Assembly: GCA_030068145.1 (NCBI GenBank)
Contig: JAPJBO010000576.1
Location: 62,001 to 126,000, forward strand
Length of the DNA: 64,000 nt
Direction: 5' to 3'
Origin: Diplonema papillatum
Lineage: Eukaryota > Euglenozoa > Diplonemea > Diplonemida > Diplonemidae
A model generated the notes under the pieces. The model saw nothing but the letters and a program-made list of their open reading frames with translations. It searched no databases and had not been told where the DNA came from. Below, in pieces: positions 1 through 64,000 of the stretch; the first letter of the stretch is position 1; the number at the start of each line of letters is the position of its first letter. The translations under genes were made by a program, and so were the position numbers.

Positions 1-552
1 GTCTAGGGGAAGGGATGTAGCCATATTTGTACAGTTTAACTATGACGAGCCAAGTTTGTGTCGTGATTTTTGTAAGAACCTTGCGGTTCAAACCTGAGCT
101 AAGCGACGCCCGTCCTCGGTCAAGAACTCGAACAGTGCAGACAAAAACATAGTCGAATCGAGAGTCGACCGCAGTACTGGGCTGCAGAAACTCTCAATGC
201 AAGTAGAATATGACTCATGCACGTTGGGTGCAGTCTTTACAAACTAAAGGTGCCGCGCGGCGCTTCTCGCGCAGTTGATACGCGAAGAAGTTCACACTGG
301 GCAGCATGCAAAGAAAGGTAGAGTCGGAGCTAGCACACAAGCGCCCCATTGTAGTTAACCGTCTCTACGGCACTGGAGTGTCTCAGCGAGAAAATGCTGT
401 TTCACGAGACGAGGAAGGTGCAGAGTGAGACCAGCTCTCCTCAGAGAGATGGCGGGATCTCTTCGCGCCTTCACCGCGAAACCGCTTTTTGCCTTTGACA
501 GGAGGGACGTGGCCTTCCGCGGCGCGCCGAATCTAGATCAAACGAGACAAAG
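1..552. other. 3' flank of the ataxin-2 gene, no gene seen
   Basis: No open frame here shows a recognisable domain. The plus-strand frame at 425-676 overlaps the antisense of the last ataxin-2 exon. I see no RNA gene and no clear repeat. The stretch is downstream of the ataxin-2 stop on the minus strand, so it may hold 3' UTR. Confidence 0.4.
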
Positions 553-14769
<14,217 letters not shown>

Positions 14770-16179
14770 ATTTTGCAACTTCTGGTTTTGCGCGAAACGA
14801 AAACGGCAGAGTCCTCTACGCGATCGCCCTTGTCGAAGAGCTTAGCGCTCCCCCACACCCACCCCGCGTCAATTTCTTCCTTGACTATATCTCCTTAGGA
14901 GGGTGGAGATTTACTTCAAATGTTTCGACAGACCACTGCCCCGCAATGCATGTTTGATGCTAGTATGCTAACATCAAGACTTGCAGTTTACTGAGGGAAT
15001 TGGCACATCGGATCGTTCAACTTGCTTGATAATAAACCATCAGCAGGTAGGCCGCAGTTCGTGATGAAGGAAAAATCAATTTTCCATCCTCCCTTGCCCC
15101 GGTGATCGTCCTGGTAGGCGTTGATACGCCCAAACCATTCTTTTCATCCCGACTGACCGATCAAGCAGAAGACAGGAAGAGTTCGTGACAATTCTTCTTC
15201 GACGTCTCAGGTTGGTAGCCGGCGGCATGCTTCACACGGACCACCGTTGGTTGCGGCATCCATGGTGTTGTCGCACGGCATGCGGTCGGCTGCAGTCCAT
15301 GCAAATTGCAACGGGTAGACCGTCGACTGGTGCCGACATGTGGGCCCTCATTTGTTCCCGAGTCGGTTGCAGACTGCCCTCTTGCCCTAGGGACTTTGCC
15401 GTGTGAGAGTGACCTTCGGTCAGTGTTCGACGTCGGCGCTAAGGAAAGGCGCCTCTCACCTGTCGTCATATGTCGGATATAGTACATACTACGCAAGTTG
15501 GAAGCCTTCGTTGCTGAGAAGCGACAGACGCCACGCGGGGACGCGGCGGCAAGTGGCCGGGCGGTTGTGGGGTACAGGTTTTCGTTTGCGTTCTCAAATA
15601 TCGGTGGTACAACGGTAACTAGCTTGCTTCCAGGCCCTTTCGGGTGTCATTGCGTGTTGTTGAAAAATAGAGCACATGCCAAAGAGCCGAGGGGAGGGGG
15701 TGTTCTTCGGACCGCTACACGACTCTTCGGTAAGAAACGTCGAGCCGACAGAGCGAATAACGTAAAACCCCGATCGATCCCATGCAATAAGAGGGGATCC
15801 CAGAGTACGCGAAGGTGTTACTCGAATTCCTGTTCTGACGCCCCGCAATTAACACACAGCCCCCAGGAGGTGCAGCCGACTATTCCCTGCGGGGTTGGCA
15901 CACTTCCAAGAATAGTCGAGAGTCGTCGCAGCTCTTGACAGAAGACGTAATAAGATAGTTGTACTCTTCGCCTTTCTTTTCACGAACCCGGATCGGTCCT
16001 GCTGTAGGGTACGCTACGTTTTCCGATTCCCCCAATCAGGAACAGCACACAGCTACTCCCTGCGGGATTGGCGTGCTTGGAAGCAATCTACCGCTTCGGT
16101 CCTCCTGTGCAGACGCCGCTGCTCGGAACGTTGAAGGGCGTGAGACGTGCAGCAATGTGCTGTTTGAGAGCGGTAAGGG
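14770..16179. other. Upstream region of the ataxin-2 gene
   Basis: This should hold the ataxin-2 promoter and 5' UTR on the minus strand, but no core promoter element is recognisable. Copies of dispersed family R2 lie at about 15850-15915 and 15955-16085. No gene is seen. Confidence 0.4.
15955..16085 (+). repeat. Dispersed repeat family R2, copy 1
   Basis: Landmarks are ACTCTTCGCCTTTCTTTTCA, then CGGTCCTGCT, then ACTCCCTGCGGGATTGG. They recur in the same order at 25737-25870 and 30430-30570. A fragment holding only the TATTCCCTGCGGGGTTGGCA end is at about 15880-15915. Confidence 0.75.
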
Positions 16180-16350
16180 TTACACGTCGGGGCTCAGCAG
16201 GAGGAAAAGCACGAGGAGGTAAAACATCGAAGTCGCGAGCGAGTATTCTGCGAACGTGAGGTCGACGGCCATGCTCGAAAGCGCCGCCGGAACGCCGAGG
16301 ATGCAAAGGCAGGTGACGAAGAGGAAGGCGCACTTGTCAAGGTGACGCAT
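16180..16350 (-). CDS. Small two-helix membrane protein, 56 residues, unrecognised
   Basis: ATG at 16350-16348 opens a 57-codon frame ending in TAA. The product has a short basic N-terminus (MRHLDK), a hydrophobic segment (residues 7-28, CAFLFVTCLCILGVPAALSS), a short polar loop with D30 and E35, a second hydrophobic segment (residues 38-53, SLATSMFYLLVLFLLL) and the tail SPDV. Codon use is strongly G/C-ending, like the sterol reductase next door and unlike surrounding non-coding DNA. That is the main reason to believe it. I recognise no family. It could also be a terminal exon of a longer gene reading from the 3' side. Confidence 0.5.
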   Translation of the reverse strand: MRHLDKCAFLFVTCLCILGVPAALSSMAVDLTFAEYSLATSMFYLLVLFLLLSPDV

Positions 16351-16429
16351 CGCACCGAGCGCCGGCCACCATCAACGGGCAGGCGGCTTCGTATCCTCGG
16401 GGTTTATCTTACTCGGAACCTGTGACCCA

Positions 16430-16665
16430 GATGTTGTCAGCCGGCAGTTCCGTGGATGAGTCACTTACTCGCGGGCCCCGCCACCAGTAGTGACTGGGCC
16501 AGTAAATTTGACGCCGTCAGTCAGCAGGTTCGCGGAAAAGCGGGCCAGCTACTTGGCGTACGAACTAATGTGCCTGGATACCGTCAGCCACTGGGCCAAT
16601 AAGTCTGACGCCGGCAGTCAGCTATTTGACGTATGAACCGATGTGCCTGGATGCCGTCAGTCGGC
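16430..16665 (+). repeat. Degenerate local tandem repeat, unit about 105 bp
   Basis: ACTGGGCCA followed by GACGCCGTCAGTCAGC or GACGCCGGCAGTCAGC, then a GCGTACGAAC or GACGTATGAAC block and ATGTGCCTGGAT, occurs twice. Partial versions lie on both sides. Confidence 0.6.
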
Positions 16666-17744
16666 AGTTCCACGAACCTGCTGACTGCTGGTTCGTCAGA
16701 TGGAGATAGTACAGACTTCGGGTCTGTGCATAACCGTAGTCGCGGCTGTTGGCGTACAGAGGTTGGAACGGGCGGACCGAGGAATGCGTGCAGGATCGTC
16801 GCCGCCCTCTCCCGATACTCGCCAGGCGCAGAGCTTTGCACCTTCTTCACAAACGTATCGGGGGGGTCCGTCGCGTAACGACTTACATACTTGAAACCTG
16901 TGATGGCAGTCCTGCTGGGACTCGATTTCAGAGTCGTAGTTTCACGATGCAAACTACGCAGGGCATAGGCTTTTCGGAGTTTTGGATCCACGCAAACATG
17001 ACAAAATTGGAAACTTCTCCAGACCCAGAACATTTGAGGCCGGGGTCCCGCTCCGATGGGCCTGAAAAAGCACTGCATTCAAGATTGTGGCAGGAAGTGC
17101 CGGCAGGGGTTTGGTCGCATTCACTACCACGACGGGGTCCAGGGTAAGTGGCCCAACGAACATCTTGGACGGTGCTGTCAACGGACTGTAGACTAGATAC
17201 AGCTTGTGTACGCATAGGTTGCGCTAAAAGTAAACAAAAAATCGGGAGCAAGAATTTAGGAAAAGGTCAGCGGTGCTGCCAATGTGAAGAGCGTGGAGCC
17301 AAGCAGGAAGTAAGGACGGTACGTTTGGAAAGAGCACACGGTTTGTACAGGAAACACCCAACTGATGCGTTGTACGCCCGTCGACGTTTCCGGCACAAGG
17401 TCAAGTGTACGAGATTAAAAGACAAAAAAGGCGGAGATGTGTGTGCGCTGCAGGCCCACCTCGCTCTCTTCGCCGAGTTGACGCCAAAGTGTACCGCGGA
17501 AAGACTCAGGACTACCGACACTGGCAGGACTCTCCGATTGGCATTTCGACCTACCCGACAAAAGGAGTGTACGTTCGCAGAAGAGCACACTGGTGCACCG
17601 GATTGACAGAAGCCAGAGTGTGCCAAGGAACGATTCGATACCGCCAGGTGAACTATAAAAAAAACTGAGGACGCCCATGGTTTGCACAGGTTTTCCCGCG
17701 TTGGGAGTACACGACGCGGGAGCAGGAGATGTGTTGCATCGCGT
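16666..17744. other. No gene recognised
   Basis: Several frames of 70-150 codons are open on both strands. None shows a domain, and they overlap one another as mutual shadows. Confidence 0.4.
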
Positions 17745-17815
17745 ACGTGTTTCAGGTGAGGTTGCAAATGGGCGATACGATACAACGGCCTTTTCGAGCC
17801 GGACGCGTCTTTTCT
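17745..17815 (-). pseudogene. Relic of sterol reductase terminal segment, copy 4
   Basis: It starts at a conserved acceptor (CTACTTTCCAG|AGAAAAGACGCG) and matches only the first part of copy 3 (the GCCCATTTGCAA block). The C-terminal coding part is absent. Confidence 0.6.
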
Positions 17816-17905
17816 CTGGAAAGTAGGTAGGCTCAACACCGAACAGAGTATTTTGTCTACGTCCTTTCTTGGCGATATCGTAGTTTCACAAGTATAGTAT
17901 CAGAA

Positions 17906-18058
17906 CTACACGACGTACGGGCAGAAGATGTAAGGCGCCCGCTTTCTGTACTCGTTCCACACCGCGCAGCCGTACTTGCGCGTGCCCAGGAAACTCCGCA
18001 GGTACGGTTTGCAAATGGGCGACACAGCGGCCTTTTTCGGACCGGACGCGTCGCTTCT
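17906..18058 (-). pseudogene. Sterol reductase terminal segment, copy 3
   Basis: Open for 50 codons from CTTTTCCAG|AGAAGC to TAG. It keeps only the last 23 residues of the reductase (KYGCAVWNEYRKRAPYIFCP and the end) after a large internal deletion. The spacer 3' of its stop matches the spacer 3' of the full gene and of copy 2, so the duplicated unit includes the 3' flank. Confidence 0.75.
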
Positions 18059-18156
18059 CTGGAAAAGTAGGCAGGCTCAACACAGAACCACAGAACATGG
18101 TATTTTTCCTACATCCTTTCTTGGCGCATGGTGTTTTTAAAACTATAGTGTCAGAA

Positions 18157-18483
18157 CTACACGACGTACGGGCAGAGGATGTACGGCACACGCTTCCTGT
18201 ACTCGTTCCACACCGCGCGGCCGTACTTGCGTATGCACAGCTCGTCGTCGCGCATCGCCCAATGGAGGAGGAGCACGGCGAAGTAGAAGTAAGGCACGAC
18301 GCTGTCCTTTCCGCACAGGATCCACCAGCCGTGACCCTGCAGCCAATCGCCGGTGTAGTTGATCTTCCGGGCAGCCCCCCACCAGCCGGAGACGAGCAGG
18401 TCGCGCCCGGGAACCCCGGTCGGCATGGTCTGCAGGTGCGCGACGGCAGGGTCCTTCGGGTTCGTGCGAGACGTGTCGTTTCT
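18157..18483 (-). pseudogene. Sterol reductase terminal segment, copy 2
   Basis: 108 codons are open from an acceptor-like ACTTTTTCCAG|AGAAAC to TAG. It is nearly identical to the last third of the reductase (TNPKDPAVAHLQTMPTGVPG onward), with an in-frame loss of three residues (PIY) and a few substitutions (such as GLGWSM to GHGWWI). It has no start and cannot be an enzyme by itself. It could serve as an alternative terminal exon or be a relic. Confidence 0.8.
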
Positions 18484-18577
18484 CTGGAAAAAGTAGATAG
18501 GCTCAACACCGAACATAGTATTTTGTCGACATCCTTCCTTGGCGCATGGTGTTTTTTTACAACTAAGGTGTCCAGTT

Positions 18578-19867
18578 CTACACGACGTACGGGCAGAAGA
18601 TGTACGGCACCCGCTTCCTGTACTCGTTCCACACCGCGCGGCCGTACTTGCGCGTGCACAACTCGTCGTCGCGCATCGCCCGATGGATGAGGAGCACGGC
18701 GAAGTAGATGGGGTAGAAGTAAGGCACGACGCTGTCCTTCCCGCAAAGCATCGACCAGCCGAGACCTTGCAGCCAATCGCCGGTGTAGTTGATCTTCCGG
18801 GCAGCCCCCCACCAGCCGGAGACGAGCAGGTCGCGCCCGGGAACCCCGGTCGGCATGGTCTGCAGGTGCGCGACGGCAGGGTCCTTCGGATTCGTGCGGA
18901 ACGCGTCTTTTTCGCTGTTCGAGAGGCGGAAGACGACGAACCCGGCGAGGCTGACGGCGAAAAGGAACAACGCGAGACCGGAGGACAAATTCGGGTCGTG
19001 GTCCACCAAATACCGGGCGTGCAGAGTGTACGTAAACGGAACCCAGGCCAGGTCTCCGAAAGCCAGCATGTACCCGAAGCCGTCGGAGGTGATGTCCATC
19101 GTGGTGAGGATGGCCTTCTCGTTGTAAAGCGCGTCCCAAATGTACAACCCCTCCCCGACAACAATAAACAGCATCGACCAAGACACCGAACCGTGCACTT
19201 TGTACTGCGCCTGCGCCATCGCGATGTTGACCACGCACCAGCCGATGAGCCCCGGGCGCAGCTCGCAGAACTCCTTGATGTCGAAGGACCCGACGCGGGG
19301 ATTCAGCTCCCGCCCGACGAAGAAGTCGTAGACGGCGTTTCCGGTCGTACCCCCAGGAGCGAGCAAAGCCTCGTCCGGGCCTGATCGGAACGACCGAAGG
19401 TAAACCCACACGGACAAAAGCAGCGAAACGACGAAGCTCGCGAAGGCGAGCTGCAGGTACCGATCGTAGATGAAGGTCAGGTCCACGAACAAAAGGGGGA
19501 CGATCGACACCCAGAAGGCCGAGTGGCCGCTGATTCGGTACTGCAGTCGGTCGGCAGGCCGCGCCTTCGCCGGCGCGTCCGGCAGGACAACACCGCTCAC
19601 GATCGTCGCCGGGAGAACACGCTCCAAGACGACCTGGAAGATGCACCACCCTACAACCGCTGCGAACGCCTCGGCGGACACGAAGTCCGCGGGGCTCGGC
19701 AGCGCAAAGGACGCGACACCGCTTACGTCAACGCCTTCGACGCACTGCGTCTTGTTGCACGCCACGTACAGAACCGCGATGACCAGCGGCAGGCTCACCG
19801 TCGTGGCCAACGCGCCGGGCGGGCCGCCGAACTCATAGTGGGGCGCCGGCTTGGCTTCTTTTGCCAT
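18578..19867 (-). CDS. ERG24: Delta(14)-sterol reductase (C-14 reductase, ERG24/LBR/TM7SF2 family)
   Basis: NADPH-dependent reduction of the C14-C15 double bond in sterol synthesis, at the endoplasmic reticulum membrane. The frame is intronless, 429 residues from ATG at 19867, close to the usual 430-450. Multiple hydrophobic segments are spread from residue about 20 onward. Family signatures are all present: YDFFVGRELNPR, FDIKEFCELRPGLIGW, the LTTMDITSDGFGYMLAFGDL stretch, LVSGWWGAARKINYTGDW, and a C-terminus with YRKRVPYIFCP. GELNPR- and FCELRPG-type motifs favour C-14 over C-24(28) or 7-dehydrocholesterol reductases. Three truncated copies of the last segment follow 3'. Its upstream flank is also tandemly duplicated. 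Confidence 0.93.
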   Translation of the reverse strand: MAKEAKPAPHYEFGGPPGALATTVSLPLVIAVLYVACNKTQCVEGVDVSGVASFALPSPADFVSAEAFAAVVGWCIFQVVLERVLPATIVSGVVLPDAPAKARPADRLQYRISGHSAFWVSIVPLLFVDLTFIYDRYLQLAFASFVVSLLLSVWVYLRSFRSGPDEALLAPGGTTGNAVYDFFVGRELNPRVGSFDIKEFCELRPGLIGWCVVNIAMAQAQYKVHGSVSWSMLFIVVGEGLYIWDALYNEKAILTTMDITSDGFGYMLAFGDLAWVPFTYTLHARYLVDHDPNLSSGLALFLFAVSLAGFVVFRLSNSEKDAFRTNPKDPAVAHLQTMPTGVPGRDLLVSGWWGAARKINYTGDWLQGLGWSMLCGKDSVVPYFYPIYFAVLLIHRAMRDDELCTRKYGRAVWNEYRKRVPYIFCPYVV

Positions 19868-19889
19868 CGGGGGCGGCTGAGAGGATTCC

Positions 19890-20290
19890 TGCTCGTAAGT
19901 GGCGATCTTTTCTTGGCAACAGGGTTCAAAGATCTCCCCCCCCGAGGCCTTTTTTTCGCTGGCCGGTCTTCGCTCGTGGGTCGAGATAAGGTATGGCGAG
20001 GCACATTATTGGCTTGGTTTGTCGCCGTGACACATGCTCGTAAGTGGCGATATTTTCTTAGCAACAGGGTACAAAGACCTCCCCCCGAGGCCTTCATAAA
20101 GAAGTTCTTTCAGATGTTTAAGCGAAAGCGTTGGCTCATAAGACCATCTCTTGAAAGAGGCATAATCTTTATGCCTGTTTCCACCAAAGATGGCCAGTTT
20201 TCGCTCGTGGGTCGAGATAAGGTATGGCGAGGCACATTATTGGCTTAGTTTGTCGTCGAGACACAGACCGAGCGGATTCCTGCTCGTAGG
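19890..20290 (+). repeat. Tandem duplication in the sterol reductase 5' flank
   Basis: Two units share GCTCGTAAGTGGCGAT, TTGGCAACAGGG or TTAGCAACAGGG, CCCCCCGAGGCC, and then the TCGTGGGTCGAGATAAGGTA block followed by GCGAGGCACATTATTGGCTT. A decayed third unit is at about 20540-20640. The unit likely includes the reductase promoter zone. Confidence 0.8.
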
Positions 20291-20854
20291 GTTCGAAGAA
20301 CCCGAGGCGAATCGAATCGGCTCAGACGAAAAGCCGTACTGCTAACTCTGGCGCCGAACTGCGCTCGCCTGTCTTTCGTGGATATCGAAGACAATTCGCA
20401 TCTGTTGTTGGGCCAGCCGTTTCAGTAGTTAATGAGCTGGATCGACGCTGCTACCTTTAAAGAACCCCCACGCTGGAAGACACTTCTGCCTAGACCGTCC
20501 CACGGGTAGCGGCCGTGTTCCGGCTCATTGTTTTGCTGACCTAGTTCGCCCGTGTGTCGATATTAGGAATGGCGAGGCACGCTTTTTGCGTTGATTTCAC
20601 ACGACCGAGAGGCCTCCTGGTCCGTGTGACTTCTCTTGGGCATGGGGTAAAGAGTCAGAGGCTGCCACTTACTTGGTTTTCCCATGGAAGTAGTGGCTCA
20701 CTCGATGCAGCACGAGAGCAGAACGCACATCAACAGAAAGAAAAAAGGGCGAGTCAAGGGAGTGCGGTCGAGCGGGGAGCAGGCGAGTTAGTGAAAGAAG
20801 CAGAGGATAAGTATGGGTACAATGGTTGGCTAGCCCTGCCTGCAAGCATCCAGC
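20291..20854. other. No gene recognised
   Basis: Contains the decayed flank repeat at about 20540-20640 and otherwise only short frames. Confidence 0.4.
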
Positions 20855-22779
20855 ACAACGCTGCGAGCACGATGAGCTGCGGGGGCTAATGCGCTCAGCC
20901 GCGGAGAGAGGTCGTGCTTGGATACTAAAAAGTTGCCCTGGACGAATCAATGTGTTATCGGGCCCCGACAAAGAACTTGTAAGGTCGAGCGCTGAGAATC
21001 AGGTCCATCGGTGCTTGACAAGGCACAAGCCGGCCCCGTCTATCAGGTTCATCTTAATGTTGCCGCGCGGAATCATGGGTGCTTTTTGCGGGTTGTCCAT
21101 CCTCAGGAAGGAAGGGAAAGGACGCAACGCGACCGCGCGAGGACGACGATGCGAATGAGTGCACACGACTCGATACATACGGAGAGGTGGTCGTCTGAGT
21201 GACTAACGCAAGCCGTCGGTATACAGAACAGGCTATCAAGAGAGTGGATGGACTGGCTTTGAGCAATGTTTCTGCGTAAACCCATTCATGCTCAGCTGTC
21301 GTGCGCCCGGTAGCCGGGCGCATGCAAAGTCTGGGTTTGCTGCTCGCGGGAAAAACTGGAGCCGCGGGACGGCCTTGTACACGGTCGAGACCAGCCTCAG
21401 AAGCCGGAGATAAACGAGGTTGCGCCCGGGTCACGCCCGAAAAGCGGGTGTTGCTGCGCCAAAAAAAGACGCGTGCAGGTGGACACCCAAAGAATCGAGC
21501 TTCTGAGGCTGTGTAACTTGATTGGAGGTGCTGGGGAGGGGTGCCAGCTTATTCGGTGTATCTGGGGGGATCGGTGCTACGTTGCGAGTATGGCCATGAG
21601 CTCGTTGGCGAGGGGCAGACTGATGCGTTCAGGTGCGGAGATGGGTCGCGCTTGGATGCTGCCCAAGAGGGACTGGGACTTCGTGTGGTCCTTGCACCGA
21701 ACGAATATATGTCTGGCTCCGCGATGAGGTACTCATGGCAATCGTACACTTGCGCATCGGGAGCGTAGCCGCGCACTTTGAGGAGGCATTTGTGCAGCGC
21801 CGGGGCGGGCTCATGCGTCCAGCTGCGGTCACGTTACCTACATAGTGGCTGTATAACCATAGAGGCGTTTACATACGTGGTGTATGCCGTGAGATTAATC
21901 GCGCTTGGATGCTGCTCAAGAGGAACTGGGACTTCCCGTGGTCCTTGCTCTCAAGGTCACTGAGCGAATATATGCCTGGCTTACTAATGGCAATCGTGCG
22001 CTTGCGCATCGGGGGCGTAGCCGCGCACGTTGAGGAGGCATTTGTGCAGCGCCGGGTCCTTCACGATGTCGTTGACAAAGTCGGGCGCTGCGATGCAGAT
22101 CGTGTACGCCTTGAAATCCCAGCGCAGGACAATGCGGTGTTACGTTGCGAGTACGGCCATGAGCTCATTGGCGAGGGGTGGGCCGATGCGTTCAGCTGCG
22201 GAGATGAGCCGCGCTTGGAAGAGGGACTGGAACTGCGCGTGATCCTTGCTCTGGATGAGGGCGAGGTCAGATGTCGGGCTCCGCGATGAGGTACTCATGG
22301 CAATCATGCGGTCACATCGGGAGCGTAGCCGCGCACCCTGAGGAGGTTTGTGCAGCGCCGGGTCCTTGCTCACGATGTCGTTGAGAAAGTCAGGCGCTGC
22401 GATGCAGACCTTGTACGCCTCGAAAATCCAGCGCAGGACATGGCGGTGTTACTTTGCGAGTATGGCCATGAGCTCGTTGGCGAGGGGCGGGCTGATGCGT
22501 TCGGCTGCGGAGATGAGCCGCGCTTGGATGCTGCTCAAGAGGGACTGGAACTGCGCGTGATCGTTGCTCTGGATGAGGGCGAGGTCACTGAGCGAGTAGA
22601 TGTCGGGCTCCGCGATGAGGTACTCATGGCAATCATGCGGTCACATCGGGAGCGTAGCCGCGCACCTTGAGGAGGCATTTGTGCAACACCGGGTCCTTGC
22701 TCACGGTGTCGTTGAGAAAGTCGAGCGCCGCGATGCAGACCTTGTACGCCGGGAAATTCCAGCGCAGGACATGGCGGTG
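20855..22779 (-). pseudogene. Tandem truncated copies of a Rubicon-homology exon
   Basis: Head-to-tail copies of part of the exon at 22780-23349 follow it without spacer. The marker ATCGGGAGCGTAGCCGCGCA (plus strand) occurs at about 22977 (true exon), 22644 and 22316, and with slight changes at about 22007 and 21758. A further fragment (GCGCTCAGCCGCGGAG) lies at about 20888. All copies lack the segment coding VQALNPNLYAKVPRLKETRE and its continuation, joined at the same point, so one deleted copy was amplified. Small deletions shift the frame. The two nearest units are about 333 and 308 bp. Confidence 0.85.
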
Positions 22780-27566
<4,787 letters not shown>

Positions 27567-27668
27567 GTACTGCGGCCCGCGCGTGCCGGTTGGCCGGCTT
27601 CGCGCGCTTTGTCTTCTTTTTGTACCCCCTCCCCTTCCCTGCAGTCGTGTTTTTCGCCGATCCCGCAT

Positions 27669-28013
27669 GGGTGAACAGTTTGGTGCATTTCGACCTTTTT
27701 CTTATTCATTGGGGAGGACCTGCACCGTCATCTTCTGCCCCCCACGGGCAGTCTTGCTCTCCTGGAACGAGTCGTCAACCGGGTCCATTGGGTCTATTGG
27801 GTCCAGGTTGAAACCGAGGCCGCAGGGGTACCACGTGCTTTGACGTGCAGCAGTTGCCTTCCTGCGTCTGTTGCCCTCGTAGAACTCCCACGTCTACGCA
27901 ACTACAGTAGTCGGTCGGAAGTGAACGTTAATGAGACTCATACAGGGTGTGCAATGCAGCCTACTTCCATTTTCGTACAGGTACAGACAGCCAGCCATGT
28001 CTTCGCAAGGCCT
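27669..28013. other. Upstream region of the RUN/Rubicon-like gene
   Basis: No gene or repeat recognised. It should include the promoter of the minus-strand gene ending at 27566 or 27668. Confidence 0.4.
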
Positions 28014-28862
28014 CTACACGGTTCCTTTCTTTCTTCCGACCCGGTCAAACATGGATTTACAAAGATCTTTGCATTTTTCCACATGTTTTTCAAAATTAAC
28101 TACTTCTTTTTTACATCTTTGTGTAAAAAAGAAAAAAGAAAGATCTTGAAATTTTGTAAAAAATAGTGACTGTGCGTTGTCCTTGTGAGTGGGGTGTGTG
28201 GTCCTTTTTGAGGTGCATTGCGCCTGCCTCTCCCTTAAGGTTGCAGCCCAAGGAAACCAGCTGTGAGACAAAACTCGGCGCCAGTCTCGTCGGATTGCAC
28301 CAGAAAAGAACTTCACGGGATACAAAACACCCGCCCAACACGAGGCACGCGCCCAAGAATGTGCACGGCCACCGTAGCACCCGGAATCCTTTTTCGGTTC
28401 TGGTAGACTATAACCTAGTCCAGTTTCACATGTAGGTAAGGCAACAGACTGAACAAGCCGACAACGCTTCTCAGCTTGGGTTGATTCGACACACACGCTG
28501 TTCTCTCCACCTTGCTCGCGTTTCCGCTTCATTTCGAAACGGGCAAGTTTGTCTGCTACCTCCGATGCAGTGTCCCTCCACTTCTTTGTGACTAAAGCAC
28601 GTGTCAGAGCATCCTGCAGACACTGCTTCTTACCCCTTCGCATATACATGCGATGGGTTTTGCCATAAAAGAGCTTTGCGATCTCATCGAGGTTACGGTC
28701 CTCAAGATTCATCGGTTTTTCATTTCCCCCGCTCCGGGTTTTTCTCGATCCGTGACTCGGCACCGGGTATTTGCCGCACAATTCAGGCCTGAAACACCCG
28801 GGCGAGGCACTTTTCCGGTCGAAAATGATTTTCGGGGGTTGTTGGTTTTCGGGGTCTATCAT
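28014..28862 (-). CDS. Hypothetical protein, unrecognised
   Basis: The frame is 282 codons from ATG at 28862. The N-terminal half is charged and helical (NLDEIAKLFYGKTHRMYMRR, then TASEVADKLARFEMKRKREQ) and looks protein-like. The C-terminal half becomes Phe/Lys-rich over A/T-rich DNA and is probably not coding. I recognise no family. Its 5' end overlaps the left half of the 26-bp inverted repeat at 28797, so it may be part of a repeat element. A short gene with a missed donor after about residue 150 is another reading. Confidence 0.3.
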   Translation of the reverse strand: MIDPENQQPPKIIFDRKSASPGCFRPELCGKYPVPSHGSRKTRSGGNEKPMNLEDRNLDEIAKLFYGKTHRMYMRRGKKQCLQDALTRALVTKKWRDTASEVADKLARFEMKRKREQGGENSVCVESTQAEKRCRLVQSVALPTCETGLGYSLPEPKKDSGCYGGRAHSWARASCWAGVLYPVKFFSGAIRRDWRRVLSHSWFPWAATLRERQAQCTSKRTTHPTHKDNAQSLFFTKFQDLSFFFFTQRCKKEVVNFEKHVEKCKDLCKSMFDRVGRKKGTV

Positions 28863-29124
28863 GCCCGAAATTTGCGTTTTTTGCAGAGTTTCTCAATAAC
28901 TCGCGGTATTTGGGTCCCCTTGGGTAACGTGAGTCAGTCTACCAGAACTGAGCATCGCCCGAACTTTGCTTCACCCAAACTTTGCTTCACCAGAAGTTAG
29001 CTTCGCCCGAACTTTGCTTTTGCATCACCACAACTTAGCAACTTGGTTTCGCCCGAACTTTGCTGCTTTCCGAACTTTACAAACCCCGTAAATCATTGTC
29101 GACCGGAAAAGTGCCTCGCCCGGG
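28797..29124. repeat. 26-bp perfect inverted repeat
   Basis: 28797-28822 and 29099-29124 are exact reverse complements (CCCGGGCGAGGCACTTTTCC plus GGTCGA). The intervening 276 bp holds repeats of the CGCCCGAACTTTGCTT type. Confidence 0.92.
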
Positions 29125-29450
29125 TTCGAACCCGGGACCTCCAGCCCTGAAGGCTTGCGCTGTTCACTCTGCCATCACGGTGTCATTTCCAGGGGGAAAA
29201 CTTCCTATGGAGACCCTTGAAGTTGAAATGACACTATAAAAAGTGCTGCGCTTCGCGCGTAGAGGCAGCAGTTTGGGTTTCGGGGTCTAATGTGCCCGAC
29301 ATTTGCGTTTTTTTGCCGAGTTTCTCAATATCTCGTGGCTTTTGGGTCCCCTTGGGTAATTTGAGTCAGTCTACCAGATTCTGGTCCAGAACTTAGCATC
29401 GCCCGAACTTTGCTTCGCCCGAACTTTACGGTTTCCCGAACTTTAACTGC
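28830..29450 (+). repeat. Direct duplication of about 240 bp
   Basis: 28835-29090 and 29275-29450 share TTTCGGGGTCTA, TTTGCGTTTTTTGC or TTTGCGTTTTTTTGC, GAGTTTCTCAATA, GGGTCCCCTTGGGTAA, GAGTCAGTCTACCAGA and arrays of CGCCCGAACTTTGCTT. The tRNA-like segment lies between the two copies. Confidence 0.85.
29112..29178 (-). tRNA. tRNA-like segment, probably a pseudo-tRNA or SINE head
   Basis: On the minus strand a polymerase III A-box-like TGGCAGAGTG and a B-box-like GGTTCGAACCC lie at tRNA spacing. An anticodon-like loop CTTCAGG (anticodon TCA by position) sits between them. The acceptor stem does not pair, the T stem has a mismatch, and the T-arm half takes part in the 26-bp inverted repeat. 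I do not think it is a working tRNA. Confidence 0.3.
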
Positions 29451-29471
29451 TGCCTCGCCTTACCGGCGCAC

Positions 29472-29720
29472 ATGTACTTTTCTCCTGTGGTGTTTACGCA
29501 CTTGCATCATTCCATCCGAGCGTTACGTCTGTTCATTACAGGATCTGTCGACAGGCATCTGCGCATAGCAGGCAACTGTTCATTGCAGGAATCTGCTCGC
29601 TACAGGCCCTCGCTCAGTAGTGACTGCAGACAATCTTTCTCCCAGATATTTGTCCCTCACAGGCATCTGTTCGTTACAGGCATCTGATATTTACAGGCAC
29701 CTCATGATCAGGCTCATCTG
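29472..29720 (+). repeat. Degenerate short repeats around TACAGGCATCTG
   Basis: Variants of GTTCATTACAGGATCTG, GTTCGTTACAGGCATCTG and TTTACAGGCACCTC recur about eight times at irregular spacing. Confidence 0.6.
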
Positions 29721-30691
29721 ATTGTGACAGGGTGGGCGTTTGTTGCAGTTGAGTGATTGCCAGGCCTTCGACTACCCATGTCGGCGGGTGTCCGCCGCTT
29801 CTTCTCACCGCGTTTGCGGAGGCCTCGCCGAGCTTTATTGGCCGTGTGAGCAACCATTAAAGCACAGAAACTGCACTACTACCTTGACGTTTTTTCACAA
29901 AATTTCGTCGTCTTGTTGCGTTAGTGGGGAGTCATTTGCATGCAAATGAGTACCACACTATTTCACACAAAATTTCAAGATCTTTTTTTTTCTTCAAGAT
30001 GTGAAAAAAAATGGGCAAATCCAACAACTTCTGAAAAGGAGTTTGTCAATCCATGGTCAAAGCGCTACGAAAAAGGTTAAATGCATCGAACGTTTCACGT
30101 TGAAGCGCACGTTTGAGCGAAGCCAAGCCATTCGATCTGGCTGCAAGCAAGCAAGAAACCAGAACCCCGTGCGGGATTTCCACCGGGTTTCGTCAAAGGT
30201 TCGTTTTTTAATAGGTTGGACGGTGCTTTTCATTCGTGTCGTCGTGAAAAACGGAAGAAAAAAAGGGAAAACTCTTCTGGCGGTGTACCACGGCCCGGAG
30301 TCCTGTCATGCAGTGCTGTGAATCCATGTCAGTAGTAGTATTGAGTGTCGTTTAGGAAAACTACTGTTCAACTACTTTCAATAGGAATAGTTGAGCCGCA
30401 CCTCTTGACAAAACAGATGAAAACATCTGTTTTAGTTCTTCGCTTTGTCGCACGAAAGGTGGGGTCAGTCCTGCTTTAGGTTACGCTAGGTGCACCGAGT
30501 CCCGCAGTCGTGGGCAGCACAAACTCAGTGTACAATCAACTATTCCCTGCAGTATTGGACACCTGCACTAGGCCATGAAAACGTTTGCAGTAAAGAAAGT
30601 GAACAGCGCAGAGGGTTGTGAACCAGCACCCAAGCTAGGTACGAATGTCTAACCACGATTTGGGATCTGGAGGAGAACCGTTGTTTACTGT
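29721..30691. other. No gene recognised
   Basis: Contains dispersed family R2, copy 3 (30430-30570). A plus-strand frame at 30001-30321 has no domain. Confidence 0.4.
30430..30570 (+). repeat. Dispersed repeat family R2, copy 3
   Basis: TTCTTCGCTTTGTCGCACGA, GTCAGTCCTGCTTTAGG and CTATTCCCTGCAGTATTGG lie in the same order as the other two copies. Confidence 0.75.
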
Positions 30692-31129
30692 TTAAGCAGA
30701 ACACTGCCTCTCGTGCATGTTTGATGCGAGCATCAATTCTTCTTCGAAGAAAAATGTGAAAGAGAAAAAAGAAGGGAGTACAAGACTCCGCAAGTAAGGA
30801 GGGAAACCATGAGGGACGAATCCTCTGTTTTCTTCTTGTCCACCGCGGCGTTTTTGCGCGCCTCGTTCTTCGTGGGTGTCGCTCGAAGTTAGTGCCCGTC
30901 GGTGACGGGGATTGTCGGTCCTATCCCGGTGCGAGCGCAGCCTTCTTGGTTCCAGGGGTGCAGCTGCGCCGACGGCGTCACTCTGATGCCACAGCACACC
31001 AGCAATTGGCTGTGGCGCAGGAAAAGACAGCCCTCGTTGCTGGTAACTTACGCCTGCCGGGTATGAAAGGCCGTTCCCGTTCATGCCACCAGTCCACTCC
31101 CCCTGTTTTCGACCGCCTGAGAGTTGCAT
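30692..31129 (-). CDS. Hypothetical protein, low confidence
   Basis: 145 codons from ATG at 31129. The first 100 residues are Gly/Pro/Gln-rich then Arg-rich (PRRLRSHRDRTDNPRHRRAL). The end is hydrophobic over T-rich DNA and probably spurious. No family is recognised. It may be a single exon or chance. Confidence 0.25.
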   Translation of the reverse strand: MQLSGGRKQGEWTGGMNGNGLSYPAGVSYQQRGLSFPAPQPIAGVLWHQSDAVGAAAPLEPRRLRSHRDRTDNPRHRRALTSSDTHEERGAQKRRGGQEENRGFVPHGFPPYLRSLVLPSFFSFTFFFEEELMLASNMHERQCSA

Positions 31130-31364
31130 AAATTTGATGCATTAGTGTGACTGTCGTCAGGCCTTCGACTACCCTGAGCAACGCACTATGCCTGAGAGTG
31201 TTCATCAGATGATGCGGGCGACCGCGACATTTCGAAAGGGCATCGCAGCTGGCGGTCGTAAACTGTCAGGTGCAGAATTGGGCGGACTGGCGTAAAATGG
31301 CACACGTGCCGAAAGGGTATAAAAACAAATTGGTGTGGGGAAAGGGCTTGTTTCGGCACCGCAA

Positions 31365-31880
31365 TTACAGTTGTCCAAGGACGTGCTCCGCGCTGCTGAC
31401 TTCGAACGCTTTCTTGTCGACGAAGATCTTCTTGACGATCTTGTCCTCGACGATCATCGCGTATCTCTCGGAGCGGGTGCCTCCGAATGCAGCCGTCTCC
31501 TTGACCAACCCGAGCTTCTTCGTGAAGGAAGCATCGCCGTCGGCGAGCATGAGGATGTCTCCAGCCTTCTGATGCTTGCCCCAGGCACTCATGACGAAGG
31601 CGTCGTTGACCGCCAAGCAGACAACCTTGTCAACACCCTTCTCCTTCAATTTGTCGGCGTTCTCGATGAACCCGGGGAGGTGCTTTTCGGAGCACGTCGG
31701 GGTGAACGCTCCCGGAACCGCAAACAGGACCACTTTCTTCCCTTTGAAGATGTCGTCGGTCGTCGTCGGCTGCATCCCCGAGTCGCCGAGAACGGAGAAC
31801 TCGTGGTCGGGGAGCGGCTGTCCTGCTTCGATCATTGCTTCTTCGGTTTTTCTCTTTTTGAGCGAAGGCTCCTGGGGCAT
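31365..31880 (-). CDS. Peroxiredoxin, Prx5/PrxII type
   Basis: Thiol peroxidase that reduces hydrogen peroxide and alkyl hydroperoxides. Intronless, 171 residues from ATG at 31880, a normal length. The family motif FAVPGAFTPTCSEKHLPGF places the peroxidatic Cys at about residue 63, with the conserved Pro and Thr of the PxxxTxxC site. VVCLAVNDAFVMSAWGKHQK and the TRSERYAMIVEDK strand are also typical of the atypical 2-Cys/1-Cys Prx5 group. I see no organelle targeting peptide; the N-terminus (MPQEPSLKKRKTEE) is basic and could act in nuclear entry. The 5' flank carries dispersed repeats. Confidence 0.95.
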   Translation of the reverse strand: MPQEPSLKKRKTEEAMIEAGQPLPDHEFSVLGDSGMQPTTTDDIFKGKKVVLFAVPGAFTPTCSEKHLPGFIENADKLKEKGVDKVVCLAVNDAFVMSAWGKHQKAGDILMLADGDASFTKKLGLVKETAAFGGTRSERYAMIVEDKIVKKIFVDKKAFEVSSAEHVLGQL

Positions 31881-31929
31881 ACGACTGTTAAAGACTCCTT
31901 TTTCCTGGAGGCGTGTGGGACTTTTGTTT

Positions 31930-32080
31930 GTATAACATGCAGGGTCAAAACCTTGTGTCTTTTTGGTATTAAAGGGCAGACTATTTTTATTTTTTGATCC
32001 GCGTCCCCCGACCCCTGAAAATTTTCCGCGCGCGCGCGCAAAAAAAAATAGTTTTTTTAAAAAAAATAGTTTGGCAAGCC
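31930..32080 (+). repeat. Dispersed repeats R3 end and R7-type A/T hairpin
   Basis: ATGCAGGGTCAAAACCTTGT then GTCTTTTT matches the reverse complement of about 41205-41236. The following GGGCAGACTATTTTT, GATCCGCGTCC, alternating CG and poly-A plus TAG matches the reverse complement of 40957-41045. The two repeats therefore travel as one unit. Confidence 0.8.
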
Positions 32081-32259
32081 ACCTGGCCTGTGGGTTCCTG
32101 TGTGGAGGGGGGTGGTCTTGGTGGCAAGCGGTCGGGGGGTGGTGGCCCGGAGGGGTACGCGTCCCTCACTTTGATTCTTCGGCGACTTTTTGCACTGGGA
32201 AATAACCGTCGTCTGCATGTGCTCAGGCTTTTTGTTGTACGGAGGGACCAGGTGAGCCT

Positions 32260-33960
32260 TCAGCGTAGAGCTGCTGCCACCGACAGTAGTAGGCGTCTAG
32301 TCGTGGGCCTTGCGACTGCCTGTGTTGTTCGGCGTACTCGGCCAGAATTGGTATCGTACCCACGTTTCGGACGGGACGTGGGCATCGGCCGGAAGCCGCT
32401 TCTGCACTTCTTCCATGAGAAGCCGGATGCTTGCGGGGACCTCAAACGTGAGGCGTGAAACTTCTCCATGACGCCTCTCGTCCACGACAGTACCGCACTT
32501 CTCAAGAACGCGGCCCACGGCGTCCCAGTAGCCGTCGTATTTGGACTCTTTTGACGAGCTTCGGAATGCAACCTCACTGGGGTGAAATCAGTTGTGAGGA
32601 GTTCAGCCAGGTGGCTTTCGGTTGATGTGCGCAGGGGGTTCACATCTCCAGTCACGAACATGTACATCGTCTTGAGGATGGTACGCGGAACCCCAGATGA
32701 CTTCCAGACCTCGACGAATTTCATCCTCATGGCCCGGGTGTGGAACCTTTTCCCCGTCCCGATGCACGACTTGAACGCCTTGACGACATCCTCCTGTAGG
32801 CGGCGGTCGCTCGGTGGCAGCTTGAATACCAAGCGCTTGCCCCCCAGCGTTGTATTTGTGGACACCGAAGGGGAAGCTCGTCTTTACCCCTTGGATCTGC
32901 TAGAACCGAGCCTGGCGATCGTCAGAGAGGCTGGGCACGGTGTCCAGTGAAAACGGCTTCGAATTGCCTCGGCGAATTGCCCTTCCAGCTCTCCCCAAGA
33001 AGAAGACCCCTCCGCTTTCACGATGGACTGCTCCCAGTCGCAAACAGGGTTTCTGGATGGAACTCCCACACCGCGTTGCTCAGTGCGCTGTTGGTTTTGC
33101 GCTTGCTGCGTGACGATACGGGTACACACCACATCTCTCACTTCCTGCAGTTTCGTGCAGTGGATGCTGAGAATACCTCAGCTCTGCGACCCACGGCAAG
33201 GCCAACACATTTCTCAGGCTACTTTCTTGTTCTTGCAGGTTCTGAAGGGTGCACCGGGGGATGTCGGCGGTACGGCGCTGGGCAATCACCTTGTTGGTGC
33301 CCTCATACTACTGCAACAGCTGCACAGAAAGTGGGAGCCCATCAAGTTTGAGAAGGGTCTTGGCCACTTCCTGATAGAACGGATGCCCTTTTTCATCGAC
33401 CAGGAGGGCCCTGTCGAATTCTATGGGGTAGTCCTGGACTAGCCTGTTGAACAACACTATCCACGACTGCGTTTCACCCACTTGCAGCGGCTTCACGCGG
33501 GCTTGGCTCTTTTTCATCAGCAGGTCGAAGGCGCTGACAGGTGTTCGAGCTACGGGAACTTTTGCTTCACAACGTACCGAACCTCCCGGTACTGCATGGA
33601 GTCCATGGCCTGCACAGACATCCCAAGAGAAACATCTCTCCACACACTCCTGCTATCAGCCCTAGCCGACACCACCACATCATCATCATACTCGGCAGGC
33701 GTCTGGAGGTGACGGTCTTTTATGATCTGCTGAAACATCTCCATGAAGGACAACGACAGGTCGTTGATCTCAAGGAGGTGTCAATCCTTCACTGCACCAA
33801 TCTCAACATCGATGGCGCAAAAACACGGCAGTGTCCCTTCCATTTGCTTGTGCCCTGTTTTTGCATTAGCATGCAACACTCACTTAGTCAAGGTGAAATT
33901 TGCCGGCGTCACAGCTTTCGTGGTGCTGCAGCAACAGATAGGTCAGGGGGTCAATGCAAA
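32260..33960 (-). pseudogene. Frameshifted relic of a long ORF, probably mobile-element derived
   Basis: Protein-like stretches continue on the minus strand from about 33960 to 32260 but change frame several times. They include RVKPLQVGETQSWIVLFNRL, IPRCTLQNLQEQESSLRNVL, AFKSCIGTGKRFHTRAMRMK with FVEVWKSSGVPRTILKTMYM, and, in another frame, LTFEVPASIRLLMEEVQKRL and VPSETWVRYQFWP. Composition is that of a soluble coding sequence, but at least three shifts or stops interrupt it. I do not recognise the family. The neighbourhood of element repeats suggests a decayed transposon ORF. Confidence 0.45.
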
Positions 33961-34139
33961 TTAGAGATTCGCAGCGAGCTTCTAATCCGGCGTTCCGCTG
34001 ACGTGTCGTTGTTGGCCCCAGGGGCGGGGTTTGGTGTTTCCGCAGCCGAAGCGCGGACTTCAGTGACCATCTGGAGTCCCCCCATGGCACCCTGTTGTGC
34101 CCTTCCCATAGCAAAAAAGAAAAAATATTTTTTTTTTCA

Positions 34140-34215
34140 ATTTGGTGTGGTCCACCCTGGAGTTTTTCCGGGTTTGTGCCGGGTTTGTGCCGGGTTTGTA
34201 CCGGGGGGGGGGGGG
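34140..34215 (+). repeat. Dispersed repeat R4: GTGCCGGGTTT units ending in poly-G
   Basis: GTGTGGTCCACCCTGGAG, TTTTTCCGGGTTTGTGCC units and a poly-G run. Also at 40880-40940 and 62806-62867; the last is directly followed by repeat R5. Confidence 0.85.
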
Positions 34216-34863
34216 GTCGTTGTTGTTGGTGATGGTTTTGTGGGATGAAGTAGGGGAAAGAAAATTTCTTTTTGCGGTGGTCTCCGCTGGCCTGGTAGTC
34301 CGTGCTACCTCCTTTCTTTTACACTCGTTCTCTTCTCTACTCACTACTGTACGTACTCTTTCGCTCTTTTTCTCTCTTTGGCTAGCCAAAACAAAAGACT
34401 TCTGCGACCGACACCACGAACACATTCGCAATGAATGTGGCCCTGGGCCCCCCACGTGCATACATGTTGAGCAGGGGTTGCCATGTAGCCCGTATCGGTC
34501 TAAGTCAACACTGTTACTTTCATGGGATGTTCACCGGGGAAGGGTCCGACCTAACCGTTAGTCAACAGCAACGTCGAAAAGGGGGAGGGGGAAAGAAGAT
34601 AGAAAATCGGTGGGGTTGACAAGCTCGTAAGTGGTTGTTTGTAGATCAGTACAACCTTAAACTACGCCTAGCACACGGCCAGGCGGTCTTTAACGAACCT
34701 CCAGTACATTAAACGCAAGTCGGCAGGTCGTCATCAGACGCGGCACGAAAAGCAAACGTCGCCGACGCAGCACTTCAGCAATGCGTCCTCTTATTTACAG
34801 TGGGCACCGTACCTGAACTCAGCCCCGCTAGGCCGAGATTCCGGCTGTTCCGCAGGGCATACA
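34216..34863. other. Between R4 and the RT-USP stop codon, no gene
   Basis: Could hold the 3' UTR of the RT-USP element. No poly-A tail or second ORF is recognised. Confidence 0.35.
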
Positions 34864-37011
34864 TCACTCCCCGAAGTTGACGTACGTGCAGAGACGTTCG
34901 TGCACATGCAGGCCTCTGAGGCCCCGGAACAATCGACCGTCCTTGGTGCGGTCGGTGAAGCAGCGCTTGCAGCGCAGTTCCGGGGGGTCCTTGGGCTGTT
35001 CAGGTGGCTGGTCGTGTGCTGCCAAAGCAGCGTCGGAGGGCATGGGTTGGCAAGATGCCAGATTCGCGTCGGTACAGGGCGGACTAGAAGGTATCAGCGG
35101 GACCTGCAGTGGGACTGTTGTTGCCATCATAGTAGGTGATGGCAAGCGTTCGACCACCTCGTGGGACGCATTGGGGATTCGTACGTATGCGGCGAGGTAT
35201 ATGTCAGTCCAAGGAACGTTGTCGACGTGCAAGACTCGTTCGTCATCGAAAAGCGTCCATTGCATCCCTTGCAAGACGTATGTGACAAAATGGCCGCTTG
35301 TCGTATTTTGTCCCGTGTGTACAACCACCGCGGAAAGGCGTAGTGTGCCGTCCGGCAGTCGCAGGAGGAGCGGTAGGGAAGCGTCATTCCGTAGTCTCGC
35401 ACCATCGCTTGCGTAAATGCCGAACTGCAACAGCAGGCACTCGGACGCCACATGCACGTTCATGGTCTCCACAACGGATCCAGCAGCTCCGCAGTCACAC
35501 CTCCTCTCCGGATTCATAATTCCACGAACACAGAATGCGTCCTCCACCGGCCTTCCACGAGGGACTTGAAGACACCGTACCAGTTGATGACGGGTGGATG
35601 TGGCGCCACAGGCGATACATCGTGTTGTTGTCGTCATCGTGTTTTCCAGGCACGTCTGGAAAAGCCGCCAATCCGGACAAGCCTCCGTCGTCTCGTCCGG
35701 CCCTAGGGAGCTGTCTGTCCTATCCAGAATTGCAACCAAAGCCTCGTGCGCGTCGTGCTGTCGCGCATCGCAGAACATTGGGAGCATGGCGAGGATTGTT
35801 TCAGCCCCTATCCTTCGGCTGTCTTGGCTGAGCTGGCTCCTCCCCGAGCGCGAGCTTACCAGTAGGACGAAGTACGTCAAGAACTCCTTCAGGAACCCCC
35901 GGAAATTCAGAGGATTCTGCGCAAGACTGTAATACATGTTCTCGATCGGTTCCACACGCAACAAGAGCTGCAGTACCGCATTGAGAAAACAAGTATTCCC
36001 AAGGTTCGGGAGGCCGGCAGGTTCAAACGGTGACGGGTCGAACATGCGGGAGGGCCGTTGGATACAAATGACAGCTTGGCGGCCGACAGCGGGTGATGAT
36101 TCCAGCATGTCAGGCACTGCATGGGACACGTCGCAGCGCCGTTTCGGTCCAGGCTGAGCAGCCTCATCGTCTCTGCGCTTGCGCTTTCCTTTAGTCGTCC
36201 CATCCTGGGGCACAAGATCACGACGCTGCTTCGGAGCCGCAGTGGAAGGCCGATCGGGCGTATCTCGTTCCGTTCGTGTGCCAGGTCGAGGACGGTCCCT
36301 GTATCTCACGAAGGCCTTCTCAGCGAGCAGCCTCTCGACCGCTTGGTCGATGGACTCCAAGTCGGGCATCTGCAGAATGCGTTCCACTTCATGTACGAGC
36401 CACACGAAGTGCGCACGGATCTTCTCGCAGTGATCACCGAACTTCGCTTCTGGGTACGTGTCTAGTAACCATTTACGAAACCCACTTTTTAAGACACTCT
36501 TGCGGTACCCCCGTCTCATGAGCTTCAGCACCGTGTTGTTCATCTCGGTCTTAAAGTCATGGAGGTTGTTCGCAATCCTGCCGTTACGCACAAGCGCTCC
36601 GATGAGGATACTCGACCCAAAGTTCGATGGAGCCGTGGAGAGCACGGATGTGTACGCCAAGGGCTGGTATCGGTATGCCTTCGCTTTGTCGAGGACTGAC
36701 AGGCGCATGTATCTCCTCCCGGACATCTCGGAGACTTCATGTCGAATCCGAATACCAAGGAAAGTGGCGTCCCCAACCTTGGCGTTTGTCTGTTTGTACC
36801 TCATGTTGTACACAGATTCCGGTGGGGGTTTTGTGCCGAAACACAACAGATCGTCAATGAAGCGGCGTGTCAGGCTAAGCAATGCCGCACGTTGCGTGTC
36901 CCCGTCTTCCAAGAGTCGCATCATGTATTTTCGCTCTTTCGCATAGCAAAAGAGGTTGGCGATGTCCGGGGAAGCGTTCGCACCCATTGGGATGCCTAGC
37001 GTCTGCCTCAT
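34864..37011 (-). CDS. Reverse transcriptase fused to ubiquitin-specific protease and zinc finger, 5'-truncated
   Basis: One uninterrupted frame of 715 codons. Residues 1-235 are the C-terminal half of a reverse transcriptase: GIPMGANASPDIANL, then TRRFIDDLL, whose D53-D54 are the polymerase catalytic pair, then the thumb-like region. A basic linker (about 236-325, KGKRKRR) follows. Residues 331-612 are a USP-type deubiquitinase: Cys box GLPNLGNTCFLN (C341), RQHDAHEAL, zinc pairs C465xxC468 and C505xC507, and His box SGHFVTYVLQGMQWTLFDDE (H574, D589/D590). The end carries C681xxC684...H702xH704xxxC708, a zinc finger of the kind found in retroelement proteins. All catalytic residues are present. 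The fingers/palm start of the RT is missing because the frame meets a poly-G run and a foldback element at 37020. ATG at 37011 is internal, not a true start. Confidence 0.88.
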   Translation of the reverse strand: MRQTLGIPMGANASPDIANLFCYAKERKYMMRLLEDGDTQRAALLSLTRRFIDDLLCFGTKPPPESVYNMRYKQTNAKVGDATFLGIRIRHEVSEMSGRRYMRLSVLDKAKAYRYQPLAYTSVLSTAPSNFGSSILIGALVRNGRIANNLHDFKTEMNNTVLKLMRRGYRKSVLKSGFRKWLLDTYPEAKFGDHCEKIRAHFVWLVHEVERILQMPDLESIDQAVERLLAEKAFVRYRDRPRPGTRTERDTPDRPSTAAPKQRRDLVPQDGTTKGKRKRRDDEAAQPGPKRRCDVSHAVPDMLESSPAVGRQAVICIQRPSRMFDPSPFEPAGLPNLGNTCFLNAVLQLLLRVEPIENMYYSLAQNPLNFRGFLKEFLTYFVLLVSSRSGRSQLSQDSRRIGAETILAMLPMFCDARQHDAHEALVAILDRTDSSLGPDETTEACPDWRLFQTCLENTMTTTTRCIACGATSTRHQLVRCLQVPRGRPVEDAFCVRGIMNPERRCDCGAAGSVVETMNVHVASECLLLQFGIYASDGARLRNDASLPLLLRLPDGTLRLSAVVVHTGQNTTSGHFVTYVLQGMQWTLFDDERVLHVDNVPWTDIYLAAYVRIPNASHEVVERLPSPTMMATTVPLQVPLIPSSPPCTDANLASCQPMPSDAALAAHDQPPEQPKDPPELRCKRCFTDRTKDGRLFRGLRGLHVHERLCTYVNFGE

Positions 37012-37079
37012 GAGAACCCTATTGACCAGGGGGGGGGGGGGTGTGGGGCTAATTTATTCCGGGGTGGCTTTTTTCCCGA

Positions 37080-37260
37080 CTTTTTTTCCGACTTTTTTAT
37101 TCCGGGAGGTGAAAATTTGTTCCGGGAGGTGAAAATTTGTTCCGGGAAGTGAAAATTTGTTCCGGGAAGTGAAAATTTGTTCCGGGGAGGGCTTTTTTTC
37201 TGACTAATTTGTTCCGGGAACTGAAAATTTGTTCCGGGGTGGGCTTTTTTTCTGACTAAT
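37080..37260 (-). repeat. Roughly 20-bp satellite, inverse orientation
   Basis: Units of GTGAAAATTTGTTCCGGGA (reverse complement of TTCCCGGAACAAATTTTCAC), interrupted by CTTTTTTTCTGACTAA segments. Confidence 0.9.
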
Positions 37261-37319
37261 TTGTTCCTGGGTGAGTTTTTTTTCATTTCTGGGCTAAAAA
37301 TGGCTGACACGATCAGTGA

Positions 37320-37455
37320 GCCTCCCAGAAAAAAAACTCACCCCGGAACAAATTTTCACTTCCCGGAACAAATTTTCGCTTCCCGGAACAAATTTTCAGT
37401 TCCGGAACAAATTTTCACTTCCCGGAACAAATGTTCAGTTTCGGAACAAATTTCT
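37320..37455 (+). repeat. Roughly 20-bp satellite, forward orientation
   Basis: About six units of CGGAACAAATTTTCACTTCC. With 37080-37260 it forms a long imperfect palindrome centred near 37290 (GTGAGTTTTTTTTC on one side, AAAAAAAACTCACCCC on the other). Confidence 0.9.
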
Positions 37456-38489
37456 CCTCATTTCACGGGACCCGGACCGAACCTAGAACTGGGGAGGACT
37501 GGGCTGACAACCCAAGGTGGCAACAAACGGAATCTGCACTCCACATTACATCACGCAAGAATGGCTGATTCCTTCCTGAAGTCACCGACTGTCTTTGTGC
37601 CCACAGGAAGCGCGAACTGAACGCAAGGACCTTCCAGATGTGGAACACTGTACGGAGAGAAGACCACGCAACGGAGCAGGCGCCCACAAGTAGTTTCTAA
37701 CAGGACTAATCCCTCACACCGAAGTGATCATGAGTTGCCTTAACGAAACGAACCTTGTGGAGCTGAACTCAGGCTGATAGGTGGGCCTTCTACAAAGTTA
37801 GCACCGGTCAGCAAGTAAACGTATCCGACCCCTGGCACAGAAGGCACGCGGTGGCTATCGGTAAACTGCATCGCGCACTCAGACAGACTTCTTGGAACCC
37901 CTTCCCACGGTCAGTAACTTGGACGACAATTACACTGGACGAACGCAGGAAATGACGAATATCCTCGAGGCTGTCGTAAACTCTCTTCTCAAAAAATAAT
38001 AAAATACATAGGGTCAAAAGGGCACCCCCCGAAAAAAAAAAAAGACTCCAGATACGCAAACTCTTTCGAACGCTGCACACGGGTATCCTTCAAGTGACCT
38101 CTAACTATCTGTTGCATACGCGTATCCGGATCTGAAAGCCGAAGACTTTGTAACACTTTACCGCAACCGAAGTCGCGAACCGGGTTCGGCTTGCACTGCA
38201 AAAGCAGCATAATTGTGTCTTGCGCCCGAGCGCGGAATTCCGCCACCCGCCATTCGGCTAGAGTGCAAGAACACAATTGCGAAGCGTACTACAAACGGAT
38301 AGTGTTACATAGGCGAACGAATCATGCGAGAACCTATGGAGGGGCCCCTCGACAGCTTTCAGAACACGGCATAGTAAGTCAAGAGTCGGATAAGCGAGTG
38401 TGCACATTCTACTCCCGTTTGATCTGCATTTTCCACCTTTCCCCCCTTTCTTTGATCTGCTGTGTGTATTTGAAAAACGTTATCGCATG

Positions 38490-39106
38490 CGGGTAAGCGG
38501 GGTTTGCGGGTTAGGGTATGCGGAGTTTGCAGGTTAGGGTACGCGGGGTTGCGGGTTCGGGTATGCGGGTTTGCGAGGTTAGGGTATGCGGGTTTGCGGG
38601 TTTGGGTATGCGGGTTTGGGTATGCGGGTTTGCGGGGTTCGGGTACGCGGGGGGTTAGGGTTTGCGGGGTTAGGTACGCGGGTTTGCGGGGAGGGTATGC
38701 GGGTTTGCGAGGTTAGGGTATGCGGGTTTGCGGGTTAGGGTATGCGGGTTTGGGTATGCGGGTTTGCGGGGTTTGCGGGTTAGGGTTTGCGGGGTTAGGG
38801 TACGCGGGTTGCGGGGTTCGGGTATGCGGGTTTGCGAGGTTAGGGTATGCGGGTTTGCGGGTTAGGGTATGCGGGTTTGGGTATGCGGGTTTGCGGGGTT
38901 TGCGGGTTAGGGTTTGCGGGGTTAGGGTACGCGGGTTTGCGGGTTCGGGTATGCGGGTTTGCGAGGTTAGGGTATGCGGGTATGCGGGTTAGGGTATGCG
39001 GGTTTGGGGCGGGTTTGCGGGGTTTGCGGGTTAGGGTTTGCGGGGTTAGGGGAGCGGGTTGCGGGTTCGGGTTTGCGGGTTTGGGTATGCGGGTTCGGGT
39101 ATGCGT
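38490..39106 (+). repeat. GCGGGTTTGCGGGTTAGGGTAT minisatellite, telomere-like
   Basis: About 610 bp built from GCGGGTT, TGCGGGTTAGGGTATGCGGG and related 6-7 bp modules, with higher-order repeats of about 115-130 bp (38700-38820, 38820-38940, 38940-39060). GGGTTAGGG occurs many times. On the plus strand it gives long frames rich in Gly, Val, Arg, Cys and Tyr that are artefacts. Confidence 0.93.
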
Positions 39107-39177
39107 ACCTTACACAAAAATTGTAAAAATCACACACAAATGGTGAAAATCTGGAAAATTTGGCAAACCCCAAATTT

Positions 39178-39345
39178 TCAGTTTCCGGAACAAATTTTCA
39201 CTTCCCGGAATAAATTTTCACTTCCCGGAACAAATTTTCACTTCCCGGAATAAATTTTCACTTCCCGGAACAAATTTTCACTTCCCGGAACAAATTTTCA
39301 CTTCCCGGAATAAATTTTCACTTCCCGGAACAAATTAGTCGGAAA
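39178..39345 (+). repeat. Roughly 20-bp satellite, forward orientation, second block
   Basis: About eight units of CTTCCCGGAACAAATTTTCA, some reading GGAATAAA. The array has no unique spacers and is not a CRISPR. Confidence 0.93.
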
Positions 39346-39408
39346 AAAAGCCTGAAAAAAAGCTCACCCAGGAATAACATTAGCTCGACCCGGGGGGGGG
39401 GGGGGGGG

Positions 39409-40510
39409 GGGGGTCCCGGGTTTTTTTATTTTTGTCTCCCCAGCACCCGCTAGCAACCTTGGTCGTGGAGATTTCAGGCTTCGCGGTGGATTTTGCCACG
39501 TTTCATGATCGTCTGGTGCTCTGTGGGGGTTTGTCCCGCTCTTTGCGGTCCCTCGCCCTTCTGTCATGTTCAGCCTACGGGCTTCGGTATCGTGAATATT
39601 TGTCGGTTTGAGGCCCCTTCCGTAGCTTGGAAAACGGAAGAGGAGCAGCATCTCCATCGGATCAGAACGAGGGACAGAAGTTCCACGCTCAACCGCTGGT
39701 GTCGCAGCGGAAACAGAAAGTTCGGCAACAAGCGGTTCGGACGGCGGGTTCCCCGCCATCAATGTACAACCGGTTTTCCCTCGCCTAGGTGCTGTCGGAT
39801 GGCTAAAGAGGCTGAGCACTGGCTACCTTTGGGTCCGCATCCTTTCAACTGTGGCTGACCAAGCCGCTGTTTGAGCTCTGCAGGGGTTTTCGATGCACTC
39901 CAAAATGCGGGTACCAACAACCCCGGCAGCTGGGAGGAATGGCTACTGAGCATGGGTGCGTGGCGTTCGTGGACGCGCAACTGCGTGCAAACAAGCGTCA
40001 CGCAATTACCAGAGACAGGTCACCACTCGTTCTGCAGTGGAGTTAGCATTAGCTCAATGTGTCGGGAGCAGTAGTTGTCGACTGAAAAGTAAGCACGTAC
40101 CGCGGATGCAGAACATCGATGCAGACGATGAGTGCCGCAAATGCAGGGAATTCGAGGCCGTTCTACGAGCAGGCAAGATGGCAAGCGAGAGAGCGTGCCG
40201 TACCTCAGGCAGGTCGCTCGAAAACGGGAACCCGAAATGGAAGATTCACCCCCAGGAACAATACCCAGCGGACTGGAAGCGCAGGCAGGCCCGGATGGAA
40301 GCATGGGGTGAAGCAGAAGAGACAGAGGAGCGGAGAAACGGGGCCGCACCAGTGGCAGACCCGGACGTTGGGGTTCAACAATTGAAGAAACACCGACTCG
40401 GGCATACCGGCCGAGAACAGCCAATCATGGAACCCAGGGCACAAGGGAGGCTACGGCGCGGTGGTGAAGTAACGCTCGCTCGCTAGCATCCGGCAAGAGC
40501 CAGCATGACA
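39409..40510 (+). repeat. Repeat R5, copy 1 (about 1.1 kb)
   Basis: Starts after a poly-G run with CCGGG, poly-T, CTCCCCAGCACCCGCTAGCA and stays colinear with 62866-63962 to CGCTCGCTAGCATCCGGCAA. Small indels differ between the copies and shift any frame, so it is not under protein-coding constraint. No known transposon domain is seen in either copy. Confidence 0.9.
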
Positions 40511-40864
40511 CACGAATTTGGAAATGATGCTTCATTTGGAAACAGCGAGGGCAGAGGGTTAATCTGCTTGTACTAGGCTCCTCGGTTCCCGTAGTATCAG
40601 GAGAGTTTGAGAGGCAATTGCTGGCTGGTGGTCGGTTGTAGTCCGTTGCGTCAAGCACAACCGGGCTTGCCCTCTGGAGGCTTTGGAAAATAGTGGTTCC
40701 TGTCTGTATTCAGCGCTGCAATGGCAAAGCATTCCGGGTACCTTCTGCGGTGGACCTAGCCGCCTTACATATTAATTGGTGTTGGTTTTACTCGACAGGA
40801 CCCTGGTGCAGTCGGTTTAGCTTAATTGCAGCGATCACCTGCCATAACCTGAAGGGGTGGTGCA

Positions 40865-41050
40865 AAATAAAAAATCGGACCCCCCTTGAGTTTTTCCGGG
40901 TTTGTGCCGGGTTTGTGCCGGGTTTGCACCGGGCATATGGATCACACCAATTCAACTATTTTTTTTTCCACGGTTTCCCAAAATTTTCCGCGCGCTAGGA
41001 CGCGGATCAAAAAAAAAAAAAAAAAAAAAAAATAGTCTGCCCTAACAGGG
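40865..41050 (+). repeat. R4 unit followed by an R7-type A/T hairpin
   Basis: TTTTTCCGGGTTTGTGCCGG units, then CTATTTTTTTTTCC, alternating CG, GGACGCGGATC, 24 A, TAGTCTGCC. Confidence 0.8.
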
Positions 41051-41204
41051 GTTTACCCAAAAAAAATGGCCACCCATTTTTTCTGGAAAAGAATTGGGTA
41101 ATAAAAAATTGGAAGAAATACTGCGGTAATTTTTGATGAAGTTGAGCAAAAAATAAAAAAGCCAAAAAAGTCTTGGGGCCGTCGGCCCCGCAGCAGCGTT
41201 TGCC

Positions 41205-41345
41205 AAAAAGACACAAGGTTTTGACCCTGCATGATAAGCACCTGCTTTGTAGGAAATACTTGAGGAGGCTGCCAGCTGCAAAAGATCAAAAGAAGTAAAT
41301 GTGCTGTAGCCCACACGAAACGCGGTGAATCTGGGTTCAGTGGCG
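41205..41345 (+). repeat. Dispersed repeat R3, copy 1
   Basis: AGGAAATACTTGAGGAGGCT, GTAGCCCACACGAAAC and GGTTCAGTGGCGCGCGTAAG, then CGTTCAACAAAAA. The reverse complement matches 44545-44690, and the first part matches 48466-48510. Confidence 0.85.
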
Positions 41346-41444
41346 CGCGTAAGCGTTCAACAAAAACTGGTTTCGTGTTTCTAAGAAGCCGGTTGTTCCT
41401 CTTTTGAGTTTGAGGCGGGGGCGGGTTTTTTACTAGGGCCTTCG

Positions 41445-41560
41445 TTGACCGCACTACCTGAACCTGGACGCGGTTTCAGGTGGTATATCGGCAGATGGTC
41501 ATGATCAGAAGGTCCTACTTGGGCGGTTCCGTTTCCTCACACATTGCATGTGAAAAGTTG
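41445..41560 (+). repeat. Dispersed repeat family R1, copy 3
   Basis: Starts TCGTTGACCGCACTACCTGA and ends CACACATTGCATGTG. A shorter internal stretch than at 26240. Confidence 0.85.
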
Positions 41561-43531
41561 GCGAGCCGTAGTTAAAAGTGTGTAATCCTGCCTCGTAATA
41601 CCCGCCTCACTGCGGAAACCCTAAAACGCCGAACCTTTAAACCACGATAAACGCTAAAAGAAAAGAGTTAAGAGTAAAGTCGGCCCAGGCACGCTCTTTC
41701 GTCGCCGGCGTCACCATTCGGTGCAAACGGGGGCAGTTTGTGAGGTGGGCTACTAGTAGGTGGTTCGATGGGCTTTTCGCCCCGATACCCAGCTTTGACG
41801 GGCACGTCAACCGCCGTGAACGGTCACCAGGGACGGTTTCGTACATGGTTCGGCCAGCGAAGGCCAAGTGAAGGCAAGCCCTACCCGATGTTCCTCATTT
41901 CAGAGCTTGTGACAACTGCGGCTGGTGCCCCCCTTGGTGGCGGAACACGAAAATGAGTTTCACGTGAAGCCGGATTCTGGGCTGGAGCCCGACAGGCTAG
42001 CCACCTGGACGTGCCGGGGGAGGATTAGCCTGTTAGTGATTGATAGTGAGTGAATATGATCGTCAGGCTAATCTTCTCCCAAACACGCTGCCAGCGTTCT
42101 CTTTCGTGTTTACAAAGCATTGTTACTACGAAAAAGTGTGTAAATGTGTCTGTCTGTGCAACCCCCAATGGTCAACCGGAGACCCTAAACCACCGAACCT
42201 TTCAACCACAATAAACACTAGAAAATTTTGTATGGCGCTTTCTTTTGTTTGTGCGCACTAGGTACCAGGGAAAGCCTGCTACACGGGAGCCAAGCTTCAC
42301 GTGTTCGGCGGTACTGCAGAGCCACGGGCCTACGGGTCAAGTGGCTACCGATTTCCCAAACTAAAGCATCAAGGCGTGGCGCACCTTGGGGCTTGGCACT
42401 CGCGCTGAACACAAGCTCGTCGAGACGGTCAGCCGCGGCAGAGCGGACGGGGTTGTGGCACTGTGCTGCCTCCGACTCAAGCTTTGCAAGCTGTGGTTGA
42501 TCGTCACGTTCCTGGACCAGGAGCGGCCTTTTTCTTTTTCTTTTTCTTTTTCTTTTTCTTCTTCTTCTTTCTGTGCGCACTAGCGGAACTCACCGTTGGT
42601 AAGTTTCATGTAGTACGCTGCCAACTACTGATTTTTAGTACCAACAATGCATTGTTAGAGGGGGGGGTCGAATAATAACAGTTATTTGACACACGTCTGG
42701 TTGTCTAAAAGCACTACCACTACTTGATCTTGCTGCTGTTCGGCTACCCGGAACTTTTATTGTTATTCGACAAATCGGATAATAACACAGTGTTATTATT
42801 CGACCCCACAAAGAAACGGCTACAAAACCCCTCCCTCGGAATGTTTCGCCCGAACCTGGCCTTGCCTCTCGATTTCTTAAAGCCAACCATCCCGCAACTA
42901 AGAGAGAGAGAGAGAGAGAGAGACGAGTTAGAGTGCAGGGACCATCTCTCCGGGGGAGTTTCCGGTCTCCTCACATCACACAAAGAATCCCAGCGGAATT
43001 TTTTCACCGTGGCCCGGCTCTCGAACGTGTGACCCGAGAAGCCGACTGGACGAATTCGCACGCGTACCGTCTGCTTTCAGGAGCCAGAACTCTGAAAGGA
43101 GCTGAGAAGTCGAAAGGCTGTTGGGATGACGACAAAAAAGACTCGCGATTTTACGCGTGTACACCGTTTTAGAGGGCAAGAAGATGTTCGGAACACAAGG
43201 AACGGACCTGAAGGAAGAAAAGAAAAGGTTTACAGGGACTGGAGTCTGGTCTGCAGCTTCCAGTACTCAGAATTGCACGATGCAGAAGCGCATTTTAGCT
43301 ACCATTCGGCCGCAAGGAAGCCTTGTGCAGACACAAGCGCATTTCCGTAGGCCCTGGGACGGTCGGTGATGGGCATCCCCTGAATGGTTTCGACTTGGGT
43401 GCTTTCCTTTCGTTCTGGCAGTCAGGCAGTCATATATGCAGCGTCAGCCGCAAGGCGCAGACCAACTCCTGCGCGGCTCGCATCGTAAGACGTTGTCCGG
43501 TGCAGAGCCTGAGAAGGATTGGGCTCCGAGC
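41561..43531. other. No gene recognised; simple repeats
   Basis: Contains (CTTTTT)n at about 42527-42562, (AG)11 at about 42900-42922, and a copy of the CCAACTACTGATTTTTAGTA block (42612-42660) that also flanks the truncated exon copies at 24050. ACCACGATAAACGCTA or ACCACAATAAACACTA occurs at about 41640 and 42206. Other frames look random. Confidence 0.5.
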
Positions 43532-44425
43532 TCAGGACATGGCGGCATGGATCGGTTCGAGAGCGGGGTGGACCGCGACGTTGTCAGCTACCCAAACCTT
43601 CAAGAAAGGCTCGCCATCTCTTATGAGCTTAAGCAGCTGCGGATTTCGAGCTTCGTACATTGTGGCGATGATCCGAGCCATCGAGGCGTCAGATTTGATT
43701 GGGCAGTGATGCGTTCTGCAATGATCGGCTGAACCGGTGTAGTGGATGAAAGAAGAGTGGGGAACTTCGGCCGAGAGGGCTTGGTGAGCAGTTTGTATGT
43801 GGCTGAACGAGTCGTCTGCGAAGATGACCGCGTGATCCGAAAAGTCCTGGGCGAGCGCTTTGAGGAACATGCCCTTGTTCGCCATTGACAGATGCCAGAT
43901 TCCGTCGTTGTGGTGCAGTCCTGGCCAATCGTTCCACCAAGGCTGCCACAACTTGTCCATGCGCTCTTGCACTTTTTTCACATCCGGGTTGAGATCCGTG
44001 AAGCGGAGCCCGTCCACCGTGTCCAGCTGCTTCTTTGTTCCTGGAGACAGCGTGTTCATCCTCGCCGTTGCTGCAACAACCTTGGTGCCTTTCGCTTGCC
44101 AGGCGGTCACCACTTCAGGTATCTGCTCGTCGCAAGGCTTGATGTTAACCTGCTCGAAAATCGCATCGACCACTTTCAGCAAGGAAGACTGGGGGTCCTT
44201 CTCAATTCCGAGTTGCTCGAAACGCCCGGCATACCGCTCGACGATGTCCGCCAGCCAGTACGTGCTGCCGAAGGTGCAGTTTTCGGCATCCTTGACGGTC
44301 CAGGTCGTGTCGTCCAAGTCGAGCGCGAGAATTATCTTCTCGGGCGACTTCACGCTTTGCAATGCGGCTTCGAGGTGGCGGCTGAGCGCCGCACCCAAAT
44401 CAGACTCAACCTTCTCAATCTGCAT
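43532..44425 (-). CDS. HAD-superfamily protein, DUF2608-like
   Basis: 297 residues from ATG at 44425, intronless. HAD motif I is LALDLDDTTW (nucleophile and acid/base Asp). Motif II is VVAATARMNTLSPGTKKQLD (Thr in TAR), and the acidic motif is HAVIFADDSFSHIQ. This arrangement, with NKGMFLKAL before the last motif, resembles the DUF2608 group otherwise known mainly from bacteria, so a phosphatase is likely but the substrate is unknown. The GTG four codons upstream is not used. No targeting peptide is evident. Bacterial-type family membership may point to lateral transfer; I could not test this. Confidence 0.8.
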   Translation of the reverse strand: MQIEKVESDLGAALSRHLEAALQSVKSPEKIILALDLDDTTWTVKDAENCTFGSTYWLADIVERYAGRFEQLGIEKDPQSSLLKVVDAIFEQVNIKPCDEQIPEVVTAWQAKGTKVVAATARMNTLSPGTKKQLDTVDGLRFTDLNPDVKKVQERMDKLWQPWWNDWPGLHHNDGIWHLSMANKGMFLKALAQDFSDHAVIFADDSFSHIQTAHQALSAEVPHSSFIHYTGSADHCRTHHCPIKSDASMARIIATMYEARNPQLLKLIRDGEPFLKVWVADNVAVHPALEPIHAAMS

Positions 44426-44544
44426 CGGTTTCCCCACTTCCTGCTGGATATTGTTGTAACACGCATATTGGGGGAAAATACTCGAGGGACTGCCGTGTGC
44501 TCATTTCGAGGGAGGCTAGAGGGGGAGAAAACAATACAACTACA

Positions 44545-44690
44545 AAGTGGGTCTTTTTTGTTGAACGCTTACGCCCGCCACTGAACCCAGATTTATCTGT
44601 GTTTCGTGTTGGCCACAGCACATTTACCCCCTCTGTCTATAGCAACTGGCAGTCTCCTCAAGCATTTCCTGCTAAAACAAGAGAAGAAAA
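44545..44690 (-). repeat. Dispersed repeat R3, copy 2 (inverted)
   Basis: TTGTTGAACGCTTACGCCCG to CAAGCATTTCCTGC, reverse complement of 41205-41345. It sits just upstream of the HAD gene start. Confidence 0.85.
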
Positions 44691-44699
44691 ACGGTAAAC

Positions 44700-44860
44700 T
44701 TCCCTTATATCCCACCCCAACAAATTTGTGCCCTTATATCCCACTTCAAACAAATTTTGTGCCCTTATATCCCACTTCAAACAAATTTTGTGCCCTTATA
44801 TCCCAATCTGGCACAAAATTTGTTGAAGTGGGAAATAAGGGCACAAAATTTGTTTGGTCG
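44700..44860. repeat. Inverted array of about 31-bp TATAAGGGCACAAA units
   Basis: Three units of TGCCCTTATATCCCACTTC, then AAACAAATTTTG, face two units in the opposite sense (GAAGTGGGAAATAAGGGCAC). The same unit recurs at 46755-46860, again with both orientations. Confidence 0.9.
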
Positions 44861-45000
44861 TGTAAAAAGTCTTTTGAGGGAACCGAACCGGACACCTGTG
44901 GTGCCGGTGGCGTGCGTGCTTTGACTCGGCCACAACGTCCAAAAATTCGAGGGCAAAATTTTCGACCGAATTTTGCCCCAACATTTTGCCCAACTAGATT

Positions 45001-45430
45001 TTGACCAAAAATCTGGACCCAAAAAATTCGACCAAAAATCTCGACCAAAAATTTCGATGCCAAAAAATTGGACCAAAAATTTGGACCCAAAATTTCGACC
45101 AAAGATTTCGACCAAAAATTTTGGACCCAAAATTTCGACCCCAAAAATTGGACCCCAAAAATTTCGACCAAAATTTTTGGACCCAAAAATTCGACCAAAA
45201 TTTTTGGACCCAAAATTTCGACCCCAAAAATTGGACCCCAAAAATTTTGACCAAAAATTTGGACCCAAAATTTCGACCAAAAATTTCGACCAAAATTTTT
45301 GGACCCAAAATTTCGACCCCAAAAATTGGACCCCAAGAATTTCGACCAAAGATTTGGACCAAAAATCTCGACCAAAATTTTCGACCCCAAAAATTTGGAC
45401 CCCTAAAATTTGACCAAAATTTTTGACCCA
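45001..45430 (+). repeat. A/T-rich satellite of GGACCCAAAATTTCGACC modules
   Basis: About 15 modules of AATTTCGACCAAAAATT, GGACCCAAAATTTCGACC and CCCCAAAAATTGGACCCC, with a higher-order period of about 125 bp. Frames on both strands are open (FGPKISTPKIGPQ-like on plus, WGRNFGSKNFGRNF-like on minus) because the array avoids stops. Confidence 0.92.
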
Positions 45431-46754
45431 GTCCAGCCCGTTCCATTCGTTTTTGGTGTTTCCTTGTCCGTAGGCATAAAGCTGGCTTCAGTGCCCCACC
45501 CGAGACGTCTCAAGACGTTCTGGGTGCCTCAGAGCGACTGGTTGCACCGTTTCACAACTTCAAGCTGGCCACCGCGGCCACACTCGATCCCCGATCGGGT
45601 GCCTCAACTTGGGAGGCTCAAGCAAGTACTCAAGAGAACCGCATCAGAGCCAGGTGCCTGGCTGCACCGTCTGACCGTGCGGCGTGTCACGGCGTGCCAC
45701 GCTGACGTTCGGGGCTAATGAGAGTCAGGCGAGACAACTGATCTCATCAGACTCATGATCCGTTTCTTGGCCTGACATACCAGTGACCACGGTCATTCTC
45801 ACTGTCCTTGTTGAGGCTGTGTCACACTGTGACTGTCACAGTGTCAGTCACTGAGTGACCGGACAGTGTCGCGGCAGCCGTAAACTGCACACCCACCGCA
45901 CGTCTGCAGGATTCACCTCCAGATTCGGGGACCAGAACACAGGGTATCGCTATAGCTGTCCGACTCCGAGTGCCTGGAGTGGAGAGCCTGGTCCAGTTAC
46001 CTCTGGACAATGGAGCAGCAGCTGCAGCAAGGAACAGCAGCAGGACCGGGACTACTGGCTCAGTGGAGGGAAGGCGCCGCTGTCACGCGGCTGCGAGTCA
46101 GCCACAGTCACAGCTGATTTCACTTACGCAGTGAAGCCTGCAGTGAAGGAAGCTGTGTCCACCGTCGTGCAACCGGTGTGTGTGCAACCAGTTGCGGTGC
46201 AGGCGTGGGCACAACGACAGTTGATGACTTTAGGAAGGAATCAGCCATTCTTGCGTGAGCTGCAGATTCCGTCTGTCGGCAACAGTGTCCGACTGTGTCG
46301 CCACCTTGGGTTGTTAGCCCACCGTCCTCCGCGGTTCTGGCCATCTGTCTTGTAATCTGGGTTCAGTTCCGAGTTTGGTTTCCTATCCGAGGCTATCGGG
46401 CACTGGTTCGGTTTCGGGTTGAGGTTCGGTTTCGGGTTCGGTTCTGCCACCATCACTCCTCAGAACTTCTGGGTTCGGGTTCGATTTCGGCTTTGGCTCG
46501 CCGTGCCAGGCGTGGGCGTCAACTCGCGACACGTGATGTCTCCATGTCACTGCCAATGTCAGCGTGGACGCATGCAGTGGCAATAGCAACAGCAACAGGA
46601 GTCCAGCGTCCGGCTGGACGAAAAGTTTTTTTTTTTTCGCCGTAGGTATCCGGATGGTCGAGCCAACCACCCTTGGGTTTCAAGGTGAGTGGTCGGGGGT
46701 TCAAGCCCCTCCTCGGCAAGTTTTCCAGCATTTTCCTCGATTCAAATTTGTCAA
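45431..46754. other. No gene recognised; R6 copy at about 46220-46330
   Basis: 46220-46330 (AAGGAATCAGCCATTCTTGC, then CAGATTCCGT, then CACCTTGGGTTGTTAGCCCA) is the inverse of 37490-37620. CAGTGTCAGTCA-type palindromic sequence lies at about 45820-45880. GGTTTCGGGTT modules lie at about 46370-46450. Confidence 0.5.
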
Positions 46755-46860
46755 AACAAATTTGTGCCCTTATATCCCAGTTTGGGATATAAGGGCACAA
46801 AATTTGTTTGAAGTGGGATATAAGGGCACAAATTTGTTTTGAGTGGGATATAAGGGCATT
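46755..46860. repeat. Second inverted array of TATAAGGGCACAAA units
   Basis: AAACAAATTTGTGCCCTTAT is followed at once by GGGATATAAGGGCACAAAAT and two more units. The centre is a palindrome around 46784. Confidence 0.9.
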
Positions 46861-48254
46861 ACACCGAAGAAAAACACTATTATCAAGACGTGTACGAGCG
46901 CTTGCGCTGAGCTTCTCGATCAGCGACACTTCGCCCACTTTATTGCTGGATCGAGGACGCGAGTTGCAGATCGTTCAACGCGTGGTGAGATCAGTGCACG
47001 AGTTGCGCGTTTTCAAGTTTCATATACTGGCGTCGGATCTGAACCGTGCAGCTCCTCTCTCGTTGGCTTTGGATTAGCAGCTCAAGTAGCCAAAGCGCGG
47101 GAGATCTTTCCAAATAAAAGAAAGCAACGGCGGGAACCAGATGAAGAATGAAACAAGTACATCACACGGAAACAAAGGGCCAAGGCCGGCCCTGTGATTG
47201 CTAAGCACGAGCCGAGGGGGTCGGGGTGCCCTGAGTGGCAGGCGCCGCATTGGCGTTCGTGCAAAGAAAACGCGTCGGCAGAGGACATCTCAGTTTAACC
47301 CTACTCACCGAGCACCTCTGACGGTTCTTCGCCAGGGCGCTATGAGTCACTGAAGACATGTGTGTGTGTGTGTGTGTCAAAACACTATTTTGGCACTTTT
47401 CACGACTTTTCTTGGAGGCCAACAATTTGACGCCAGTAGTACAGAAACGTACTTGTGCGTGGACGACCATTCGCGGATTCCCGATGGAGTACAGAGCGGG
47501 AAGGTAGCATATTTTCGATTTGGCTCCTCTCACGGCGAAGTTTTGTCACCGGTCATCCAGGGAAAAGAAAAGCTGAGGGTGTTCGCCGTGATTTTTGGGG
47601 TCGCCGCGCTTCACAAGGCAAGGGTCATGACGATCATGTTCCGAGGAAACATTTCCTCTTTCGTTCTACGAGAGCAATTCGATCTGATCCCATTGAACGG
47701 GAATGCGTACAACAGTTGTTTCGCCCGCAAAACACCCAAAGCCCATTTCTCGCTGAAAATGGAGAACCGACGGATCCGTAGACGCTAGATAGCGCTAACC
47801 CATGGAGGAGCAGCTGCCACTGCTGCCGGTTTACATCACTGGATGAGAGAGGCGATTACGGGAGTTAGACCGTTACGACGATCGTACTCTGGCGGCGGCA
47901 AACGTTGGCAGGGTGCGGTACACGCACTATTGCGGACGCTCTCTCAGAAGACTTTGAAAGTGGCCACGCAAATGCGATTCAGGTTTTTGAGGGGAGGGGG
48001 GGATGAATGCCTACAGTACAAGTGCCCCTACCTGCGGCTCTCTTGAAAGTCCGAATTTACCCGGGCCAGGTTTTAGAAAAGAATGGGGTCCACTTCAAGA
48101 TTTGGGGGGCGAGCAAAGTGGACACTCTCTACAACACTAGTTTCAAGACTGGTTTCGGTTCTATGTTCGGGAAGTCAGCCACTCCGAAGCTCAGTGGCTT
48201 CACTAGGAGGCAAATTGCGAGGCGGGGAAGCCGACCTCCCTGTTCAAAAACAAT
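46861..48254. other. No gene recognised
   Basis: A 142-codon plus frame at 47360-47788 has no start context or domain. (GT)n lies at about 47358-47378. Confidence 0.4.
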
Positions 48255-48400
48255 TGAAGATCCGGGGGTTTTATAGTCTCCGGGTGACCATTGTCGTAAC
48301 AGTTCCTTTAAGGTATCGTACACCAGTGTGCGTATCGTATCTGCGGTAGTGGCAGTTCGTGTGCTTGTTTTTTTTTAGAGTGAAAGTTCGCTTCTTGTTT
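48255..48400 (+). repeat. Dispersed repeat, copy 2 of the family at 772
   Basis: AGATCCGGGGGTTTTATAGT onward, including CCGGGTGACCATTGTCGTAA and TGTGCGTATCGTA, then GAGTGAAAGTTCGCTT at about 48379. Confidence 0.75.
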
Positions 48401-48943
48401 CGGCGCTTACTCTGGTGGCATTAAGCACAACTGTCATGTTCTCGCGGTACCTTCATGATTTGGAACTGGGGGCCTCCTCGAGTATTTCCTACAAAGCAGG
48501 TGCGTCTTCAAAAGAAAAGGTGATGAATTCCGGCTGACAGAGAGCAACTGGCAGGGACCGTAGGCGAGGCCGAGCAGGACACAGGTCCACAAAAGGCAGC
48601 TTATAAGCCTCTAAAATCCTGGCGCGGTAGGTGGACGGAATACACAACGAAAAAAGGTGATGCACGTAAATCCTCTAAATGTAAGCGCTGTGATTCTCAA
48701 CGGGACTGTCGGACATTCCCTGGAAAAACAACAGTGCTCAAAGAACTAAGACTGACACGAATTGCACCTTTGTGCCACTGGTTAACGATATGACGATATC
48801 CGTAGGATAAGTCCCTACTGTGAGCGTTCGGAGTTACGTATCACTATGTAGCTGGATGCCTGTGCAATGGCTGTGAATAGTGAGAGTTCTGTGCTTGTAT
48901 AGAATGCCCGACATGTTGATGACAAGCAATCTGTTGGCCCGGA
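48401..48943. other. 3' flank of the large gene, no gene
   Basis: Holds a short R3 fragment (about 48466-48510). Otherwise nothing recognised. Confidence 0.4.
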
Positions 48944-51889
48944 TTACTCTTCAGATGGCGATCGGTGTTTCGGACTTGCCGCAAAGCTCTGCGGGGGGAA
49001 GGGAAGGGTGCTGGATGTGATGTCAGTAGGCGTGCGCAGCCGGCTTACGCTCGAGAAGTACTCTTGCCACACGGGAATCGACTCGACGGGCACCGCCAGG
49101 ACGCGAGCGAACGAGAGACCCGACAAGTAAACTAAGGACCAGCCGGGTACGGTTGCTTCAGAGAGACTCGAGCTCGGGTCGGAGAACTTGCAGTACACAG
49201 CCACGTCGCACACCGGGAAAAACTCGAGATCCATCGGCTGCGTGCCCAACGAGGAGAAGACGAGCTGTGCCGCGTTGACTCGCAGCAGCCGTTTGTGATA
49301 ACGGTACTCGTTGTCAGCGCCACAGGCACGGCCGTAGCAGAGGAGCGGCGCTGGCGGCTTCACCTCAGAGCTCAACCTGTCGGTCGACGGGGTTAGCGGA
49401 AGGGGCGTGTCCGATGGCAAGTCGGCATTGCGCACGAACAATGGCCGTTGGCGTCTCGCCGAAGCGGACCCGTGCCTTTGGATGATGTCGGCGGGACTGG
49501 CCGGCACCGGCGGCTTCGGCGTCGGCTTTTGGTGCGGCGGATGCCGCGGGTGGTGCTGCTCTCGGCTGCCTTTCCGAGGAGTGGTCGCCCCGCTACTTGC
49601 GGCATCCCTGCGGGGGGAAGCGTTCGAGGCCTGCGGGAGCGTGCTGTAGCTCAAGTCAAGTGCAGAACGGGACGGGGTGTGGCCGAACCCCACGCGGGGG
49701 CTTAGGGCGGGTGTGTTCTGCAGGACCTGCCGGGAATAGTAATCCTGGTCGTCATAATCCGAAACCCCATGGGTTGTGGGCGTGACGGACAGCTCCTTGA
49801 TATACGCCTGCTGCTGCTTGGCGAGCACCGAGTAGCTGCGAAGCCTCAGCCCTACTTCGTCCAGTTCAGAGTCATCGCTGTCGCTTTCCTCCATGCCGAG
49901 CTTGTCGCTGTGGCTCCCCGCGCGCGCGGTATTCCGCGCAGATCGCGCCTCTGCCAGCACGTCTGCCGCCCACGCTTCTTCTAAGTCGGATTCCAACACT
50001 ACAAACAGCACTGCATCGCGTGTCAGCACCGCATCCTCGTCCAGCTCGCGCCACTCTCTGACGGGTGTCCCGTCTGGCTGGAAGACGACGGCTGCTATTC
50101 GAACGGGAATCGGCAGGCTTCGGTTGACCGCCGCCTGGATGGTTTCGAGGCGCGTTGCGCGGCCTGCACGGCCAACGGCGGGGAGAGTGAGGGGCAGCAC
50201 GACTTCGCAGTTCGCGTCGGGAGACGCGTTGAAGGAGGAGGCGCGGATGTGCACGGTTGTGTGGACGGTGGATGCGGTGGCGGTGCCGTTTGGTTGGGCT
50301 TTGGAAGGATGCCTGCGAGCGCGGGGGGACCCCGTGCTCAAAGACGAGCTTCGGGAGGGAAGGGGGTCAATGCCGTTAGATACGTGCGCACGAGCGTGGC
50401 CGTTGAGCAGCTGGACGGACTTAGGCGCTGTGCCGGCGGGGTAGACATGCGCGGTGCTCGCGTGGGATGGAGACGCTGCGGGGGCCCAGTTTTGCACCAT
50501 CTCTGCGGACTGCACGCAGTAAATGAAGACAAACGGGACGTCCGGCGGCAGGCTCGGGATCACGGTTTCGTACGAAGGGGCGAACTGCGACCAGAACCCA
50601 CCGACGCCGGCAGGCAGGTCTTTGACTGCGTTCCACTGGTGTGTCGCCGGGTCGTATGCCAGAACAGAAGAAAGGGGTACCGGTCTCGGAAGGCCGAAGC
50701 TAGCCGACACCTTCTTCCTGAGGCGAGCCCGCAACGCGCGCGTGCTCGCCACTTTCTCTGTGTCGACGAACAGGTGGCACGTCCGCTTTTCATCACCCAT
50801 CGACAGCGTCGCCGCGATGCCGTAGATGCGGGGGACCTCGTCGTGGTCTTCACTCAGCCCCAAGTCGCTCACCCACTTCTGCGCGAGTTCACTGCGCTGC
50901 ACAATGTATAATTGGCAGGCACTGCCTTCCTCTGGTTCAGCTGCGTCAGCGGGCGACCCCCACTGCACCCATTTCTGGTTGGAAGCGGCGTACCGGAGCA
51001 CGAACGCTGGGTCCAGCTGGCACGAAAACTCATTCCGATACTCCGTTTGGGCCGCGCTTGCGGCGTGCTGGACGTGGCGCTGAGAGATGATTCCGGCATC
51101 GAGCGGCACTGCGATGTTTTGCTTTTGGGATGCTAGCATGGTCTCCGGGGGTGAGGAACAGAAGCGGAGGTCGGCCGCAATCATGACGACGCGGGCAGCC
51201 TGTGAAGAACGCCGTGGGGAGGCGGATGGGCTGCTGTACTCCATGGAAGGTGGGACGGCGGAATAGTGGTGAGGAGAATTGGGTGGGACGAAGGGCTTGG
51301 CGGCCGCTGTATCGAGAGTCGGACGTCTGTTGTGACCTGCTGGACTGGTCGACGCACGGCTTTGCCAGTTCATTGGTGGTTGAGCGGTGTGTCTCGAGGT
51401 TGTGGAGGAAGGAGCATGTGGTGTGCTTCCGGGTCGAAGGGTGTTGGGTCTGCGGTTGCTTTCGACCGGAGGCTCGCGGACTCTCTCCGCGCCTTCTCGA
51501 AATGCTTCCAGCTCACTGAGGACCGATGCCCACTCTTCTGCTAGCGGTCCTGCCCCTCGCAGAACGCATCGGTACACGACTGCAACTTGCGCTGGAAGCT
51601 TTCGTTCCCATGCTCGGACGAACAGAGCGGGTTCTGATGCGAGGTCGAAGCCTTCGGACTCTTGCAGAAGGGTCGTTATGAAGTCGACGTCGACGGTCGG
51701 GTACAACGAGAACCGTTTCAAGAGAACATCGAGTCCGTGCAGCGCAGACCGCGGGCACCCCCCTGAGTGCGAGCTGCCGTCACCGGGAAGGGTCACCGCC
51801 AGCAGAAACTCGCTGAGGTACTCGCTCAGCTCATCAGCCACACCAGCAGAACGCCTTTCTGACGGCAAAGGGGGCTCGCCCTCAAGCAT
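48944..51889 (-). CDS. Large unrecognised protein with three internal repeats, 981 residues
   Basis: Intronless frame from ATG at 51889; an alternative upstream GTG is ignored. Residues 1-135 are a helical, acidic N-terminal domain (DELSEYLSEFLLAVTL, LHGLDVLLKRFSLYPTVDVD). Three segments of about 100-115 residues then share a pattern: a strand, a helix, [Y/F]-D/P-x-x..W, and a closing h-h-h-x-h-x-x..h-x-x-x-W. They lie at about 234-343 (CQLYIVQRSELAQKWVSD), 354-470 (VFIYCVQSAEMVQNWAP) and 543-641 (LFVVLESDLEEAWAAD). A disordered Ser/Pro/Arg region and a C-terminal beta-rich domain (about 860-960, RYHKRLLRVNAAQLVFSS to IPVWQEYFSSVSRL), possibly PH-like, follow. I know no named family. A short upstream frame of 14 codons starts at about 51940. 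Confidence 0.85.
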   Translation of the reverse strand: MLEGEPPLPSERRSAGVADELSEYLSEFLLAVTLPGDGSSHSGGCPRSALHGLDVLLKRFSLYPTVDVDFITTLLQESEGFDLASEPALFVRAWERKLPAQVAVVYRCVLRGAGPLAEEWASVLSELEAFREGAERVREPPVESNRRPNTLRPGSTPHAPSSTTSRHTAQPPMNWQSRASTSPAGHNRRPTLDTAAAKPFVPPNSPHHYSAVPPSMEYSSPSASPRRSSQAARVVMIAADLRFCSSPPETMLASQKQNIAVPLDAGIISQRHVQHAASAAQTEYRNEFSCQLDPAFVLRYAASNQKWVQWGSPADAAEPEEGSACQLYIVQRSELAQKWVSDLGLSEDHDEVPRIYGIAATLSMGDEKRTCHLFVDTEKVASTRALRARLRKKVSASFGLPRPVPLSSVLAYDPATHQWNAVKDLPAGVGGFWSQFAPSYETVIPSLPPDVPFVFIYCVQSAEMVQNWAPAASPSHASTAHVYPAGTAPKSVQLLNGHARAHVSNGIDPLPSRSSSLSTGSPRARRHPSKAQPNGTATASTVHTTVHIRASSFNASPDANCEVVLPLTLPAVGRAGRATRLETIQAAVNRSLPIPVRIAAVVFQPDGTPVREWRELDEDAVLTRDAVLFVVLESDLEEAWAADVLAEARSARNTARAGSHSDKLGMEESDSDDSELDEVGLRLRSYSVLAKQQQAYIKELSVTPTTHGVSDYDDQDYYSRQVLQNTPALSPRVGFGHTPSRSALDLSYSTLPQASNASPRRDAASSGATTPRKGSREQHHPRHPPHQKPTPKPPVPASPADIIQRHGSASARRQRPLFVRNADLPSDTPLPLTPSTDRLSSEVKPPAPLLCYGRACGADNEYRYHKRLLRVNAAQLVFSSLGTQPMDLEFFPVCDVAVYCKFSDPSSSLSEATVPGWSLVYLSGLSFARVLAVPVESIPVWQEYFSSVSRLRTPTDITSSTLPFPPQSFAASPKHRSPSEE

Positions 51890-53512
51890 GGGCCCGCTAA
51901 CGCCCCGCACGCTGCCGATCCCTTCCCCCGTTTCCTTTCATTATTAGAGATCGAGGTACTAGCAATGCCGTCAACTCCGTAGACGAATGGTCTAATGCTC
52001 CGGACACCGGTTTGTACCCCCGAAAAACGAAAAACGTACGCAAGAACTACGCACAAACTACGCAATACGTGGTTGGCTACATTTTTATGCTCGATATGCA
52101 GCTGGTGGCTGACGTGTGTCCAAACGGTCCTGACAGGGCATATGGTCCAGGGTTCGTGGCAACAATACACGAAAAATGGCGATTTGCGTACTGGACAGCA
52201 CAAGAGTTCCAACAAGGGATTGACGACGACAAAAATGGAGGAGGCGTTTCCACTCAAGATAGCTATTGGAAAGAAATGCGATGGTTGGTTAAAAATTGGG
52301 GTACTTCGACCTCCACGTGTTCCCCCGGGCATGGGATTCAACTCTCCTTGATAGCTTAGCCGTAGCTACAGCTCTCGTGCTGCGGGTGTTTTGCGAGCAT
52401 AATTTCTTTAGCCGTTGTGTAGCCAACGCACGCACAACCTCTCGACTCAAAAGATAGCCTGCCCTTATAGCTAGCAAACCGAGTCTCAATCCCTGAAAGA
52501 CAAACAAATGGTGACTTCTGAATTCACCTCTCAACAGCAGGTCCCAGAAACAAGTCAAAAGTCAGGAGTTCCATCCCCAAACCTTCTTTCAGGACGGACC
52601 AACCAGTATGCTACCAGGATCATAACTAAGAAATTCGTCAGCTGAAACTCTCCGTATATGCAACGTGCTTTCATTTGATCCAGAAACAATTCACGGGCGT
52701 GTTGTGACATGCTGCAGGCCATGATGAAGGAACCATCTTCTTTTTGCAGCCTTGAAGACTGTTGGTGGTTGGCGGAAAGCTCGCGTGGCAGCCGAAGGAG
52801 TTGATGATTTCACTACGTTCGAAGCAGCAGTACTTCGTGCGACGAGCAGAGTCCGACAAGACAAATGTGGTAAAACGCTCACATCACCAAAACCCTGTGA
52901 GCTTGCTTGTGCTGCATGCCAAAAAAGGCGCAATGCAAGTAACTTAACGTGCGAGGCACTTTATGCTACCTATGGGGGAGACTGTGGCGGAAAACTGCAG
53001 GCTGAGCGAGGGCCTGTGAAGTCGCGCGAACCCCAAAGTCAAGCCAAACGAAGTTCAGTCCGTTTGCTCACCTCTAGCCACGGCCTCAATAAGCTGCAAA
53101 GTGGTCTGGACTGCAAAGAGAAAGCTGCGAAAAGCCTGTTTATTTAGAGTGAAAGTTCGCGTGAGTTATACTTATACGAACAAAGGAGAGGTGTGTTTTT
53201 GTTTTCTTATTATACGTGGCAACAATGTATTTTGCGTCGAAGTGTCATTCGGAGAAAACGAAGCTAGATAGTAGGGCGGGGCGGTTTAAGAACCGGTTCC
53301 GGGTTGAAGTCGTATCTTGGGTTGGAGAAATAGATGGGTGAACGCACAACCGTGAAACGGTTGCGCGTCTAGTTGCTTGTCGTGTACTTCTATCAGGCAC
53401 CGTGATAGCCTGTGCCCCAGGGTGCACGTACGAGGAGAAGCTGTTTCGCAACCAATACGCTCTTAGGACAGGCTGTGTCTGGAAACCTCCCTCGCTTCAA
53501 AGAGTGGCTGGC
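51890..53512. other. Region between two minus-strand genes, no confident gene
   Basis: Open frames on opposite strands at 51826-52341 and 52012-52359 shadow each other; neither shows a known domain. GAGTGAAAGTTCGCGTGAG at about 53146 is a fragment of the family at 772 and 48255. The 5' part should hold the promoter of the gene starting at 51889. Confidence 0.4.
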
Positions 53513-55824
53513 TCATAAACCAGTCTTGGAAGTGGAATCTCCGAAGAACCGAATGCGGTGTTTATCGCAAGCAGAATGGAGGTCGCGCCACGAGTTGTGT
53601 GGGAACTTCTCTATTGCACCGCCGTATTCGAGATCAAGAACGTTCAGCACGCCTGGGAGGTAGTGCTGCAAGGGCACCACGCCCTCGGAGTCAACACAGA
53701 GACGTAGGGTCCGTAGCGTGGGCAGAGCGGAAAGAAGCTCGGAGAGTACGGGGGTCGGTACAGCGACACTCCCTTGCATCGACAACACAGAAAGATTCGG
53801 GAAGCTGGCGGCTACCCGGCTGTACGGTTCAGGGGAGGAGAAGCAGAAGTCAAGGGCCAAGTGGCGAAGCGACAAAACCGGCTCATCGGGGTGGAGTGCT
53901 TCGGTGAGTTGCTGCGAGGACACGACTACCAATTCGATACTCTGCGCATGGGTCCATATGTTGTGGAGGACGTCATCGTTGACCAACGGAAGGGCCGTGA
54001 TGTTTTTCACTGCACTCGTGCGCGTCATGGGCACGGAGAAGGCTTCAAGTTTACGCAAGGTGCCGCACGACCTCGTCAGGTGTGCCAGTCCTTTCGCAGA
54101 CATTGACCTGCAGTTGGATACGGAGAGTGAAGTCAGGTTCGGCAACTTGGCCACCTCCGTGATGGTGTCGTTCGTGAGCTGAATACAACTGCTGATAGCT
54201 ATCGTCGACAGCCCCAAGGGGAGGATGGTCTTGCCTTCCGCATTCCCGATGCCGAGATCACAAAATGCGTTGTCGGTGACTTCCCGGTTCTTACTGATGC
54301 GCAGTGCCTTCAGGTTGTTCAGGTTTGTCAGAATCTTTCGCATCCCCGCGTCATTCAGAGATCCGATACCGGATAGCTGCAGATACTGTAGCTGTGGCCG
54401 CCCGGAAACAATAGCGCCAATGCCCTGTGCAGCCTTCAGTTGGAGAGATGAAGAGACTGGTGTGACTCCCATGTCGGCAGCTCCTGATTGCGCGTCGCTG
54501 CGATCGTCGTAATTGGACGGCACGTGCGTCGGGGTCTTCTTTGTTACGGCCTTCAGCTCCGCAAAGAAGTTGGCTACTTGCTTCGCGCGAGTCTTACGGT
54601 CATTCTCACCCGTCTCCGCTTCTTTTGGTTGTCCCTCGTCATTCTGGTCGCTTTGTGGCGGGCCAACAGCTAGCCCCAGGGGACCGGCAGCTGCGTCGTC
54701 ACCTTGCGTGAGGCGATGGCAGTCAGATAGGCTGAGCGACGTCAAGTTCGTATTGTGTTCCACGATGGTTGCCAATGCCTGTGGACCGATCGAAGTAGAA
54801 GTAAGGTCGAGGTTCGTCAGATGACGCGCCCGATCTGCGATGGTCTGGAAGGCGACGTCCGTCAGTTCATCGCACGACGGGAGCAATAGTTCTGTTATAT
54901 ACGGGAGCCGCGGTGCCAAGTACGATCGTAGTGCGTGGTCACTTAAGTGGCTGAGACACAAGCTGCGTAGCGTCCCTGCAGGTTGGATTTCGATGAGATT
55001 GTCCAGGACCAGACTCTTGAAACGACGTGCTCTTCAGTGGAAGCACTTATTGTGAAGAGCACCGGAGAGGCTTCCGATTCCGATGGCAGAACTTCCGGTA
55101 TCCTGCCCGGTGTCAGCAACCAGCTCGTGCCTGAAGATGGCATATCGGAGGCTTGACCACTGTTCCAGCAACGATTGGTAAAAATCCTTCCACGAAACGG
55201 TAGAACGCTAGTAACTTCTATGTTGTCCACGATTGGCAGAAAAGCTCACTTTGCAAAATGTTCGCGTCTGCTGGTCCGGCGTCTGCAAAATGCACATGAA
55301 AAGACAGCTAAACAGAAAGGCACACCGTCAGAAGGAAGACGCGCCCATGAGGCGCTCGAAGGAATGGCGGCTGCAGAGAAGCTGGCCAAGCTCAAGAATA
55401 CACCGGTGCCTGTCTCGTCAACCGGGGGCGGCGTGAACTCTTTCACGTGCAAACGTTGGACGCTGCGCAGGATCGGTTCTTCACACAGCAGTTGCCAGGT
55501 GAGTGCGTTGGCCTGAACGAGCTTGACATGAGTCACCGTGGAAACCCCCGGCTGTGACGCATGCCGGCTGTCCTCTACACTTGCCAGCACTTGCAGAATC
55601 TGGTTAGAAAACTCATGGCCGAAACCCACGATGGACTGAATGTTCAGCCTGCTCGCCCAGGTTCCAGCTAGCACTGGCATTACAACGTCGGTCTCGTCTA
55701 CTTCCCACCATGACGCCTCGGCGATACGCTTCCACATGCTGCACACGAGCAGAATGCAATGCGTCTTTGTTTTCGTCGGCACAAACGAGAATACACGCTT
55801 GAGTGCATCTTCGGGAAGGTCCAT
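53513..55824 (-). CDS. F-box and leucine-rich-repeat protein, two exons
   Basis: Likely substrate adaptor of an SCF-type ubiquitin ligase. Model: 55824-55404 and 55029-53513, phase-1 junction, 645 residues. Exon 1 starts MDLPEDALKRVFSFVPTKTK and contains LLVCSMWKRIAEASWWEV, a standard F-box (residues about 2-45). Exon 2 has amino-terminal-type LRRs (LTNLDLTSTSIGPQALATIV, LTSLSLSDCHRL), an acidic insert (about GDDAAAG to KKTPTHVPSNYDDR), then more repeats (LQYLQLSGIGSLNDAGMRKI, LKALRISKNREVTDNAFCDL, LTSLSVSNCRSMSAKGLAHL, LRHLALDFCF, LRTLRLCVDS). Donor ACCG|GTGTAT and acceptor GAAGAG|CACGTC are inferred from frame; nearby alternatives exist. Confidence 0.85.
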
Positions 55825-56489
55825 CTCTGTTCTTGAAACCTAAGATGCAAGCTATTGACGGGTCGGCGTTTAAGTTCCTTATTATTAGTTCAACTGCGCA
55901 CCCCTCCCCCCCTCTTAGGTCTCGCAGCTGGCAGGGCCCCTCTCTTAACCCAGTGATGCGTACGCACGGGCGCACGGTTAACGTTATGACCAGTTGGATG
56001 GCCCTCAGTGTCAGAAGAACAGTATCCGAGACGGAATAAGCAGAAGCTACTCCCGGAATTAGCTGTAGTCGCCGGAAACAGTATACGTCCGCCCAACCAT
56101 CACTTGAAAACTTCGCCATGTGATAATGATAAAACGGCCGCACTTTTTGGCTACACTGAGTCAGCCGTGCGTAGGCCGTAAAGGGGGGGTAGACCTATTA
56201 TCCACCCGACTTTTTCCGGAACTTCCGCGAACATTAAAACTAGTGGCGTTAAAAAATTCCTGTTCTCCAGGCTTTATCCAATGGTTATCCGAGGGCTATC
56301 CAAGGTTTTGTTGCAGGGTGGTGTTTTTTTCCTTCGCGCCTTCGGCGCGATATTGACTATTGTTTGGTAAACCAACCTGTCCGGTCGAAACCCAGCTCAC
56401 ATTCCCTGCTAGTGGGTGGACAAGCCAACCCTTAGACAATTCTGCTTGTCTAAACCCCCGTCCCGATTATTGTTAACCGCCTAATAGTG
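55825..56489. other. Upstream of the F-box gene, no gene
   Basis: Should hold the promoter of the F-box/LRR gene. Nothing else recognised up to the TTAA of the first piggyBac element. Confidence 0.4.
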
Positions 56490-56810
56490 TTAACCCTTTA
56501 CCGACCATCTACGCATATATGCGTAGATAATGCAGCGAATATCATGAGTAGCTCCCGAAGGGTGCCCCTGTGGTTAATCCGGCACCCAAGGGACGTATTT
56601 TAAAGATTTCTTAGCGTATCCTTCCATTAAAGCAACTGCCGACAAAAAGAGTGCCTGCCCCCCCTCTTTTTTCACGGCTGGAACTCGAGGTGTCCCCAGA
56701 AAACTGGGAGGTTTTCTTGGGCCAGTCACACACGGATTTTGAAATATCAGCACCGGTACCAAAAAAACGAGCAGGACAGAACTGCGGACTGAACAAAAGA
56801 ACTGCAAAAA

Positions 56811-58297
56811 ATGGTCAGGAAAGGCGTGATTGTCAGTGATGAAGTGTGCGATTCAGAAAGCACATCGTCCGAGACAGAGTCGGACAGCTCGTCGACGGAT
56901 GAGGAAGAGGTGAAGCCGAGAAAGTCCCCTTCCCGTGCGCAGAAACCTGAAAAGCAGACTGGGAAGCCTCAGCAGCCGGTAGATGGGTGGACAGAGGGTA
57001 TGGGGCCTGTGGATGACTTCCTGAGAAAGTTGCCTGCGGACACCTTTCGCACGTGCACCGTCGTTGATTCCCTGGAGCAGTACGACGACCACCGAAGCAG
57101 GCGCGAATTCGGGTCCATACCCGGGGTGACACTGAGACTGAGAAACGAGCAGAAGGGGTGTGAATGCGCCTACATCGCGTTGTGGCGTGCACTTGCATGG
57201 CGAGCTACCGGAAAGACAGATCTCCCGACTAAGGCTGTCGTGAGATGCTTCACCTTGCCAGGAAGTACGCACAGCGTGGGCACTGGCTGTATTTCGACAA
57301 CTACTATACCAGTGTCCCACTAATGCTTGCTCTATCCAGCATGGGGTTCCATTCGTGTGGTACAGTACGGTCGAACCGGAAAGGGCTCCCATTACTTCGC
57401 GAGAAAAAGGAGAAGAAACGTGGCCGACCAAGTAAGATCGAGAAGGCCAAGGCACCGCAGCGTGGGGACTCTTTTTTCATGCAATCCGGACCGGTCACTT
57501 ACGTGGAGTGGCACGACAAACGGGAGGTCAAAATGTTGTCCACCCTCCCGATCGGGGCATCCACAACTGAGGTCCAGAGACGACCCAAAGGTTCTTGTGG
57601 AAGAAAGGAACCAGTGCAAAAACCCGATATCGTCGAGTCCTACAACGCGTACATGGGCGGTGTCGACCTCAGCGACCAGCTCATGGCCAGTTGTGGCCGG
57701 CTCATGAAGGGTCGGAGGTGGTACCTGAAGCTTTTCTTCTACTTGTTGGAAGTTTCGTGCCTCAACGCATCTGTTATTTGGAAACATCTCCACAAAGACG
57801 ATCTGCAGAGCTTTTCCTTCGCTAACTTCAAGCGTGCGCTTATTGCGGGGCTCCTGAACGCAGATCCTGCCGATGACAGCAGCACAGAACCGGATGAGGT
57901 AAGTGCCGGCCCCGAACCCACGACTCCCACCAAATCGCAGCAGGACAGCGCACCGTCGACCCCATTCTCGCCAAGTACTCCGTCACGTGCTGACGATCAT
58001 CCGTGCCGGCTTGACGGTAAAACCCACTACCTTGTGCCCCTGGACCGCCGGACGACTTGCAAGTGCCACGTGCAGCGCAAGGACGTCCAATACATGTGCA
58101 AGCAGTGTGGTGTGCCATTGTGCCCTGCACCCTGCTTTGGGCGGTTTCACACCAAGCAGGACCACAAATTCGACGACCCGAACTTGAAGGACGCGCAGCG
58201 CCGACTCAAGGATCCCAACGGGCGCCCATTCAAGCGCGGGAGGAAGCGCAGTCTCCAGTCAAACAACAGCCCTGCGCACAACAAGCGCAAGACCTGA
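56811..58297 (+). pseudogene. Deleted and frameshifted piggyBac transposase
   Basis: 56811-57240 codes the acidic N-terminus and the start of the protease-like segment (SRREFGSIPGVTLRLRNEQK, then ECAYIALWRAL). It then jumps to GKTDLPTKA, equivalent to residue about 532 of the intact copy, so about 390 codons including the first catalytic Asp are gone. A one-base shift near 57243 leads into the frame 57245-58297: LYFDNYYTS (second Asp), YMGGVDLSDQLM (third Asp), and a C-terminal Cys-rich domain CKCHV..YMCKQCGVPLCPAPCF. It cannot make an active enzyme. Confidence 0.92.
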
Positions 58298-58832
58298 GGC
58301 TGTGCTTGGATCGCCTTCTACTTTTTCGACGCGTAGGAGTGCAATCTCGCTACCAATTTCGTCTCTCTTCATACCTTCCGTGGCAGAGCTTATTCTTTCA
58401 CTCTCATTCTTTCGTAAAGTTTCCAGGTGGCTGGCTGAGCAACGCCTGGCCAACCGGACACGATACTTTTGCGACGGCCCGGCCCCCCTGCACGCCGAAC
58501 ATGACATGAGTGCCTGATACAAGACCAGCACGAATGGGAGGCAGCGACCGAAACGAACCCGGAGAGAGGCGAGAAGAACACTGCGAACCAATAGCGCACT
58601 CGACGATGGTTGCAGGACCAATGAATAGCGGGAAACAACTTCACACCCTGCCGACCTGGAACAGCTTTCGCACGGCAAAAAGCCTGGATACCTGTTGCGG
58701 CAAATGGCCGCAATGAAAAGATCGACGAAAATGCGCTTAGTTCCACCCCTCGGATGCCACAAATCTTGCTGTCGGCGGCTTGATACACCCCGGACGAAGT
58801 GTACCCGAAAATAGGCAATTTCCTCAGAATAA

Positions 58833-58855
58833 CCCCCCCCCCCCCCCCCCCCCCC
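58833..58855 (+). repeat. Poly-C run abutting the piggyBac right terminal repeat
   Basis: About 23 consecutive C directly inside the right terminal repeat. Similar G/C homopolymers mark ends of other elements in this window (34202, 37029, 39392, 62857). Confidence 0.9.
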
Positions 58856-58923
58856 GGTCGGTAAAGGGTTAACATCTAAATAACCACATCTTAGTATTGT
58901 TAATATTTACAAAATGCTCTTAA

Positions 58924-61900
58924 CCCAACTCCGACCAAGCACCTACAGGTTAATTTCCACTTTTTCCTATTTTTCATTTTTATAGAGTGCCTTCGCTCTT
59001 TTGGGCATTCTGGGGCTGGAATTTTGCGATTTCGAAGCATATCTTTCCATTGCCGCCCTTGGAAGGCGAAATTTTGACATGATGTTGCACTAGTCTGTCA
59101 TCGTCTTCTCGCTTATGACCGTCTCTAATTCGTCGACAACGTTTCACCGCAACCTTGACAATCTTTTGTTTTCTCGCGTGGTTTAGATTTCCTTCCTAGG
59201 TTGGGCTTGAGCAAAAGAGAAGAAGAAAGGCGGCAGACGTCATTTTGCGTGCGTTCCGGGGGTAGGGGGTTGGAGTGATGGCGAGATAACGGGCAAGACG
59301 CAGGAAATTGAGGTACGGGGCAGGTGGGCAGTTCACGCAACTACTGGCCACTGCAGTCACTTTCATCAGTAGACTCGGTATACGTCAGACGCACTCCTTT
59401 GAGTGTGGGAGGGCGCCCCTGCTTGCAAGGGCGGCCGCCTCGTTTCTTCAAGCGCTGGGTCCCAGGAGTTTCCGGCTCGTAGTAATGGTGGTTCTTGAGG
59501 GTGTGAAACCGGGTAAAACACGGAGCGGGACACAGAGCCACGCCACATGTTTTGCAGACATATTTCGTCTTGACCAAACGAACATGGCATTTGCACGCAA
59601 CGCGGGTGTCTGTTTCCAGAATGGCATGGAACTTGCCATCCAGGCGCGACGGGTGGTCGCTAGCCCGAGGTGTGCGCGTTCCGGGGCTGAAGTCCTCAGT
59701 ACTGCGGTTGTCAGCAAGTAACCCGCGGATGAGCTCTTTTCTGAAGTCCTTGAAGGGTAAGGACCCGCGATTCTTACCAAGACGCTTGTACAAGATAAAA
59801 CTGTTCAACGCAGACACTTCGAGCAAATAAAAGAAGACTTTCATATACCATCGTTTGCCCTGCATGAATCGTGTCGCCCGGGCAAGGTACTGGTCGCAGC
59901 GATCTACCCCCCCCATGTGTTTGTTGTAAGCAACCACGATGTCTGGCTTACTGACCTTCAACCGCTTTCCCCCCTTGCAGCGACGCTCAAGCTCGGTCAT
60001 TGTTGTTCCAATGGGGAGTGTTGACAACATGCGGACTTCACGCTTGTCAACCCACTCCAAGAACGTGATCGGCGAACTTTGGCGATACTGGCAATGGCCG
60101 CGTTTCGGGGCCGCAGCCTTATCCGCTTGGGATGGGCGGCCGCGCTTCTTTTGGGACTTGCTAAAAAGTGGGATCCCGTTCCGATTTTTGCGGACAGTTC
60201 CGGCCGCGTGGAATCCCAAGGTGTATAATTTTAGCATGAGGGGAATGCTTGTGTAGTAGTTGTCCATGTACATGTGCCTTCCTGAGTATGCATACAGAGC
60301 CGCAGCTGCAAGAAGTTCACGCTCACCAACGTTCACGGGGCCAGGGTTAGTATCCGTGTCAATCTTACCGGTATACACTGACGATACCAATGTGTAACCA
60401 GTCTGTGACTCAGCCAGAACAAAACACTTCAAACCGAATCGATGCCGTTTCATGGGCATGTATTGCTTGAAGCTGACACGACCTTTGTACTTGATGATCG
60501 ACTCATCAAAGCTAAGTTCTTTATCGGGAGCATAGACATCCCGCCATTGGAGAGACACAAGCTGGAAAATATCTCTTATCTTGATGAGTCGGTCCGGGTG
60601 TTCCTTCTTTCCACTGAGGGGGTCTGTGAAGTGCAGCGTCCTGTGAATATCGTGCCACCTTTTCCTGGACATGGTTTCAGAAAAAAACGCGCATTGTTCG
60701 ATAGGGTCCACGGACCAGTACGAGTAGAGATCCTGTTTCACGGACAACCCCATCGCGTATGTGACAGCACACCAGCGAAGAAATTCCGCAATATCGGGTG
60801 CTTCGTACGAGATACCCTCTTTCCCTGCAGCATACACACTCATGTGCCCAATGATCTGGGTGACCACCAGGTCGGTGAACATGCATCTGAAGATGTCAGT
60901 GGGGGAGGAATCCTCATCAAGGTCGTAGGACGGATTCGGTCCGGTCTTCTTGGCGTTGAAAGGGAATTCGAGGTTGGGCTCGACTTTGCTGCTCCACGAC
61001 AAGGACTTGATCGCTGCACCTGCTGCCTTGACCGCAGCGCTCTCAGTATTCGGTGGGCGGCCTCGCGGTGCTGGGTTTGCGGGGGGCTTCTGTGCCGGTC
61101 CTTTTCGTGGTCGGCCGGGGCGCTTCGGTGCAGGCTTTGCGGAGGGCTTCGGCGCCTGTTCTTTTGGTGGCCGGCCGGGGCGCTTCGGTGCAGGCTTTGC
61201 GGAGGACTTCGGCGCCTGTTCTTTTGGTGGCTCGCCAAAAAAAATGTTCATAAAGTGGCCGAGATCACCGCTCTGAACCCGCGGGTTGGCCAGGAACACG
61301 ACGTTGGCCGGGTGGGGTCGGTCTTCGCCTCGCTCGACTGAGCCGGTTCCTCTCAGCACGGCCCAGTTGTACAGCGCTGTGTACACTGTCTCCGGATTGG
61401 GCTGGAATCCGATACCGTGTTGGAGGCAGAAGCTCGATACCTGATAAGTGTCCAGCTCCGGTAAGCGTGCCACACTCCTGCAACGCACGTCGAAATGTTC
61501 GCGGGCGAAGCTGAGAATGTTCAATGCCGATGGCATCGCAAAACTTCCCTCCATCGCTCGCATGAGTGCGATGTACCCGCACTCCACCCCGCTCTGCTCG
61601 TCACGCAGCTGCAGTGTCACACCCCGGATACCGCCGAACTCACGTCGCGACCGTTGCCTGTCCCAGTTCCCGCAAGAGTCGACCACTGTCACCCGCCCAA
61701 GCGCGGTGGCGTCGAGATGATGCACTTGTTCGCGCACTGTCCTTCCCGACCTGTTGTTGTCGTCATCGTCATCCTCTTCCTCTTCTTCATCCTCTTCTTC
61801 TTCCTCGTCCTCTTCCTCTTCCACCTCTTCTGCTTCCTCGTTGTCCTCTTCTTCTGTCGACCCCACACTCTCCATATCCGTGGCCGCCCGCTTCCTTCCA

Positions 61901-62176
61901 GACATTTTGTACTTTTCACTGCCCAAGTTCCTGGATTGTTTCGACTGTTGATGACAAGGCATTGAAAAAGCCGGTTTTCCGGGGGTTTCCCCAATCTCGT
62001 CACTTGGTTTCAATCGTCATTGCTGACGAATTTTTGACATTCGAGGGCGGCAATGAAAAGGTTTGCTCGAAATGGGTGAATTCCATATTTTCGGGAATTT
62101 TTTGGCGCCTCCTGAGCACCCCTACAGAAAAATCCAGATTAAACCGGACGTATATGTCCGGTTGGTCGGAGTTGGG
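58924..62176 (-). mobile_element. Intact piggyBac-type transposon, 3253 bp
   Basis: TTAA at 58920-58923 and 62177-62180; 14-bp perfect terminal inverted repeats CCCAACTCCGACCA / TGGTCGGAGTTGGG. A near-palindrome around CCGGACGTATATGTCCGG lies just inside the right end. One large ORF on the minus strand. Ends differ from those of the neighbour at 56494-58868, so the two belong to different subfamilies. Only 55 bp separate them, including both TTAA sites. Confidence 0.95.
59341..61962 (-). CDS. piggyBac transposase with AT-hooks, Cys-rich domain and N-terminal protease-like segment
   Basis: 873 residues, uninterrupted, from ATG at 61962 (a TTG 17 codons upstream is ignored). Residues 33-70 are almost all acidic. 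Residues 91-245 form a compact domain with GVECGYIALMRAME (C128) and DLGHFMNIFF (H236), spaced as a Cys-His pair of a papain-like or OTU-like fold. Residues 250-305 hold three RPGRPPK/RPGRPRK/RGRPPN AT-hooks. DDE catalytic residues: D486 (LSFDES), D567 (YMDNYYTS), D687 with D690 (MGGVDRCDQ). The C-terminal zinc-binding Cys-rich domain (790-820, CKCH..YVCKTCGVALCPAPCF) binds terminal repeats in this family. All features needed for cut-and-paste transposition at TTAA are present, so it may be active. Confidence 0.95.
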   Translation of the reverse strand: MPCHQQSKQSRNLGSEKYKMSGRKRAATDMESVGSTEEEDNEEAEEVEEEEDEEEEEDEEEEEDDDDDNNRSGRTVREQVHHLDATALGRVTVVDSCGNWDRQRSRREFGGIRGVTLQLRDEQSGVECGYIALMRAMEGSFAMPSALNILSFAREHFDVRCRSVARLPELDTYQVSSFCLQHGIGFQPNPETVYTALYNWAVLRGTGSVERGEDRPHPANVVFLANPRVQSGDLGHFMNIFFGEPPKEQAPKSSAKPAPKRPGRPPKEQAPKPSAKPAPKRPGRPRKGPAQKPPANPAPRGRPPNTESAAVKAAGAAIKSLSWSSKVEPNLEFPFNAKKTGPNPSYDLDEDSSPTDIFRCMFTDLVVTQIIGHMSVYAAGKEGISYEAPDIAEFLRWCAVTYAMGLSVKQDLYSYWSVDPIEQCAFFSETMSRKRWHDIHRTLHFTDPLSGKKEHPDRLIKIRDIFQLVSLQWRDVYAPDKELSFDESIIKYKGRVSFKQYMPMKRHRFGLKCFVLAESQTGYTLVSSVYTGKIDTDTNPGPVNVGERELLAAAALYAYSGRHMYMDNYYTSIPLMLKLYTLGFHAAGTVRKNRNGIPLFSKSQKKRGRPSQADKAAAPKRGHCQYRQSSPITFLEWVDKREVRMLSTLPIGTTMTELERRCKGGKRLKVSKPDIVVAYNKHMGGVDRCDQYLARATRFMQGKRWYMKVFFYLLEVSALNSFILYKRLGKNRGSLPFKDFRKELIRGLLADNRSTEDFSPGTRTPRASDHPSRLDGKFHAILETDTRVACKCHVRLVKTKYVCKTCGVALCPAPCFTRFHTLKNHHYYEPETPGTQRLKKRGGRPCKQGRPPTLKGVRLTYTESTDESDCSGQ

Positions 62177-62180
62177 TTAA

Positions 62181-62805
62181 TATTTACAAAATCTCTTATT
62201 ATTTACATTTTCCATTTTTTATTTTGGCGAGCAACTTTCCTTCCTGGGAGTACCTGCTGCACGAGCTTTCTGCAGTGCCGTGCTCCATGTGGCGGCCGCC
62301 AACTTCATGTTTGCAGTATTCTGTTAAACGTGCACGCTTCTTGGCACCATAGTTCTCCCTTCCAGCGTCTCTTTCAGCTGCTGGGTTGCTGGCGGGGTTG
62401 GTCATGCTCTGATGTGGTCTCTCCAGGGGTTAAGGGGTTCGAACACAAGATGTTTGATATCTCACCAGATAGTGAACTTCCGAAGCCGTCGAAGACACCG
62501 GCTGCTTCTTGCTTGGCCCGGACAACGGATAATCTGGCCCGTGATGCCAGTCCCCTCGAAGGCGTCTTCACCTTCTCCAGTGTCTTCGTTCGATACGATG
62601 GAGCTTGCACACGAGCACTGCAAACATCATCTTCCCGTGATGGCAGGTCAGTCATTTCTTGGGGTTGCTATGGTGAGATTTCGGGTTTTGTAAATATTAA
62701 GGGCAGAGTCTCATAATATTTACAAAACCTCATAATACCGTCTGGCTCCTAATTTATGTAGTTTTTAATTTATAAATATTGGGAAATTTGAAAAATAATA
62801 ATTAA
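62181..62805. other. No gene recognised
   Basis: ATATTTACAAAA motifs lie outside the right piggyBac end (62182, 62708), as they do outside the left end (58912). They may be remnants of an older A/T-rich element into which the transposon inserted. Confidence 0.4.
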
Positions 62806-64000
62806 TGTGGTGTGATCCACCCTGGAGTTTTTCCGGGTTTGTGCCGGGTTTGTACCGGGGGGGGGGTCCGGGTTTTTTATTTTTCTCTCCCCAGCACCCG
62901 CTAGCACCCTTCGTCGTGGAGATTTCAGGCTTCGCGGTGGATTTTGCCACGTTTCATGATCGTCTGGTGCTCGTGGGGGTTTGTCCCGCACTTTGCGGTC
63001 CCTCGCCCTTCTGTCATAATCAGCCTACGGGCTTCGGTATCGTGTATATTTTGTCGGTTTGAGGCCCCTTCCGTAGCTTGGAAAACGGAAAGAGAAGCAA
63101 GCATCTCCATCGATTCAGAACGAGGGACAGAAGTTCCCACGCTCAACCCGCTCGGCTGTGCCATCGGAACAGAAGTCGGCAACAAGCGGTTCGGACGGGC
63201 GGGTTCCCCGCCCATCAAGTACAACCGGTTTTCCCTCTCGCCTAGAAGGTGCTGTCGGATGGCTAAAGATGGCCTGAGCAGACTGCTACCTTTGGTTCCG
63301 CATCCTTTCAAACTGTGGCTGACCAAGCCGCTGTTTGAGCTCTGCAGGGGTTTCGATGCACTCCAAAATGCGGGTACCAACAGCCCCGGCAGCTGGGAGG
63401 AATGGCTACCGAGCATGGGTGCGTGGCGTTCGTGGACGCGCAACTGCATGCAAACAAGCGTCACGCAATTAGCAGAGGCAGGTCACCACTCGTTCTGCAG
63501 TGGAGTTAGCATTAGCTCAATGTGTCGGGAGCAGTAGTTGTCGACTGAAAAGTACCGCGGATGCAGAACATCGATGCAGACGATGATGCCGCAAATGCAG
63601 CTTTCTGCGAGCAGGCAAGATGGCAAGCGAGAGAGCGTGCCGTACCCCAGGCAGGTCGCTCGAAAACGGCGACCCGAAATGGAAAATTCACCCCCAGGAA
63701 CAATACCCAGCGGACTGGAAGCGCAGGCAGGCCCGGATGGAAGCATGAGGTGAAGCAGATGGGACAGAGGAGCGGAAAAACGGGGCCGCACCAGTGGCAG
63801 ACCCGGACGTTGGGGTTAAACAATCGAAGAAGAAGTGTAAAGACGAGGAAACACCGACTCGGGCACACCGGCCGAGAACAGCCAATCATGGAACCCAGGG
63901 CACAATGGAGGCTACGGCGCGGTGGTGAAGTAACGAAGCTCGCTCGCTAGCATCCGGCAAGAGCCAGCATGACACATGAATTTGGAATTGATGCTTCATT
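62806..64000 (+). repeat. R4 plus repeat R5, copy 2 (runs to the window end)
   Basis: R4 (GTGTGATCCACCCTGGAG, TTTTTCCGGGTTTGTGCCGG, poly-G at about 62857-62867) joins directly to R5, which is colinear with 39409-40510 at roughly 95% identity by eye. The copy continues past the window edge (the GAGCCAGCATGACACATGAA end also matches about 40497-40516). Confidence 0.9.

Follow-up and report, generated by a model that had tools for sequence, protein, structure and literature searches.

A ubiquitin-specific protease domain in the polyprotein of a Penelope-like retroelement of Diplonema papillatum

Which described mobile elements come closest to a reverse transcriptase (RT) joined in one frame to a ubiquitin-specific protease (USP)? 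For the RT, they are the Penelope-like elements (PLEs) with an N-terminal endonuclease, Chlamys and Naiad, which Craig et al. 2021 reportedly described as carrying a GIY-YIG endonuclease, a CxC motif and a telomerase-like RT, with a bias to simple repeats. The element of Diplonema papillatum analysed here resembles them in having a GIY-YIG at the N-terminus, a CxC motif and a telomerase-like RT, and in its 5' truncation and insertion in simple repeats, but it differs in having a USP between the RT and the C-terminus, in its poly(C) target, and in its occurrence, which is in a diplonemid and in a second, large group of fusions. The Diplonema group is without Cys pairs before the GIY-YIG, which we take to be the condition in Chlamys, and the Chlamys label used here is a tentative one taken from this absence; P0031, the reference protein of the second group, has such Cys pairs, presumably as in Naiad. 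According to passages of the respective papers, Chlamys elements occur in Ectocarpus (PMC12477816, in the main text of which ubiquitin has no hits), 5' truncation on insertion is known of Penelope-like elements (PMC8969392), and so are pseudo-LTRs or a tandem arrangement (PMC3846280, PMC8969392).

For the protease, the nearest cases are DNA transposons. Passages of PMC2836005 place OTU or Ulp1 domains in Ginger1, Mutator and Helitron elements, and a T. vaginalis DNA transposase (transposase_11) joined to Peptidase C19 was noted there in 2010. In all of these a ubiquitin- or SUMO-pathway protease is joined with the protein of a mobile element, and the T. vaginalis case is of the same class (C19), but they are without an RT, and a single T. 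vaginalis protein is named in those passages, compared with tens of RT fusions here; Pfam scans of P0012, P0031 and the window frame gave no DDE domain. The preliminary description knew of no USP-class deubiquitinase inside an RT polyprotein, which holds as far as RTs are concerned, since no report of a USP inside a retroelement RT polyprotein was found in the freely available literature searched, but has to be qualified by the C19 precedent in a transposase. PMC2836005 was the one paper found on retrotransposon, peptidase C19 and reverse transcriptase together, such a fusion is absent from passages of PMC6431247, PMC3482391 and PMC7658794, papers that mention both Penelope-like and ubiquitin, and neither Penelope nor ubiquitin has a hit in the main text of the paper on the D. 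papillatum genome (PMC10161547).

Anatomy of the element

The window, by which we mean the whole 64-kb stretch of D. papillatum DNA that was analysed, lies at 62001-126000 of contig C576 and carries the frame on its minus strand (Table 1); the plus strand over 34864..37053 has many stops. The frame had been described as 715 codons, a count that runs from the Met at 37011; it is indeed a single frame, but it measures 729 codons from stop to stop and belongs to a truncated copy rather than being a whole ORF. Only the C-terminal part of the RT is present because this copy is 5'-truncated at the poly(C) tract at 37029-37041, homology to other copies beginning at residue 9. No N-terminal RT match was found within the window by tblastn with P0001-P0011, and the possibility that the poly(C) before residue 9 is the 3' splice site of an upstream RT exon was rejected, the copies showing a truncation junction. 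The motifs previously read in the frame are all there: GIPMG and FIDD in the RT part, the Cys box GNTCF, QHDAHE, the CxxC and CxC zinc pairs and the His box SGHF in the USP, and a CxxC..HxH..C finger at the C-terminus. A Pfam scan of the frame matches UCH at residues 347-612 (E 2e-23) and makes no call for the RT part, but homologues make its RT identity plain, and an RT profile built in this analysis matches residues 10-218. The nearest named proteins are those of Diplonema papillatum. The finger has no Pfam match above cut-off; by eye, fingers like it end P0012, P0025 (two fingers) and the USP-less P0004. Rfam at gathering scores has no match in the window, which carries little weight, the copy being truncated.

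Table 1. Features of the window that belong to the element copy or to its target.
Feature	Position	Strand	Basis or remark
5'-truncated Penelope-like element copy	34217..37028	-	5' end 37028, 3' end 34217; homology with 19 other copies fetched
Open frame, 729 codons and stop	34864..37053	-	residues 1-8 flank, 9-729 element
C-terminal part of RT (GIPMG, FIDD), residues 9-240	36334..37029	-	RT profile and homologues
Linker between RT and USP, residues 241-339	36037..36333	-	low confidence in structure model
Ubiquitin-specific protease domain, residues 342-626	35176..36030	-	
Catalytic Cys355 codon	35989..35991	-	Cys in 49/49 fusions
Catalytic His588 codon	35290..35292	-	His in 49/49 fusions
Asp603-Asp604 codons (third triad position and neighbour)	35242..35247	-	alignment of 49 fusions
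Zinc-finger-like motif CxxC..HxHxxxxC, residues 695-722	34888..34971	-	by eye
3' untranslated region	34217..34863	-	common to 20/20 window-family copies fetched, 98.97-100% identity
Poly(C) tract, 3' junction (plus-strand G14)	34203..34216	.	adjoins element 3' end
Poly(C) tract, 5' truncation junction (plus-strand G13)	37029..37041	.	adjoins residue 9 start
Unoccupied copy of dispersed target repeat, two poly(C) tracts	25616..25692	.	other repeat copies hold insertions

The D. papillatum sister protein P0012 (1499 aa) has GIY-YIG (residues 86-129), RT (about 503-972), UCH (1100-1365) and C-terminal finger in one frame, with a CxC motif between endonuclease and RT (CPCQ..GH at residue 388). The order of the polyprotein, as shown by this sister protein, runs from the GIY-YIG endonuclease and the CxC motif through the telomerase-like RT and a linker to the USP and the zinc finger. 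The GIY-YIG match of P0012 is weak, at 22.6 bits against a cut-off of 22.6; P0040, P0056 and P0085 likewise have a GIY-YIG above the Pfam cut-off before the RT, in P0001 (20.9 bits) and P0031 it falls slightly below, and the 5'-truncated window copy has none. The CxC pattern was found in 10 of 14 proteins tried and missed in four, including P0025. We regard it as almost certain that a Penelope-like retroelement, active in recent times and with an N-terminal endonuclease in its polyprotein, is what the frame represents the 3' part of; an RT retroelement had been recognised before, whereas its assignment to the Penelope-like elements is added here.

An AlphaFold2 model of P0001 residues 359-999 finds TERT at all of ranks 1-17 by VIA Z (14.2-11.3), other RTs following from 10.7, although the TM-scores against telomerases are low (0.20-0.28 by query length). 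By the predicted structure of this one relative, the RT would be closer to telomerase than to other RTs. TERT is its closest fold, and the differences are that here an endonuclease and a USP are attached and that the element is mobile and multi-copy.

In an alignment of 49 fusions the catalytic Cys and His of the USP are each invariant, Asp or Asn fills the third triad position in 46 and Ser in three, the residue after it is Asp in all 49, and the oxyanion-box Asn differs in six. The structure model has the triad in place and zinc-bearing fingers, and the nearest folds include USP46, USP12, USP1 and SAGA Ubp8; the catalytic domains of human USP46, USP12 and USP2 are alike in fold and catalytic residues, but identity in structural alignments is 22-26% and here the domain is part of a retroelement polyprotein. 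A dN/dS analysis across copies, one of the checks proposed at the outset, gave 0.18-0.21 for the USP in two comparisons (upper bounds 0.25 and 0.30), which shows purifying selection on it. The USP is less constrained than the RT (about 0.05, a third to a quarter of the USP value) or the endonuclease part (0.09), and in one of the two comparisons its interval overlaps that of the linker (0.174-0.509). The USP is very probably an active deubiquitinase.

Elsewhere in the window there are host-like genes on the minus strand for a redoxin (31365-32165), an ERG4/ERG24 family protein (18578-20005) and a DUF2608 protein (43532-44500). Two transposase frames, at 57233-58297 (+) and 59341-62016 (-), match Pfam DDE_Tnp_1_7 with E 2e-28 and 4e-66, and we take them to be piggyBac-type. 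A plus-strand trinucleotide array (AGT)n of about 2.3 kb (about 2950-5260) appears as poly-Ser/Val and poly-Leu/Tyr/Thr frames, and an array of GGGTTA/GGGTATGCGGG-like units at 38491-39105 resembles degenerate telomere repeats.

Genomic copies and insertion at poly(C) tracts

Copies were sought in the 271.4 Mb assembly (2910 contigs), repeat counts being lower bounds. The window family gave at least 62 matches; besides the window copy, at least 41 places span residues 9-729 at 99-100% identity with no internal stop, in frames of 730 to 1570 codons, 13 of which are 1562 codons. P0012 gave at least 34 matches, at least 18 of them over all 1499 residues at 100% identity (rounded) and at least six more over residues 1-1498 at 86%, again with no internal stop. 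Possible segmental or assembly duplicates are L045/L046, with both flanks alike, and L010/L020, with the 3' flank alike. Other copies with the same fusion, the absence of which had been named as grounds for giving up the idea, thus exist in two families. Because at least 41 further places match residues 9-729 and none has an internal stop, the fusion is neither chance nor misassembly; an assembly error joining RT and USP, also raised beforehand, was rejected on the many stop-free copies of both families. A host gene downstream of an RT remnant was rejected too, as the finger and the common 3' end come after the USP in 20 of 20 copies fetched. The suggestion that the USP lies inside the element, made from the position of the finger, is borne out by the domain order of P0012, by the stop-free copies and by a family 3' end about 650 nt past the stop codon that follows the finger.

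Of the best 149 UCH (PF00443) matches scored in the D. papillatum genome, 112 have the score and extent of an element copy, a classification by score and extent and not by an RT check of each; L063, one further match that had been taken as cellular, is an element USP. Among the matches scored, element copies would therefore appear to outnumber other USP matches, and two element proteins bear the names of host enzymes in the databases, P0012 that of a putative ubiquitin carboxyl-terminal hydrolase 16 and P0014 that of hydrolase 26.

All 20 window-family copies fetched, including that of the window, are alike (98.97-100%) to about 650-660 nt past the stop, where they end in ...ACAACGA followed by C residues before they diverge. 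A C-run of at least 6 stands at the 3' end in 19 of the 20, all but L042, and, in the sister family, in 15 of the 16 loci in which the 3' end was located by pattern (16 of 20, not L008, L009, L011 or L026), and the 14-nt flanks downstream are mostly distinct (18 different among 20 in the window family, 14 among 16 in the sister family). The 3' end is common, but 5' ends lie at many positions. Among truncated copies whose junction lies within the fetched DNA, a C-run is seen by eye at the 5' junction in six of nine window-family copies (L028, L031, L033, L037, L038, L047; not L039, L045 or L046) and six of nine sister-family copies (L009, L016, L021, L023, L026, L027; not L012, L014 or L015). 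The G13 and G14 runs that bound the window copy, at 37029-37041 and 34203-34216, are two of ten G- or C-runs of at least 9 in the 64-kb window. An empty target repeat within 25560-25700 carries C15 and C18 tracts; the same repeat bears insertions at L016, L023 and L033, L032 has its 3' flank, and L023 carries two insertions, one per poly(C) tract.

Two sister-family copies, C186 and C1928, have a common start about 2.4 kb upstream of the Met, with a C-run beside the start at C186. A repeat of the 3' region was found in neither of the 3-kb upstream stretches of C186 and C242, and another copy's 3' end lies about 0.4 kb upstream of the start of C1928. The junction pattern fits target-primed reverse transcription into poly(C) with 5' truncation, although the chemistry is what we infer from it. 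The endonuclease would nick within a poly(C)/poly(G) tract or next to one, as anatomy and junctions suggest, and the RT would copy the element RNA from the nick, synthesis often stopping early and leaving a 5'-truncated copy. A 1.17-kb repeat at 39404-40536 and 62857-64000 of the window (90.6% identity) starts, in each copy, at or beside a G-run, and of the dispersed (CCGGGTTTGTG)n blocks at 34166, 40894 and 62831, those at 34166 and 62831 adjoin G-runs.

Distribution of the fusion

Three protein searches (about 8000 candidates scored in the first two, the best 120 of 131 hits in the third) returned at least 157 proteins, at least 58 of which have an RT and at least a partial USP, D. papillatum gene models and fragments included. 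These 58 fall into 14 of diplonemid type, comprising two D. papillatum lineages (P0012-like and P0013/P0014-like) together with P0005, P0024 and P0025, and 44 of Naiad type around P0031, 42 of them with complete USPs and mostly from ENA contigs. P0062, of the Naiad type, stands for 523 member sequences and lies on a contig of 4 Mb. P0026 and P0027, which are transcript-assembly proteins to judge by their EukProt names, are of diplonemid type, and P0026 runs into an apparent Cys box. Seven matching GTDB records (L001-L007) are bacterial-labelled MAG or symbiont contigs with relatives of the Naiad-type RT, L001 with a USP (P0053), and are most likely mis-binned eukaryotic DNA. A viral source was rejected, two scans of viral contigs giving 40 and 9 pattern matches and no relatives. 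In P0029, a Penelope-like protein, a Ulp1-like GHWYTVHWE...QTDSWSCGYWALN stretch was noticed by eye at about residues 690-900, after the RT; a Ulp1-like protease there was rejected, there being no Pfam protease match behind the motif.

Not every relative has the USP. In P0001 and P0002, which are deposited gene models of D. papillatum, the finger directly follows the RT or an initial piece of the USP, and most or all of the USP is missing, a shape that suggests an intron predicted across that region; according to a passage of PMC10161547, spurious introns are to be expected near repeats in this genome. P0004, from a different source and with a 59%-identical RT, also has the finger and no USP. 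These three could be due to introns wrongly predicted, to loss of the domain or to its genuine removal by splicing, and because they reach the finger without a full USP, some elements may do without it or splice it out. Eight USP-less rows within the Naiad-type group stop at or just past the RT end; most look truncated, and P0089 (760 members) may be truly without a USP.

Origin and possible role of the protease

Was the USP captured once or twice? Separate RT and USP trees, which the preliminary description had proposed, were built. With 99 rows in the RT tree, the USP label has to change 12 times; the rows come from 154 database proteins with an RT match, with eight redundant D. papillatum rows, two thirds of P0101-P0157 and all short-RT rows except the window and four others left out, and gene models such as P0002 and P0020 scored as USP-less. 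A more careful RT tree of 34 rows supports the USP-bearing rows of diplonemid type at 100/99 and those of Naiad type at 79/84, and rejects a single USP-bearing clade (log-likelihood 153 lower, AU p 6e-50), USP-less lineages lying between. In a USP tree with five cellular USPs, all element USPs fall on one side (96/84), with the Naiad type at 100/98 and the diplonemid type at 91/64; when Diplonema UCH loci are added, with L063 placed with the elements and the long branches P0024, P0025, L061 and L062 dropped, the values are 100/100 and 67/38, and the test does not reject a single clade of all element USPs (p 0.318). These USP trees would fit one acquisition before the split of the two RT clades, lost in all lineages between, but several losses or a domain swap would be needed, and we think it rather improbable. 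By the USP trees themselves the number of captures may be one or two. RT and USP distances correlate (r 0.866 for 47 rows and 0.892 for 42 Naiad-type rows, with none of 2000 permutations as high), and therefore the USP has long travelled with its RT.

What might a retroelement do with a deubiquitinase? The preliminary description suggested that it could shield the element's proteins from the proteasome or edit ubiquitin signals of the host, and both roles may apply. The least certain step in our explanation is that the USP, tied to the RT, would act in cis: it would strip ubiquitin from its own RT or RNP, or else from proteins where the element inserts, and would thereby work against degradation or silencing that depends on ubiquitin. 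That it keeps the RT or RNP free of ubiquitin is quite possible, though slightly more doubtful than not; the explanation as a whole, a Penelope-like element that inserts at poly(C) and whose USP deubiquitinates in cis, we hold to be fairly probable. The main rival, which we rate as rather improbable, has the USP acting in trans on host chromatin or repair proteins such as mono-ubiquitinated histones or clamp and repair factors, opening sites or letting insertions be repaired quietly instead of protecting its own RNP; it draws on the nearest folds, structure titles naming FANCD2 for USP1 and the nucleosome for Ubp8, and on a repair role proposed for Ulp1/OTU domains in DNA transposons by Bao and co-authors in a passage of PMC2836005. 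The USP could instead be a processing protease that frees the RT from the endonuclease or the finger, as some viral OTU proteases do. USPs cut after the ubiquitin C-terminus, and because an LRGG-like site is present in just two of the 12 polyproteins tested (P0050 and P0054) and missing from the other 10, self-processing is very unlikely; GG occurs once in eight of the 12, and Pfam scans of P0012, P0031, P0025, P0040, P0056 and P0085 gave no ubiquitin-like domain, although TYMV PRO/DUB does combine both activities (in a passage of PMC5695851). Nor is the USP a likely passenger, picked up from a host gene in a single transduction and since then in decay: its dN/dS, three to four times that of the RT, and the USP-less P0004 lean that way, but values of only 0.18-0.21, Cys and His invariant in 49 of 49, co-divergence with the RT and two deep clades largely refute it, and we give it hardly any credence.

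Deubiquitination in cis remains our preferred reading. More tentatively still, telomerase-like retroelements may have acquired an active deubiquitinase two or more times, in two deep clades, and may need it to transpose, clearing ubiquitin from their RNP or from the site of insertion and so defeating ubiquitin-based host restriction; if true, deubiquitinating retroelements would form a widespread class that has no name yet, so abundant in D. papillatum that the parasite accounts for most USP matches scored in the genome. OTU and Ulp1 proteases are known in mobile elements. The present case joins a retroelement RT, in two distant clades, to a USP that has its triad, is under purifying selection and exists in many intact copies that are nearly identical, and a Penelope-like element is now placed in a diplonemid, a marine protist. 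Because the fusion recurs in a second, distant branch of the element class, such parasites may tamper with host ubiquitin, and the USP-bearing and USP-less relatives could be viewed as a natural experiment on ubiquitin as a restriction on retrotransposition, be it in protists or in other eukaryotes.
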